Assembly: GCA_025363655.1 (NCBI GenBank)
Contig: JANYDK010000041.1
Span: 1 to 58,378, forward strand
Source of the DNA: Deltaproteobacteria bacterium
Lineage (GTDB): Bacteria > Myxococcota_A > Polyangia > Polyangiales > JADJMO01
Direction: 5' to 3'
Length of the DNA: 58,378 nt
Shown here in pieces: positions 1 through 58,378 of this stretch. The position numbers were made by a program, and so were the translations under genes. Under the pieces are notes generated by a model. That model did not search any database and was not told the origin of the DNA. It saw only the letters and a list, made by a program, of their open reading frames with translations. Position 1 is the first letter of the stretch. Each line of letters opens with the position of its first letter.

Positions 1-335
1 GTCAGCTTGACCGTGTAGTGCTGAACCTCGCCGCCGACGCCCTGGGCAGCCTTGATTTGCGGCGTCCAGAACTTGAAGATCGCCGTCGTGACGTTCTCGT
101 TGGTGCAGAGAATGTTGTAGAGAATCGGAGTCGACTTATCGAGCTCCTTGGTGATGACGAACGGCTTGTGCATGCGCTGCCCAGTGGGCAGGCCGCTCTG
201 CGGATCACGCGGGCTGACGATCGAGTGGCTCACGGCGATGACGCCGATGGAGTCCTCGCGACCCTTCTGGGTAATGGAACCCTTGACCTGCCCGCTCTTC
301 TGCCCAACCAAGTACGCATACGTCATCATCGACAT
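1..335 (-). CDS. hcp: Type VI secretion tube protein Hcp, copy 1 (partial, cut by window edge)
   Basis: Hcp forms the hexameric rings that stack into the inner tube of the type VI secretion system and is itself secreted. The first 111 codons are visible, beginning MSMMTYAYLVGQ at an ATG read from 335; the C-terminal third is outside the window. An AGGAG Shine-Dalgarno sits 9 nt upstream of the start. By eye about 89% of residues match the complete copy just upstream (404-904), so the two are a tandem duplication. Only 68 bp separate copy 2 stop from this start, so they are probably co-transcribed. No other T6SS gene is adjacent inside the window; any sheath, baseplate or effector genes would be to the left. 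Confidence 0.93.
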   Translation of the reverse strand, partial: MSMMTYAYLVGQKSGQVKGSITQKGREDSIGVIAVSHSIVSPRDPQSGLPTGQRMHKPFVITKELDKSTPILYNILCTNENVTTAIFKFWTPQIKAAQGVGGEVQHYTVKL

Positions 336-403
336 GGTGAAATTCTCCTAAATTTTTCTGGTCGCAAGCGCGACCTGCATTGCAAATCTTGGCGCGGCGA
401 GGC

Positions 404-904
404 TCAGACGCGAGCTTCCCAGTCGTCGCCGGACGTGATGCCACCGTCGTTCCAGGTCCACTCGATTTTCTGGTACGTGAGGGCGATCTCCTCGTACTCG
501 GTGAACTTGACGAGGTCGGGGTGACGGATGTTCGCCTGACGGAAGTCGTACGAAGCGATGTTCGCGTTGGTCAGCTTCACGGTGAAGTGCTGGACCTCGC
601 CGCCGACGCCCTGGGCAGCCTTGATTTGCGGCGTCCAGAACTTGAAGGTGACGGTGGTGAGGTTCTCGTTGGTGCAGAGAATGTTGTAGAGAATCGGGGT
701 CGCCTTATCGAGCTCCTTGGTGATCGTGAAGGGCTTGTGCATACGCTGCCCAGTGGGCATGCCGCTCTGCGGATCACGCGGGCTGACGATCGAGTGACTC
801 ACGGCGATGGTCGCGATGGAGTCCTCGCGCCCCTTCTGCGTGACAGATCCTTTGACCTGCCCACTCTTCTGCCCAACGAAGTACGCATACGTCATCATCG
901 CCAT
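404..904 (-). CDS. hcp: Type VI secretion tube protein Hcp, copy 2
   Basis: This 166-residue protein has the normal length for Hcp1-family proteins, which polymerise as hexameric rings in the type VI secretion tube and can carry effectors in their lumen. It starts MAMMTYAYFVGQ and shows the family's all-beta pattern, with the conserved stretch LTYQKIEWTWNDGG near the C-terminus. GAGGG lies about 8 nt before the ATG. Compared with copy 1 it differs at roughly a dozen of the 111 comparable positions, mostly conservative (for example L9F, I21V, V60T). It is followed by copy 1 after 68 bp. The region upstream contains no recognisable gene for over 1 kb, so the promoter is probably there. Confidence 0.95.
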   Translation of the reverse strand: MAMMTYAYFVGQKSGQVKGSVTQKGREDSIATIAVSHSIVSPRDPQSGMPTGQRMHKPFTITKELDKATPILYNILCTNENLTTVTFKFWTPQIKAAQGVGGEVQHFTVKLTNANIASYDFRQANIRHPDLVKFTEYEEIALTYQKIEWTWNDGGITSGDDWEARV

Positions 905-1177
905 GGTGAAACCCTCGCATTTCCCGCCCGCAGTTTCGGACCGTGCGGCTCGGCAGAATTGCCGGTCGCCGGTACTCCCTCAGGAGCTCTCATCGCACTG
1001 CGGTCGGAGATAGTAGCCACACGCAGCCTTGGTCTGAAAGGCAATCTGGCCGAGCCTCCTTCAGGAAATCCCGTTGGGGCGGAGGCGCCGTTGGCTGCGC
1101 CGCGACCGATTCGACCAATCTGTCGGCGGTCCCCAGCCTTTGATACCGAGCCGCGACACTTTTTTCGGAGACGTCTA

Positions 1178-1194
1178 GTTTTTGGCACAAAAAC
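1178..1194. promoter_or_regulatory. 17-bp palindrome (GTTTTTG-GCA-CAAAAAC)
   Basis: Two perfect 7-nt inverted arms are separated by GCA. It lies about 275 bp upstream of hcp copy 2 and directly beside a larger hairpin. It could be a protein binding site or part of a terminator; there is no direct evidence of function. Confidence 0.25.
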
Positions 1195-1198
1195 GAAT

Positions 1199-1242
1199 GA
1201 CGCTGCCCGGCGGCCGAACCCGTCGGTCCGCCGAGCAGCGTC
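1199..1242 (-). terminator. Strong hairpin, possible minus-strand terminator or attenuator
   Basis: An imperfect inverted repeat of about 20 nt per arm (outer arms GACGCTGC and GCAGCGTC) closes on a short loop. Read on the minus strand it is followed, after 5 nt, by a run of five T. This resembles a Rho-independent terminator for a transcript coming from the small ORFs at 1.5-2.2 kb, or an attenuator ahead of hcp. The gap before the T run weakens the call. Confidence 0.35.
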
Positions 1243-1528
1243 TCCGGCCCGTCGCATCCGGGCGCCCCGATCGTCGTGGGGCGTCATGGACGTGTTGAGC
1301 GCGCGCATCCCCCCGAGCCTTGTCCGACCCTAGAGTGGATGCGCGCAGCGGCAGCGCTCGTGGAGAGCGGCCGCCGGTCTCGTCTTCCTTGGTGTGCGAC
1401 ACGTGAGGGGACGAAACCGAGACGAGCGGTGCCGGCGAACGAAACGTCCGCAACGCTCCTCCATCCGGGGGAGCTCTCGACACCGCTGAGATCGATCGAC
1501 GCTGAGAACCGGCGCCGACCTTGGAATC

Positions 1529-1735
1529 TTAGAAACGAGAAAGAATGTGCGAAAGCACGAAGCTCTCCATCACTTCCGGGTGGAAGAGATCGCGTTTCGT
1601 CTCTTCTTTTTCAGTCTCTCGGCGAAATACACCAGACTGTGAGACGGGCGAAGTCTCATTTGATTCATCGACTTCGTTGGGTTTATTGTTTGATTGATTT
1701 CGCTCGAACAGCACGGAACGGTGATTGGGTGACAT
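1529..1735 (-). CDS. Possible small ORF of low GC (68 aa)
   Basis: Unrecognised. The ORF starts MSPNHRSVLFERN at an ATG read from 1735, with GGAG 7 nt upstream, and covers the GC-poor patch. Its composition (many Asn, Glu, Ser, Lys) differs from the Arg/Ala-rich shadows elsewhere and it uses A/T-ending codons that the surrounding genes avoid, which would fit a recently acquired gene or a decayed fragment. There is no signal peptide or membrane segment. It points towards the hcp genes but the 1199-1242 hairpin lies between. It may equally be non-coding sequence that happens to be open. Confidence 0.27.
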   Translation of the reverse strand: MSPNHRSVLFERNQSNNKPNEVDESNETSPVSQSGVFRRETEKEETKRDLFHPEVMESFVLSHILSRF

Positions 1736-2097
1736 GACGAGTCTCCATTGAAGGCGCACGAAACCCCAGTCGTCGCGAAGAGGACGAGGAGGCTCGGCGA
1801 GGCGCGGGGGACGCGCTGAGCTGGTTTGGGGAACGGGCGCGCTGGCGGGCGTGCTCGCGTGGGAACTCCGCGAGGGCGGAGCAACTCGGGTCGCCCGCTG
1901 GGTGCGACGGGGCACCTGACAGCGACGACGTGGGGTCGGGCGCGTGGGTCGGTAAGCCCCGCGAGGTCCGAACGCGACCGTCAGTCGGCGTCGAACGAAC
2001 GGAAGCTAGCGGCAGCGCACGATGCGCGTTCGGTGCCCGTCATGGCCGCGCCGCTCTACTGGCCACGCACGTGTGCGCGACGCGAGAGAGCGGGCGG

Positions 2098-2202
2098 CTA
2101 ACGATCGGCGTCGGGACTCGCGCTCGACCCGAGGGACCGAACGCAAACCATGACGACGTGGGCATCGAAGCCGCCAGCGTCTTTGGTGATTTGCATGTTC
2201 AT
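2098..2202 (-). CDS. Possible 34-residue peptide with a strong ribosome binding site
   Basis: Unrecognised. The ORF begins MNMQITKDAGGFDAHV at an ATG read from 2202 and ends at TAG. A full AGGAGG Shine-Dalgarno (2210-2215) lies 7 nt before the start, one of the best in the window, which is the main reason for listing it. The peptide has one Cys near its middle and no signal sequence. No longer frame continues it by an obvious frameshift. It may be a real small protein, a leader peptide, or the intact beginning of a degraded gene. Confidence 0.35.
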   Translation of the reverse strand: MNMQITKDAGGFDAHVVMVCVRSLGSSASPDADR

Positions 2203-2312
2203 CGGTCAACCTCCTGGTGAGCGCCACGACTGCAGCGTAGGAGAGATGTACCCAACGCGCGGGCACTCGTCAAGAAAATCTTTTGGCTGACAGTGAGAAA
2301 TGTCGACGACGG

Positions 2313-2648
2313 TCAATGCGCATTCGTCGCCGAGCTCGGCGTGATGCTGCTCTCGGTGACGCGGAGACCTTGTTTTTGTGCCCACCAGATGGCGCCGATG
2401 GCGAGATTGCGCTTGTCGCCGAAGAAGGCGGGATCGTTGCCCTGGAACCAGTGGCCGACGAATTGGAAGCCCCAGCCGACGGTGAAGAGCGTCGCCGCGA
2501 GGGGGAAGCCGACGACCGTGGCGCCGATCGGGAGGCTGGCGAGGATCATCGGAATGCCGATGCGATGACACACCTGATTGCGCGGATCGCTGTGCGCGTG
2601 CTTGTAGTTGCGGAGGAGCTCGGACCACTCGGCGTTCAGCGACAGCAT
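2313..2648 (-). CDS. DUF962 / Mpo1-like family membrane protein
   Basis: This 111-residue protein belongs to the DUF962 family, whose characterised yeast member Mpo1 is an Fe(II)-dependent dioxygenase that alpha-oxidises 2-hydroxy fatty acids. Here the expected conserved positions are seen: His19, Asn24 and His28 in HSDPRNQVCHRIGIP and His66 in VGHWFQGNDPA. Between and after them lie hydrophobic segments (about 32-70) that should span the membrane. GGAG stands 7 nt before the ATG. The gene is divergent from the secreted-protein gene at 2770. The family assignment is firm; the catalytic activity is inferred from the retained histidines. Confidence 0.88.
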   Translation of the reverse strand: MLSLNAEWSELLRNYKHAHSDPRNQVCHRIGIPMILASLPIGATVVGFPLAATLFTVGWGFQFVGHWFQGNDPAFFGDKRNLAIGAIWWAQKQGLRVTESSITPSSATNAH

Positions 2649-2677
2649 CGGCGTTCTCCGGGGCGGATCAGACGGAC

Positions 2678-2699
2678 TCGAGGCAGGTTCGAGGCAGGC
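2678..2699. repeat. Two tandem 11-bp direct repeats
   Basis: TCGAGGCAGGT is followed immediately by TCGAGGCAGGC, in the 121-bp region between divergent genes 2648 and 2770. The spacing of one helical turn would suit a direct-repeat operator, but the repeat may be chance. Confidence 0.25.
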
Positions 2700-2769
2700 T
2701 CTCGATGTGTGTGGCTACCTAGCATTGCGCGGCGTGAAATAGAACGAGGGCGCGGTCGGTTGCGCGGGC

Positions 2770-3315
2770 ATGCCGAGCGGACGGATCCTGAGGTTCCTCG
2801 CATCGCTCTCGATCGGTACGCTTGCATTCGGGCTCTCGACGTCGCGCGCCGACGAACATCCGGCGCCGAAGGTGGTCACCGACGAGACGATGGAAGCGGG
2901 CGTACGCATGCTCGCCATGCGCGACCAGCACGCGGAGCTCGGCTTCGTCGGCGGTTTCATCGGGCTTCGCGCTTCGCGCAACCTCTCGCTCGGTCTCTAC
3001 GGTGACGTCTCGACGTTGGCGCGCACCTTCGACGCCTGCCGCGAGAACGACAGCTGCCCCACGCAATACGGACGCTTCGGCATCTTCGCGCGCGTCCACC
3101 TCGCGCCTGCCGCGTTCGTCGATCCGTGGTTGTCGATCGCCGGCGGAGGCACCACGCGAGGCAAGCTCGGCGCTGACATGGAGCTCACATTGGGCGCCGA
3201 CTTGCGCGTCCATGCTCTCCTCGCGTTCGGTCCGATGGGGCTCGCGATCGTGCCGCTTTCTGGCGGGGCGCCGATCCGCTTCGGGGGCGGCTTACGCGCG
3301 ACCATCGCCTTCTGA
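2770..3315 (+). CDS. Secreted protein of unknown function, possible small outer-membrane barrel
   Basis: Unrecognised 181-residue protein. It begins with a signal peptide (MPSGRILRFLASLS... with likely cleavage after SRA near residue 27). The mature part alternates short hydrophobic and polar strands (for example LGFVGGFIGLRAS, LSLGLYGDV, LRVHALLAFGPMGLAIV) and ends in Phe (GGGLRATIAF), as outer-membrane beta-barrels usually do. Two Cys in CRENDSC could form a disulfide. It is followed 136 bp later by the HEAT-repeat lipoprotein. Location in the outer membrane is inferred from the strand pattern and terminal Phe. Confidence 0.7.
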   Translation: MPSGRILRFLASLSIGTLAFGLSTSRADEHPAPKVVTDETMEAGVRMLAMRDQHAELGFVGGFIGLRASRNLSLGLYGDVSTLARTFDACRENDSCPTQYGRFGIFARVHLAPAAFVDPWLSIAGGGTTRGKLGADMELTLGADLRVHALLAFGPMGLAIVPLSGGAPIRFGGGLRATIAF

Positions 3316-3399
3316 TACCCCTCGGCAGGAAAGCCACGCACGTCGGAACTCCCCGAAGGGCGGGCTGTCACATTCGCCAAAGGTTGCTTTGCAACTTGG

Positions 3400-3437
3400 C
3401 CGTCCAGTCGATCTCGCTTCGCTCGGTCGCCGGACGG
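3400..3437. promoter_or_regulatory. Hairpin in the leader of the HEAT-repeat lipoprotein gene
   Basis: CCGTCC and GGACGG close a 38-nt element that contains a smaller inverted repeat (GCTTCGC region) and lies 14 nt before the ATG at 3452, so it may fold over the ribosome binding region. No known riboswitch class is recognised. Confidence 0.22.
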
Positions 3438-3451
3438 TCGGCAGGGGTCAC

Positions 3452-6289
3452 ATGCTTCGATCACGCTTCTCCGTGTCGTCTTCGCGCTTTTCGCGCAGGC
3501 TCTCTGGCGGAATTCTCTTCGCGATCGCTCTCGCGTTCGGCGTCGTCGGCGCGGGAAGCACGGCGGGGTGCGCGGGCTCGCCGCCGCCTTCCGTGACGTC
3601 GCCGAAGAAGGCCGACCGACCAGGGCCATTCGGTCGACTGACGCTGCCGCCCACCGCGCGCGTCGTCTGGATCGTCTATCGCGAGGATTGGCGCACCGAT
3701 CCGAACGCCGAAGAGTCGACCGCGGGCAAGGTGAAGCCATCGCTGCGGCGCCGTGATTTGGTGACCATTCGCGTGCTCGTACCCGACGCGTCGGGGCTCG
3801 TGGTGCCCGACGCCGAACCTGCGGTCGGAACCCAGCACGTCGCTGACGCCGCGACGTTGGTGCGTGCGCACGCCATCGTCATCGCGCCTGGCCTCGAGGT
3901 GATCGACTGGGATTCGCACGCCTTCGGGGACACGCCGACGCCTCCGAGCGCTGAGCCGCTCGATCCAGCGGCGATGTCGAACCACGTGCCGGAGGGCTGC
4001 GAGTCGGCGGCGGCGCTGGCGGCGTTCTTCCGTGATTTCGCGCCTGGCGTGAACACCGGACTCTCGCCCGCGCAGTTCACCGCCGAAGCGCGCGCGGTGC
4101 TCGCGCCCCTCCTCCGCGCGCTCGCGAGCGTGACCGACGATCCCGACGGCTCGACCGAGGCGATGGCGACGCCGGAGGGTGACTCGACCGCGACGTCGAC
4201 AGCAGTGAAGGAGCCGCCAAAGTGTCCGGCCGTCGGCCCGCGCGATCAGGCCGTGCGCGACGCGCTCGTCGACCTGCGCGGATGGGTCGGGACGAACGCG
4301 CAAGCCGGCGATCCCTCGGCCCCCGTTCCGAAGCCGAAGCTACCGAGCCTCGCGACCGAAACGGCGGACGCGCGGTGGTCGATCATCATCGAGCTTTGGA
4401 GCCAAGGTGCAGCGGCGGCACCGAGGCTCCGCGAGGCGCTCGCGTCGAACGATTCCGATCTCCGGCTCGCGGGTCTCGTCGGCGCGTGGGGACTCGCGGG
4501 CGCGCCCTCGCTCGTGCCCGACGTGCTTCCCCTCGCCAGCAGCGGCACTGCGAAGGAGCGCGCGTTCGCCATCTCCGCGCTCGGCCATCTCGGCACGCCC
4601 GAACCGTCCGCGATTCCGGCGATCCTCGCGGCGATCTCGAATCCAGGAAAGCCCGGGAAGCTGGGGAACGACGCGCTCGACACGTGGCTCATCTCGTCGT
4701 TCAGCACGATGGGCAAGCCTGGTGCGGCAGCGATCGGGCGGCTCGTCGCCCTCGCGTCGGACGCCACGCTCGGCGATCGTCGCGCCGTCGCCGCCCGTGC
4801 GCTCTATGCGCTCGGGACGCTCACCGCCGACCAATCGGCGAGCATCGCGCCGCTGCTCGGAGTGGACGACACCACGGTCGCCGATCAAGCCACCTACCTC
4901 TTCGAGGGCGTGCTGAAATTGGCTGGAAAACCTGCTGTTCCAGCGCTCATCAACCTGCTCGGCGATCCGCGTGTGGCGGTGCGGCAGAGGGCCTGTCGCG
5001 CGCTCCTCGGCATCGGCAAGGAGGCTGAAGCAGCGCTGCCTCGTCTCGCGGATGCGATGCACGACGACGACGCTGGCGTTCGACTCCGCGCCGTCACCGC
5101 GGTGCTCTCGTTCGAGGCGAAGGCGGCGCCGTACATCGACGCGATCGAAGCAGCCGCCCGCGCCAAGGACGAGACGAGCATCCGCTGCATCGCACTCTCC
5201 AAGCTCCCACTGGTGAAGGGCGGCGACGTCAAGGACGCACGCATCCTCAAGGTGCTCGAGGACGCTCTCGGGGAAGGCTCGCCGAACATCCAGTCGTGCT
5301 CGGCGATCGGGCTCGGGCTCCTCGGTCCCGCCGCTGCGCCCGCTCTACCCGCGCTCCGTGCCCGTTTTTTGGCATCGCCCGACGACTCGGTGCGACGCAA
5401 CGTCGCCGACGCGATCGCCTCCGTCGGACCAAAGGCGGCCGCCGAGATGCCGAAGCTCGTCGAGGCGGTACGCGCGACCAAGCCGAGCTGGGCGCGCACT
5501 TGGCTACGATCGATCGGCGCCAAGGTGGGCAAAGGCGCTCTCCCCGCGCTTCGACCGCTGCTGACGTCGACCGACGACGACTCCTTCGTCGCCGCGGCGA
5601 TTGGGTCGATCGGCGCGATGAAGAAGGACGGCGCCAGCGAAGCGCCCACGCTCGCGAAGTTGGCGGAGAAGACCGGCAGCGTCGGCAACGAGGCGCTCAC
5701 GGCCTTGGGCGCGATGGGCCCGGCCGCCGGGAGCGCAGTGGCGCCGCTCGTCGCATGGGTGCGCGCGCACCCCGATCGTCGTTGGCAGTTCCTGCGCACG
5801 CTCGAGCAAATCGGCGCGCCGGCGGTGGGTCCGCTCACCAAGATACTCGGTGACGACAAGGCGCCGCGCGAGCTCCGGGTGGCGTTGCCGACGACGCTGC
5901 TCGACATCGGTGCTCCGGCAGCACCGTCCACAGGCGCGATCCTCGAGGCGCTCGAGATGCTGACGCCCTCCGACACGTGGACGCCGCGGCTCTTCGCCAA
6001 GGTGGGCAAGCCGGCGATCGCCCCGCTCTCGAAGGCGCTCGAAGATCCGCGCGCTGGCATCCGCAAGAAGGCCGTGATCGGCCTCGGCGCGCTTCCCGAA
6101 GCACTCGCGCACGACGTGGTGACGCCGCTCTTGGGCGTCTACAAGGATGCGTCGCTGTGGCCGCTCGCGCTCGAAGGGATCAAACACTTCGGCAAGCCTG
6201 GGCGAGAGACCTTGGTGAGCATCCTGGCCGATCCGAAGAAGAAGGCGCTCCACGATGCGGCCGAAGATGCGCTGAAGAAGACGCTCTGA
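3452..6289 (+). CDS. HEAT-repeat lipoprotein, 945 aa
   Basis: A large exported scaffold-like protein. The start at 3452 gives a lipoprotein signal (hydrophobic ILFAIALAFGVVGAG followed by lipobox TAGC), with AGGGG a few bases before the ATG. After a Ser/Pro linker comes a domain of about 200 residues of unknown type, then from about residue 310 to the end a run of HEAT / PBS-lyase-like repeats, recognisable by recurring VPALINLLGDPRVAVRQ and AAPALPALRARFLASPDD patterns. HEAT solenoids bind other proteins; no enzymatic motif is visible. It is followed 48 bp later by the molybdopterin oxidoreductase, but that gene has its own promoter-like hexamer. Whether it faces the periplasm or the cell surface is not clear. 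Confidence 0.85.
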   Translation: MLRSRFSVSSSRFSRRLSGGILFAIALAFGVVGAGSTAGCAGSPPPSVTSPKKADRPGPFGRLTLPPTARVVWIVYREDWRTDPNAEESTAGKVKPSLRRRDLVTIRVLVPDASGLVVPDAEPAVGTQHVADAATLVRAHAIVIAPGLEVIDWDSHAFGDTPTPPSAEPLDPAAMSNHVPEGCESAAALAAFFRDFAPGVNTGLSPAQFTAEARAVLAPLLRALASVTDDPDGSTEAMATPEGDSTATSTAVKEPPKCPAVGPRDQAVRDALVDLRGWVGTNAQAGDPSAPVPKPKLPSLATETADARWSIIIELWSQGAAAAPRLREALASNDSDLRLAGLVGAWGLAGAPSLVPDVLPLASSGTAKERAFAISALGHLGTPEPSAIPAILAAISNPGKPGKLGNDALDTWLISSFSTMGKPGAAAIGRLVALASDATLGDRRAVAARALYALGTLTADQSASIAPLLGVDDTTVADQATYLFEGVLKLAGKPAVPALINLLGDPRVAVRQRACRALLGIGKEAEAALPRLADAMHDDDAGVRLRAVTAVLSFEAKAAPYIDAIEAAARAKDETSIRCIALSKLPLVKGGDVKDARILKVLEDALGEGSPNIQSCSAIGLGLLGPAAAPALPALRARFLASPDDSVRRNVADAIASVGPKAAAEMPKLVEAVRATKPSWARTWLRSIGAKVGKGALPALRPLLTSTDDDSFVAAAIGSIGAMKKDGASEAPTLAKLAEKTGSVGNEALTALGAMGPAAGSAVAPLVAWVRAHPDRRWQFLRTLEQIGAPAVGPLTKILGDDKAPRELRVALPTTLLDIGAPAAPSTGAILEALEMLTPSDTWTPRLFAKVGKPAIAPLSKALEDPRAGIRKKAVIGLGALPEALAHDVVTPLLGVYKDASLWPLALEGIKHFGKPGRETLVSILADPKKKALHDAAEDALKKTL

Positions 6290-6325
6290 TTGCGTGGCCG
6301 AGAAACCAACCCCGGGGATGCAGCG

Positions 6326-6331
6326 TATCGT
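6326..6331 (+). promoter_or_regulatory. TATCGT, candidate -10 box of 6338 gene
   Basis: The hexamer lies 6 nt before the ATG at 6338, which has no Shine-Dalgarno. It belongs to the recurring TAnnnT class seen before many starts in this window. Confidence 0.4.
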
Positions 6332-6337
6332 CTCTCG

Positions 6338-7042
6338 ATGGCCTCTCGCGACGAACGGCAAGGAACGCAGAGACGCCAATTCCTCGGCGAATTGGTGGCC
6401 GGCTCGATGGTCGTCGCGCTCGGGAGCCTCTGCGTGGTGGCGTGCGACGAACGCTCGGCGCGGGCGCGCAAGGAGAAGCGAAGCGACGGACGACCGCGAC
6501 TGCCTCCGGGGCAACACGTCATCGAACGGCTACGGCCGATGGGCGGTGACGTCGGTGACGTCGATCCGCGCAACTTCCGGCTGACGGTGCACGGAGAGGT
6601 CGACGCGCCCTTCGTCCTCGATTTCGCCGAGCTCTCGAAAATGCCGCAAGTCGAGCAGACGTGCGACGTCCACTGCGTGACCAAGTGGTCGATGCTCGAT
6701 GCGCGTTTCACCGGCGTGCGCGTGGCCGATCTCGCGGCGCGGGCGAAGCTTCGCAAACGTGCGCGCGTCGTCATCTTCGAGGCAGCGTATGGCTATACCT
6801 CGAACGTTCCGATCGACGAGGCGTTGCAGCCGACGGTGCTGGTGGTCCATCGTCACCAAGGCGAGCCGCTGGCGACGCCGCATGGCGCTCCGGTGCGCGC
6901 GCTCGTCCCCGACTTGTATTTCTGGAAGAGCGCGAAGTGGCTGACGGGGATTCGGTTCTCGGACGTCGACGAGCCTGGATTTTGGGAGACGCGCGGGTAC
7001 CACAACCATGCAGACCCTTGGAACGAAGAACGAAATTCGTGA
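6338..7042 (+). CDS. Tat-exported molybdopterin-dependent oxidoreductase (sulfite oxidase / MsrP-like)
   Basis: A 234-residue single-domain molybdenum enzyme. The N-terminus has a twin-arginine signal (QRRQFLG, Arg12-Arg13) followed by a hydrophobic stretch ending in a possible lipobox Cys36 (CVVAC), so it is probably folded with cofactor, exported by Tat and anchored. The sulfite-oxidase fold is shown by CDVHCVTKWSMLD, where Cys113 would ligate molybdenum, and by the downstream FEAAYGYTSNVPIDEAL and HGAPVRALVPDLYFWKSAKW motifs. It is shorter than E. coli MsrP (334 aa). The gene overlaps by 35 bp a PepSY-type membrane protein, the likely redox partner. The ATG at 6338 was preferred over an upstream TTG because it places the Tat motif correctly. 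Substrate unknown. Confidence 0.9.
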   Translation: MASRDERQGTQRRQFLGELVAGSMVVALGSLCVVACDERSARARKEKRSDGRPRLPPGQHVIERLRPMGGDVGDVDPRNFRLTVHGEVDAPFVLDFAELSKMPQVEQTCDVHCVTKWSMLDARFTGVRVADLAARAKLRKRARVVIFEAAYGYTSNVPIDEALQPTVLVVHRHQGEPLATPHGAPVRALVPDLYFWKSAKWLTGIRFSDVDEPGFWETRGYHNHADPWNEERNS

Positions 7043-7631
7043 TGCAGATGTAGCCGGCGCGCCGCGCGAGGTTCGTCGCACTCGATGGCGTCCGTGGCTG
7101 CGCGCGGTGCATCGCGACGTCGGCTACCTCGCGGTCGGGCTCACCATCGTCTACGCGGCGTCGGGCCTGGCGGTGAATCACCTCGCCGATTGGGACCCGA
7201 ATTTCCAGAACGGCGTCACCATCCGCGAGATCGGCGTCGCGCTCCCGCAAGACGACGCCGCCTTCGGGAAGGAAGTGTTGGCGCGCCTCGGAATCGCCGA
7301 GAAACCTCTCGACGTCTATCGCGCGAGCGACGATCGCGTCGACATCAAGCTGGCGCGGGCGATGATCCACGTCGACCCGCGCACCGGTCACGTCGTCGAG
7401 GAGTCGCAGAGACCACGATTCTTCTTCCGTGCGATCAACTGGCTGCACCTCAACCGCGGCAAGAAGGCGTGGACCTTCATCGCCGACGCCTACGCCGCCG
7501 GCCTCCTCCTCCTCGCGCTCAGCGGCCTCTTGATGATCGCCGGGAAAAAGGGCCTGATTTTTCGCGGTTTGGTCCTCGCTGGGCTCGGATGCTCGGTCCC
7601 GATCGCCTACGTGGTGCTCTCGGGCCCGTGA
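7008..7631 (+). CDS. PepSY-type membrane protein, putative electron partner of the Mo enzyme
   Basis: A 207-residue membrane protein of the PepSY-associated TM helix type. It has one helix near residues 38-58 (VGYLAVGLTIVYAASG), a periplasmic PepSY-like section of about 90 residues, and two helices near 157-181 (ADAYAAGLLLLALSGLLM) and 186-206. Histidines flank the membrane segments (VHRDVGYLA, LAVNH, INWLHLNRGKK), the arrangement seen in PepSY_TM proteins and compatible with heme b or metal binding, though that is inference. The 35-bp overlap with the molybdopterin oxidoreductase implies coupled translation and a joint function, analogous to but different from the MsrP-MsrQ pair, since MsrQ is a longer ferric-reductase-like protein. 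Confidence 0.8.
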   Translation: MQTLGTKNEIRDADVAGAPREVRRTRWRPWLRAVHRDVGYLAVGLTIVYAASGLAVNHLADWDPNFQNGVTIREIGVALPQDDAAFGKEVLARLGIAEKPLDVYRASDDRVDIKLARAMIHVDPRTGHVVEESQRPRFFFRAINWLHLNRGKKAWTFIADAYAAGLLLLALSGLLMIAGKKGLIFRGLVLAGLGCSVPIAYVVLSGP

Positions 7632-7681
7632 GCGGGAAGGTGGAAATGGCGGGCCGGCTGGATCTCGACCGAGGCCTCGAC

Positions 7682-7687
7682 TAGGGT
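7682..7687 (+). promoter_or_regulatory. TAGGGT, candidate -10 box of 7699 gene
   Basis: It lies 11 nt before the ATG of the 42-residue protein, within the 67-bp gap after the PepSY gene. No Shine-Dalgarno is visible. Confidence 0.35.
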
Positions 7688-7698
7688 GCGCGGCCATC

Positions 7699-7827
7699 AT
7701 GGCCTCCCCGCAAAATTCCGTAGTCCGCAACAGGCAAAAGCGTCGTCGTACCAAGCAGCTCGCCCAATGGCGCGAGAAGCAAGAGGCGACGAAGGTCGAG
7801 ACCGCGGCCACGCCCGCCAAGAAGTAA
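7699..7827 (+). CDS. Small basic protein, 42 aa
   Basis: A short ORF beginning MASPQNSVVRNRQKRRRTKQ and ending AATPAKK. It is strongly basic (RQKRRRTK core) with a polar helix-forming middle (LAQWREKQEA) and a short Ala/Pro/Lys tail, so it could bind nucleic acid or the ribosome. The start has a TAnnnT hexamer upstream, codon use is normal for the region, and the stop is 5 bp before the next gene, all of which support it being real. No family is recognised with certainty. Confidence 0.65.
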   Translation: MASPQNSVVRNRQKRRRTKQLAQWREKQEATKVETAATPAKK

Positions 7828-7832
7828 CGCCG

Positions 7833-8558
7833 ATGGCGCATCGTCCCGCGAGGCTCTGGTCCTTCGCGGCGGCTGTTGCGCTTTCGCTCGTTCTGCAGCC
7901 CGCCGCGAGCGCTCCGGCGGGCGAAGGCGTTTTTGTCCCGCCCAACTATGCCGTCGCCACGTCCATCGTCGGCGCCTACCTGGTGAGCGGCACCGAACCT
8001 GGCGGTGCCCCCGAACCGGCAGGCAAAGCGACGATCACGCGCGTCGGCTCGGGCGAAGTCTATCGGCTCGCCGAGGTGGTCGGTACCACGAACGTCGAGG
8101 CGATCTGCCTCCGACGCGACACCCTCCTCGGCTGCGGCTGGTCGAGCGGACGGCCAGTCGGGGTCGCCGTCTACGACCTCGGAAGCAACGGGTTCGAGGG
8201 CACGACGCTCTACCCCGGCGCGACGAGCCCCTCCGTCGAGCGATTGCACGGTGACCCGACAGCGCTAGGCGATTTCAAGCTCCAGGGCGTTCGTCCGAGC
8301 GGTGAAGCCTACGACGGCATCGTCACCATGATCGCCGGCACGGCCGGGGTTCATCGCGGCATTTGGTCGATATCCGGCGGCTTTTTCGCCGTCGGCTTCG
8401 GATTGCGCGACGGTAGCAGCCTCGTTTTCGGCCTCAACGGCGAGGGAAGCTGCGGGGTCGTCGAGTACCGCATCCACCCCACAGGCGTGCTCGAAGGGCG
8501 CTGGGTCGATCCCCTCCGAGGGGCCGACGTCGGGACGGAGCGGTTGACGCGGCTCTGA
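7833..8558 (+). CDS. Secreted protein of unknown function, 241 aa
   Basis: Unrecognised. The ATG at 7833, 5 bp after the small basic protein stop, gives a clean signal peptide (LWSFAAAVALSLVLQPAASA). The mature part consists of Gly-rich beta segments in two similar halves: VGAYLVSGTEPGG...ITRVGSGEVYRL...EAICLRRDTLLGCGW and later FKLQGVRPSGEAYDG...RGIWSISGGFFAVGF. A Cys pair (CLRRDTLLGC) may form a disulfide. No catalytic motif is seen. It is likely translated with the 42-residue gene; the TPR gene 78 bp downstream has its own candidate promoter. Confidence 0.72.
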   Translation: MAHRPARLWSFAAAVALSLVLQPAASAPAGEGVFVPPNYAVATSIVGAYLVSGTEPGGAPEPAGKATITRVGSGEVYRLAEVVGTTNVEAICLRRDTLLGCGWSSGRPVGVAVYDLGSNGFEGTTLYPGATSPSVERLHGDPTALGDFKLQGVRPSGEAYDGIVTMIAGTAGVHRGIWSISGGFFAVGFGLRDGSSLVFGLNGEGSCGVVEYRIHPTGVLEGRWVDPLRGADVGTERLTRL

Positions 8559-8616
8559 GCCGTTGCGCACTCCCTCACACCCAAAATCATCCGCGCGGCC
8601 TTCCCGCGATTCCCTC

Positions 8617-8622
8617 TACACT
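8617..8622 (+). promoter_or_regulatory. TACACT, candidate -10 box of the giant TPR gene
   Basis: It lies 14 nt before the ATG at 8637; no Shine-Dalgarno is present between. Confidence 0.38.
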
Positions 8623-8636
8623 CGCTCGCACTCCCC

Positions 8637-11600
8637 ATGAGCAAGAGGCCGAGGAAGTCTCGCCCGCCGCCCGGCGATGGCGATGCCCCGTTGAGCGAAG
8701 GCGCTGTGGAGTCGACGATCAGCGAGCCGCCGCCCTCGGCGCCGCCGACCGATGCGTTCGGCGCAGCGCTGCATGCTGCGAAGTACGCGCCGGAGAACGA
8801 CGACTTCTGGGAGGACGTCGAAGAGAAGGCGCGCGATGCCGATCGTCCCGACGACATTGCCGCCGCGTATCGCTTCGCGCTTCGCAAGGCCACCGATCCG
8901 AGCGTGATTTCCCGACTCGGACAGCGTGCGGTGCGTTTCCACGACGAGTGGTTCGAGGACGCTGCGCCGCTCGCCGAGGTGCTGCTGCGCGTGGTCGACG
9001 TCGACACGACTGCCCTCTGGGCGCACGACCGACTGGTGATGCTCTACACGGTGGCGTCGCGCTGGGACGACCTCCTCGCGCTCTACGATCGTGCGCTCGT
9101 CGCCGAGACCGAGAAGCTCCGTCGCATGCAGCTGCTCGACGAGGCGGCGCACGTCGCCAAGGACTTCGCGGCGCAGCCCGATCGCGCGATCGCCTATCTG
9201 CAGCAACTCCTCATTCTCAAGCCGACCGATGCGCAGCTCGCGACCTCGCTCGAGCGCTTGTTCGAGCGGCAAAAACGGCATCGCGACCTCGTCGAGCTCT
9301 GGACCTCGCGACTGCCGGTGCTCCCACGCGATGGCAAGCTCGCGATGCGATCGCGCATCGCCTCGGCGTGGCTCGAGAAGCTCGACGATCCGGCGCAGGC
9401 GCTGGCAGCCATCGAAGCGCTCATCCCGGACGATCCTCACGACACCTACGTCTGCAAGCTCCTCGAGAAGATCGTCGCCGCGAAGTCGACGAAGCCGGCC
9501 GACAAGCGCAGCGCCATCGCCCTCCTCAAAGAGCGCTACACGACGCAGAAGAAGGGCGCCGAGGTCGTGCGCGTCCTCCAAATCGCCCTCGACACCGACG
9601 ACGTCGGCGAGAAGCGAACGGCGCTCGACGAATTGGCTACGCGCCTCGTCGAGCTCGGGCAACCCGAGCGCGCGATCGAGCACGTGGCGGCTCTTCTCCT
9701 CCTCGATCCGGCGGCAGCGGACGCGACGGCGACGCGCGGGCGAATGCTCGATCTCGCCGATCGCAGCGGTCGTCACGATCGTTATGCAGAAGCGGTCACG
9801 GCGGCTGCTGGTGCTTCTGCCGATCGAGGGGCACGTCTCACGTTGCTCGTCGAGGCGGCACGGGTTCGCGCCGACGTGCTCGCCGACGAGGCCGCGGCCA
9901 TCGATCTCTACGCGCAGGCGCTCGAGCTCGGCGGGGACTCCGAGACCAACCTCGCGGTCGCGCGCCGGCTCGAACAGCTCCTCGCGCACCAAGGTCGCAC
10001 CCTCGAGCAACTCGACGTCTTGGAGAAGCTCGCGCTCCTCGAGCCCGATGCGGCCGAGCGACGGACGACGGCGGGACGCGCGGCGAACCTCGCGACGCAG
10101 CTGCAACAGCACGATCGGGCGCTCGTCTCGTGGGCGCGTCGGCTCGAGCTCGATCCGCGCGATCTCGAGGCGCTCGACGCCACCATCGAGATTCTCGAGC
10201 AGACGGCCAACTGGGAGGCGCTGCTCACGGCATTGCGGCGTCGCGCCGACGCTCGTGAAGACGACGGAGGTCGCCGAGGTGATCTCGCGCGCATCGCTCG
10301 CGTTTCGGCTGAGCGTCTCGGCAAGCCGGACGTCGCGATCGCCGGTTGGCGGGAAATCGAGATGACGTTCGGGCCCGACGCCGAGTCGGTCGACGCGCTC
10401 GCCGAGCTGCTCGCTGGCGGCGGTCGGTTCGCCGAGCTCGTCGCCCACCTCGGCGCCGCGGAAGGGCGCGCGACCGAGCCGCTCCGCCGCGCTGCCCTGC
10501 TCTTCCGCCTCGGCGAAGTCCATCGCTCACACCTCGCCGAGCCTTCGCGCGCGGTCGGACGTTATGCCGAGGCCCTCGCGCTCGATTCATCGCACGCCGG
10601 GGCGCGTGCGGGGCTGCTCGCGCTCCTCGACGATCGCGTCGAAGATCCCTCTGACGTGAGCGCGGCCGAAGCCCTCGCTCGTGCGTTCCACGCCACCGGC
10701 GAATGGCAGAAGACGCTCGAGATCCTCGAGCACCGCCTGGCGCACGCGGAGAACGACAAGGCACGCACCGCGATCCTGCTCGAGGCTGCGACGCTCGAAG
10801 AAGAGCGCGCCGGTGATCGCGCTGCGGCGCTCACCTCGGTGTGTCGCGCTTTTCCCCTGGCGCCTGCGGACGCACACATCGAGATCGAGCTGCTTCGTCT
10901 CGCCTCACGCACCGATGGCTGGACGCAGGTCGTCGACGCCTATCGACGCGCCATTCCGCACGCCGCCGGGGACGCTGCACGGGTCGCCGCCTTGCGGATG
11001 CGACAAGGTAGCATCCTCGAAGAGCACCTCGGGGACTCGAATGCTGCTCTCGCTGCGTTCACCCCGGTCCACGAGGCCTTTGCCGACGACGTCGACGCCG
11101 CCATCGCGGTCGTTCGAGTCGCGGCGCGCGTCGGGCTTTGGGACGTCGTCGCACGCGCGCTCGTCACGTCGGCGCGCGCCCGGATGATCCTCGAAACGGC
11201 GCTGGTGAATGCGGTAGAGACGGCCGCGGAGGCGTCCCTCGCCTGGGATGCCGCGACCAGCGCGCTCGCCGTGGCGGTCGTCTCGACGCAGAACGAGCTC
11301 CAGCCTCGCCTCGCCCGGGAGCTCGAGACGCAGGTCGCGCTCTGGCACCGCGATCGACGCTCCGATCCAGACGCTGCCGAGATGGCGTTGGCGCGCGCCG
11401 TGTCGCACGACGAATCCGATGCGGCGACGTTGCAGATGCTCGCTGTCCTGCAACGCCGTTCGCCCGGCAAGCCGCTATTGGCAACGTTGCTCAGGCTCGC
11501 CGACGCGAGCACGGGCGACCTCGGCGTCCTCTACGAGGCCGCGGTGACCGCGCTCGACGATCTCGCCGACGTCGCTCAAGGGTCGCAAATTCTCGAGCGA

Positions 11601-14600
11601 TTGTTGCGAAACGCGGGCGATCGATGGCGCGCGCAGCAGGCGCTGCCGACCCTGCCGCCGACCTCCGGACCGAGGACCTCCGATGGCCGCGCGCCGACCG
11701 CCGAGTCGCTCTCGACGTGGGCGCTCGATCGACTCGTCGGCATCGAGCTCGAGGCGCAACGTTTCGAGAGAGCGATCGACCTCCTGGTCGAGTACGCCAA
11801 GCTCCCCTTCACCACGCAGCGATCACGAGCGCTGCGCAGCCGCGCGGCAGGCATCGCCGCGGGCGAGCTCGGCGATCCGGCGAGTGCCATCGAGCTCTAC
11901 CGCGGCCTCCTCGAAGAGGACGCGAAGGACAGGGATTCCATCGCGCAGCTCGGCGGTCTCTACCGCGCGACCCAGCGAGCGGCCGATCTCGGCGGCCTCC
12001 TCCGTCACGAGCTCGCGCTCGAGGAAGAGCTCGACAAGCGCCTCGCCATTCGGCTCGAGCTGGCGCAGGTCCTCGGCGACGTCGGCGATCGCGACGCACG
12101 ACTCGCCGCGCTCCGCGAAAACCTCGACGAACGCGCGGGCGATCCGCTCTCGATCGTCGCGCTGACCGCGTTGCTCGAGGCCGAAGCCGAGCACGTCACC
12201 CTCGCCAATCTCCTCACCGAGCAGGCCCTGCGGCTGGAATCGAAGGATGATTCCCACGCAGCAGCGCAGCTCTGGGCCCGCGTGGCTACGCTCGCCGAAG
12301 TGCGGCTCCGCGACACCGATCGGGCGCTCGCATCGCTCCGTCGCGTCGTTGCTCTCGAGGTGACGCTCGACGCGCTCGACGCACTCGCACGTCTACATGG
12401 TGCGCGGGGCGAACACGCGATCGCCGTGGAATGGCTTGAAAAAAGGCTCGCAGGCACACCGGAGGCCGATCGCGCCTCGACGGTCGTGCATCTCGGGGAG
12501 GCCTTTCTCGCGATGGGCGAGCATGCCCGTGCGCTCTCGACGCTCGAGGCCGCGCTCGAAGCCTCGCCCGCCGCGGCCGACGTCCGAGACGTGCTCGGAC
12601 GCATCCATCGCGACGCCAGTGAATGGACGGCGCTCGCGGCATTGCTGGAAGACGGCACACGGCATGCGACCGATGACGGCGTCCGCCTGGCCTATCTCCG
12701 CGAAGCGGCCGAGATTCGGCAGCGTCGACTGGAGGACGCGGCCGGCGCGATTCCGCTCCTCGAAGAAGCGGCCCGACTCGCGCCCAAGGAGCGCGGCGTT
12801 CGTGCGGCGCTCGCCGAAGCGTTGCGCGTCGCCGGTCGCCTCGACGAAGCGCGCGCGCTGCTCGATCAAATCATCGAAGAATACGGGCGACGACGTCCGC
12901 CGGAGCGCGCGCAAGTGCACGTGCAGCTGGCGCAGGTGGCCGAAGCGAAGGGTGATCTCGCCGACGCACTGGCGCAACTCGAGCTCGCATCGAGCATGGA
13001 CATGGGCCACGTGCGCACGCTGCGCATGCTCGGCATCGTCGCTCGTCGCGCCAACGATCTATCGCGCGCCGAGCGTGCCTACCGTGGGCTCCTCATCGTC
13101 GTACGTCGTCCGGCGGCGGCCGCAGAAGCCGGGCTCGGACCGGCGGAGGTGCTCTTCGAACTCTACCGCATCGCCACCGATTTGCAGCAGCCGGACCGCG
13201 CCCACGAGACGCTCGAATCGGCCTTCGACGCCGCCGCGCAGAGCGAAGAGGACGCGACGCGGCTCACCGCCGTCCTCCGCCTCCACGGCGAGGACGAGCT
13301 GCTCCTCCGCGCGCTGAAGACGCGACTGCAGACGGTGCAAGATCCGGCGACCGTCGCCGAAGTGCTCGGTGAGATCAGCACCATCTCCGAGCGCCTCGGA
13401 CGAGTCGACGACGCGATGGAAGCGGTGACGCGCGCGCTCGAACAGATGCCGACCTCGTCGCCTCTGCACGAGGCTGCGCGTGCGCTCGCCGAGCGTGCCG
13501 GTCGCGTCGCCAGCTACGCCGATTTGCTCGAAGACCTCGCCGAGCGCGCACAGGCCGCCGGCGAATCGAGCGCCGCCGCCGATCTACTCCTGCGACTCGG
13601 CGCAATGCGGGAGACCGAGGGGCGCGTGGCCGACGCGGCCGCTGCCTTCGAGCTTGCGGAAACGACGGGTGAACGTCCGGCGGCGGCGCTCCGTGCGCTC
13701 GATCGTCTCTATACGAGCCTCGGCGAACGCGACAAGCTCGAGCGCGTGCTTCGAGCGCGCACGCAGCACGACGACGACGAGCCGGCGGAGAAGACCGACG
13801 CGCTCTATCGACTGGCCGAGCTGCTCTTGCGCGAAGCGGGCACCGCCGACGATGGCGCCGAGATGTTGGCGTGGGCGATCGATCGCGATCCTCAGCTGCC
13901 CCGCGCGGCGACGATGCTCGCGCGCGATCCGTCGCCATCCGCCAAGGTGGCGGCGCTCTTCGAGCGTGTCGCTCGTGCGTCGTCCGACGAGGCTCTGCTC
14001 CTGGACGCTCTCGAGCGACGAGCTCAACACGGCGACGCGACGCAGGACCTGCTCCGTGAAGCGGTCGAGGTCGCGGTCAAGCTGGAGGACGCACGCGCCG
14101 AGAAACTGCTCGCGCGGGCGGTGGCGCTCTCCCAATCGGGCGACGGCAGTCCGGCCGATGGCGTCTGGGCGCTCTCGGGGCTCGCCGAAAGGGCGAAAGC
14201 ACGAGGTCTTCACCTGGTCGCCGTCGAGCATCTGCGGAAGGCGGCGCAGGCCTCGGAGGGTTCGGGCGAAGGCGTCGCCCTCGCGCTCGAAGCGGCAGCG
14301 CTCGCCGCGGGCCCGGCGGAGAACCCGCGTCTCGCGGCCGAGCTCTACGAAGAGCTGCGCGCGCGCGATCCCGGCGATCGTAACGTCTGGCAACCGCTCC
14401 TGACCATCTACCGCACGCTCGGTGAGCGCGCGCGCGTCGATGCGCTCATCGCCGAGACGGTGGAATCGGTCTCCGACGCGACCGAGCGCAACGTGCTTCG
14501 TGTCGAACGCGCGCGTCTCCTCCTCGGCGAGGACGGTCGTCGGGAAGACGCCGTCGCCGCGCTGCGCGAGATCCTCGACGAGGACGCCGAGCACAAAGAA

Positions 14601-16526
14601 GCGACCGACCTGCTCTCCGAGGTACTGGAGAAGGACGGTCGACGCGACGAGCTCGCCGACCTCCTCTCGAGGCAACTCGACGCCGCCCGCAGTCGCGACG
14701 ATCTCCCGGCAATCGTGGCGCTTTCGCTGCGGCTCGGCGCGCTCCTCGGGGCCGCTCGTCGCGAAGAGGCGATGGACGTCTACCGTGCGGCCAGCGGCAC
14801 CGTCGACAACCGCGACGTCTTGCGGGCGCTCGTGGGGCTCTTCGTCGACGCCGACGACGCCAACGATCGCGCCGACACCATGGAACGACTCTTGGTGCTC
14901 GAGGATGGGGACGAAGCCGGCGCGCTCTCGCTCCGACTGGTGAGCATCCGTCGCTCCCTCGAAGACGAAGAGGGCGCGACACGTGCACTGGAAATCGGCT
15001 TCCGCGCCGCGCCGCACGTCACCGCGGTGCGTGAGCAGCTCGAGCGGCTCTACGACGAGCGGGCGGCGTACGAGAAGCTCGCCGACATGATCGTCCACGA
15101 CGGCATGAGGCGCGCGGACAAGAAGGCGGGCGTCGCCAGGCTGCGCGAAGCGGCGAAAATTCAGGCCGAACGTCTCGAGAGCACGATCGCCGCGGCGACG
15201 ACGCTGGAACGAGCGCGCGAGCTCGCACCCGACGACGTGCCGCTCCTCTGTGACTTCGCGCGCATGTGCGAGGCCGCGGGTGATCCCCGACGAGGCGTCG
15301 CTGCGATCAGCGCGTTCCTCGACTCCCACAAGACGTCGAACGTCGTCCGCGTCATGCTCCTCCAGCTGCGCGCCGATTTGCATGGCAAGAGCAACGACGT
15401 CGCCGCCGCGGTCGAAGATCTCGAGGCCGCATATGCGCTCGCGGGGCGAAGCGTCGCTGGCGAGCTCGCCACCGCGCTCGATGCACGACGACACGCCGCG
15501 GCGAGCGCTCGCGACACGGAGACCGAGCGTCACGCGACGATGCGGCTCGTCGAGATCTTCACCGCAATGAACGAGCCTCGCGCCTCCGAAGTGCTCGGCG
15601 AGTGGATCGAGCGCGATCCGGGCGACTTGCAGGCGTTACGGCTGCTCGCGGCGATCCAGGTCAAGGCCAGTGACTGGGCGGGGGCGACGGGTACCTACGG
15701 GCGCATCGTCGAGCGCGAACGGGGCGAACCGCAAATCGAGGCCGCCCTCGAGTTGGCGAAGGCGGCGACCAGCGCCGGAATGCCCGACGCCGCGCGTCCA
15801 GGGCTCGAGCGCGCGTTCTACGCCAACCCCGAAAGCGTGCAGCTGCGCCTTTCGCTGCGCGAGATCTACACCGCGAGCGGGGCCCTCGCCGAGCTCGCGC
15901 GGCTCGCGCTGACCGAGGCCGAGCACGCCGACAACGACGACTTGCGCTTCGAGCGAAGCCTCGAGGCGGGTGATTTGCTGCTCCAAGCGGGTGATCTCGC
16001 CAGTGCGATTCCGCCACTCGAGCTCGCGGTCCGTCTTCGCCCGGCCCACCACGACGCGACGCTGCTCCTCGCCGATGCGCATACCGTCAGTGGAAATGTC
16101 GACGAGGCTATGGCGCTGCTCGTGCCCGCGATCGATCGCCACAAGGGCAAGCGCTCACGTGAAGCGGCCGCGCTGATGCACCGCATGGCCCGCGCGGCCA
16201 ACGCGGGTGGCGGTCACGACGTCGAGCTCTCGTGGCTGCAGAAGGCGCTCGACGCCGACATGCAGAACGGACAAGTCGCCTCCGAGCTCGCCGAGGTGGC
16301 GATGGAGCTGCGACATTGGGAAATCGCGCTCAAGGCGCTGAAGGCGGTCACCCTCCTCAAGACCCCAGGGCCGATGTCGAAGGCGATGGCGAACCTGCGT
16401 CAAGGGATGATCGCTCACCAAACGGGCGACGCCCGACGAGCCGTCGTCCTCGCCAAGACCGCGCTCGCACAAGACCCGAAGCTGACCGAAGCGGCCGAGT
16501 TCCTCAAGCGAATCGGCGGCGGCTAG
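8637..16526 (+). CDS. Giant tetratricopeptide-repeat protein, 2629 aa
   Basis: A single open frame of 7.9 kb. After a Pro-rich N-terminus (about 1-45) the whole protein is helical TPR/SEL-like repeat sequence, with recurring signatures such as AIDLYAQALELGG, RALVSWARRLELDPRDLEAL, AVGRYAEALALDSSHAGAR and AIPPLELAVRLRPAHHDATL. There is no signal peptide, membrane helix or enzymatic motif, so it is expected to be a cytoplasmic scaffold. Composition is dominated by Ala, Leu, Arg, Glu and Asp, and the frame is uninterrupted. Very large TPR proteins of this kind are common in Polyangia but their partners are unknown. It ends 20 bp before the convergent outer-membrane protein gene. Confidence 0.92.
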   Translation: MSKRPRKSRPPPGDGDAPLSEGAVESTISEPPPSAPPTDAFGAALHAAKYAPENDDFWEDVEEKARDADRPDDIAAAYRFALRKATDPSVISRLGQRAVRFHDEWFEDAAPLAEVLLRVVDVDTTALWAHDRLVMLYTVASRWDDLLALYDRALVAETEKLRRMQLLDEAAHVAKDFAAQPDRAIAYLQQLLILKPTDAQLATSLERLFERQKRHRDLVELWTSRLPVLPRDGKLAMRSRIASAWLEKLDDPAQALAAIEALIPDDPHDTYVCKLLEKIVAAKSTKPADKRSAIALLKERYTTQKKGAEVVRVLQIALDTDDVGEKRTALDELATRLVELGQPERAIEHVAALLLLDPAAADATATRGRMLDLADRSGRHDRYAEAVTAAAGASADRGARLTLLVEAARVRADVLADEAAAIDLYAQALELGGDSETNLAVARRLEQLLAHQGRTLEQLDVLEKLALLEPDAAERRTTAGRAANLATQLQQHDRALVSWARRLELDPRDLEALDATIEILEQTANWEALLTALRRRADAREDDGGRRGDLARIARVSAERLGKPDVAIAGWREIEMTFGPDAESVDALAELLAGGGRFAELVAHLGAAEGRATEPLRRAALLFRLGEVHRSHLAEPSRAVGRYAEALALDSSHAGARAGLLALLDDRVEDPSDVSAAEALARAFHATGEWQKTLEILEHRLAHAENDKARTAILLEAATLEEERAGDRAAALTSVCRAFPLAPADAHIEIELLRLASRTDGWTQVVDAYRRAIPHAAGDAARVAALRMRQGSILEEHLGDSNAALAAFTPVHEAFADDVDAAIAVVRVAARVGLWDVVARALVTSARARMILETALVNAVETAAEASLAWDAATSALAVAVVSTQNELQPRLARELETQVALWHRDRRSDPDAAEMALARAVSHDESDAATLQMLAVLQRRSPGKPLLATLLRLADASTGDLGVLYEAAVTALDDLADVAQGSQILERLLRNAGDRWRAQQALPTLPPTSGPRTSDGRAPTAESLSTWALDRLVGIELEAQRFERAIDLLVEYAKLPFTTQRSRALRSRAAGIAAGELGDPASAIELYRGLLEEDAKDRDSIAQLGGLYRATQRAADLGGLLRHELALEEELDKRLAIRLELAQVLGDVGDRDARLAALRENLDERAGDPLSIVALTALLEAEAEHVTLANLLTEQALRLESKDDSHAAAQLWARVATLAEVRLRDTDRALASLRRVVALEVTLDALDALARLHGARGEHAIAVEWLEKRLAGTPEADRASTVVHLGEAFLAMGEHARALSTLEAALEASPAAADVRDVLGRIHRDASEWTALAALLEDGTRHATDDGVRLAYLREAAEIRQRRLEDAAGAIPLLEEAARLAPKERGVRAALAEALRVAGRLDEARALLDQIIEEYGRRRPPERAQVHVQLAQVAEAKGDLADALAQLELASSMDMGHVRTLRMLGIVARRANDLSRAERAYRGLLIVVRRPAAAAEAGLGPAEVLFELYRIATDLQQPDRAHETLESAFDAAAQSEEDATRLTAVLRLHGEDELLLRALKTRLQTVQDPATVAEVLGEISTISERLGRVDDAMEAVTRALEQMPTSSPLHEAARALAERAGRVASYADLLEDLAERAQAAGESSAAADLLLRLGAMRETEGRVADAAAAFELAETTGERPAAALRALDRLYTSLGERDKLERVLRARTQHDDDEPAEKTDALYRLAELLLREAGTADDGAEMLAWAIDRDPQLPRAATMLARDPSPSAKVAALFERVARASSDEALLLDALERRAQHGDATQDLLREAVEVAVKLEDARAEKLLARAVALSQSGDGSPADGVWALSGLAERAKARGLHLVAVEHLRKAAQASEGSGEGVALALEAAALAAGPAENPRLAAELYEELRARDPGDRNVWQPLLTIYRTLGERARVDALIAETVESVSDATERNVLRVERARLLLGEDGRREDAVAALREILDEDAEHKEATDLLSEVLEKDGRRDELADLLSRQLDAARSRDDLPAIVALSLRLGALLGAARREEAMDVYRAASGTVDNRDVLRALVGLFVDADDANDRADTMERLLVLEDGDEAGALSLRLVSIRRSLEDEEGATRALEIGFRAAPHVTAVREQLERLYDERAAYEKLADMIVHDGMRRADKKAGVARLREAAKIQAERLESTIAAATTLERARELAPDDVPLLCDFARMCEAAGDPRRGVAAISAFLDSHKTSNVVRVMLLQLRADLHGKSNDVAAAVEDLEAAYALAGRSVAGELATALDARRHAAASARDTETERHATMRLVEIFTAMNEPRASEVLGEWIERDPGDLQALRLLAAIQVKASDWAGATGTYGRIVERERGEPQIEAALELAKAATSAGMPDAARPGLERAFYANPESVQLRLSLREIYTASGALAELARLALTEAEHADNDDLRFERSLEAGDLLLQAGDLASAIPPLELAVRLRPAHHDATLLLADAHTVSGNVDEAMALLVPAIDRHKGKRSREAAALMHRMARAANAGGGHDVELSWLQKALDADMQNGQVASELAEVAMELRHWEIALKALKAVTLLKTPGPMSKAMANLRQGMIAHQTGDARRAVVLAKTALAQDPKLTEAAEFLKRIGGG

Positions 16527-16546
16527 AAGAGCATCGATGGCGTCAC

Positions 16547-18067
16547 TCAAAGCTCGAGATCGAGCACCGCGCGGCCGAGGAAAATGGCGCCGCGAGAAGA
16601 GGTGCCCGTGTCACCGCTGGTGGTGACGAAGGTCGCCGCGTCGCCGACGAAGAGCGCGCCGAGCTCGAAACCGACGCGAACCGCGAAGACGTCGGCGAAA
16701 GGAAAACGCACGCGCGCGGAGAGGTCGACCTCGTGGCCGAGGAGGTGTCCGTGCCCGTCGCGGACGACGGCTTCGGTGTCGGCGCCCGCACGCCAGGCGA
16801 CGAGGTACCCGACGCGCACGTCGAGGCCCGGCGGCCGAATGCGAAGGACGAGCGGGCTCCAGAAGACAGTCCGCGCAATCGCGCCTTGAGAAGCGAAGGC
16901 GCGAGATCCATAACCTCCAGATGGATCGAATGGCACCGCGAGATCAGCTGCGCGCGCCGAGCGAAGGGCCTGCACTTGATCGAAGAGGATCATCCCCATC
17001 TTGTCGTCGGCGTTGAAGGTGAACGTGCGCGCGAGGCCGGCGCCGGGGTCGCCGAGAGCGGTGGCGAGGCCGAGATCGGTCTTGGCGGTGATTCGCGCGC
17101 GATCGTCGTCGTAGCGGAGCCTGAGGACGCCCCCGAGGGCGCGCACGCCATCGCCGTCTTTGCCTTGCGTGAGCGCGGCGCGATCGGTGCGACCGGCGAC
17201 GAAGGCGGCTTCGGCTTCGAGGCGAAGAAATTCTTTGTCGTCGCCAGCGAGGTTGAGCCGGGCGAACAGATCGCTCGTCACCGTCGTGGTGCGCACCGCC
17301 GCGGCGCCGTCAGGCACGGCGTCGCGATCGGCCGAGAGGATCTCGACGAGCCCGAGGCCGAAATCGGACGTGCCGGTGAGGAGCCCGAAGAGTCCGCGGA
17401 GCGCGCGATCGCCGCGCAGGAGATCGACGTGATCGTCGCGCACGACGACGTCGGCCGAGCCGAGCACCGAGAGGTTGCTCAGCCACTCGGGGGCGCGGAG
17501 CGAGCTGCCCCAGGGTCGATACGAGAGCGTGGCGCCGAGCCAGCGTGTGCCGAAACGACGGACGCCGAAGTCGGGTTCGCCCGCGCCATCGTGGAGCACG
17601 ACGCCGAGCCCGAAGTGCATCAGCTGCTCACCGATGCGGAGCTCGCCGTAAGGAATCGGCACGCTCAGATAGGCCGAGCGCAGCTGCAGGTAGCTGATGC
17701 CGAAGTGGCGATCGAGGCGAGCGCGGAGCGTTTGATCGTCGACCGAGCCGACGGTGGTGCGATTGCCGAGCGCGACGCCGTCGATCGCGTCGAGCTCCAT
17801 CGCGAAGCGAACCGAGTCGCCGAGCGCGAGGCGGCCGCCGAGTCGGAAACGCGTCTCGAGCCAGCCCGTCTGTCCCGACTTGGTGCCGGTGGCGTCGACG
17901 GCGAAGCTGGAGACTCCCGTCTCGCGCACGCGCATCCATGCGTAGACGTCGGCTTCCGGTGATTTGGCGACGTGCGGCGGATCCTCGCCGCCTTCGGCAT
18001 GCGCCGCCGCAAGAGAGCCGAGAAAGACGACGGCAGCAGCGGCGGCGGCGAACTCGAGGCGAATCAC
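16547..18067 (-). CDS. Outer-membrane beta-barrel protein, 506 aa
   Basis: The preferred start is a GTG read from 18067, giving a signal peptide (VIRLEFAAAAAAVVFLGSLAAAHA, cut before EGGE). The open frame extends farther upstream, but that part runs antisense to the kinase gene and lacks a start near the signal. The mature part is a series of amphipathic strands typical of alginate-export/porin-like barrels: GWLETRFRLGGRLALGDSVRFAMELDA, ISYLQLRSAYLSVPIPYGELRIGEQ and FADVFAVRVGFELGALF by position. It ends in Leu (VLDLEL) rather than an aromatic residue, a small deviation. It is divergent from the kinase at 18125 with only 57 bp between. Substrate unknown. Confidence 0.78.
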   Translation of the reverse strand: MIRLEFAAAAAAVVFLGSLAAAHAEGGEDPPHVAKSPEADVYAWMRVRETGVSSFAVDATGTKSGQTGWLETRFRLGGRLALGDSVRFAMELDAIDGVALGNRTTVGSVDDQTLRARLDRHFGISYLQLRSAYLSVPIPYGELRIGEQLMHFGLGVVLHDGAGEPDFGVRRFGTRWLGATLSYRPWGSSLRAPEWLSNLSVLGSADVVVRDDHVDLLRGDRALRGLFGLLTGTSDFGLGLVEILSADRDAVPDGAAAVRTTTVTSDLFARLNLAGDDKEFLRLEAEAAFVAGRTDRAALTQGKDGDGVRALGGVLRLRYDDDRARITAKTDLGLATALGDPGAGLARTFTFNADDKMGMILFDQVQALRSARAADLAVPFDPSGGYGSRAFASQGAIARTVFWSPLVLRIRPPGLDVRVGYLVAWRAGADTEAVVRDGHGHLLGHEVDLSARVRFPFADVFAVRVGFELGALFVGDAATFVTTSGDTGTSSRGAIFLGRAVLDLEL

Positions 18068-18112
18068 TGCACCAGGATCGGCTGCCCGAGCGCGCCTGTC
18101 ACCCCCCCGTGC

Positions 18113-18118
18113 TAGCGT
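18113..18118 (+). promoter_or_regulatory. TAGCGT, candidate -10 box of the 18125 kinase
   Basis: It lies 6 nt before the GTG at 18125 in the 57-bp gap between divergent genes. The spacer is itself GGAGGG, too close to the start to act as a normal Shine-Dalgarno. Confidence 0.38.
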
Positions 18119-18124
18119 GGAGGG

Positions 18125-19942
18125 GTGTCGGGTCGGGATCCCTTCCAGCTCGTCGGCACGACAATCGCCGGCAAATACCGCGTCGATCGCGTGCTCGGCG
18201 AGGGTGGCTGCGGCATCGTCTACGGCGGACAGCACCTCGGCGTCGGCGCACCGATCGCCATCAAGTGCCTGAAGCCCCTCGGCAGCGATCGCGAGATCGA
18301 GAAGAAGGTCACCGAGCTCTTCCAGCGCGAGGCGAAGGTGCTCTTCGCGCTCACGCATCCGGGCATCGTCCGCCTCTACGACGTCGGCGCGCTCGAGACG
18401 TCGGTCTTCACCGTGCCGTGGGTGGTGCTCGAATTCATCGACGGTCCCACCCTCGAGGACGAGCTCGGGCGACGCGCGCGCGAAGGCCGACACTTCACTC
18501 GTCAAGAGCTGTTGGCGCTCTTCGAACCGGTCCTCGACGCTGTCGCCTTCGCGCATCAGAGCGGCGTCGCGCACCGAGATTTGAAGCCATCCAACGTGAT
18601 GCTTCCGCGCGGCCATGGCGGCACCATCACGCCCAAGGTCGTCGACTTCGGCATCGCCAGGCGCATCGGCGATCAGCGCCAGACCATCGGCGTCAGCGGC
18701 TTCACGCCTCGCTATGCCGCGCCCGAGCAGTGGGACACCAACATCGGACAGAGTGGTCCGACGAGTGACGTCTTCTCGCTCGGGCTCATCCTCACCGAGG
18801 CGTGCACCTTGCGCCCAGCGCTGTCGGCGAGCGGTGCCGCTGGCCTGCTCGCTGCGGTGCTCGATCCGACCAAGCGCCCTTGCGTCATCGAAGGTCGGCC
18901 TGATCTCGGACCGGAGGTCGACGCCATCGTCGCGCGTGCGACGCGGCTCTCCCCAGCCGAGCGCTATCCGAGCGCGCGCGAGATGCTCCTCTCGTTGCGA
19001 GCTGCGCTGAGCGCGTCGACCATCCCACCGACTGGGCCGTCGGTCGCGACTTCCGCGCCGGTCGCGTCGGTCGGTACCTCGCACCAAGCATCTTCCTTCG
19101 AAGGGATGGGCGTCGCGCCGCCGACGCTGCACGCACCGCCGCCCACGATCACGCCGGCCTCGGTGATGCCGTCGCCATACCAGCATCCGTCGACACCTCC
19201 CGGTCTCACGCCTCATCACGGCGTCGCCATCACCAGTCAGCCACCGCCGCCGAGCCCAGGCGGATTCTCACCCATCCATCCAGCGCCGCCAGCTCGTGGT
19301 AACGGCGCGCTCATCGGCTCCATCGTCGGTCTCTCGGTGGCGGTCTTGGTTGCCGCTGGCGTCATCGCCTTTGGCGTGAGTCGCAACGAGTCTCCGGACA
19401 AATCGAGCAAGAGCGATTCGAAGCAAGCGGCGACGGCGGAGACGAACACGAAGGACAAAGAGAAGGCCGACAAGGAGAAGGCCGACGCCAAGGACAAAGA
19501 GAAGCAGAAGGAAAAAGCGAAGCAGAAAGAGAAGGCGAAGAGCAAAGACGACCTCGACGACGACGACGATCCGTTGCCCGCGCCGAAGAAGAAGAAAAAG
19601 AGCCCTTCCGCGGGCCCGAGCGCAGACGTCGACACCATCCTCGGCAGCGACTTCTACAAGGACTCGCAGGTGCTCGACGTTGCCGACAAGGGCATGCCGC
19701 CCGTCCTCGAGTGCTACAAAAAAGCTCTGGCCAAGGATTCTTCGACTGGTGGAACGGCCAACTTCATCATCGACATCGGCACTGACGGACGCGTCGAAGT
19801 GATGCCGCCGGCCGAGGGCGCGGGCGACAAGGCGTTTCGTGCCTGCGTCGCCGCCCGGATGACCGACTGGAAGTTTCCCAAGCCCTTCCCCAAGACCGGC
19901 GCCGACGCAGGTTTCATCCTCATCCTCGACTTCGAACCCTGA
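18125..19942 (+). CDS. Membrane Ser/Thr protein kinase with AgmX/PglI-like C-terminal domain
   Basis: A 605-residue Hanks-type kinase. The catalytic domain (about 16-300) has the Gly loop GEGGCG, Lys47 in AIKCLKP, catalytic Asp152 in HRDLKPSN, DFGIA and YAAPEQW, so it should be active. A Pro/Thr-rich linker follows, then one transmembrane helix near 393-418 (GSIVGLSVAVLVAAGVIAFG), a highly charged Lys/Glu/Asp coiled stretch (about 435-505), and a C-terminal domain (about 515-605) with VLECYKKAL and a Gly-rich TonB-like strand pattern. That tail resembles the AgmX/PglI C-terminal domain known from myxobacterial gliding-motility proteins. With the kinase in the cytoplasm the tail lies in the periplasm, so it may sense or contact an envelope component. 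Confidence 0.9.
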   Translation: MSGRDPFQLVGTTIAGKYRVDRVLGEGGCGIVYGGQHLGVGAPIAIKCLKPLGSDREIEKKVTELFQREAKVLFALTHPGIVRLYDVGALETSVFTVPWVVLEFIDGPTLEDELGRRAREGRHFTRQELLALFEPVLDAVAFAHQSGVAHRDLKPSNVMLPRGHGGTITPKVVDFGIARRIGDQRQTIGVSGFTPRYAAPEQWDTNIGQSGPTSDVFSLGLILTEACTLRPALSASGAAGLLAAVLDPTKRPCVIEGRPDLGPEVDAIVARATRLSPAERYPSAREMLLSLRAALSASTIPPTGPSVATSAPVASVGTSHQASSFEGMGVAPPTLHAPPPTITPASVMPSPYQHPSTPPGLTPHHGVAITSQPPPPSPGGFSPIHPAPPARGNGALIGSIVGLSVAVLVAAGVIAFGVSRNESPDKSSKSDSKQAATAETNTKDKEKADKEKADAKDKEKQKEKAKQKEKAKSKDDLDDDDDPLPAPKKKKKSPSAGPSADVDTILGSDFYKDSQVLDVADKGMPPVLECYKKALAKDSSTGGTANFIIDIGTDGRVEVMPPAEGAGDKAFRACVAARMTDWKFPKPFPKTGADAGFILILDFEP

Positions 19943-19992
19943 CGCATCGGCTGGCGCGTGCGCGAAACTCCGTCTTCCGCTCGGCCCTTCGG

Positions 19993-19998
19993 TACAAT
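19993..19998 (+). promoter_or_regulatory. TACAAT, candidate -10 box of the DUF4388 gene
   Basis: Closest of the set to the TATAAT consensus; it lies 8 nt before the ATG at 20007, with no Shine-Dalgarno between. Confidence 0.42.
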
Positions 19999-20006
19999 TC
20001 GGCGAG

Positions 20007-21272
20007 ATGGACCACCGCAGTGAGCTCGTCCGCGTCGACACCGAAGGGGTGGCGCGGCCGGTCGGAGTCGCCTCCGGTCAGCGCCTCCGCGCGCAATCTG
20101 GCGATTTCCGTCTGCTACCTGGTCCTCGGCACGTGGTCTTCATGCGCTTCGTCGGTGAAGACGGGGCCCGCGACGCCGACGACGGTGCGATCGTCCGGCT
20201 CGCCGGTGAGGTGACCAAGCCAGGCACGCTGTGCGACATCGTCGCGCTCGTCGCCCAGGCCGGCTGGCGTGGTGAGCTGCTGGTGCTGGACTCCGAGTCG
20301 TCACGTTCCGTCTTCTTCGAAGCAGGCAACGCCGTCGCTGCGTCGTCGACCGTCTCCGGCGAGCGAGCTGGCGAGGTCATGTACAAGCTCGGCGCCCTCA
20401 CCCGCGAGCAGGTCGATCGCGTGAGCGCGCAGGTCGGAAAAGATCGCCGCTTCGGCGAGGTCGCGGTCGAGATGGGCCTCCTCTCGCGCGAACGCGTCTT
20501 CGAGCTGATGGCAAAGCAGGTCGAAGAAATCGCCTACGCCTGCCTTCTCGTCGGCGATGGCATGTTCTGGTTCCTCGACGACTTCGACGACGCAAGGCTG
20601 CCGAGCCGTCACGCCATCGCCGCCAGCGGACTCTTGATGGAGGGCGTACGGCGGATGGACGAAGTGAAATACTTCCGTCAGCGCATCCCGTCGGAGGCGC
20701 ACGTGCCGATGCGCATCGCCGGTCGTGCCGATCCGCCAGCGCCGCTCCGCCGCGTCCTCGAGGCCTGCGATGGTCGACGCTCGGTGCTCGACGTCGGTCG
20801 CGCCTGCGGGCTCGACGAGTTCGACGTCACGCACGCCGTCTTCCAGCTCGTGCAGGCGGGCTTCGTGCAAATCCAGCCGCCTCTGCCGACGAGCGTGGAG
20901 GCGATCGTCGCCATCTTCAACGACGCGATGCGCGCCATCTACGTCGCCACCGAGGCAGTCGGTCAAATCGACGCATTGCGGTCGACGCTCGCGATGTACG
21001 CATCGACCGCCGGCGTCTACGACGTGCTCTTCCTCGGCGCCGGTCCCGCCGACGACGGCACGCTCAAGGAAGCCCGTGTCGCCCGCAACATCGTCCACAT
21101 CGCCGACGACGATCCCGCCGGACAGCTCGCCGAGTGGCTCTACGACTACGCCGCTTACGCGCTCTTCAATGCCACGGCCGTGTTGCCGAAAGCAGACGAG
21201 CAGGCGCTCACCAAACGGGTGCACGACGCGCTTTCGCAGCTCGCCCCGCGGAGCACGCGCAGCGGAGAGTGA
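20007..21272 (+). CDS. DUF4388-domain protein, 421 aa
   Basis: A cytoplasmic protein without signal or membrane segments. Residues about 65-185 match the DUF4388 (PATAN-like) pattern: LCDIVALVAQAGWRGELLV, then VFFEAGNAVAASSTVSGERAGE and MYKLGALTREQVDRV...FGEVAVEMGLLSRERV. This domain occurs in response regulators and signalling proteins of delta-proteobacteria and Myxococcota and is thought to mediate protein contacts. A second helical part (about 240-300: RVLEACDGRRSVLDVGRACGLDEFDV) looks like a winged-helix-type fold. It sits between two Ser/Thr kinases, so a role in the same signalling network is likely but inferred. Confidence 0.82.
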   Translation: MDHRSELVRVDTEGVARPVGVASGQRLRAQSGDFRLLPGPRHVVFMRFVGEDGARDADDGAIVRLAGEVTKPGTLCDIVALVAQAGWRGELLVLDSESSRSVFFEAGNAVAASSTVSGERAGEVMYKLGALTREQVDRVSAQVGKDRRFGEVAVEMGLLSRERVFELMAKQVEEIAYACLLVGDGMFWFLDDFDDARLPSRHAIAASGLLMEGVRRMDEVKYFRQRIPSEAHVPMRIAGRADPPAPLRRVLEACDGRRSVLDVGRACGLDEFDVTHAVFQLVQAGFVQIQPPLPTSVEAIVAIFNDAMRAIYVATEAVGQIDALRSTLAMYASTAGVYDVLFLGAGPADDGTLKEARVARNIVHIADDDPAGQLAEWLYDYAAYALFNATAVLPKADEQALTKRVHDALSQLAPRSTRSGE

Positions 21273-21384
21273 CTTAGCGAAGAGCTTCCGTAGGTGCATT
21301 ACCGACATCCCCGGACAAACCCCGCGGGGATAGCGCCAACGCAATGTCCGACCCCAAGGTCTCGCGGTCGTGCATACTCCAAGG

Positions 21385-24300
21385 GTGACAGAGACGGGGC
21401 CCCAGAGCCGCGTCGGGGGGAGCACCGCGCGCGGTACGACGCCTCCTGGCGGAAGCTTTGCGCGCTCGGGCGCATCAGGCGTGGCGAGTACATCGAGCGC
21501 ATCACCCGATGCCTCGGGTACCCACTCCGTCAGCGGCAACGTCGTCGCCGGTCGATTCCAAATTCGTCACGCGATTCGTGGCGGCGGTATGAGCGTCGTC
21601 TATCGCGCGTGGGATCTACGCGAGCAGCGCGAGGTCGCGGTGAAGCTCCTCGGTGATGCCTTTCGCGCCGAATCGGAGCGCTTCCTCCGCGAAGCCAACG
21701 CGCTCGAGCGGCTGCGCCATCCGGCGATCGTGCGCTACGTCGCACATGGGAGCGCGGCCGACGAGCTCGGAACTCCGTGGCTGGCGATGGAGTGGCTGGA
21801 AGGCGAAGACCTCGCGGCGCGCCTCGAACGCGGACCGCTGCCGTTGCGCGAGAGCTTGCTCCTCTGCGCACGCGTCGCCGGAGCCCTGGCCGCCGTGCAC
21901 GGCGCGGGGCTCGTCCATCGCGACATCAAGCCGAGCAATCTCTTCCTCGCCGAGGGTGACACCGAGCGCGCGAAGGTGATCGATTTCGGCATCGCCCGCT
22001 TCGCCGATCGCGCCGATCTCACTGCGCCCGGCATCATCTTCGGCACCGCGGGATACATGGCGCCCGAGCAGGCACGTGGCGAGCGGCGCATCGATTCCAG
22101 CGCCGACATCTTCGCGCTCGGCTGCGTGCTCTACGAGTGCCTCACTGGTCGTCCGGTCTTCGCCGGTGCGCACCCGACGGCCATCCTCGCCAAGGTCGTC
22201 CTCGAGGACGCGCCGCGGCTACGCACGATCTTGCCGCACATCGACGAAGACGTCGATCGTCTCCTGGCGCGACTCCTCGCCAAAGTGCCGGCGAGCAGGC
22301 CGAACGAAGCACGCGGCCTCGCCGAAGAGCTTCATGCGCTCGCACGCACTGCCGCCAGCGACGCCGCGGTGGCCTCGCTCCGCCCGGTCTCCCTCGGCGA
22401 GCACGAACAGCGACTGGTCTGCGTGGTGATGACCGCCGGTGACGGCAGCCGCGTGCCCGATCAGACGATTCAGCTGCGCGATGGGCTCGCTTCGTCGCCG
22501 CCGGGAGCGTCGCGCTTCGAATCGCTGAATACGCTCATTTCTCGTTACGGCGCCAAGCTCGAGTACCTCCGCAACGGTTCGCTGGTGGCGACGATGGTCG
22601 GTGAGGGCGACGCCCAGGTGCTGGCCTCGAGCGCGGCGCGTTGTGCCCTGGCGATGCGAGCCTACGAGGAAAGACCGATTGTCCTCGCGATGGGGCGCGG
22701 GGTCCTCGGTGGACGCGTGCCGGTCGGCGCCGCCATCGATCGCGCCGTCGAGATGTTGCGCGCGTCGCCTTCCATCGTGCCAACGGTGGCAACGGTGCCG
22801 ACCGTGCCCACCGCCGACTCCAAGGGCGTGCGCATCGACGCCATGCTCGCTGGGCTCCTCGACGCGCGCTTCGACGTCGTCCACGAGGGCAACAGGGCGA
22901 CGCTGCTCGGCGAGAACGAGGCTCCCGATTCGACGCGCACGGTGCTCGGTCGCGCGACGCCCTACGTCGGGCGCGATCGCGAGCTGGCGATTTTGCGCTT
23001 GATGCTCGACGAGTCGATCAAAGAGCGCGTCGCGCGCGCTGCCTTGGTCACTGGCGCGGCGGGCACCGGCAAATCACGACTGCGACACGAGTTCCTCAAG
23101 GCCGTGCGCGAGTTGACGCGGACGAGCGCGCCCCCTCCGCAAGACGACGAGGCCCCGCGCGTCTCGCGAAGGCCGACGGTCTGGATCGCCCGCGGTGATT
23201 CGATGAGCGCCGGCTCGCCGTTCGCGCTCGTCGCCGAGCTGGTGCGTCAGGCGGTGGGGATGCGCGAAGGCGAGCCGGTCGACGTGCGACGCCACAAGAT
23301 CGCCTCGCACGTCGCAGCACGGGTCTCGGCCAAGCGTGCCCAGCGCGTGACGCTCTTCCTCGGTGAAATCGTCGGCGCTCGTTTTCCCGACGACGCCAGC
23401 TTGCCACTCCGCGCCGCGCGCCAAGACGCAATGCTCATGGGCGACCAGATGCGCGCCGCCTGGGAAGATTTGCTCGACGCCGAGTCGGCGCGCCAGCCCG
23501 TGGTGATCGTCCTCGAAGATTTGCATTGGGGCGACCTCCCCTCGGTGCAGTTCGTCGACGCGGCGCTGCGCAACCTCCGCGATCGCCCGTTCGTCGTCCT
23601 CGCGCTCGCGAGGCCTGAGGTGACCGAGCTCTTTCCCTCGCTCTGGGCCTCGCGTGGCGTGCAGGAAATCAGGCTCAGCGCGCTGACGCAGCGGGCCGCC
23701 GATCGGCTCGTGCGCTCGGTGCTCGGAGATTCCGTCGAACAAGCACTCGTCGATCGGCTCGTCGAACGCGCCGGTGGCAACCCGCTCTACCTCGAAGAGC
23801 TCGTCCGCGCGACGGCAGACGATGGAGCTCGAGGTGGGCGCGGCGGCCTGCCCGACTCGGTGCCCGACACGGTGGTGGCGATGGTGCAGGCCCGCCTCGA
23901 ACGCCTCGATCCCGACGCGCGTCGCGTGCTCCGTGCCGCCAGCGTCTTCGGGCAGGTCTTCTGGCGCGGTGGCGTCGCGGCGCTCCTCGGTGACTCGTTC
24001 TCGCCGTCCGATCTCGAACGGTGGCTCGAGCACCTGGTGACCAAGGAGGTCATCGTGAGGCGCGCGCAGGCTAAATTTCCCGGCGAATCCGAGCACGTCT
24101 TCCACCACGCGTTGGTGCGCGAGGGCGCGTACGCGATGCTCACCGACGCCGACAAGAAGGTCGGTCACGCGCTCGCCGGTCCGTGGCTCGAAGGTGTCGG
24201 CGAAGGCGATGCGATGCGTCTCGCCGAGCACTACGAACGCGGCGGTGAGCAAGGCCGCGCCATCGGTTGGTACCATCGCGCCGCCGAGCACGCGCTCGAA

Positions 24301-25533
24301 GGCAATGACTTCGAAGCCGTGGTCGCTCGCGCGGAGCGTGCCGTCGCGTGCGGTGCTGCCGCCGGTACGCTCGGCGCGCTGCGCGTGTTGCAGGCCGAAG
24401 CGCATCGTTGGCGCGGTGATTTGGCGGGCGCCGAAGCCTGCGCGATGGACGCGATGCGGCTCTTGCCTCGCTGCTCGCCGCATTGGTACGCCGCCGTCGG
24501 AGATCTCGCGCTCGCCAGCGGAAGGCGTGGCAAGACGGCCCAGGTGGTGATGCTCGGGCAGATGTTGCAAGACCTCGGCACCGTGAGGCAGGTCTCGGGA
24601 CCGCACGCGATCGCTGCCGCTCGTGCCGCGACGCAGCTGCTCCTCGCCGGCAAACAAGATCTCGGCAGTGCCCTCGTCGCGCAGCTCGCGCGGCTCCCGA
24701 GAAGCGAGGTCGCGCGCAACCCTGCGGCGACGGCGCGCATCGAGGTCGCACGTTTCTACGAGTCGATTTGCGTCGGTGACGTCGGCTCGGCCGAGTCGCA
24801 CGCGCGCGCGGCGGTGAGCAGCTTCGAGGCGGTCGGCGATCTCCGCGGCGCCTGCAACGCGCGAGGTGACGCCGCCTACACGCAGGTCGAGCTCGGGGTC
24901 TATGACGCTGCCTGCACGACGTTGCGCGAGGTCGTCGAGGTCTCCGAGCGCCTCGGTCGGCTGCACTATGCGAGCGCGTCGGCGAAGCAGAACCTCGGCA
25001 CCGCGCTCGCTCGCCTCGGCGCGCTCGACGATGCAAGGGTGATCGAGGAGGAGGCCCTCCGCGCCTTCGAGACCAAAGGCGACAGCCGCATGGCCGGCGG
25101 ATCGCGCATCATCCTCGCCGAGATCCTCCTTCACGCGGGCGATCTCGAAGGGGCAGCCGAACAAGCGCGGCTCGCGGTCGAGGTGCTCGCGGGGACGCCG
25201 CCGGCGCGCGCACATGCGCTGGCGATGACCGCCGAAATCGAGCTCGCGCGCGGTCGGCCGGCCGAAGCGATGACCGCTGCGGCCGAGGCAGAGTCGATCC
25301 TGCGCGCCGCCGTGCTCGATGAAGGCGAGGCGCTGGTCCGGCTCGTCCATGCCCTCGCGCTCCACGAGACGGGTCACCTCGGCGAGGCGCGCACCGCCAT
25401 CGCTGCCGCCGAGGCACGCCTACTCGAACGTGCCGCCAAGATCGTCGATCCCGAGCTGCGCCGTAGCTTCCTCGAGCGGGTGCCAGAGAACGCCCGCACT
25501 TCTGCGCTACGAAAAGCGTGGTCTGCAGCGTAA
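21385..25533 (+). CDS. PknK-like Ser/Thr kinase with cyclase-like, ATPase and TPR regions
   Basis: A cytoplasmic multidomain signalling protein of about 1382 residues. A Ser/Gly-rich N-terminus precedes a kinase domain (about 55-325) with RGGGMSVVYRAW, AVKLLG, HRDIKPSN, DFGIARF and MAPEQ. Residues about 335-530 resemble a degenerate class III nucleotidyl-cyclase domain, as found in other myxobacterial kinases of this layout; this is inferred. An AAA/STAND ATPase follows, opened by YVGRDRELAIL, with Walker A GAAGTGKS near 560 and Walker B VVIVLEDLHWGD near 706. The C-terminal third (from about 960) is TPR-like. A GTG at 21370 is also possible; 21385 was chosen because a CATACT box lies 6 nt before it. 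Confidence 0.9.
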   Translation: MTETGPQSRVGGSTARGTTPPGGSFARSGASGVASTSSASPDASGTHSVSGNVVAGRFQIRHAIRGGGMSVVYRAWDLREQREVAVKLLGDAFRAESERFLREANALERLRHPAIVRYVAHGSAADELGTPWLAMEWLEGEDLAARLERGPLPLRESLLLCARVAGALAAVHGAGLVHRDIKPSNLFLAEGDTERAKVIDFGIARFADRADLTAPGIIFGTAGYMAPEQARGERRIDSSADIFALGCVLYECLTGRPVFAGAHPTAILAKVVLEDAPRLRTILPHIDEDVDRLLARLLAKVPASRPNEARGLAEELHALARTAASDAAVASLRPVSLGEHEQRLVCVVMTAGDGSRVPDQTIQLRDGLASSPPGASRFESLNTLISRYGAKLEYLRNGSLVATMVGEGDAQVLASSAARCALAMRAYEERPIVLAMGRGVLGGRVPVGAAIDRAVEMLRASPSIVPTVATVPTVPTADSKGVRIDAMLAGLLDARFDVVHEGNRATLLGENEAPDSTRTVLGRATPYVGRDRELAILRLMLDESIKERVARAALVTGAAGTGKSRLRHEFLKAVRELTRTSAPPPQDDEAPRVSRRPTVWIARGDSMSAGSPFALVAELVRQAVGMREGEPVDVRRHKIASHVAARVSAKRAQRVTLFLGEIVGARFPDDASLPLRAARQDAMLMGDQMRAAWEDLLDAESARQPVVIVLEDLHWGDLPSVQFVDAALRNLRDRPFVVLALARPEVTELFPSLWASRGVQEIRLSALTQRAADRLVRSVLGDSVEQALVDRLVERAGGNPLYLEELVRATADDGARGGRGGLPDSVPDTVVAMVQARLERLDPDARRVLRAASVFGQVFWRGGVAALLGDSFSPSDLERWLEHLVTKEVIVRRAQAKFPGESEHVFHHALVREGAYAMLTDADKKVGHALAGPWLEGVGEGDAMRLAEHYERGGEQGRAIGWYHRAAEHALEGNDFEAVVARAERAVACGAAAGTLGALRVLQAEAHRWRGDLAGAEACAMDAMRLLPRCSPHWYAAVGDLALASGRRGKTAQVVMLGQMLQDLGTVRQVSGPHAIAAARAATQLLLAGKQDLGSALVAQLARLPRSEVARNPAATARIEVARFYESICVGDVGSAESHARAAVSSFEAVGDLRGACNARGDAAYTQVELGVYDAACTTLREVVEVSERLGRLHYASASAKQNLGTALARLGALDDARVIEEEALRAFETKGDSRMAGGSRIILAEILLHAGDLEGAAEQARLAVEVLAGTPPARAHALAMTAEIELARGRPAEAMTAAAEAESILRAAVLDEGEALVRLVHALALHETGHLGEARTAIAAAEARLLERAAKIVDPELRRSFLERVPENARTSALRKAWSAA

Positions 25534-25593
25534 CCCTGGCCTGAGTCACGGGCGGCTTGACGCGGCGCAAGGTGGGGATCAGTCTTCGTCGCG

Positions 25594-26886
25594 ATGTTCG
25601 CTTCCCTCCGCTTCGTCGCGATTGTCTCGCTCAGCTTCCCGTTCGGCTTTTCGCTCGGTTGCTCCTCGAGCGACGGTGGCGCTTCGGGCGCAGATCAGGA
25701 CGCCGCTCTCGACAGTGGAGTGACGCTCGACGCAGGCGGCGACGGAGCACCGGGAGCCGAGACTGGGGGCGACAGCGACAACAGCACCGACGGCGGGAGT
25801 GACACTGGCACCAGCTCCGATGGCGCGAGCGACACCAGCAGCAAGGTGACGCGGCTCCGCGTGCACTACCCGGCCGGCAGCGGGCACACGCTCTCGATCC
25901 GCGGCAGCGGCGGACCGTGGAACTGGACGAAGGGCGTCACCCTCCGCGCCGAGGCCGACGATACGTGGACGATCGAGACCGACACGCTCACCGCGAAGAC
26001 CGAGTGGAAGCCGCTCCTCGACGACGCGACCTGGTCGCGCGGTCCCAACTACGCGGTCTCGCCCGGGGAGACGCGCGATGTCTATCCGCACTTCACGCAG
26101 GTCGGTGGCAAGGTCGAGGTGCACTGGCCGAAGTTCCATTCGACCACCCTCGGCAACGATCGCGGCATCTGGGTCTACTATCCGCCGACGTACCTCGAGA
26201 ACTCCAAGGCTCGTTTTCCCGTGGTCTACATGCACGACGGGCAGAACCTGTTCGACCCGAGCACGGCCTTCGGCGGCAACGAATGGAAGGTCGACGAGAC
26301 GATGGACGGCGCCGCGGAAGACGGCAGCATCCGCGAGGCGATCGTCATCGGCGTCGAGAACACGAGCGCGCGCATGTCGGAGTACACGCCGACCAAGGAC
26401 GCGAGCGTCGGCGACGGCGGGGGCGCCGACAACTATCTGAAGATGCTCACCACCGAGCTGAAGCCGATGGTCGATGGCGCGCTTCGAACCGAAACAGGCC
26501 GTGAATCGACGGCGATCATGGGCTCGTCGCTCGGCGGCCTCCTCTCGTCCTATGCAGGCACGACCAGCGCGGCGTCGACCTTCGGGCTCGTCGGCGCGAT
26601 GAGCCCGTCGACCTGGTGGGACGGCACGGTGATCCTCAAAGACGTCGCCGCCGCCAAGGGGAAGGCTCCTTCGCCCCTTCGCGTCTACGTCGACAGCGGC
26701 GACTCCGGGACCTCGAGCGACGACCTCGCCAACACCAAGGTCCTCGCCCAGACCTACCGCGACGACGGCTACGTCGACGGCTCGACGCTCTCCTACGTCG
26801 TGCAAAAAGGTGCCTCCCACAGCGAGTTTTACTGGGCACAGCGGCTCCCGGGCGCCCTCACGTTCCTCCTCGGCGCGGGTCGCTGA
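25594..26886 (+). CDS. Lipoprotein with enterochelin-esterase-like alpha/beta hydrolase domain
   Basis: A 430-residue exported protein. The N-terminus is a lipoprotein signal (VAIVSLSFPFGFSLGC), followed by a Ser/Asp/Gly-rich spacer to about residue 85. Next comes a beta-sandwich-like segment of about 85 residues (LRVHYPAGSGHTLSIRG, GPWNWTKGV) and then an esterase D/Fes-like hydrolase domain, with FPVVYMHDGQNLFD and the nucleophile elbow MGSSLGGLLSSY. The acid and His of the triad are likely DSGDSGTSSDD and KGASHSEFYW near the C-terminus. The family cleaves siderophore, carbohydrate or phosphoester bonds, so the substrate cannot be set. It is preceded by the PknK-like gene (60 bp). Confidence 0.85.
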   Translation: MFASLRFVAIVSLSFPFGFSLGCSSSDGGASGADQDAALDSGVTLDAGGDGAPGAETGGDSDNSTDGGSDTGTSSDGASDTSSKVTRLRVHYPAGSGHTLSIRGSGGPWNWTKGVTLRAEADDTWTIETDTLTAKTEWKPLLDDATWSRGPNYAVSPGETRDVYPHFTQVGGKVEVHWPKFHSTTLGNDRGIWVYYPPTYLENSKARFPVVYMHDGQNLFDPSTAFGGNEWKVDETMDGAAEDGSIREAIVIGVENTSARMSEYTPTKDASVGDGGGADNYLKMLTTELKPMVDGALRTETGRESTAIMGSSLGGLLSSYAGTTSAASTFGLVGAMSPSTWWDGTVILKDVAAAKGKAPSPLRVYVDSGDSGTSSDDLANTKVLAQTYRDDGYVDGSTLSYVVQKGASHSEFYWAQRLPGALTFLLGAGR

Positions 26887-27041
26887 CGTCGGTGGCCGAG
26901 TCGACCGGTCAAATCACGCGACAGGTCGCAGAGTCGTGGCATCTTAGGGGGGTCGGTGGGTGAACACCGATGCGCATGGCGTTTCGCCTGCGCGAACACG
27001 AGCCCGCCGGGAGCGAATGCCTCGGCGCGGAGGAAAACCCA

Positions 27042-27524
27042 ATGCATCCGGGATTCATCGGTTGGTGGCACGCGCGTCGTGAGGCGATGCACGCGCAAGG
27101 TTGTGGTGTGTCTGGCGGTCGTGGCGGCGGTGGGGGCTGGGACGCCTCGCACGGCGGCGGCGGTGACGGAGGCTTCGATGGCGGCTCGTTCGGCGTCCGC
27201 CGTCCGCTCCGTTTCCTCGCCTTCAAGCTCGAGCTCGACGAGGCGCAGGTCGAAGGGCTCGCGCGCATCCTCGACGACTTGAAGACGGAACGCGCGCAAG
27301 TGGCGGTCGATCATCGACGGTCCACGGCGGCGCTCGCTGACGCGGTCTCTGCCGAATCGTTCGACGGCGCCAAGGCCAACGAAGGAGCGACCCTTCGCGT
27401 GAAGGGCGCCGAACAGCTCCGCGCCGCGGTGGTGAGCGCGCTCGAGAAAATCCACGCGATTCTCCATCCCCCGCAGCGCGCCAAGCTGGCGTACTTGCTG
27501 CGTACGGGCACGCTGAGCATCTAG
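27042..27524 (+). CDS. Spy/CpxP-like (heavy-metal-sensor-type) protein
   Basis: A 160-residue protein. The start at 27042 was chosen because GGAGG lies 8 nt upstream; an ATG 72 bp earlier is weaker. After MHPGFIGWWHARREAMHAQGC comes a Gly/His-rich stretch (about 22-50), then a helical domain from about residue 57 with LRFLAFKLELDEAQVEGLAR and a final LHPPQRAKLAYLLRTG. This layout matches the LTxxQ-type helices of Spy, CpxP and CnrX-like metal-stress proteins. No signal peptide or membrane helix is present, which is unusual for the family. The Gly/His-rich segment could bind metal. Confidence 0.65.
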   Translation: MHPGFIGWWHARREAMHAQGCGVSGGRGGGGGWDASHGGGGDGGFDGGSFGVRRPLRFLAFKLELDEAQVEGLARILDDLKTERAQVAVDHRRSTAALADAVSAESFDGAKANEGATLRVKGAEQLRAAVVSALEKIHAILHPPQRAKLAYLLRTGTLSI

Positions 27525-27536
27525 TCGGCGAAGCGC

Positions 27537-27542
27537 TACGAT
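27537..27542 (+). promoter_or_regulatory. TACGAT, candidate -10 box of the STN lipoprotein gene
   Basis: It lies 10 nt before the GTG at 27553, just after the stop of the preceding gene. No Shine-Dalgarno is seen. Confidence 0.4.
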
Positions 27543-27552
27543 AGGTCTTCCG

Positions 27553-28071
27553 GTGAAGACCTGGCCCTCGCTCGCCCTCGCGCTCTTGCCGCTCGTCGGC
27601 TGTGGCGCGAGTGGCGGCTTGGCCGATGGCGAGGCGAAGGCGCCCTCTGCTGCTTCCGGTGCCCACCTCGCCGCGATGCCCGATTGGCTCGAAGGCGAGT
27701 CGTCGCCCGTGAGCCCCGAGAGCACGAAGCTCGCTCCCGTCGCGGTCATGACGCCGGTGACACCAGAGACGCCAGTGAACCCGAAGACGACGACGATCTC
27801 GCTCGGCGAGCTCGGTGGCCCGCCGAAGAAGACGTACTCGACACGCCTCATCGATCTCGACGTCAAGGACGCCGATCTGCACGACGTGTGTCGGCTTCTC
27901 GCCGAGGTCGGCAAGGTCAACATCGTCGTCGCCGACGACGTGAAGGGCTCGGTGACCTTGAAGCTGAAGCGCGTGCCGTGGGATCGCGCGCTCGAGGTGA
28001 TCTTGCGCGCGAAGGGCTACGCGCAAGAGCGTGACGGCAACATCATCCTCGTCGGCGCGGCGGCGAAGTAG
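27553..28071 (+). CDS. Lipoprotein with a single secretin/TonB short N-terminal (STN) domain
   Basis: A 172-residue protein with a lipoprotein signal (LALALLPLVGC), a Pro/Thr-rich linker of about 75 residues, and a C-terminal domain (about 100-170) of the STN type: LIDLDVKDADLHDVCRLL, VNIVVADDVKGSVTLKLK, PWDRALEVILRAKGYAQ. In PilQ and other secretins this domain sits in the periplasm ahead of the pore-forming part; here nothing follows it. It may bind a secretin or act as an accessory or sensor. No secretin gene is nearby. The GTG start is supported by the signal peptide. Confidence 0.83.
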   Translation: MKTWPSLALALLPLVGCGASGGLADGEAKAPSAASGAHLAAMPDWLEGESSPVSPESTKLAPVAVMTPVTPETPVNPKTTTISLGELGGPPKKTYSTRLIDLDVKDADLHDVCRLLAEVGKVNIVVADDVKGSVTLKLKRVPWDRALEVILRAKGYAQERDGNIILVGAAAK

Positions 28072-28096
28072 ACGAACCCGTCGAATCGAATCGAGC

Positions 28097-28954
<858 letters not shown>

Positions 28955-29247
28955 TCGTGCTCTCCTCGTCCGCGCACTGCGACGCTCGGCGGTATACCTC
29001 GCCCGCGTTCGCCCGTCGTACACGCGGCGCGGCGCGCTTCGAAAGGAAGAGAAGGATGAGACGGACGAGACGCCGACGCCCGGTGTCCCGGCTCGAAAAA
29101 TCCAGTCGGGAGCGTGTCACATCGACGTGGCGCACGGGGCGGGTGCCGTGCAGACTCAATCCACGAATTGACGAGCCGAATCGGGCCCAAGGCTCCACCG
29201 AGGTTCGTGCGTCGCTCACTTTGCAGTCGCTTGCCGGAGGTTGCTCC

Positions 29248-30651
29248 ATGCGCGTGTCGCTCCTTACCTCGACCCTAGCTTCGACGATCTCGTCCCTGAT
29301 CGCGTTGATGTCGCTCTCGAGCCTCGGCTGCTCGGCAGGCAAGACCACCGGCGACGACAGCTTCGACGATCCCGACACCAGCGGCTCCACCGACGACGTC
29401 AGCGGCTTCGATCTCGGCAGCCCCTTCACCGACGTCAGCGGGCGCGACGGCACTCCGTGCACCGGGATCGCGTGCCAACAGGTCGACTGCCCAGGCGGAG
29501 GGTCGACCACGGTCTCGGGCACCGTCTACGCGCCGAACGGCAAGCTGCCGCTCTACAACGTCATCGTCTACGTGCCCAACGGCGAGCTCTCGCCGCTCAA
29601 GGCCGGCGCGCAGTGCGACAAGTGCGGATCGATCGCCTCGGGCTCGCCGATCGTCACCGCGCTCACCGACTACAAGGGCAACTTCACGCTCAGCAACGTA
29701 CCGGTGGGCTCGAACATCCCGCTCGTGATCCAGCTCGGCAAGTGGCGACGCAAGGTGTCGATCCCGACGGTGACGGCGTGCACCGACACCAAGCTCACCG
29801 ATCACAACCTCACGCGCTTGCCGAAGAACCAGAGCGAAGGCGACATGCCGCGCATCGCCGTCACCACCGGCGGCTGCGATCGCTTGAGCTGCATGCTCCC
29901 CAAGGTCGGCATCGACGCCAGTGAGTTCGGCGTCAAAGGCAGCAAGGCGGCCGTGCACTTCTACTCGGCCGGCGGCGCCAGTGGCCCTGCGGGGATGACC
30001 GACGCCAAGCCGTTCTGGAGCAGCACCGCCGAGCTGATGAAGTACGACATCGCGATCTTCTCTTGCGAGTGTTACGAGGCGCCGTCGACGAAGGACGCGA
30101 CCTCGTACAAGGCAGTCACCGACTACCTCGCCGCCGGCGGCCGCATCTTCACCACCGACTTCCAATACACTTGGTACAAATACAGCCCCGATCCGGGCCT
30201 GAAAGCGATCGGCAACATCCCCGGCGGCGCGCCCACGGGGGAGTCTCCGATGATCATCGACAAGAGCTTTCCCAAGGGCAAAGCGCTGGCCGATTGGATG
30301 GGCTACGTCGATCCGACGGCGAGCGGCGGCACGGTCAAGCCCGACTACGTCTTCGACAACATCTACACGATCAACAAAGCATCGGTGCAGCAGTGGATGT
30401 ACTCGGGACCGCCGCACCCTCGCGTCATCACGGTGAACACGCCCGTCGGTAAGCCCGTGGAAGACCAGTGCGGCAAGGCCGTGCACCTCGACGCGCACAT
30501 CAACCAGACCGACAACGTCGACACGACGTACCCCGCGGGTTGCAAGAGCCCGATCCTCCAAGGTGAGGAGGCCTTCGCCTTCTTCTTCTTCGACCTCGCG
30601 TCGTGCATCCAGAAGGAAGACGCCCCGCCGAAGGTGCCGCCGGTCCGGTAA
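29248..30651 (+). CDS. Large Cys-containing surface lipoprotein, 467 aa
   Basis: The ATG at 29248 has GGAGG about 8 nt upstream and gives a lipoprotein signal (SLIALMSLSSLGC). After an Asp/Ser-rich spacer, a Cys-containing segment (CTGIACQQVDCPGG) leads into a carboxypeptidase-regulatory-like beta domain (STTVSGTVYAPNGKLPLYNV) of about 100 residues. The second half (about 240-400) resembles a ThuA/glutamine-amidotransferase-like Rossmann fold: LMKYDIAIFSCECYEAP, then VTDYLAAGGRIFTTDFQYTW. A Cys follows FS at the place of a nucleophile elbow, but the rest of a catalytic triad is not evident. The protein ends with a Cys-containing tail. Function unknown. Confidence 0.78.
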   Translation: MRVSLLTSTLASTISSLIALMSLSSLGCSAGKTTGDDSFDDPDTSGSTDDVSGFDLGSPFTDVSGRDGTPCTGIACQQVDCPGGGSTTVSGTVYAPNGKLPLYNVIVYVPNGELSPLKAGAQCDKCGSIASGSPIVTALTDYKGNFTLSNVPVGSNIPLVIQLGKWRRKVSIPTVTACTDTKLTDHNLTRLPKNQSEGDMPRIAVTTGGCDRLSCMLPKVGIDASEFGVKGSKAAVHFYSAGGASGPAGMTDAKPFWSSTAELMKYDIAIFSCECYEAPSTKDATSYKAVTDYLAAGGRIFTTDFQYTWYKYSPDPGLKAIGNIPGGAPTGESPMIIDKSFPKGKALADWMGYVDPTASGGTVKPDYVFDNIYTINKASVQQWMYSGPPHPRVITVNTPVGKPVEDQCGKAVHLDAHINQTDNVDTTYPAGCKSPILQGEEAFAFFFFDLASCIQKEDAPPKVPPVR

Positions 30652-30704
30652 TTCCCACCGCCGAAGATTGCTGGCGCGACTTTGGCCGCGCTCGGTCACG
30701 CGAG

Positions 30705-30721
30705 GCATAGATTTGCTATGC
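30705..30721. promoter_or_regulatory. Palindrome GCATAG-N5-CTATGC over the kinase-operon promoter
   Basis: A 6-bp inverted repeat with 5-nt spacer ends inside the candidate -10 box TATGCT (30717-30722) and 10 nt before the ATG of the kinase. A protein bound here would block initiation, so it is a plausible operator. Confidence 0.35.
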
Positions 30722-30722
30722 T
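30717..30722 (+). promoter_or_regulatory. TATGCT, candidate -10 box of the kinase-PHP-GST operon
   Basis: It lies 8 nt before the ATG at 30731, with TG one base upstream (TGC-TATGCT) as in extended -10 promoters. No Shine-Dalgarno is seen. Confidence 0.42.
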
Positions 30723-30730
30723 TCTTCCCG

Positions 30731-32548
30731 ATGAGCGAGCCGCGCGATGGCGAGCGGATGGCGCCGGAAGACGCGGCGACCGTCGTCGAGCCCAAACGTG
30801 AGCTCCCGAAAGCCCCGTCGCCGCGCGATCTGCCGCAGGCGCGCGGCGGCCTTCGTGACTCCGCGAACATGCCGAGCCAAGCGAGCGGCACGGGACCGAG
30901 CGGGACCGGCACCGGGACGCACGGTTCGCTCGGCTCTCGCGGCAGCTCGCGCAGCACCTCGGTCCTGACGCCGCGCGAGACGCTGCAGCTGCAGGAAGTG
31001 ACGCGCACGCGGTCGTTTCTTCGCTTTTCAGTCGCGCTCGCTTGCCTCGTCTCGGTCTCGATGGCGCTCTTGCGTGGCGATCCGATCGCCAAGCTCGTCT
31101 TCCTCATTTCGTCGCTCGCGGTCGTCGCCTCGTGCATCTGGCTCGGCTGGCTCATCCGCAAGGACGAGGGCTACACCGTCGAGCGCGCGCTCGTCACCGG
31201 CTTCACCTGCATCTTCGCCGCCTTCGCCGGGATCTACTTCTTCGGCGTCTTCTCTCCGGCGCCGGTGATCATCCCCTTCGGCCTCTGCGTCTTCGGCACC
31301 AGCCTGAGCGATCGCGGGACGCTCGCCGTCTTCCTCACGTGCGCCGGGTTGCAGGCGGGGCTGACGATTCTCCTGATGGCGGACGTCTTGCCCGATCATG
31401 GAATGGTCCGCGGCGAGCTGCTTTCGATCGTGGAAAAAGGCGTGATCCTCGTGATCATCGAGGCCACGTTCTTCGCCACCTTCCTCATCGCGCGCGTCAG
31501 TCGCAACACCACGCTCTACGCGATCGAGCAGCACGACTTCGCGCTTCGTGACATCGCGCAGCGCGAAGCGCTCCTCCGCGAGGCGCGTGGCGAGCTCCGC
31601 GAGGTGCTGCGCGCGGGAGGCGAAGGCCGCTACACCGGGCAGACGCTCGACAACTACACGCTCGGCAAGGTGATTGGTCGCGGCGCGATGGGCGAGGTCT
31701 ACGAGGCGCGGCACGAGCCGACCGGTGAAGAGGCGGCGGTGAAGCTGCTCCTCGAGCACGTCCTCGCGCAAGAAGATCACGTGCAACGCTTCCATCGCGA
31801 GGCGAAGATCGTAGCCGGCCTCAACGTCGCCAACGTGGTGCGTGTGCTCGCGGTCGCCGAACGGGGCGCCGCGATCCCCTACATCGCGATGGAACGGCTC
31901 CACGGAAAAGATCTCAGCGACTACCTCCGCGAGCACAAGCGCATGTCGCTCCATGCCGTCCTCGGGCTCATCCGTCAGGTCGGCGCCGGGCTCGAAGCGG
32001 CGCGCGCGTCGGGCGTGGTGCATCGCGATCTCAAGCCGCGCAACATCTTCCTCGCGCGCTATCCGGAGAAGCGCTCGACGGGCGAGCGCAAGCACGAGCA
32101 GTGGAAAATCCTCGATTTCGGCGTTTCCAAGGTCACCTCGGAGGACGCGACGATGACGCGGAGTCGCATGGTCGGTACGCCTTCGTACATGGCACCGGAG
32201 CAGATCAGCGGCGGCGAGGTCGATCATCGCACCGACCTCTTCGCGCTCGGAGTCATCGCCTATCGGGCGCTCACCGGGCGGCCGGCTTTCTCCGGAGACG
32301 TCGAGTCGGAGATCCTCCACAAGGTGCTGAACGCGATGCCGCCCCCGCCCTCCCGAATCGTCGATCTCCCGCCCGAGATCGACGTCGTGATGGCCATCGC
32401 CATCGCCAAGGCGCCCGCCGATCGCTTCGACGGCGCCGACGAGCTCGCGCAAGCGTTGGAAGCAGCCGCGCGAGGCGTCGTCACCCCGGAGCTGCGAGCG
32501 CGCGCCGCGCAGGTCCTCGCCAAGCATCCCTGGGCCGCGAGCGCGTAG
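30731..32548 (+). CDS. Ser/Thr protein kinase with N-terminal multi-pass membrane domain
   Basis: A 605-residue kinase with an inverted layout. Residues 1-90 are a Ser/Gly/Pro-rich cytoplasmic tail, about 100-265 contain roughly five to six membrane helices (for example VFLISSLAVVASCIWLGWLI, ALVTGFTCIFAAFAGIYFFG), about 265-305 form a coiled coil (AIEQHDFALRDIAQREALLR), and 309-590 are the kinase: GRGAMGEVYEAR, AVKLLLE, HRDLKPRN near 431, DFGVSK, YMAPEQ. All catalytic residues are present. The membrane part resembles the integral sensor parts of histidine kinases and probably senses an envelope signal; the coiled coil would transmit it. The next gene starts 7 bp later, so it heads a four-gene operon. 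Confidence 0.92.
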   Translation: MSEPRDGERMAPEDAATVVEPKRELPKAPSPRDLPQARGGLRDSANMPSQASGTGPSGTGTGTHGSLGSRGSSRSTSVLTPRETLQLQEVTRTRSFLRFSVALACLVSVSMALLRGDPIAKLVFLISSLAVVASCIWLGWLIRKDEGYTVERALVTGFTCIFAAFAGIYFFGVFSPAPVIIPFGLCVFGTSLSDRGTLAVFLTCAGLQAGLTILLMADVLPDHGMVRGELLSIVEKGVILVIIEATFFATFLIARVSRNTTLYAIEQHDFALRDIAQREALLREARGELREVLRAGGEGRYTGQTLDNYTLGKVIGRGAMGEVYEARHEPTGEEAAVKLLLEHVLAQEDHVQRFHREAKIVAGLNVANVVRVLAVAERGAAIPYIAMERLHGKDLSDYLREHKRMSLHAVLGLIRQVGAGLEAARASGVVHRDLKPRNIFLARYPEKRSTGERKHEQWKILDFGVSKVTSEDATMTRSRMVGTPSYMAPEQISGGEVDHRTDLFALGVIAYRALTGRPAFSGDVESEILHKVLNAMPPPPSRIVDLPPEIDVVMAIAIAKAPADRFDGADELAQALEAAARGVVTPELRARAAQVLAKHPWAASA

Positions 32549-32555
32549 AGGCGTC

Positions 32556-33164
32556 ATGCCCTGGTCGGACGAGGCGCGCGTGCTCTCCCATCCGTTCGCC
32601 GCCTACGCGGAGATCGCGAAACGGGACGCACGCCTCGAGGAGCCGCACGTGCTTCGCGCTCGCCTCGCGCGCCTCGCGGTGGTCGTCGGCACCTTCGTCA
32701 CGCTCACCGCCGCGGGACGGATGGTGCCATTCCACTTCCTCAGTCCGTCGCTCGCGTTCGCGTGGATCCCGCTCGTGCAGCTGCTCGTGGTCGCGCTGAT
32801 CGCCCGTATTTTCGCGCGTGAAATGCGTTTTTGCCGAGTCGCCTCGCTCTACCTCGCAGGGCACGGCGGATGGATGGTGCTGCTCCTCGTCGTCGCCGCG
32901 GGATGCATCTTCGCGCCCGATCCGGCGGCGCTCGCGCGACTCGCGTTCGGCAGCGGCATCCTCCCGGCGCTGATCCTCGCCACCTTCGTCTCTGGCGTGC
33001 TCTCGACGTACGCGTGGCTCCGCGTCGGGCTCGGGCTCTCGCGCGGACGCTCGGCGCTCGGCCTGCTCGTCTTCTACGTCGCGCTCACCTCCATCATCGC
33101 CGGCTTCTATCTCGTCACCGGACAGCTCGCACCCCTCTTCTGGGGCCGAGGGCCGACCACGTGA
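32556..33164 (+). CDS. Integral membrane protein, Yip1-like
   Basis: A 202-residue protein with about five membrane helices (near 42-62, 66-88, 100-120, 125-150, 165-188). The N-terminal ARVLSHPFAAYAEIAKRDAR followed by helices recalls the Yip1 domain, but the match is loose. It begins 7 bp after the kinase and its stop overlaps the start of the PHP gene in GTGA, so translation is coupled on both sides. It may serve the same signalling unit as the kinase. No catalytic motif is seen. Confidence 0.78.
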   Translation: MPWSDEARVLSHPFAAYAEIAKRDARLEEPHVLRARLARLAVVVGTFVTLTAAGRMVPFHFLSPSLAFAWIPLVQLLVVALIARIFAREMRFCRVASLYLAGHGGWMVLLLVVAAGCIFAPDPAALARLAFGSGILPALILATFVSGVLSTYAWLRVGLGLSRGRSALGLLVFYVALTSIIAGFYLVTGQLAPLFWGRGPTT

Positions 33165-34093
33165 TCTCGCGTCCATTCCTCGTCGCGCTGATCTTGCTCG
33201 TCCTCGGGCTCGGTATCGGCGCCTTGCGTGATCCGGTGCCGGCGCGCCCACCTGTTTTTCGCGCCGGTTTTCGTGTGCTCGAGGCCGATCTGCACGCGCA
33301 CACCACGTTCAGCGACGGCGTGCTCTCGCCCTTCGACGTCGTCGTGGCGGCGCGGCGTGCGGGCCTCGATGCCGTCGCCATCACCGAGCACAACCAGGTG
33401 TTTCCTGCGCAGCTCGCGCGCGCGTTCGGGCGCTTCATCGGCGGGCCGACGGTGATCGTAGGTGAAGAGGTCACGAGCTCGCGCTTCCACATGCTCGCGT
33501 ATGGGATCGAGCATCGCGTGCCGCCTTCGCGTGATGCGGCTGCCGTCATCGACGCCGTGCACGCGCAAGGAGGCCTCGCCTTCGCCGCCCACCCTGCCCT
33601 CGTCTTCCAGCCCTCGCTCCTGCCGGTGCGCGGCCTCCTCGATGGTAGTGAGGTGATCCATCCGTTGATGTATGCGAGCGACAGCCGCGCGCCGGGCTTT
33701 CGTTGGGACGAGATGCGCGACTACTACCTCGACGGTCGCAAGCTCGGACAGCGGCTGACGGCGATTGCGTCCTCCGACTCGCATGCGTTCGCGCTCCTCG
33801 GGCTCTGCCGGACGTTCGTCTTCGCGCGGGGTGATGGTGAGGCGGCGATCCTCGAAGCGCTGCACGACGGACGGACCGTGGTCTTCGATCGCGACGGTCA
33901 CGCGTATGGCGACGCCTCGCTCATCGCCGCGCTCGAACGCGAGCCGCTTCCGGCGAAGGTCGCCCAGCGGGCCTACGCCTCGCGCGATCCGGTCGATTGG
34001 ATCGGCCGCGCCTGTGGCCTCTTCGGCGCTCTCGGCATCTGTCTCTTGCGCGCCCGACCTCGGGAGCGGAAAGAGATCTCCGCCCATGCTTGA
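33161..34093 (+). CDS. PHP-domain metal-dependent phosphoesterase, membrane-anchored
   Basis: A 310-residue protein with a PHP (polymerase and histidinol phosphatase) domain. Metal-binding motifs are DLHAHTTFSDG (near residue 44), ITEHNQ, AFAAHPAL and ASSDSHAF. One hydrophobic helix lies at the N-terminus (FLVALILLVLGLGIGAL) and another near residue 288 (GRACGLFGALGICLL), so the catalytic part is probably anchored and faces the periplasm. PHP proteins hydrolyse phosphoesters, and small ones such as YciV/RNase AM act on nucleotides or RNA ends; the substrate here is open. The GTG start overlaps the preceding stop (GTGA), and the end overlaps the GST gene by 8 bp. Confidence 0.9.
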   Translation: MISRPFLVALILLVLGLGIGALRDPVPARPPVFRAGFRVLEADLHAHTTFSDGVLSPFDVVVAARRAGLDAVAITEHNQVFPAQLARAFGRFIGGPTVIVGEEVTSSRFHMLAYGIEHRVPPSRDAAAVIDAVHAQGGLAFAAHPALVFQPSLLPVRGLLDGSEVIHPLMYASDSRAPGFRWDEMRDYYLDGRKLGQRLTAIASSDSHAFALLGLCRTFVFARGDGEAAILEALHDGRTVVFDRDGHAYGDASLIAALEREPLPAKVAQRAYASRDPVDWIGRACGLFGALGICLLRARPRERKEISAHA

Positions 34094-34775
34094 GCTCCAC
34101 TATTGGCCGACGCCGAACGGCTGGAAAATCACCATTTTCCTCGAAGAAACCGGCCTTCCCTACCAACTCGTGCCTGTCGACATCGGCCGCGGAGAGCAGT
34201 TCGCGCCGTCGTTTCTCGCCATCAGCCCGAACAATCGGATGCCGGCGATCGTCGACCCCGAGCCGGCCGACGGGGGACCGCCCATCTCCGTCTTCGAGTC
34301 GGCGGCGATCCTCACCTACCTCGCCGAGAAGACGGGCAAGCTGATGCCGAGCGACGTACGTGGTCGCACGCTCGTGCAAGAGTGGCTCGTCTGGCAGGTC
34401 GCCAACCTCGGGCCCGTCTCCGGACAAGCGGGACACTTCATTCTCTACGCACCCGAGAAATTCCCCTACGCCATCGATCGCTTCCGCAACGAGACACATC
34501 GCCTCTACGGCGTGATGAACGCGCGCCTGGCGAGTCACGCATTTCTCGCGGGCGACTATTCGATCGCCGACATCGCCTGCTGGCCTTGGCTGACGCAGGC
34601 GCAGCGCTATGGGCACGATCTCGCCGCCGAATTTCCCCACCTCTCACGATGGTTCGAAGAGATCGGCGCGCGCCCAGCGGTGCAGAAGGGCAAAGCCGTC
34701 GGTCGCGAGCTGGTACGCAAGGGGCCGCTCGACGAAGAGAGCCGCAAGCATCTGTTCGGACAGAGGGCCCGCTGA
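34086..34775 (+). CDS. Glutathione S-transferase, YfcG/YghU-type (nu class)
   Basis: A 229-residue GST-fold protein. The N-terminal thioredoxin-like half has the nu-class signature HYWPTPNGWKITIFLEETG, with Thr/Asn in place of a catalytic Tyr or Cys, and NNRMPAIVDP (cis-Pro) and FESAAILTYLAEKTG for glutathione contact. The C-terminal helical half contains GPVSGQAGHFILYAP and YSIADIACWPWL. E. coli YfcG is a glutathione-dependent disulfide-bond reductase, so a thiol or disulfide role is expected. The start lies inside the PHP gene (8-bp overlap), so it is the last member of the kinase operon. Confidence 0.93.
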   Translation: MLELHYWPTPNGWKITIFLEETGLPYQLVPVDIGRGEQFAPSFLAISPNNRMPAIVDPEPADGGPPISVFESAAILTYLAEKTGKLMPSDVRGRTLVQEWLVWQVANLGPVSGQAGHFILYAPEKFPYAIDRFRNETHRLYGVMNARLASHAFLAGDYSIADIACWPWLTQAQRYGHDLAAEFPHLSRWFEEIGARPAVQKGKAVGRELVRKGPLDEESRKHLFGQRAR

Positions 34776-34833
34776 TTCCGAGGATCCCGACATCGACCCG
34801 ACGCGCGCGCCAGATCACCGTTCCGAGCGCTTC

Positions 34834-36036
34834 CTAGATCACGCCGAGCTTCTTGCCGCAGCGTGTGAAGGCGTCGATGGCGCGGTCGATTTGCTCGTGC
34901 GTGTGTTGGGCCGAGAGCTGGACGCGGATGCGCGCTTCGCCTTTGGGGACCACCGGGAAGAAGAAGCCGATGACGTAGATGCCCTCTCCTAGCAGCGCCG
35001 CCGACAGCTCTTGCGAGAGGCGCGCGTCGCCGAGCATGACGGGGACGATCGGGTGGATGCCCGGCTTGAGCGTGAAGCCCGCCTTGCTCATGCCTTCGCG
35101 AAAGCGCGCGGCGTTTTCCATCACGCGATCGCGGAGCTCGGTCGAGCGACCGAGGAGCTCGAGGACGGCGAGCGAGGCGCCGGCGATCGCCGGGGGTATC
35201 GAGTTGGAGAAGAGGTACGGACGCGAACGCTGACGGAGGAGCTCGACGATCTCGCGTTTGCCGGTGGTGAAGCCGCCCGCCGCGCCGCCGAGGGCCTTGC
35301 CCAGCGTCGAGGTCATGACGTCGATGCGCGTCTGTACGCCGCAGTGCTCGGGCGTGCCGCGGCCGGTCTTGCCGATGAACCCGCTCGCGTGCGAGTCGTC
35401 GACCATCACCATCGCGCTGTATTTCTCGGCCAAATCGCAGATCTTGTCGAGCTTGGCGAGGTAGCCGTCCATCGAGAAGACGCCGTCGGTGGCGATCATG
35501 CGGAGGCGCTTGCCGGCGGTGGCGACGAGGGCCTTCTCGAGCGCTTCGAGATCACCGTTGGGATAGCGGTGGCGCTCGGCTTTGCACAAACGAATGCCGT
35601 CGATGATCGAGGCGTGGTTGAGCGCGTCGGAGATGATCGCGTCTTCTTCGCCGAGGAGCGTCTCGAAGAGCCCGCCGTTGGCGTCGAAGCACGAGCTGTA
35701 GAGGATGGTGTCTTCGGTGCCGAAGAAGGTGGAGATCTTCGCTTCGAGCTGCTTGTGGATGTCTTGGGTGCCGCAGATGAAGCGCACCGAGCTCATGCCG
35801 AAGCCGTGCGAATCGATGGCCGCGTGCGCGCCAGCGATGACCTCGGGGTGTGACGAGAGGCCGAGGTAATTGTTCGCGCAGAAGTTGAGGACCGGCTTCC
35901 TCTCCGGGCTGCCCTGCAGCTGGACCTGCACCTCGGCCGCTTGCGGCGAGACGATCAGGCGCTCGGTCTTGAAGAGACCGGCCTCGCGAATTTCCTGCAG
36001 CGTCGCGGCGTAGACGTCCTTGGCGCGGGTGAACAT
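34834..36036 (-). CDS. kbl: Glycine C-acetyltransferase (2-amino-3-ketobutyrate CoA ligase)
   Basis: A PLP enzyme that cleaves 2-amino-3-ketobutyrate with CoA into glycine and acetyl-CoA, the second step of threonine catabolism. It has 400 residues, against 398 in E. coli Kbl. Typical stretches are [49 protein letters not shown] and the PLP Lys in [14 protein letters not shown]. The ATG read from 36036 is supported by homologous length and by a TAGAGT box 8 nt upstream. It is divergent from the threonine dehydrogenase gene with 115 bp between, which places the two consecutive enzymes of the pathway side by side. Confidence 0.96.
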
Positions 36037-36044
36037 GGCGGCGG

Positions 36045-36050
36045 ACTCTA
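36045..36050 (-). promoter_or_regulatory. TAGAGT, candidate -10 box of kbl
   Basis: On the minus strand it lies 8 nt before the ATG of kbl; no Shine-Dalgarno is present. Confidence 0.42.
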
Positions 36051-36137
36051 GCAAATGTTCTCCACGATCGCGCCACGTGACCTCATGGCGCAGCGCAGCA
36101 GCCGACTTCGCACATGCTTCCCCGAATCGAGTTGTTG

Positions 36138-36143
36138 TACCGT
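36138..36143 (+). promoter_or_regulatory. TACCGT, candidate -10 box of tdh
   Basis: It lies 8 nt before the ATG at 36152, mirroring the same arrangement in front of divergent kbl. Confidence 0.42.
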
Positions 36144-36151
36144 GCCGCGTC

Positions 36152-37168
36152 ATGTCGAAGCCCGTCGTGCTCATCACCGGCGCCAACGGAGAAATCGGGC
36201 GCTCGCTCCTCAAGCGGCTCCACACCGACGGGCGCTACCGCGTCGTCACGGTCGACCTGACGCCGCTGCCCGAGTCGTACCGAGGCTTCTGCCTCGAGAC
36301 GTACGCCGGCAACATCATGGACCGCTATCTCCTCGATCAGATCGCGGCGCACCATGAAATCGAGGTCGTTTTTCACCTCGCGGCGCTCCTCTCGACGCGG
36401 GGCGAGCGCGACCCGGATCTCGCGCACCAGGTCAACGTCGAGGGCACGCTCCACCTCCTGCGGATGGCGCAGAACCAGTCGGGCCGGCTCGGGCGCGCGG
36501 TGCGCTTCCTCTTTCCCAGCTCCATCGCCGTCTACGGGCTACCGAACGTCGAAGAAAAGAAGAAGGCCGGTCGCGTCGTCGAGGAAGAGTGGTGCGTGCC
36601 GATCACGATGTACGGCTGCAACAAGCTCTACTGCGAGCACCTCGGTCGTTACTTCACGAACCACTTCCGTCAGCTCGGCGCCCTCAGTGACGTTTCACGC
36701 TTGGATTTTCGAGCTCTTCGCTTCCCCGGCCTCATCTCGGCGGAGACGGTGCCGACCGGCGGGACGAGCGACTTCGGTCCCGAGATGATCCACGCCGCGG
36801 CGCAGAAGCTCCCCTACTCCTGCTTCGTCGGCCCGGAGGCGCAGATTCCCTTCATGACCATGAACGACGCCACGCGCTCGCTCCTCATGCTCCTCGAAGC
36901 GAAGAAAGAGGCGCTCACCTCGACGGTCTACAACGTCAGCGGCTTCTCGGTGTCGGCGCAGCAAATCGCCGATCGCGTTCGAATGGCTTTTCCCGACGCC
37001 AAGATCGACTGGAAGCTCGACGAGGTGCGCGCGCGCATCGTCGACTCCTGGCCCGAGGACATCGACGACGGCCGCGCGCGCCGCGACTGGGGATGGAAGC
37101 CGACCTTCGAATTCGAGCGTGCCTTCGACGAGTACCTCCTGCCGACGATTCGGCAGCGGTACGCCTGA
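36152..37168 (+). CDS. tdh: L-threonine 3-dehydrogenase, SDR type
   Basis: An extended short-chain dehydrogenase of 338 residues that oxidises threonine to 2-amino-3-ketobutyrate with NAD+. The NAD site is [13 protein letters not shown], and the catalytic YxxxK is [11 protein letters not shown] after FPSSIAVYG. The SDR-type TDH signature is visible in [20 protein letters not shown], where the well-known homologues read RYPGLIS followed by a Gly-Gly-Thr-Thr loop. It is unrelated to the zinc-dependent Tdh of E. coli. Its position opposite kbl confirms the pathway. Only 16 bp follow before the TssM-like gene, so the catabolic enzyme heads a longer transcript with apparently unrelated genes. Confidence 0.92.
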
Positions 37169-37184
37169 GCGAGAGCGTAGACCG

Positions 37185-38468
37185 GTGCTCTTCGTCTACC
37201 TCGGCGCGATTCTCCTCTGCTCGATCCTCTGGGTCCTCGGGGTGTTCCTCTATTGGGACTTCCTCTTCATCCTGCTCCTCAATCTCGGCATCGGCCTCGT
37301 CGTGCTCGTCGCCTGGTTCATCGCGCGTAAGCGCGCAGCGAGCGCGGCCGAGGCGCTCGAACGACAGATCATGAGCGGCGCCGCCACCCAGATGGCCAAC
37401 ACCCGACCCGATCGACGCGGCGAAATCGAGGCCATGCGCGACGAGATGCAGAAGGGCTTCGCAGTCCTCCGCGATCACAAGGACGGCGGTCGGGCGCTCG
37501 CGACCATCCCCTGGTACGCGATCATCGGCCCGCCCGGAGCCGGCAAGAGCACAGCGTTGCGACAATCGGGGCTCGATTTCCCGATGCAACGTGAAGGCAA
37601 GAGCGCCACCCGCGGCGTCGGTGGCACGCGCAACTGCGAGTGGTGGTTCTCCAACGAGGCGGTGCTCCTCGACACCGCCGGGCGTTGGACGGTCGAGCAG
37701 GACGATCGCGAAGAGTGGCTGGCGTTCCTCGACATGTTGAAGAAATTCCGGCCGAGCGCGCCGATCAACGGCGTCATCGTGGCGGTCAGCGTCTCCGATC
37801 TCGTCAGTCAGTCCGAAGAACAGCTCGAGGAGCTGGCGAAGGCGATTCGGGCGCGCATCGACGAGATGATGGTGCGGCTGGCGATCGTCGTCCCGGTCTA
37901 CGTCATGATCACCAAGGTCGACCTCGTCGCCGGCTTCGTCGAGTTCTTCGGCGACCTGAAGAAGAGCGAGCGCGGCCGCGTCTTCGGCGCCACCTTCCGC
38001 CTCGACGCCGACAGGCGCGAACCGGCGGCCATGGTCGGACGCGAGATCGATCTCTTGCTCCAGGCAGCCCACGCGCGCGCCATCGTCCGACTTGCCGCCG
38101 AGCGTGATTTCTCGGCCCGTCCGCGCATTCTTCAGTTTCCCCTCGAGCTCAAGCTTCTGCGCGATCCGGTGTCGTATTTCACCGGCGTCTTGATGCGACC
38201 CAATGCGTACCAAGAGACGCCGATCCTGCGCGGCTTCTACCTCACGAGCGGCACCCAAGAAGGTCGCCCGCTCGATCGCGTCATCGGCGGGATGATGCAG
38301 GCCTTCGGTCTCGCCGCGCCTCCGGGCCCGACGAATCAAGCCGCGCAGTACGTCGCGCCCGGCACCCAAGTCGAGCACAAGAGCTACTTCGTCACCGACG
38401 TCTTTCGCAAGGTGGCCTTCGGAGACAAGGGCGTCGCCTCGCGTCGGAAGTTCCGGAAGACGCTCTGA
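37185..38468 (+). CDS. TssM/IcmF-like membrane GTPase lacking the periplasmic half
   Basis: A 427-residue protein matching only the N-terminal cytoplasmic part of type VI secretion TssM (IcmF), which normally has about 1100-1300 residues. Two membrane helices at the start (LFVYLGAILLCSILWVLG, LFILLLNLGIGLVVLVAWF) are followed by a P-loop GTPase domain: Walker A GPPGAGKST near 115, DTAGRW near 163, VIVAVSVSDLV, and ITKVDLVAGF near 244. It continues through LRGFYLTSGTQEGRP and FVTDVFRKVAFGDKG and stops in a basic tail (SRRKFRKTL), just where TssM would cross the membrane a third time. The stop overlaps the yaeQ start (TGATG), so this end is the natural one, not a window or sequencing edge. Start GTG. 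Confidence 0.88.
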   Translation: MLFVYLGAILLCSILWVLGVFLYWDFLFILLLNLGIGLVVLVAWFIARKRAASAAEALERQIMSGAATQMANTRPDRRGEIEAMRDEMQKGFAVLRDHKDGGRALATIPWYAIIGPPGAGKSTALRQSGLDFPMQREGKSATRGVGGTRNCEWWFSNEAVLLDTAGRWTVEQDDREEWLAFLDMLKKFRPSAPINGVIVAVSVSDLVSQSEEQLEELAKAIRARIDEMMVRLAIVVPVYVMITKVDLVAGFVEFFGDLKKSERGRVFGATFRLDADRREPAAMVGREIDLLLQAAHARAIVRLAAERDFSARPRILQFPLELKLLRDPVSYFTGVLMRPNAYQETPILRGFYLTSGTQEGRPLDRVIGGMMQAFGLAAPPGPTNQAAQYVAPGTQVEHKSYFVTDVFRKVAFGDKGVASRRKFRKTL

Positions 38469-39022
38469 TGGCAGTCCCGACGACGCGCCTCGAGTACAAG
38501 ATCACGCTCTCTCACGTCGATCGCGGCATCGACTTGCCCGAGACGGCGGTGTTCGTCTCGCGCCATCCTTCCGAGACGCTCGAGCACGTGACGCTGCGCG
38601 TGCTCGCGTGGTGCCTCTTCCATGAAGAGGGCATCTCCTTCGGGCCCGGGCTCTCCAGCGACGGCACGGCCGATCTGTGGGTGCACGATCTCACCGGTCG
38701 ACTGACGAGTTGGATCGAGTGTGGCGCGACCAAGTGGGAGCATCTCCGACGCGGGCTGCAGCAGAACTCGGGCGCCAAGGGACACGTCGTCTTCGTCCAG
38801 CCGCGCAAACGTGAAGACCTGGAAGCAGAGATCGCCGCAGCACCCCACGCCAAAGAACGCGCGCAGGTGACGCTCTGGTCGGTCGATCCGGCGCTCGTCG
38901 CGGCGCTCGCCGCCCGGGAAGATCGTCGTCAACGCTGGTCGGTCACCATCGTCGGCGATCATTTCTACGTCGAGGCCTTCGGTGAAAACGTCGATGGCGA
39001 GGTCGCTCGCGCCGACGCCTGA
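38468..39022 (+). CDS. yaeQ: YaeQ family protein
   Basis: A 184-residue YaeQ protein, a family with a PD-(D/E)XK nuclease-like fold whose cellular role is not established. Conserved features are LSHVDRGIDLPETAVFVSRH, RHPSETLEHVTLRVLAWCLF, a Gly/Leu stretch around ISFGPGLSSDG, DLWVHDLTGR and WIECGATKWEHLRRG. The length equals that of the E. coli protein. The start codon overlaps the stop of the TssM-like gene (TGATG), implying translational coupling. The ABC transporter gene follows 38 bp later. Confidence 0.92.
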   Translation: MAVPTTRLEYKITLSHVDRGIDLPETAVFVSRHPSETLEHVTLRVLAWCLFHEEGISFGPGLSSDGTADLWVHDLTGRLTSWIECGATKWEHLRRGLQQNSGAKGHVVFVQPRKREDLEAEIAAAPHAKERAQVTLWSVDPALVAALAAREDRRQRWSVTIVGDHFYVEAFGENVDGEVARADA

Positions 39023-39060
39023 GTCGAGTGGGCAGCGGCGAGCATCGATATGACGGCGAG

Positions 39061-40905
39061 ATGAGTCCCACGGAAAAACCGAAGAACGAGGCGCCGCGCT
39101 CGCGCCTGCGAGACACCGCGCGCCTCCTCGGTCACGTCCGTCGCACGCTGGCGATGGTGGCGTTGGTCGGCCGCTGGCTCCTCGGCGTGCTGGTGATCGC
39201 GCAGGTTCTCGACGCGCTCGCGATCATCGCCATCGCCTGGGTCGGCAAGCGCATCGTCGACGCCATCGCCCTCGGCCATCCGCTCCGCGAGGCGCTCACT
39301 TGGGTCGCCGTCGAGCTCGCGCTGGTGGCCGCCAAGGCGCTCATCGCGCAGCTCGGCTCGTATGCGCAGCTCGTCCTCCGCGGCGGGCTCGGCCTCCACG
39401 TCAACCTGCTGATCCTCGACAAGGCCGCGCGCGTCTCCTACGCGAAGTTCGAGGATCCGATCTTCATGAACGCGATGACGCAGGCACGCCGCGAGGCCTC
39501 GTCGCGTCCGCTCGATCTCGTGAACCAGATGCTCTCGCTCTGTCGGCATGCGATCACGCTCGCCGGCTTCGCTGCCTTGCTCTGGTCGCTCGGACCGTGG
39601 GCGGTGCTGACGTTGGTGGCGACGGCGCTCCCGCCCTTCTGGGCCGAGGCTCGCCACGCGCGTGAGTCTTTCACGCTGCAGCGCGCCCGCACGATGCGCA
39701 ACCGCAAGAGCTTCTACCTCGAAGCGGTGCTCACCACCGAGCAGACCGTGAAAGAGGTGAAGCTCTTCCAGCTCGCGCATTGGCTCCGTGAGCTCTATCG
39801 AGAAATCCTCGAGGGCTTCCAGAAGGAGGAGGTCACGCTCGCCCGACGCCGCGCGTTTTCGGCCTATTTCTTTGGCCTCCTAGCGACATTGGCACTTTAT
39901 GGAACGTACGGTTGGATCGTCTCGCGCGCGGTCTCTGGCGTCATCACTCTCGGGAGCATGACGCTCTACGTGATGGTCCTCCGCCAAGGTCAGACGACGT
40001 TGCAGGCTGCCCTCTCGTCGGTGGCGCGTGCCTATGAAGACGATCTCTTCATGACCAACCTCGAGGAGTTCCTCGCCGTCCCCGAAGAAGAACCCGACGC
40101 CGCCGAAGACCTGGTCGACGACGCCGAAGGAAGCGAAGAGAACGCCGCGCCGCCATCGCTCGCCCTCGAGAACGTCACCTTCAAGTATCCGGGGAGCGAG
40201 CGCGAGGCGCTCTCGAACATCAACCTCACCATCGGCGCCGGCGAGACGGTCGCGCTGGTCGGCCGCAACGGCGCCGGCAAGACGACGATCATCAAGCTCT
40301 TGGTCGGCCTCCATCGCCCCACCAGCGGCCGCATCCTCGTCGATGGCGCCGACGTCGCGACCATGTCGATGAGCGCGCTCCGCAAGCGCGTCGGCGTCAT
40401 TTTCCAAGACTTCGCGCGCCTGCAGCTCCCCATGCGCGACAACGTCGGCGTCGGCTGGCTCCCCCAACGCGAGGACGACCGCGCGATCGACGCCGCCATC
40501 GACGACGCCGGCGCCCGCGAAGTCGTCGACCGCCTCCCCCAAGGTCTCGCCACGCCGCTCGGACGCGCCTTCGGTGGCGACGACCTCAGCGGCGGTCAAT
40601 GGCAACGCGTCGCCCTCGCACGCGCCTTCATGCGCAAGAGCCGCATCCTCGTCCTCGACGAGCCCACCGCCGCCATGGACGCCGAGGCCGAGCACGAGAT
40701 TTTTCAGCGCTTTCGCGATTTGAAACGAGACCGCACGGCCATCCTCATCACCCACCGCTTCTCGACGGTCCGCATGGCCGATCGCATCGTCGTCTTCGAG
40801 GGCGGACGCATCGTCGAAGAAGGAAGCCACGACGTGCTCCTCGAGCTGAACGGACAGTACGCGAAGATGTTTCGGTTGCAGGCGGCGGGGTACTTGGAGA
40901 GCTGA
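39061..40905 (+). CDS. ABC exporter, fused permease and ATPase
   Basis: A 614-residue half-transporter of the MsbA/type IV exporter class. The membrane domain (about 30-340) has helices near 35-60, 75-100, 160-200 and 270-320. A charged linker with many Glu and Asp follows, then the ATPase: Walker A GRNGAGKTT near 401, Q-loop IFQDFARLQ, signature LSGGQWQR near 508, Walker B ILVLDEPTAAMD near 529 and switch His in ITHRFSTVR near 563. All catalytic residues are present, so it should be active as a homodimer or with a partner outside the window. A GTG at 39028 would give 11 extra residues. Cargo (lipid, peptide or drug) cannot be told. Confidence 0.93.
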   Translation: MSPTEKPKNEAPRSRLRDTARLLGHVRRTLAMVALVGRWLLGVLVIAQVLDALAIIAIAWVGKRIVDAIALGHPLREALTWVAVELALVAAKALIAQLGSYAQLVLRGGLGLHVNLLILDKAARVSYAKFEDPIFMNAMTQARREASSRPLDLVNQMLSLCRHAITLAGFAALLWSLGPWAVLTLVATALPPFWAEARHARESFTLQRARTMRNRKSFYLEAVLTTEQTVKEVKLFQLAHWLRELYREILEGFQKEEVTLARRRAFSAYFFGLLATLALYGTYGWIVSRAVSGVITLGSMTLYVMVLRQGQTTLQAALSSVARAYEDDLFMTNLEEFLAVPEEEPDAAEDLVDDAEGSEENAAPPSLALENVTFKYPGSEREALSNINLTIGAGETVALVGRNGAGKTTIIKLLVGLHRPTSGRILVDGADVATMSMSALRKRVGVIFQDFARLQLPMRDNVGVGWLPQREDDRAIDAAIDDAGAREVVDRLPQGLATPLGRAFGGDDLSGGQWQRVALARAFMRKSRILVLDEPTAAMDAEAEHEIFQRFRDLKRDRTAILITHRFSTVRMADRIVVFEGGRIVEEGSHDVLLELNGQYAKMFRLQAAGYLES

Positions 40906-40931
40906 GCAAGAGATGCTGATCTCTTCCTCGC

Positions 40932-41480
40932 ATGCTCCGCTCGCTCGCGCGCTCGTTCGTGGTCACCGTCGCCGTCACCTCGGCGGCCTGTCGCAAAGAT
41001 CCTGACACGGCGCGGCCCGATTTGCCGAGCCCCAAGCCCGACGGCATCGCGAGCACGAGCGACAGCGCGAGCACGACCGTCGCCAGCGTCGAGCCGCCGC
41101 CCGGGCCGACGAAGAAGCGCAAGCGCTCGGCCGACGCCGGGGCGCCGTGGAAGATTCCGAAAGGGCCGACGCCCTCGTGGAGCGATCTCGATCCGCGGAA
41201 TTCGACGACCGCGGATGGCCACGCGATCTTCGTTCGCGATGACGACATCTGCTACTTCGAAGTGCCGATGAAGAAGCCGCCGAAGATGATGCCGACGGGG
41301 TTTCGGCAGATGGATCAAGTGCCGATCGATTGTCCGCCCGAGCTCGACGATCCGGCCTGGGACGAGTGCAGCTATTCGACGTTGATGGCGCCGAAGACGC
41401 CACCAGGCGACTGCTATTGCTTCTCGCTCGGGGGCAATCCGCCGCCTCCGCCGCGCCTCGTCCATTGCCCGAAAAAATGA
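40932..41480 (+). CDS. Lipoprotein of unknown function, 182 aa
   Basis: Unrecognised. The signal (SLARSFVVTVAVTSAAC) ends in a lipobox Cys. A Ser/Pro/Lys-rich linker of about 70 residues precedes a small Cys-containing domain: DGHAIFVRDDDICYFEVPMK, then VPIDCPPELDDPAWDEC and GDCYCFSLGGN, with six Cys likely paired. It lies 26 bp after the ABC exporter and its stop overlaps the next start (ATGA), so it belongs to the same operon. Similar small Cys-containing lipoproteins are frequent in this group, without known role. Confidence 0.75.
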   Translation: MLRSLARSFVVTVAVTSAACRKDPDTARPDLPSPKPDGIASTSDSASTTVASVEPPPGPTKKRKRSADAGAPWKIPKGPTPSWSDLDPRNSTTADGHAIFVRDDDICYFEVPMKKPPKMMPTGFRQMDQVPIDCPPELDDPAWDECSYSTLMAPKTPPGDCYCFSLGGNPPPPPRLVHCPKK

Positions 41481-42088
41481 GCGCGATTCTCCTCGCAGCC
41501 GTGCTCGCTGCCCCTTCGGTGACGGCGGCTCCCGAGAGCACCGAAGAGCTGCGGGCGCTCGAGCAAGTGGTCGCCGACGACGCGGCACGATGTCGGCGGT
41601 GGTACCTCGGATGGCTAGCCGGATTCGCGCTCTCCAGCGTCGGTGAGCTCGTCTATGCGCGCGACTTCGCCGACGAGGGACATCGCATCGATGCGCGTGT
41701 CGGCGCCTTCATGAGCGGGCTCGGGTTCGTCTCGACCGCCGTGTTGCCTCCGCCGCAGGTCTTCTACGATCGACCGAGCCGCATCGATGCGGCCTTGCTC
41801 CACGAGCGCCTCGAGGACGCCGCCGATGCGGAGAAACTCGGCCGTTCGTGGCTACCCTACGTGCTCGGGGTGGCCGCCAACGGCGCCGCCGGCGCGTATC
41901 TCGCGTTTCACCACGATCGCAAGGTGTCGGGGCTTCTCCAACTGGCGGTCGGGAGCGGCGTCAGCATTCTCAAGATTCAGCTGCTGCCGACGACGGCGCT
42001 CGACAAGCGCAATGCGAGCGCGAGCGCTTCGATCACGCCGCTGATCGGCACCAATTTCGTCGGCGTCGGCTACGCGATGACGCTCTAG
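41477..42088 (+). CDS. Exported membrane-associated protein, 203 aa
   Basis: Unrecognised. The start overlaps the preceding stop (ATGA) and gives a short signal peptide (MSAILLAAVLAAPSVTA). Several weakly hydrophobic Gly/Ala segments follow (YLGWLAGFALSSVGELV, AFMSGLGFVSTAVLPPP, YVLGVAANGAAGAYLAF, GLLQLAVGSGVSILKIQLL), so it may lie in the inner membrane or form a small outer-membrane structure; the ending ITPLIGTNFVGVGYAMTL has the look of terminal beta-strands. It converges with the kinase gene 18 bp away. Confidence 0.7.
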   Translation: MSAILLAAVLAAPSVTAAPESTEELRALEQVVADDAARCRRWYLGWLAGFALSSVGELVYARDFADEGHRIDARVGAFMSGLGFVSTAVLPPPQVFYDRPSRIDAALLHERLEDAADAEKLGRSWLPYVLGVAANGAAGAYLAFHHDRKVSGLLQLAVGSGVSILKIQLLPTTALDKRNASASASITPLIGTNFVGVGYAMTL

Positions 42089-42106
42089 CGATCGGCTCTG
42101 TCGCGG

Positions 42107-43333
<1,227 letters not shown>

Positions 43334-43339
43334 TGCGCG

Positions 43340-43345
43340 AGAGTA
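43340..43345 (-). promoter_or_regulatory. TACTCT, candidate -10 box of the 43333 kinase
   Basis: On the minus strand it lies 6 nt before the GTG at 43333. It decides the start chosen for the kinase. Confidence 0.35.
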
Positions 43346-43393
43346 CACCGAGCCTCACGCTCGGAGATCGTGAAGAATCGGTTTCAAACCAAT

Positions 43394-45715
43394 TCAAACC
43401 TGCGCGGCGCGACGCCCGAGCACGAAGAGAAAGAGCAGCGCCGCGAGCGCATAACAACCGACACCGAGGAGGAACGCGAACGAGAGGCCGCGATGAATCG
43501 CCACGTAGATGGCGACGGCGGTGCCAGCCACGCCGAGCATGCCATTCACGCCCCAGCACCAAGAGACGAGCCCGGCGTCGTCGGGGAGCGTCTTCATCCC
43601 CAGCGGCAAGGGCATCCCGAGGAGCATGCCGAGGGGCGCGATGGTGAGCACGACGCCGGCTGTGCGCACGCCGATGGGGAACGCAACGAGCCAAGCCGCG
43701 ATGCGCTCGCTCCCGAGTAGCGCCAGCAGGAGCACGACGAGGAGCGCGCCGAAGACGAGCTTCACACGTGAAGGATCGATCTTGGCGGAGAGGAGCGCAC
43801 CGGCGCCGGTCGAGAGCAGGAGCGACGAGAGCACCGCGGCGAGAGAGAGCGTGGGGTTGCCGACGACGAGGATGCTCTGCTGCAGGAGCTTCATCTCGAC
43901 GAGCATGAAACCGAGCCCGAGTAGGGAGAAATAGGCCGTCGGCGCCACCAGCGCGCCCTTCTTCGGGAGGCGTCGCAAGAGGACGACCAGCGGCACGACG
44001 AGGAACGCACCGACGAGCGCGAAGACGGTCACCAGGCTCTGGCGGAGGACCTCGACGTCTTTGCCGGCCTTCGCCCCGGGGCGCGCGCGAAGGAAGAAAT
44101 AGAACGGCCGATCGTCGGTGTTCGGCTCCATGTCGAAGGGGAACGACGCGTAGACGGCAGCGCGATCTTTCCCGGTGACGAGCTTCTCGATGTCGGGATC
44201 GCCACCGGTTCGACCGGGCGTGTAGGCGTTGCCGAAGTGGAGCCGCGCGCGCACCTCGTCGGTCTTGGCGATCTCTTCGGCGGTGAAGGGCGTGCGCTTG
44301 ACCATCACTTGCGTCAGCTCGCGACGCAGGAAATACGGGCTCGCCACCGAGGATGCGATGATGTGCTTCTCGGGCTCGGTGATGCCGCTCTGGCGCAACG
44401 CTTCGACGACGATGCCGACGCCCTTGATGGCGTCGTACTCGGGGTCGTGCCGCGCGCGGAGGAACGAGAGAATGCCGCCGTCGTTGGTGCGCGCGAGGTA
44501 ATCGCGGAAGGCCTCGACCGTGTAGAGATAGTTTTCGGTGAGCGCGAAGGCGCCGGCGCCGGTGGCTGCACCCGAGTCGACCCAGGTGACGGTGACGACG
44601 TCGTACTGCGCCGGATCGCGCTTCACCCAAGTGCGCGCGTTCTCGTAGTGGATGTCGATGCCGGGCAATTGATAAGGCCGGCCCGACCACCAGGCGAAGT
44701 CCTCGTTGACGATCTTGCCGACGAGCGGGTTGACCTCGATGCCGACCACCGGAGCTTTTCCGAAGTGCTTCGCCATCAAGACGTCGAGCCCGCCGCCGAC
44801 GCCGAGCACCAGCGTCGAGCCCGTCGGCCGCAGGTAGTGCGGGAGCGCGGCGATGTCGTACTCGAGGTAATCGAGCTTCGAGACGTCGCGATCGGGCATG
44901 TATTGAATCTGCGTGCCGGCGACGCCTTCGATCATCAAATCGAACTGCACTTCATGCTTCGCCGGGTACGTCTCGGAGAGGCCCCAGGTGCAAAATAGGC
45001 CCCATTTCACGACCACGCGGGAGAAGTCGTTCCAACGATCTTTGGCGATGCCGACGACCTTGGAGTTGCGGATGACCGGGAGCGAGAAGGTGTCGTCGTC
45101 GATCCACTTCGTCTTGCCGATGCCGAAGGCGGCGACGAGGAAGACGACGGCGATGATCGCGGGAACGCGCTTCTTCGCTTGCAGGAGAAAGAGGGGCGCT
45201 GCGAGGCCTGCGAGCGCGGCGATGGCGAACATCGCCTTCGGGGCGGCGACGCGATCGAGGAGGAGCACCGCGACGACACACCCGATCGCAGCGCCGAAGA
45301 GGTCGATCGCGTACCAGCGGGAGAACTCGCTCTTGCGCGCCTCGAGCACCACCGAGACGATCACGCCGCCGACGAGGAACGGGAGAAAGAGCGCGCCGAA
45401 GACGTAGAGGTGCGCCATTTGCCCGGCACGGCCCTCTTCGCCGAGCGTCGGGTAGTTCTTCAGGTAATAGAGGGTGGCGACGGCGATCGAGAGCGAGAAG
45501 AGCACCGAGGCGTGCCCGACGCGCTCGTCCGGATCGACGTCGACCTTCCCCCGCAGCGTCACCCAGAGCGCGCCGGCGCCGAGGCCGAGCATCGCCACGC
45601 TGATGCTCATGAACGCGAAGTAGTAGCCAATCGTCCCGGAAAAGACGCGTGTGAGGGCGATCTCCATCAAGAGGAGCGAGGCGGTGACGATGCCGAAGGC
45701 GATGCGCGCGAGCAT
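43394..45715 (-). CDS. Membrane-embedded spermidine-synthase-like protein, 773 aa
   Basis: A large protein with membrane helices at both ends and a spermidine-synthase-like methyltransferase fold between. About seven helices occupy residues 1-220 (for example IAFGIVTASLLLMEIALTRV, YFAFMSISVAMLGLGAGALW), and about seven more occupy 550-770. The central domain has the SAM/dcSAM-binding glycine motif LVLGVGGGLDVLMAKHFG near residue 300, GIEVNPLVGKIV, and the catalytic-region YDVVTVTWVDSGAATGAG. Families of this build are annotated spermidine synthases, but few have been shown to make polyamines. The ATG read from 45715 was chosen over a TTG at 45760 because it starts directly at the first helix. 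Confidence 0.85.
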   Translation of the reverse strand: MLARIAFGIVTASLLLMEIALTRVFSGTIGYYFAFMSISVAMLGLGAGALWVTLRGKVDVDPDERVGHASVLFSLSIAVATLYYLKNYPTLGEEGRAGQMAHLYVFGALFLPFLVGGVIVSVVLEARKSEFSRWYAIDLFGAAIGCVVAVLLLDRVAAPKAMFAIAALAGLAAPLFLLQAKKRVPAIIAVVFLVAAFGIGKTKWIDDDTFSLPVIRNSKVVGIAKDRWNDFSRVVVKWGLFCTWGLSETYPAKHEVQFDLMIEGVAGTQIQYMPDRDVSKLDYLEYDIAALPHYLRPTGSTLVLGVGGGLDVLMAKHFGKAPVVGIEVNPLVGKIVNEDFAWWSGRPYQLPGIDIHYENARTWVKRDPAQYDVVTVTWVDSGAATGAGAFALTENYLYTVEAFRDYLARTNDGGILSFLRARHDPEYDAIKGVGIVVEALRQSGITEPEKHIIASSVASPYFLRRELTQVMVKRTPFTAEEIAKTDEVRARLHFGNAYTPGRTGGDPDIEKLVTGKDRAAVYASFPFDMEPNTDDRPFYFFLRARPGAKAGKDVEVLRQSLVTVFALVGAFLVVPLVVLLRRLPKKGALVAPTAYFSLLGLGFMLVEMKLLQQSILVVGNPTLSLAAVLSSLLLSTGAGALLSAKIDPSRVKLVFGALLVVLLLALLGSERIAAWLVAFPIGVRTAGVVLTIAPLGMLLGMPLPLGMKTLPDDAGLVSWCWGVNGMLGVAGTAVAIYVAIHRGLSFAFLLGVGCYALAALLFLFVLGRRAAQV

Positions 45716-45823
45716 GGGGCGGTGCAGTCCTAGGCCAGATGGGCAACGAAATGCACACAAAATGAGCTGGTTGAGGCGTCATGTGCTTCACTTCGAGGGG
45801 GGACGGGGAAGTCGGAGCTCGCC

Positions 45824-47065
45824 TTGTCGATCGTCTCGCGCATCGCTCATTCGTCCGCACACGCAGAGGCCACGGCCGCTTCACCCGGCGGCAAGCCGTG
45901 GTGGGAGACGCTCTCTCCCGACTTCCCCTTTCGCCAAGAGCCGTTCGCGCTCGGCGCGGTCGATCGGGTGCGCGTCGGGCTGACCGCGGCCAGTGACGTG
46001 CTCCTTCGTACGCTCGGCGCCTGCATCGCCGGCCCGCTCGCGTTCCCGCTCGGCTACCACCCGGCGAAGTTTCGCGACGCGCTGCGGGCCCGTGATCTCT
46101 ACGTACCGATCGCGCGCAGCGGCGATCCGACGAAGTTTCTCACGAGGCCGCCGCGCGGCGTACGCATCTCCTCGCACCCCGGCCGTCACCCGCTCTTCCG
46201 GCCGGACGACGGCGACTGCACCGATCTCTACTTCGAGAGCCCGTACGTGCCGTTCGATCCAGCGCAGCGTCGCGACTATCTGAGGCACGAGAAGAACCGC
46301 ATCGCCCACGCACGTTTCTGGAAGCACCACGGTCCCACCTCGCGCCCGACGATCATCGCCGTGCACGGATTTTCAGCCGATTTGTACCACCTCAACGAGT
46401 GGTTCTTCGCGCTGCCTTGGTTCTACAAGATGGGGTGTGACGTGCTTCTCTTCACGTTGCCCTTCCACGGCAAGCGGCAGACGCGCTTCTCGCCCTTCTC
46501 GGGTCACGGCTTCTTCGCCGGCGGCGCTGCGCGCATCAACGAGGCGTTCGCCCAAGGCGTCCACGACTTGCGCGTGCTCGTCGATTGGTTGGAAGAGCGC
46601 GGCGTCAGTGACATCGGCCTCACCGGCGTCTCGCTCGGCGGCTTCACCTCGGCGCTCGCGGCCACCGCCGAGCCGCGCCTCAAGTTCGTCATCCCCAACG
46701 TGCCGGTCGTCAGCATCGCCGACCTCGTCCTCGAGTGGCACCCCATCGCCGAGGCGGTGCGTCTCTCGCTCGCGGCGGCCGGTCGCACCCTCGTCGATGC
46801 TCGTGAGCTCCTCGCGGTGAGCAGTCCGCTCAGCTATCCGAGCCTCGTGCCGCGCGAGCGCCTGATGATCGTCGGCGGCGTCGGCGACCGCCTCGCCCCT
46901 CCGAAGCACGCCCGCCTGCTTTGGGATCACTGGAACCGCCCGCGCATGCATTGGTTCCCCGGGAGCCACCTCGTGCACCTCGACCGCGGCGAGTATCTCC
47001 GCCAAGTGGCGCGTTTTCTCGGTGAAATCGGCTTTCTTCCGCAGCGTTCGACGAAGGCGGCTTGA
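45824..47065 (+). CDS. Alpha/beta hydrolase, 413 aa
   Basis: A cytoplasmic alpha/beta-hydrolase of the Abhydrolase_18 (DUF2048) type. The core begins with PTIIAVHGFSADLYHLNEW. The nucleophile elbow is TGVSLGGF with Ser270, the likely acid is in IVGGVGDRLAPPKHA, and the catalytic His in FPGSHLVHLDRGEY. A long N-terminal part of about 175 residues without a known fold precedes it, including PRGVRISSHPGRHPLFRPDD. The start is a TTG at 45824 with GGAG some 8 nt upstream and is less certain than the rest; a downstream start would remove only the variable N-terminus. The gene for a DsbA-fold isomerase follows 62 bp later. Confidence 0.85.
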   Translation: MSIVSRIAHSSAHAEATAASPGGKPWWETLSPDFPFRQEPFALGAVDRVRVGLTAASDVLLRTLGACIAGPLAFPLGYHPAKFRDALRARDLYVPIARSGDPTKFLTRPPRGVRISSHPGRHPLFRPDDGDCTDLYFESPYVPFDPAQRRDYLRHEKNRIAHARFWKHHGPTSRPTIIAVHGFSADLYHLNEWFFALPWFYKMGCDVLLFTLPFHGKRQTRFSPFSGHGFFAGGAARINEAFAQGVHDLRVLVDWLEERGVSDIGLTGVSLGGFTSALAATAEPRLKFVIPNVPVVSIADLVLEWHPIAEAVRLSLAAAGRTLVDARELLAVSSPLSYPSLVPRERLMIVGGVGDRLAPPKHARLLWDHWNRPRMHWFPGSHLVHLDRGEYLRQVARFLGEIGFLPQRSTKAA

Positions 47066-47111
47066 ACCAGCTGGCCTCTTCGACCGCGGGGACTTTTCCG
47101 AAGGGGTGCAC

Positions 47112-47117
47112 TACAGT
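47112..47117 (+). promoter_or_regulatory. TACAGT, candidate -10 box of the 47128 gene
   Basis: It lies 10 nt before the ATG at 47128. Its position supports 47128 over an in-frame ATG at 47062. Confidence 0.4.
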
Positions 47118-47127
47118 CCGCCTGCCG

Positions 47128-47766
47128 ATGAGAACCCCCACCCTCGAGCTCTATTTCGATTTTTCGTCGCCCTATTCGTACCTCGCGCACACGCAGGCCG
47201 AGGCCGTGGCGCAGCGGGCGGGAGCGCAGCTGGTGTTTCGGCCGATGCTGCTGGGGGCCGTTTTCAAGGCGATTGGCCAGGTCGATGCGCCGATGCTCAG
47301 TTGGTCGGAGGCGAAGCGCCTTTGGACGATTCGCGACCTCGAGCAGTGGGCTGCGCACTACGCGGTGCCGTATCGCTTTCCGTCGCGCTTTCCCATGGGC
47401 ACGGTGAAGGCGCTCCGTTGTCACCTCGCGCTCGAGATGCTCGAGGGTGAAGGAAACGCAAAGGCGCTGCGTGCCTTCCGCGCGGCTACCTTCGCTGCCT
47501 ATTGGGCGGAAGATCGCGACATCGCCGACGACGCGGTGCTCGGCGACATTCTCACGGCGAGCGGCGCCGATGCGGCGACGGTATTGGCGAAGACGCAGGA
47601 CAAAGCGATCAAAGACGCGCTCTTCGCGGCCACCCAGCGCGCCACCTCGGCGGGCGTCTTCGGCGCGCCGACGTGGGTCGTCGACGGCAACACCAAAGAG
47701 CTGATTTGGGGCCAAGACCGCCTGCCGCTGGTCGAAGATCAGCTTCGCGCGGCCCGCGGGACCTGA
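47128..47766 (+). CDS. 2-hydroxychromene-2-carboxylate isomerase-like (DsbA-fold, GST kappa-like)
   Basis: A 212-residue DsbA-like protein without CxxC. The N-terminal signature LELYFDFSSPYSYLA carries the catalytic Ser (Ser14) of the HCCA isomerase / GST kappa group. FRPMLLGAVFKAIG, FPMGTVKALRCHLALEM and AGVFGAPTWVVDGN, with the cis-Pro loop, complete the family pattern. HCCA isomerases use glutathione in naphthalene breakdown, but most bacterial homologues act on other, unknown substrates. No aromatic-degradation gene is nearby, so the name is structural only. Length is normal for the family (about 200). Confidence 0.92.
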   Translation: MRTPTLELYFDFSSPYSYLAHTQAEAVAQRAGAQLVFRPMLLGAVFKAIGQVDAPMLSWSEAKRLWTIRDLEQWAAHYAVPYRFPSRFPMGTVKALRCHLALEMLEGEGNAKALRAFRAATFAAYWAEDRDIADDAVLGDILTASGADAATVLAKTQDKAIKDALFAATQRATSAGVFGAPTWVVDGNTKELIWGQDRLPLVEDQLRAARGT

Positions 47767-47787
47767 CGGGCACCGGCGTTTCGTCGT

Positions 47788-48468
47788 TCAGATCGGACGC
47801 GCCCAAACCCCGAAGGTGAAGCCGCCTTTGCCGGGGCCGTCGACCTCGATTTGGAATTGGTATTCGACGTCGCTCTGCTGACACCACGACTTGGTCATCT
47901 CGATGATGGCGACGGGGCTCTTGGTCTTGTCGTCGGCGACGAGCGCGCCGTCTTTCGTCTCGACGAGGATGTCGAGGTCTTTGATGGTGTCGTCGGCGGT
48001 GGCGAAATAGCGGTAACAGAAGCCTCCGCGGAGCTTGATGAAGAAGGTGTCGCGCTTGTCCTTGGTGTGATGGATGCGACCGACCATCGGCTTCGCGTAC
48101 TCGACGAGGCCCGCGGGGCCGCCACATTTGTCGGCGATGAGCGCGTAGTCCTTGGCGTGCTTGCCGGAGAGGTCGAGTTCCTTCCAACACTCGGCCTCGC
48201 TCACCGTCGCCGGGGGAAATTTGGGCTTCTGCGGCATCGTCACCGTCATCTCGAGGGCGACCGGCGACTCGTTCGGATCGAGGTCTTCCTCGGGCTCCAC
48301 CACCGCGACCGTGGAGGCGCTCGCCGAGGGCGTCGGTGCTTCGGCGGTAGGCTTGGGGGTGATCGGCCCGCCGCTCGTCGCGCTCGGACCTCCGCAGGCG
48401 AAGGCCTGGAGCGAGAGGAGCGACAAGAGACCGGCGGCGACGACGAGACCGAGCGCGCGCGTCTTCAT
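47788..48468 (-). CDS. Lipoprotein of unknown function, 226 aa
   Basis: Unrecognised. The ATG read from 48468 gives a lipoprotein signal (VVAAGLLSLLSLQAFAC), followed by a Pro/Ser/Thr-rich linker and an acidic stretch. The mature domain of about 130 residues contains AECWKELDLSGKHAKDYALI, GRIHHTKDKRDTFFIKLRGG, CYRYFATADDTIKDLDILV and WCQQSDVEYQFQIEVDGPG, with four Cys. It ends in a beta-rich segment (KGGFTFGVWARPI). It is divergent from the SCP2-like gene with 54 bp between, and both starts have their own TAnnnT box. Confidence 0.75.
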   Translation of the reverse strand: MKTRALGLVVAAGLLSLLSLQAFACGGPSATSGGPITPKPTAEAPTPSASASTVAVVEPEEDLDPNESPVALEMTVTMPQKPKFPPATVSEAECWKELDLSGKHAKDYALIADKCGGPAGLVEYAKPMVGRIHHTKDKRDTFFIKLRGGFCYRYFATADDTIKDLDILVETKDGALVADDKTKSPVAIIEMTKSWCQQSDVEYQFQIEVDGPGKGGFTFGVWARPI

Positions 48469-48475
48469 GAAAGCG

Positions 48476-48481
48476 AACTTA
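48476..48481 (-). promoter_or_regulatory. TAAGTT, candidate -10 box of the 48468 gene
   Basis: On the minus strand it lies 7 nt before the ATG; no Shine-Dalgarno between. Confidence 0.38.
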
Positions 48482-48510
48482 CGCCGGCGTGCGCCGACGT
48501 AAAGATGGAA

Positions 48511-48516
48511 TAAGCT
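48511..48516 (+). promoter_or_regulatory. TAAGCT, candidate -10 box of the SCP2-like gene
   Basis: It lies 6 nt before the ATG at 48523, back to back with the box of the divergent gene (30 nt apart). Confidence 0.38.
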
Positions 48517-48522
48517 GCCCCG

Positions 48523-49167
48523 ATGCCGCTCACCCCGCTCGCCTTCCTCACTGAAAAACTGCCTGCGCTGTACGAGCGCGGCGTCGCCCTCCTTCGTGCT
48601 CGCGCCGAAGGTGGTGACGCCCGTGCCAAGCAAAACCTCGCCGACGTCGTCGACGCTTCGGGCACCGGCTTCGTCACCATCTCGGGGCACGGCACCGTCT
48701 GGCTCACCGTCGACAAGGGCGTGATGACCACGAGCGAGGCTCGCCCAGCCGGCCTGCCCGTGCGCATCGCCATCCAATTTCCTGGTGACGCGGCGCTGCA
48801 CCTCTTGAAGCTCGCCGATCAGAAGAACGCCTACGAAGACGATCGCGCCGCCATCGCCGCTGCGCGCACGTCGTCGAAGCGCTTCGAGGACGCGCTCGCC
48901 GGTCGCAAGATGACCTGCCAATTCACCCTCAAAGACCCGGCCATTCTCGATGACGACGTGGTCGTCGACGTCGGCCTCAACGTCGAGACCATCCCCGAGA
49001 AGCCCGGCTTCACCGCCGAGCTCAAGTACGACGATCTCGTCGCGCTGATGGAGAAGAAGCTGCAGCCGCAGTCGCTCCTCATGGGCGGCAAGCTGCGTTT
49101 GAAGGGCGACTATTCGCTCGCGATGCAGGTCGGGATGCAGATGATGGCGGCGGCTGGAAAGAAGTAG
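48523..49167 (+). CDS. SCP2 sterol-binding-domain-like protein
   Basis: A 214-residue cytoplasmic protein without signal sequence. The part from about residue 50 follows the SCP2/sterol-carrier pattern: VTISGHGTVWLTVDKGVM, then FTLKDPAILDD and the C-terminal LVALMEKKLQPQSLLMGGKLRLKGD, which corresponds to the helix-turn-strand 'GKLKIKGD' signature at the end of SCP2 domains. Such domains bind lipids or acyl-CoA. The start of the next gene is 5 bp after the stop, so they form an operon. The match is clearest at the C-terminus; the middle is divergent. Confidence 0.8.
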   Translation: MPLTPLAFLTEKLPALYERGVALLRARAEGGDARAKQNLADVVDASGTGFVTISGHGTVWLTVDKGVMTTSEARPAGLPVRIAIQFPGDAALHLLKLADQKNAYEDDRAAIAAARTSSKRFEDALAGRKMTCQFTLKDPAILDDDVVVDVGLNVETIPEKPGFTAELKYDDLVALMEKKLQPQSLLMGGKLRLKGDYSLAMQVGMQMMAAAGKK

Positions 49168-49172
49168 GACGC

Positions 49173-49829
49173 GTGCTGCGGTGGCTTTTTCTCGGCTTCT
49201 TCGCGTCTCTCGCGAGCTGCACGCGTGAACGTGGGGCCGAGAAGAACATCGCCGCTGTTCCCTCCGAGACCAAGGGCTCACCGAGCGTGACCGCGGCTCC
49301 GGCTCCGGCGCCGGCTCCAACACCGACCTCCACCGACGAGCTCCCGGCGTATCTGGCGCATCTCGAGAAGGACGGCGATCTCTACGCGAGAGTCGGCGCC
49401 ACCATCGTCGACGCGCCGGCGGCCGACATCGCGGTCTTACGTGCCTATCCGCGCTTCCTCGGCAAAGGTCCGCTGACGCCGAAGGGCGAGCGCCTGACCC
49501 TCCTCACCGCCAAGACCAGTTATCTGGCGAGCGAGGAAATCAGGGTGATTCACGTGCACGAGGCGACCAAGGCGGGCGTCGAGCTGTACGTGATGGGACC
49601 GAAAGCCATCTATGGCGAATACGTCGACGGCAAGCTCGCCTCGAAGGCGGCGAAAGCTCCCATCGACGGCTACGACGGCGCGGTGATCAAGAGCCCGGAG
49701 GCCGACCACAACTACGAGGTGAGCGTGCACAAGCTGCCAGTCGGCACGCACACGCTGCAATGGCGCTTCGCGACGCTCTCGGGTCCGACGGTGATCGATT
49801 CCAACGTGCTGACGATCGAAGTGCACTGA
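49173..49829 (+). CDS. Lipoprotein of unknown function, 218 aa
   Basis: Unrecognised. The GTG start 5 bp after the SCP2-like gene gives a lipoprotein signal (WLFLGFFASLASC), then a Pro/Ala-rich linker (APAPAPAPTPTS). The mature domain is beta-rich and looks immunoglobulin-like toward the end: LTLLTAKTSYLASEEIRVIH, VHKLPVGTHTLQWRFATLSG, VIDSNVLTIEVH. Conservation of the two-gene unit would indicate a lipid-related role because of the SCP2 neighbour, but that is guesswork. Confidence 0.75.
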   Translation: MLRWLFLGFFASLASCTRERGAEKNIAAVPSETKGSPSVTAAPAPAPAPTPTSTDELPAYLAHLEKDGDLYARVGATIVDAPAADIAVLRAYPRFLGKGPLTPKGERLTLLTAKTSYLASEEIRVIHVHEATKAGVELYVMGPKAIYGEYVDGKLASKAAKAPIDGYDGAVIKSPEADHNYEVSVHKLPVGTHTLQWRFATLSGPTVIDSNVLTIEVH

Positions 49830-49851
49830 CGATCGCGGTCATCCTGCGAGC

Positions 49852-50982
49852 TCAATGTCGCGGACAACCAGCGCGGAGAGCAGTGAAGGGCTCTTCGGCT
49901 CCGATCACGAGCGCGCCGTCTTCGACGAAGAAGCTCATCTTGTCCTCTGGAACGAGCTCGCCGCAGCGAGGGAGGACCGTGTGGAAGCCGTCGCGGGACG
50001 AGAGCACGATGACGTCGCCGCCGAGCGCGAGGGTTCCTCGAGGCTCTCCACTCGGCTTTTCACCGACCCAGATGCTCGCGTCTCGCAACGCGATCGCGCG
50101 ACGCGCCGTGAGTGGCGTCGGACCGGTGTTCGTCGTGCCAAAGCCGCAGCCGAGCGGGCGAAAGCGATGCGTTTTGGCGACACGCAGCTCCTCGCGACGA
50201 ACCCACCCATCGACGACGAGGCCGTCCTCGTAGTGGAGGTGAAGACCGAGGCTCGATTCCTCGATCTTCACGCGCAACCCCGGTTGCGCCGTCATCTCGA
50301 AGACCGACGGTCCGCCGGGCACGAGTGCGATCCCGAGGGACGAGCCTCCAAGGTGGTAGTCGACGACCGTGGCGCTCGCAGGCACGACGTAGCTCGTCGG
50401 CGCATCGGTGAGAACGCGGCCAATGGCGACGTCGGCGCACGGCGTGACGACGCCGTCGAGGATCAACTCGTTGGAGACGGGCGACACCACCGCGGCGTGG
50501 CCGATGGAGGTCGAGAGCGTCAACGGCGCGCCCACAGGCACGTAGGCAGCCTCGCCCGCAAGCGGGATCCGACGACGCGCCGCGAAGCGAAGCTGTCCCC
50601 GCTGCATCCAGCCTTCGAGCGAAAAACCCCCTGCCGCCGTCGCCTTCAGGCGCAGACGAGCCTCGGCGAAGGGGCCGACGAAGGTGCTTTCGAGCGCCAA
50701 TTCGTGATCGTTGAAGGTCGCGAAGGGCACCTCGTCGGCGCGTTCGGCGCTGAGCGTGACGAAACCGCTGAGCGCCATTCCGCCTTCGATGACGCACCCT
50801 CGACCGGGGCTCGCCGCCGACCGACGCGGGAAGCGATCGACCTCGCGCGACACCGGCACGTGCGCCGCGTGAAGCCCACGAGGCGTCATCACGAGTGCAA
50901 ACGCGATCGCGATCCCGATCGCAGCTGCCACCGCACAAGCGAGTGCGAGCGTTTGGATCGACCGGCGCCGAGGCGATGACAC
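49852..50982 (-). CDS. Single-pass membrane protein of unknown function
   Basis: Unrecognised. With the GTG read from 50982 the protein has 376 residues: a basic N-terminus (SSPRRRS), one hydrophobic helix near 8-32 (TLALACAVAAAIGIAIAFALV), and a long beta-rich extracytoplasmic part with repeated Gly/Val strands (CVIEGGMALSGFVTLSA, RLRLKATAAGGFSLEGWMQ, GLHLHYEDGLVVDGWVRRE) that resembles SH3-like surface modules. An ATG at 51138 would add 52 residues but lies inside the divergent lipoprotein gene, so it was not preferred. The start is uncertain. It converges with the lipoprotein gene ending at 49829. Confidence 0.68.
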   Translation of the reverse strand: MSSPRRRSIQTLALACAVAAAIGIAIAFALVMTPRGLHAAHVPVSREVDRFPRRSAASPGRGCVIEGGMALSGFVTLSAERADEVPFATFNDHELALESTFVGPFAEARLRLKATAAGGFSLEGWMQRGQLRFAARRRIPLAGEAAYVPVGAPLTLSTSIGHAAVVSPVSNELILDGVVTPCADVAIGRVLTDAPTSYVVPASATVVDYHLGGSSLGIALVPGGPSVFEMTAQPGLRVKIEESSLGLHLHYEDGLVVDGWVRREELRVAKTHRFRPLGCGFGTTNTGPTPLTARRAIALRDASIWVGEKPSGEPRGTLALGGDVIVLSSRDGFHTVLPRCGELVPEDKMSFFVEDGALVIGAEEPFTALRAGCPRH

Positions 50983-51128
50983 GACGGAGCGACAACCGTG
51001 TTCGGGTGAGGTTCCCGAGTCGACTCGAGCGAAGCGCGTGCGGGAATGTTCCGCGAACCCATCGAGTTGATCGGGAGCGAGCGTGTCGCGCCGTGCCGGT
51101 CGCAGACAGCTCGCGAGGGGATGGATCC

Positions 51129-51704
51129 ATGCGCACATACATCGTGCCGCTCGCCGCGGCTTTGGGCCTTTTTCTCGGGTCGGGATGCTTCGAAGCGATG
51201 GGCTCGTCGAACGGGCCCTCGCCCCAGACCGCGTCTCCCGCGCCGACGGTCGGCCTCGCTTCCACGGACCCGGTGCCGAACGTGCCCGTCTATCCGAGCA
51301 GCGATCCGCCGAAGCCTTGCGAGGTGGTCGGCGTCCTCGACTTCCACACCGACGCCACCTCCGAGGACAAAGGCTTCGACGAGCTGCGGCGCGAAGCCGC
51401 TCGACTCGGCGCCGACGCGGTCATCTCTGCAGAATTCGAGCACGGTGAAGAAGGCGAGAAATCGCACCTTTCGGGCGTCGCCATTCGCTACAAGTCTCTC
51501 GACGAGCGTCCGATCGTCGAAGTCGGCCGCATCGACATCGCCACCCCGGAAGATGACGACGACAAGGGCTTCGAAAAGATGCGAGCTCAGGCGCGCGCGC
51601 TCGGGGCCGACAAGGTCGTCAACGTCCACTTCGAGCACGGCGCCGAAGGAGGCATGTCGCACCTCACGGGAATTGCCGTGCGCTACGTGAAGGCCGGAGG
51701 CTGA
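51129..51704 (+). CDS. Lipoprotein with two copies of a 57-residue YbjQ/RcsF-like domain
   Basis: A 191-residue lipoprotein (signal LAAALGLFLGSGC; AGGGG 8 nt before the ATG). After a Pro/Ser linker come two similar domains: CEVVGVLDFHTDATSEDKGF...LGADAVISAEFEHG...SHLSGVAIRY and VEVGRIDIATPEDDDDKGF...LGADKVVNVHFEHG...SHLTGIAVRY. The repeated EVVG...GFD.LR..A..LGAD.V pattern recalls the YbjQ/UPF0145 and RcsF folds, which bind metal or sense envelope stress, but the similarity is loose. A third copy is in the next gene, 2 bp downstream, so the unit arose by duplication. Confidence 0.78.
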   Translation: MRTYIVPLAAALGLFLGSGCFEAMGSSNGPSPQTASPAPTVGLASTDPVPNVPVYPSSDPPKPCEVVGVLDFHTDATSEDKGFDELRREAARLGADAVISAEFEHGEEGEKSHLSGVAIRYKSLDERPIVEVGRIDIATPEDDDDKGFEKMRAQARALGADKVVNVHFEHGAEGGMSHLTGIAVRYVKAGG

Positions 51705-51706
51705 GC

Positions 51707-52195
51707 ATGTACCGCGCGCCGCTCTCGACCTCGAGTCTTCTGCTCATGGTCTCCATGATGGTCGTCACCACTTCGGGAGCGGGTTGCGGCGAAATCATCT
51801 TCCGTTCGCATGGGCCCGAGCCCGAGCACACCGCATTGGCTGCCGCGCATCCCGTCGTCGGGACCAACCCGACCCCGATGATGACTCCGGTGCTCACGAA
51901 CGGTGGAGCCGAGGCGCACGACGCCGAGATCGTCATCCCGCCGCTCGATGGCCCCCTTCCCTATGAGGCGAGCCGCATCCAGGTCTTCGCCTCCAAGCAC
52001 ATCGACGCTCTCACCGAGGTGGTCGGCGTCCTCGACATGCATACCAGCGCAAACAGCGAGGACAAGGGCTTCGATCTCTTGCGCATGCGCGCCCTCGCGC
52101 TCGGAGCCGATGCGGTGATTGGGGCCGAGTTCGAGCACGGAGAAGGCAACGAGCCCTCGCACCTGTCGGGGATGGCGGTGCGCTACGTGCGCTAG
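51707..52195 (+). CDS. Lipoprotein with one copy of the same 57-residue domain
   Basis: A 162-residue lipoprotein starting 2 bp after the previous stop. The signal (LLLMVSMMVVTTSGAGC) ends in a lipobox Cys. A linker rich in Pro, Thr and Ala is followed by the domain TEVVGVLDMHTSANSEDKGF...LGADAVIGAEFEHG...SHLSGMAVRYVR at the C-terminus. It is closest to the first domain of the preceding protein (both have DKGFD and AEFEHGE), suggesting that a two-domain ancestor and a one-domain copy coexist. The pair probably acts together at the envelope. Confidence 0.77.
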   Translation: MYRAPLSTSSLLLMVSMMVVTTSGAGCGEIIFRSHGPEPEHTALAAAHPVVGTNPTPMMTPVLTNGGAEAHDAEIVIPPLDGPLPYEASRIQVFASKHIDALTEVVGVLDMHTSANSEDKGFDLLRMRALALGADAVIGAEFEHGEGNEPSHLSGMAVRYVR

Positions 52196-52217
52196 GTCCT
52201 TGACTGAATTCCGAGCA

Positions 52218-52233
52218 CGCTCAAATATGAGCG
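52218..52233. promoter_or_regulatory. Candidate TetR operator CGCTCA-N4-TGAGCG
   Basis: A perfect 6-bp inverted repeat around AATA lies 24 bp before the GTG of the hydroxylase gene, whose partner encodes a TetR-family repressor. Size and symmetry suit a TetR dimer, so autoregulation of the pair is likely. Inferred from position and symmetry. Confidence 0.5.
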
Positions 52234-52257
52234 CAGTCGGTTTTCCAGGGAGGCCCC

Positions 52258-53055
52258 GTGCACGACCTCTTCGCTCCTGCCCTTCTCCCGCGTCTCCTCG
52301 CGGTCGCCGTCTTTCTCGTCGGCCTCACGCTGATCTCGGTCGGTCTCGGCTTCGCGCTCGAACGCTCGGCCTTCGGGCGCGCGCGCCGCATCTGGTCGGT
52401 GCCGCTCGACCCCGGTCAGCTCCGTTGGGAGGCCTCTGCCAACGTCCGCTTCCATCTGCTCGCGGTGCCCGTTTTCACCCTCGTCTTCGGCAGCGGCGCG
52501 CTTCGCTTCGCGCCCTCGACGGTGGTCTCGTTCCTCGCCACCTACGTCGCCAGTTGGGTGAGCTTCGAGCTCTATTTCTACGCGATGCACCGCGCGCTCC
52601 ATGCGCGTGCGCTCGTGCGCTTCCATCGGCTGCATCACCGCTCGCGTGTCACCACGCCGCTCAGCGGCTTCTCCATCTCGCTCGTCGAGGGGCTCGGCTG
52701 GCTCGTCGGCTATCTCGCGCCGCCCCTCGTTTTTTCGGCGATCATGCCGATTTCACTGCCCGGATGGATGGCCTACTTGGTGGTCAATTGGACCGGCAAT
52801 CCGCTCGGCCACGCCAACCTCGAGCTCGGCTCGAAGCTCGGCGCCGGGCGTGCTTTCTCCAACGTCATTCATCCTTTCGTCTATCACGCGCTTCACCACG
52901 CTCGCTGGCAAGGGCACTACGGGCTCTATTCGGCGAGCCTCGATCGCCTCCTCGCGACGGAGTGGTCCGACTGGCCTTCGCTCTATCATCGAATCATGGC
53001 GCAGCGTCCGCTCGAGAGTCTGAAGGCGAAGGGTGACGATGCCGGGCCGACGTGA
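52258..53055 (+). CDS. Sterol desaturase / fatty acid hydroxylase superfamily protein
   Basis: A 265-residue membrane di-iron enzyme. The His clusters that bind iron are visible: FYAMHRALH, RFHRLHHRS, LGHANLEL and YHALHHARWQGHYG. Around them are about four to five membrane helices (near 8-32, 65-85, 88-110, 145-180). The family hydroxylates or desaturates sterols, fatty acids or alkyl chains; which one cannot be told. The GTG start has GGGAGG 4-5 nt before it. The TetR gene overlaps its end by 17 bp, and a palindrome lies in front of it, indicating repression by that regulator. Confidence 0.92.
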   Translation: MHDLFAPALLPRLLAVAVFLVGLTLISVGLGFALERSAFGRARRIWSVPLDPGQLRWEASANVRFHLLAVPVFTLVFGSGALRFAPSTVVSFLATYVASWVSFELYFYAMHRALHARALVRFHRLHHRSRVTTPLSGFSISLVEGLGWLVGYLAPPLVFSAIMPISLPGWMAYLVVNWTGNPLGHANLELGSKLGAGRAFSNVIHPFVYHALHHARWQGHYGLYSASLDRLLATEWSDWPSLYHRIMAQRPLESLKAKGDDAGPT

Positions 53056-53677
53056 GCTGAACAAGGAGGACAAGCGTCGACGCATTCGCGACGCGGCCTG
53101 GTCGCTCTTTCGCGAGCACGGCTTCGACGCCACGACCACCCGCGCCATCGCCGAACGGGCCGAAATCGGCGTCGGAACGCTCTTTCTCTATGCGCCCGAC
53201 AAGGACGCGCTCCTCTTTTCGCTCTTTCGCGACGAGCTCGGCGACATCGTCACCAAGCGGTTCGCTCGCGTGCCGGAGCGTGCGCTGCTCGATCAGCTCC
53301 TCTATGTCATTCGTGGCTTCTACGAACGTTACGCCGAAGACCCTGCCCTCGCGCGAAGGTTCGTGCCGCTCATCCTCCGCCTCGAAGGTGACGCGCTCGC
53401 CTCGTACGCTGCCCTCAACGCCGACTTCTTCGCCCGCGTCGGCGCCCTCGTCGAGGCCGCGAAGACGCGAGGTGAAGTGCGCGCCGACGTCGACGGCGCC
53501 GTCCTCGGGGTCAACGTCCTCGCCATCTACGCGTACTTCGTCCTCGGGTGGCTCCTCGGCCCTGCGCCCCGCGTGAAGGACGGCCTGGCGAGCCTGAAGC
53601 CTGCCCTCGCGTCGCTCCTCGACGGCGTACGCCCTGTGAAAGCAGGCGTTTCCGCACGCGAAGGGCGTCGAAAATAA
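53039..53677 (+). CDS. TetR/AcrR family transcriptional regulator
   Basis: A 212-residue regulator. The N-terminal HTH reads RIRDAAWSLFREHGFDATTT RAIAERAEIGVGTLFLYAPD across residues about 17-57, followed by KDALLFSLF. The C-terminal helical part is the ligand-binding and dimer domain. It overlaps the hydroxylase gene by 17 bp and is thus translated from the same mRNA; its operator is probably the palindrome at 52218. A ligand such as a fatty acid or sterol is a reasonable guess. A GTG at 53033 adds two residues. Confidence 0.95.
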   Translation: MPGRRELNKEDKRRRIRDAAWSLFREHGFDATTTRAIAERAEIGVGTLFLYAPDKDALLFSLFRDELGDIVTKRFARVPERALLDQLLYVIRGFYERYAEDPALARRFVPLILRLEGDALASYAALNADFFARVGALVEAAKTRGEVRADVDGAVLGVNVLAIYAYFVLGWLLGPAPRVKDGLASLKPALASLLDGVRPVKAGVSAREGRRK

Positions 53678-53730
53678 TTTGAGCCGGTCGGCCGAGGTGG
53701 GCGCCTCTCCCACGATGAGGAGACCGATCG

Positions 53731-55119
53731 ATGCCCATCACGCCCATCACGCGCCGCTCGAGCCGCTCACGCCGTTTGCTCTTTCCCGCGTTGGCCATCC
53801 TCGGCATGGGGCTCGCCGCGTGCGGAGGCACCGACGGCAACATCGAAGATCCCGGTCCCGGCAGTGACGCGGACGGCGTCGACACCAACGGCAGCTCGCT
53901 CGATGGCGGCGGCAGCGACACCCGCACGCCCACCGACGGCAGTGGCGGCACGGACACCAGTACGACCCCACCGGGCACCGACACGGGCACGACGCCTCCC
54001 GGCACGGACACCGGCACGACCCCTCCCGGAAGCGACACGGGCACGACCCCTCCAGGGACCGACACCGGCCCTCCCATCTCCACCGCGGGAAATCCCGATG
54101 GATCGTGCAAGGCGGGCGTCCCTGCGCTCGGCGTCGCGGTCGACGTCTCGAAGCCCACGACCGTCGTCGGCACCGGCACCGCCGCGAGCTGCACGTTCGC
54201 TTCGTTGCAGGCCGCCACCACGCTCGGCGGCATCATCACCTTCAACTGCGGAAGCGCGCCGCTGACGATGCACGTGACGTCGACCCTCAAGCTGCCGACC
54301 ACCAAGAGCACGGTCATCGACGGCGGCAACAAGATCACCCTCGACGGCGGCAGCGCGGTGCAGATTCTCCGCTTCGACAGCGCCGACTTCCGCGCCAACG
54401 AGAACCGCCTCACCCTTCAGCATCTGACGCTCACCAACGGCAAGATGACCCCGACGAAGGCCATTCCGGTGGCTCCTGCCCCTTGTTCGCAGGGTTGGAA
54501 CGACGGTGAAGGCGGCGCGCTCTACATGCGTGATGGGAATCTGTCGGTCATCGACTGCATCTTCACCGGCAACCAAGCCGCGCCGCTCGGCCCCGACACG
54601 GGCGGAGGAGCGATTTACGTGCTGGGGAGCAAGCACGGTGCGGTGATCGTGAAGAGCACGTTCAATGGCAATCGCGCCAGCAACGCCGGCGCCGTCGGCG
54701 GTTTGTTCTGCGAGCTGAACATTTACGACAGTCTCTTTACGGGCAATACCGCGACGGGCAATGGCGCGAACAGCGACGATGCCAGCAAGTGCAGCTTCAT
54801 CAACAATGGGCAGCACGAGGTGGGTTCCGGAGGGAATGGCGGGGCGATTTACAGTGACGGAGCGTCGGTGAACGTCACGCTCTGTGGCGACAAGATCGTC
54901 GACAACGCCGCCGGGACTGGGGCGTTTGGCGGTGGGCTATTTTTCACGAGCAACGACTTTGGCGGCACGTTGTCGATCACCGATACGACGATGACGGGGA
55001 ACACCGGAGGGCATTGGACGAGCGTCGCCGGGGGGACCGTGAAGAATGCCGGGACGGCGGTGGGGACGAATGCGAAGAGCATTTCGATCGCCAGCTCGAC
55101 CCTGCAGGGGGTGCCGTGA
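53731..55119 (+). CDS. Lipoprotein with Thr/Pro repeats and right-handed beta-helix domain
   Basis: A 462-residue surface protein. GAGGAG stands before the ATG, and the signal (FPALAILGMGLAAC) ends in a lipobox Cys. A low-complexity linker includes four exact-length units of TTPPGTDTG (residues about 78-113). The rest (about 145-462) is a parallel beta-helix of the kind in polymorphic outer-membrane proteins, with recurring GGAIY, FTGN and NGNRAS motifs. Cys pairs are scattered in the helix. It lacks an autotransporter barrel, so anchoring would be by lipid. Base composition becomes more A/T-rich in the last 400 bp. Possible roles are adhesion or polysaccharide binding; no catalytic residue of pectate lyases is evident. 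Confidence 0.85.
   Translation: MPITPITRRSSRSRRLLFPALAILGMGLAACGGTDGNIEDPGPGSDADGVDTNGSSLDGGGSDTRTPTDGSGGTDTSTTPPGTDTGTTPPGTDTGTTPPGSDTGTTPPGTDTGPPISTAGNPDGSCKAGVPALGVAVDVSKPTTVVGTGTAASCTFASLQAATTLGGIITFNCGSAPLTMHVTSTLKLPTTKSTVIDGGNKITLDGGSAVQILRFDSADFRANENRLTLQHLTLTNGKMTPTKAIPVAPAPCSQGWNDGEGGALYMRDGNLSVIDCIFTGNQAAPLGPDTGGGAIYVLGSKHGAVIVKSTFNGNRASNAGAVGGLFCELNIYDSLFTGNTATGNGANSDDASKCSFINNGQHEVGSGGNGGAIYSDGASVNVTLCGDKIVDNAAGTGAFGGGLFFTSNDFGGTLSITDTTMTGNTGGHWTSVAGGTVKNAGTAVGTNAKSISIASSTLQGVP
53962..54069 (+). repeat. Four tandem 27-bp units coding TTPPGTDTG
   Basis: Four in-frame 27-bp units encode TTPPGTDTG, with Ser for Thr in the third. They form the linker of the beta-helix lipoprotein and could change in number by slippage. 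Confidence 0.9.
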
Positions 55120-55151
55120 AGCTTCGAGCGGCCCGTGACGAGGCATCGACG

Positions 55152-56618
55152 TCAGCGAGCACCCAAATCGGCATCCGCCCCATCGGTAAACCGCAAAGGC
55201 AATAGGCGCTCTGCCTTACGCAATACGGCCGAGCCGCGTCTGGTCATACGCGCGACCATCCCCAATTGTCGATGGAGTGGATACCACTTGTTGAAGTCGC
55301 CCAAAAAACTCGCCGGAACGCTGAACGGCAGCGCGCGCGTGGCGTGCACCATGTTGGCGGCGACCATCATGCCGAGCTCGGGTGCGAAGCGGAGCTTGGG
55401 CTCGGTGTCGATGCGAATGCGAAAGAACTCGCCGGCGAGCGCGTCGAGGAGCCCGCGGTACCAGAGGTGCGTCACGAAGTACGACGAGGTCCCGGTGAAG
55501 CCGAGGACGAACTGCGGACGGGCGACGAGGCCTCCATCGCTGAGCACCGGGGCGTGAGGAATCGCCCGCAGGTGCGACGTGCAGTTGACGACCCACGCAC
55601 CGGCTTCGATCGGCTGCGACTGAAGCTCACCGCGTGAGCCGCGCAATCGATAGGTCATCGTCGTGCCTTCGATGTCGACGAGGTGTCCGCGAATGACGCT
55701 CGTCGTCGCTCGGCGAATCGTCTTCGCTTCGTCCATCGCCAAGAGCGCGAAGCGGCAGTTGCCGCCGTCGCCGAAGACGGTGTGCACCTTCTCGTCGCGC
55801 TCGAGCCTCTCCATCACCGCGCGCTCGTTCTGCCCGTCGAACAAATCGACGATGTCGAGGAAGAGGTGCCCCGCGAGGTGTCCTTCGACGTGGCGTCGCC
55901 AGCCGAGCACGTAAGTCGTGTCGCGCCGGAAGAAGTACATCCCGCTCCCCGCGAGCACGTGAATCGCCCTTGATTTCCCGGCGCGCGCGAGGTGCATGAC
56001 CACGTCCATCGCCGTCTTGCCGCTGCCGACGATGTACACCGGCGCGTTGCTCTCGAGGAACTCGGGCGTGCCCAGCACCGGGTCGGACACGCCGACCGAA
56101 CGCACCTCTGTCGAGCTCACGGGAAACGGCGGAAGCATGTGGATGTCGGCGCCGGTCGCGTGCAACAGACGCCGCGCGCGCACGCGAACGGGCGACGTGC
56201 CTGCGTCGACCGGAGACGTCTCGAGCACGACGCGCCCGTCTTCGACGCGATGAGCTTCGTAGCCATGACCGAAGAGCGGAACGACCTCGAGATGCCCTGC
56301 CGACACGCTCGGTACGCTCTTCAAGTGCTCGATGACCTCGGGCTTGGTGGCGAGATACTCGGGCGGCCGCTTCAGCGCCCACGGCTGATCGCCCGCCGTG
56401 AACATTCGATAAGGCTGATGGAGCCGCACGAAGTCGTACTGGGCAAGCCACTGTCCGCCCCAATCGGCGTTCTTCTCGAGGACGACGACGCGATCACCTT
56501 TGCGCAGGTATTTCGCGGCGGCGTTGAGCGCGTTGAGGCCAGCGTAGCCTGCGCCGACGATGCAGAGCTCGCAGTCGTGGGTCGTCGTGATCGGCGTCTT
56601 GGGCGTCATCGGCGTCAT
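55152..56618 (-). CDS. Flavin-dependent monooxygenase-like protein, 488 aa
   Basis: An FAD/NAD(P)H oxidoreductase of the FMO/Baeyer-Villiger-like group. The FAD site is CIVGAGYAGLNALNAA near residue 20, WGGQWLAQYDFVRLHQPY follows as in FMO proteins, and the second dinucleotide site is VYIVGSGKTAMDVV near 195. The C-terminal part contains FVLGFTGTSSYFVTHLW. The N-terminal repeat of Thr and Pro (MTPMTPKTP) is unusual and may be a disordered leader. The substrate is unknown, and there is no adjacent pathway gene. The ATG read from 56618 has TATCCT 8 nt before it. Confidence 0.87.
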   Translation of the reverse strand: MTPMTPKTPITTTHDCELCIVGAGYAGLNALNAAAKYLRKGDRVVVLEKNADWGGQWLAQYDFVRLHQPYRMFTAGDQPWALKRPPEYLATKPEVIEHLKSVPSVSAGHLEVVPLFGHGYEAHRVEDGRVVLETSPVDAGTSPVRVRARRLLHATGADIHMLPPFPVSSTEVRSVGVSDPVLGTPEFLESNAPVYIVGSGKTAMDVVMHLARAGKSRAIHVLAGSGMYFFRRDTTYVLGWRRHVEGHLAGHLFLDIVDLFDGQNERAVMERLERDEKVHTVFGDGGNCRFALLAMDEAKTIRRATTSVIRGHLVDIEGTTMTYRLRGSRGELQSQPIEAGAWVVNCTSHLRAIPHAPVLSDGGLVARPQFVLGFTGTSSYFVTHLWYRGLLDALAGEFFRIRIDTEPKLRFAPELGMMVAANMVHATRALPFSVPASFLGDFNKWYPLHRQLGMVARMTRRGSAVLRKAERLLPLRFTDGADADLGAR

Positions 56619-56626
56619 GGATGAGG

Positions 56627-56632
56627 AGGATA
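56627..56632 (-). promoter_or_regulatory. TATCCT, candidate -10 box of the 56618 gene
   Basis: On the minus strand it lies 8 nt before the ATG of the monooxygenase gene. Confidence 0.38.
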
Positions 56633-56882
56633 CATCGCCAAGACGGACGCCATCTCCGCCCGCCGGTAGAGGGGCCCGTGCGCTGGGGGCTGATGTTCGA
56701 GGGAGTTCTCGTCCCCGGCGTCGCGCTGCACGCGATGAGGCCGGAGGTTGGCCGTGAAGCTGGGGTCGATCGAGCTGGCTGCCCGATATCGATTGGCCAT
56801 CACGAAGGATGCACCAACCGTGGCTTCGCCGTTTACGGATCGGCTGTTTTTGTCGGCGGATTGGCCGTTCTAAACCGGGGCG

Positions 56883-57371
56883 CTACACGACCCGCGTCGG
56901 CAACACCGGCGTCCTCACCACCCCGAGCCCACCCTTGATCTGCATGTTGTTCGAATGCGGAGGAATCACCGCCGGCGGCTTCGGCTTCACGTACTTCGGC
57001 GGCGTCTTCACGGGATCAGGCGTCGGCGGCACTTCGACGAGCGAAGGCTCCCCCGCCAGCGTGCTCGGCACCTTCTCGATCACGGGCGCACTCACCGGCG
57101 CACTCACCGGCTCCGTCACGAGCTCGATCGCGGGTGCGGTCACCGGCGCCACCACCGTCGTCGGCGCGGTCACCGTGTCGGGCTTCACCTCTTCGCGCGG
57201 ATGACAACCGACCACCGCCAACGCCAACACACCCGCGAGCCACGCCACCGACGGCAGCGTTTGCGTCCGCTCGCCAGACCCCAGCGCGCGCAACGGGCGC
57301 ACCGCGGAGCCCGCCGACGCACGCGAAATCGGCTGCGGAATGGGCTTCTTCTTGGGGAGCGCCGTCGTCAT
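56883..57371 (-). CDS. Val/Pro-rich exported protein of unknown function
   Basis: Unrecognised, 162 residues. A hydrophobic stretch with a lipobox-like end (VAWLAGVLALAVVGC, near residue 55) follows a long basic N-terminus, so a later start such as the GTG at the VRPLRALG position may be the real one. The remainder is low-complexity and rich in Val, Thr, Pro and Ala (TAPTTVVAPVTAPAI, TEPVSAPVSAPV, PKYVKPKPPAV), which suggests an extended periplasmic spacer. The last residues (GGLGVVRTPVLPTRVV) contain no known motif. The 264 bp between it and the monooxygenase start hold nothing I recognise. Confidence 0.6.
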   Translation of the reverse strand: MTTALPKKKPIPQPISRASAGSAVRPLRALGSGERTQTLPSVAWLAGVLALAVVGCHPREEVKPDTVTAPTTVVAPVTAPAIELVTEPVSAPVSAPVIEKVPSTLAGEPSLVEVPPTPDPVKTPPKYVKPKPPAVIPPHSNNMQIKGGLGVVRTPVLPTRVV

Positions 57372-57420
57372 CTTGGGTGAGACGGGCGGGCGACACATTC
57401 GATCTACTTTTTCTGAGGTT

Positions 57421-58077
57421 TCACGCGGACGGTTTCGCGCAACCCAGGAGAAACGAGCCGATGCGATCGGCGACGAGGTCGGGGAGCTCTTCGGCCATCG
57501 AGTGGGTCCCGCCGGCGACGATGTGGGCATCCGCGTTTGGCAACCGAGCCGCGAGGAAAGTTCCGACGGCGGGCGGGCTGAGTGGGTCGGCGTCACCCGA
57601 TAGCGCGAGGACCGGCAACGCGAGCTCTGGTAGGCGCTGGGTGAAGTCGCTGGTGTCGTCGGCGAACCATTGCGGGAGCGACGCGCGCTCGCGGCGATAC
57701 GAGTCGCGCCATTCGGTCCCTCCCAACGCGCGAACGTCGACGCCACCGGTGAGCGCGCAGAGCACGAGAGAAGCAACGCGACCGTCGGCACGCGTCTCGA
57801 GCGCGAGGCGCAGAGCGAGCACGTTGCCCATCGACTGCGCAACGAGGTGAAAGCGAGCGGGGAGAATCTCGAGGAGCGATCGGTAGTAGCCGTCGAGGCT
57901 CTCGGTCTCGTAGGTCGTGCCGCTGGCTGTCTTGCCGCTGGCGGGCGGAACGTCGCCGAAGCCGGGGTATCCGAGGACGATGGGCGCGCCGAGGCGGCAG
58001 AGACGATCGCCGACCGGACGCCAGAACGACGAACGACCGGCGGCACCGGGGAGATAGACAATCGGGAGCGCGGGCAT
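57421..58077 (-). CDS. Alpha/beta hydrolase, 218 aa
   Basis: A small alpha/beta-hydrolase fold enzyme of the type annotated as carboxylesterase or lipase. LPGAAGRSSFWRPVGDRL opens the core, VAQSMGNVLALRLAL holds the nucleophile Ser, SGDADPLSPP the acid, and GGTHSMAEELP the His, so the triad is complete. No signal peptide. The ATG read from 58077 is favoured because TAGCGT lies 8 nt upstream; a GTG at 58095 would add six residues. Substrate unknown. Confidence 0.9.
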   Translation of the reverse strand: MPALPIVYLPGAAGRSSFWRPVGDRLCRLGAPIVLGYPGFGDVPPASGKTASGTTYETESLDGYYRSLLEILPARFHLVAQSMGNVLALRLALETRADGRVASLVLCALTGGVDVRALGGTEWRDSYRRERASLPQWFADDTSDFTQRLPELALPVLALSGDADPLSPPAVGTFLAARLPNADAHIVAGGTHSMAEELPDLVADRIGSFLLGCAKPSA

Positions 58078-58378
58078 CGAGAAAAACGCTACCACGCGGG
58101 TCGGCTAATAAATCGATCGAGCGACGTATCCTCTGCGCCCGCTCGAACGTCTCGTTCACCATGACTGGCGAAATGACCGCACCCGAAGCTCCGGCGCAGC
58201 CCGCGCTCCCCGAGACTGCGCGCGGCGCGTGGCATCGATTTCTGGCTCTCCGAGAGGTTTGATGGAAGCGCAGCGGCGTAGGCCGAGCATTGCGGCACGA
58301 GAAACCGCGGCGATCGCGACGTAGGAAGCGGTGACGACGATGGTGATGGAACGCGCACGATCGAAGGGCTACCTCGGG
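58078..58378. other. Last 300 bp of the window
   Basis: No gene recognised with confidence. A 33-codon ORF (58161-58262, plus strand, MTGEMTAPEAPAQ...) is open without Shine-Dalgarno and ends at TGA; its end ARGAWHRFLALREV resembles the start of an ECF sigma factor, but no continuation in another frame is evident. Treated as unassigned. Confidence 0.4.
58086..58091 (-). promoter_or_regulatory. TAGCGT, candidate -10 box of the 58077 gene
   Basis: On the minus strand it lies 8 nt before the ATG of the alpha/beta hydrolase. Confidence 0.4.

Follow-up and report, generated by a model that had tools for sequence, protein, structure and literature searches.

On the basis of its sequence, the 427-residue protein described here is a truncated paralogue of TssM, the inner-membrane protein of the T6SS, and it is encoded outside the T6SS cluster of its genome. 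It is predicted from modelling to be a complete small-GTPase domain carried on two membrane helices, with no periplasmic part. The window, that is, the whole stretch of 58,378 nucleotides that was analysed, lies on one contig of a genome of 9.0 Mb, which is assembled in 150 contigs and is 96% complete.

The short protein and its predicted fold

The reading frame of the short tssM begins with GTG and ends with TGA, as first described (Table 1). It is free of internal stops and frameshifts, its motifs are intact, and its base composition is of the coding type (GC3 0.84). In a profile search, the protein matched the TssM model TIGR03348 with 427 bits (cut-off 388, E 1e-127), and the match is confined to positions 3-421 of the 1168 in the model. 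The sole Pfam domain found in it is PF14331, the IcmF N-terminal domain (276 bits). By these two matches, the protein has the N-terminal transmembrane pair and the cytoplasmic NTPase domain of a TssM. Its score of 71 bits against the type IVB IcmF model NF038226 is far below the cut-off of 1000. It is also not a TagP, as the PF00691 peptidoglycan-binding domain is absent from it and its end is a membrane boundary. The earlier note had described two N-terminal helices and intact GTPase motifs, and both are borne out by the hydropathy, the motifs in the translation and the profile matches.

An AlphaFold2 model, built with 27 sequences (pLDDT 82, pTM 0.79), contains a helical stalk and a GTPase fold besides the two membrane helices; the final strand and helix of the fold lie at residues 347-353 and 404-414. 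Through structural alignment (VIA-align) against the PDB, the Arf, Arl and Rag small GTPases were matched at a Z of about 12 (rmsd 2.7-3.4, 150-165 residues aligned). The small-GTPase fold spans model residues of about 107-417, and thus the domain closes before the stop. With its G1, G3 and G4 motifs, the protein is predicted to belong to the small-GTPase (TRAFAC) fold and would be expected to bind nucleotide. A sequence search for a close solved structure gave none. PADLOC gave no match for the short TssM or the neighbouring YaeQ, and an anti-phage defence role for the two was therefore rejected.

Table 1. Features of the short tssM and its neighbouring genes, in positions of the window
Feature	Position	Strand	Remark
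kbl (glycine C-acetyltransferase), conserved beside tdh in relatives	34834..36027	-	ATG from alignment with relatives
tdh-like NAD-dependent epimerase/dehydrogenase, beside divergent kbl and leading the probable transcript	36158..37168	+	
Putative short TssM paralogue of 427 aa, with two TM helices and predicted complete cytoplasmic GTPase domain, without TM3 or periplasmic domain	37185..38468	+	
N-terminal transmembrane helices (two), residues 1-49	37185..37331	+	hydropathy; model helices 2-22, 26-72
Walker A / G1 motif GPPGAGKST, residues 115-123	37527..37553	+	
G3 motif DTAGR, residues 163-167	37671..37685	+	
G4 motif TKVD, residues 243-246	37911..37922	+	
Probable G5 motif TSGTQ, residues 354-358, at the strand completing the GTPase fold	38244..38258	+	G5 assigned tentatively
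Basic tail and stop, where TM3 begins in full-length TssM	38439..38468	+	alignment
yaeQ (PF07152), divergent subtype	38468..39022	+	
MsbA-like ABC exporter	39061..40905	+	ATG at 39061, GTG at 39028 also possible; family gene, at other loci in relatives

The gene end and the ordinary T6SS of the genome

When aligned with the TssMs of the class, the C-terminus of the short protein, GDKGVASRRKFRKTL (VASRRKFRKTL before the stop), is the basic linker lying directly before TM3. The basic tail noted earlier in place of the TssM continuation is thus confirmed. The coupling of the stop to yaeQ likewise stands, the TGA and the ATG sharing one A at 38468 (TGATG, a 1-base overlap). TM3 and the periplasmic region of about 700 residues (PF06761, PF06744 and the TssJ-binding end) are absent from the short protein. 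A search of the window with the C-terminal half of TssM returned no significant match, and no such half is present downstream in any frame. Across the genome, PF06744 (IcmF_C) and PF06761 (IcmF-related) occur once each, and in either case the match lies within the intact full-length TssM of contig C132. Therefore, the short tssM is not one part of a split TssM, as had been suggested; an orphan C-terminal half exists in neither the genome nor the window, and the separate gene for the missing periplasmic domain that was to be looked for is not found in the genome outside that full-length TssM.

A local nonsense or frameshift mutation was the event by which the earlier note would have been overturned, and this was rejected as well. 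Homologues do continue as full-length proteins, but here yaeQ comes next, with no TssM remains in any frame. As yaeQ rather than a broken C-terminal half lies downstream, the gene is taken to be a truncated paralogue and not the product of a fresh nonsense or frameshift mutation. Near the stop (38466), no slippery poly-A tract is present in the sequence.

The T6SS cluster with a full-length TssM, which the earlier note proposed to look for in this genome, is present on C132 and contains tagH/fha, tssH, tssK, tssL, tssM, tagF, tssA, tssB and tssC. Its TssM (1227 aa, gene at C132:21270) is the only other TssM in the genome, and residues 4-1220 of it match TIGR03348 positions 3-1167 of 1168. DotU/TssL is found in one copy in the genome. 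With one intact TssM and T6SS, and no C-terminal half elsewhere, the short gene is thus a truncated paralogue that the genome has in addition to one ordinary T6SS. The two TssMs are only 53-56% identical. The short one is, therefore, neither a collapsed nor a duplicated fragment of the C132 protein, and a recent copying from it was also rejected on this ground.

The hcp genes nearest to the short tssM are two on the same contig at 3-904, 36 kb away. These are in tandem (PF05638; 3-335 and 404-904, both on the minus strand), and the first is cut by the left end of the contig. The genome has four hcp genes, and the only other one at a contig edge is truncated at the left end of C132. The two hcp genes of the window's contig (C114) and the truncated one of C132 face each other in a compatible orientation, and therefore the T6SS contig may adjoin that of the window across an hcp array. 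No direct or exact overlap of the two contigs was found at the hcp ends.

Neighbourhood, distribution and constraint

Outside the T6SS cluster, the short tssM has tdh, yaeQ, the ABC exporter and kinase genes as its neighbours. It lies 16 bp from tdh and overlaps yaeQ, after which comes the exporter. Such tight spacing fits a single transcript, and the four genes probably share one. The earlier note had also described this transcript as one with no T6SS genes; the spacing agrees with it, but the separation from T6SS genes is qualified by the two hcp genes on the same contig. A promoter scan detected no sigma-70-like site, such a scan being uninformative for a high-GC genome. Elsewhere in the window, a very long TPR-repeat protein of 2629 aa is encoded at 8637-16526 (+), and 43394-45760 (-) encodes a 788-aa protein rich in hydrophobic stretches, for which Pfam gave no match at E 0.001.

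The genes kbl and tdh are found together in four family relatives (kbl 80-81% and tdh 78-80% identical; the kbl of G001 is cut by a contig end), and neither the short tssM nor this yaeQ lies beside them in any of the four. In G004, the 3' end of tdh faces a kinase gene with 55% identity to the kinase gene at 42107-43348 of the window. The 4.9-kb block at 37169-42106, comprising the short tssM, yaeQ, the ABC exporter and two small genes, is absent in G004 between tdh and this convergent kinase gene; it is, therefore, either an insertion here or a loss in G004. The exporter has orthologues in the family at other loci, 68-81% identical. Since tdh and the exporter find their orthologues in the same family at 68-81%, the contig belongs to this genome. 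The YaeQ is of a rare subtype: its closest relatives, at 52-54% identity, come from only three genomes, all of another family, against about 33% for most YaeQs of the order. The gene calls around these three contain no adjacent TssM or exporter.

At an E threshold of 1e-30, TssM-like matches came from 114 of the 317 genomes of the class, and a scan of GTDB species genomes supplied 80 more TssM loci. Among the 137 loci in which the frame was followed, a stop near this point occurs in the window gene alone; the rest run on or reach a contig end. Judged by coordinates, the other short frames from the search of the class run up to contig edges, except in G019 and G141; G019 was rejected as a second short form, its gene being full-length and interrupted by a change of frame. 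Across 377 sampled genomes of the phylum, no other short form was met. The same truncated form with its neighbours, which the earlier note suggested seeking in related genomes, is absent from the rest of the 137 loci and at kbl-tdh in the four family relatives, and the short form is known from one genome. A literature search on solo cytoplasmic TssM proteins found none. The T6SS is itself patchy in the family: one is present in this genome and in G004, but the other three relatives (G001, G002 and G003) have no TssM match.

A family-level search brought out an orphan TssM-like protein of 660 aa in G141 (L179:3362-5344, minus strand), a genome of the same order, outside any T6SS cluster. It resembles the short TssM in being a C-terminally shortened orphan, but it differs in retaining TM3 and about 200 periplasmic residues, in its degenerate G motifs (DTTGEY, TRCD) and in being only 28% identical. 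Weak second PF14331 matches of a strength similar to this orphan occur in G146 and G148-G152 and may be its orthologues; G149 and G152 have no other TssM match. A sampling of 380 kb of G152 for an orphan of the G141 type did not find it.

In the tree, the branch of the short TssM measures 0.83 against 0.17-0.18 for the TssMs of the family, and its placement as their sister was not rejected by the AU test (p 0.34). It retains 85 of the 93 near-invariant TssM positions. The ratio of change at slow versus fast sites is 2.36, which is within the range of 0.6-3.07 given by long-branch full-length TssM controls, and thus there is no sign of extra relaxation.

Known short TssMs and the possible roles of this one

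The C-terminus of TssM is known to reach TssJ, with the cytoplasmic part contacting TssL and the baseplate (PMC10433429). In A. tumefaciens, the Walker A motif of TssM matters, and ATP binding and hydrolysis recruit Hcp (PMC3953482). The window protein shares the two N-terminal helices and the P-loop NTPase domain with the TssM/IcmF/ImpL family (TIGR03348), and differs from it in having no TM3, no PF06761 or PF06744 and no place in a T6SS cluster. Citrobacter rodentium requires full-length and truncated TssM in a set ratio, with the truncated form in excess (PMC4256274). Its TssM1[1-807], like the TssM3 variant of Yersinia pseudotuberculosis, is a shortened TssM beside a full-length one, with the TssJ-binding end missing. 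However, TssM1[1-807] arises from one gene by transcriptional slippage and, at 807 aa, retains TM3 and most of the periplasmic domain, whereas the window protein has neither and is the product of a separate gene. Thus, both lengths are encoded in the present genome as two genes, and at the short one there is no slippery poly-A with a C-terminal domain in another frame downstream. TagP is another TssM derivative, in which the periplasmic part is replaced (PMC10433429, PMC5363822). Though it too is without the normal TssM C-terminal domain, TagP (e.g. in the P. putida K1-T6SS) carries a peptidoglycan-binding domain and lies inside a T6SS cluster, whereas the window protein ends after the GTPase domain.

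The reading preferred here, tentatively and at somewhat less than an even chance, is that the short paralogue is an accessory GTPase of the inner membrane, with the T6SS membrane complex as its target. It would reside in the inner membrane, bind and hydrolyse nucleotide, and touch either the cytoplasmic side of the complex (TssL and the baseplate) or the full-length TssM. Without crossing the periplasm, it would tune assembly by mixing or competing with parts of the complex or by assembling them in advance, in a mode likened to that of the short variant required in C. rodentium. Its location outside the T6SS cluster, the probable transcript with tdh, yaeQ and the exporter, and its occurrence in one genome are points against such a role, as is the retention of TM3 and most of the periplasmic domain by the Citrobacter variant. 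The location and the probable sharing of a transcript with yaeQ and the exporter would suit a cytoplasmic TssM module that has left the T6SS and works with these two as a nucleotide-dependent membrane anchor or regulator, a repurposing that the earlier note had already raised and that is judged here to be somewhat unlikely. The second shortened orphan, in G141, and the weak matches of G149 and G152 are in line with it; nevertheless, that orphan is distant in sequence and keeps TM3, the constraint pattern is still TssM-like, and the operon neighbours are not together elsewhere, the exporter and the closest YaeQs lying at other loci with no recognised TssM neighbour. The TssM-like constraint and the intact T6SS are no less compatible with an accessory T6SS role than with repurposing.

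The gene could also be a recent non-functional remnant: recombination beside yaeQ would have removed the 3' part of a duplicated or transferred tssM, which is now decaying or carried along. This is judged somewhat unlikely. Its occurrence in one genome, within the block absent from G004, speaks for a remnant, while the unbroken frame, the intact motifs, the clean end at a domain boundary, the coding-type GC3, the absence of residual C-half DNA in the window and the lack of excess change at slow sites speak against it. The constraint pattern argues against a long decay, but a single sequence cannot date the truncation, and the measured constraint could predate it. A misjoin that set the 5' part of a TssM before yaeQ is very improbable, even with an assembly in 150 contigs and a unique arrangement, as the identity to the C132 TssM is only 53-56%, the flanking tdh and exporter find their best matches in the same family, and the frame runs cleanly into yaeQ.

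It is a speculative and rather improbable extension that, in this order, GTPases standing alone in the inner membrane on two helices have arisen repeatedly from the cytoplasmic halves of TssM, either as regulators setting the place or frequency of T6SS assembly or in the service of a non-T6SS exporter. The role of the TssM NTPase domain is unsettled in the field: the A. tumefaciens protein needs its Walker A motif, and some other TssMs are reported to have none. With a natural protein that consists of just this domain and its membrane helices, in a genome that also encodes an ordinary TssM, the cytoplasmic function could be examined separately from the periplasmic one. If the short paralogue is indeed an accessory of the T6SS, it would add to the few cases of a shortened TssM working with the full-length protein.
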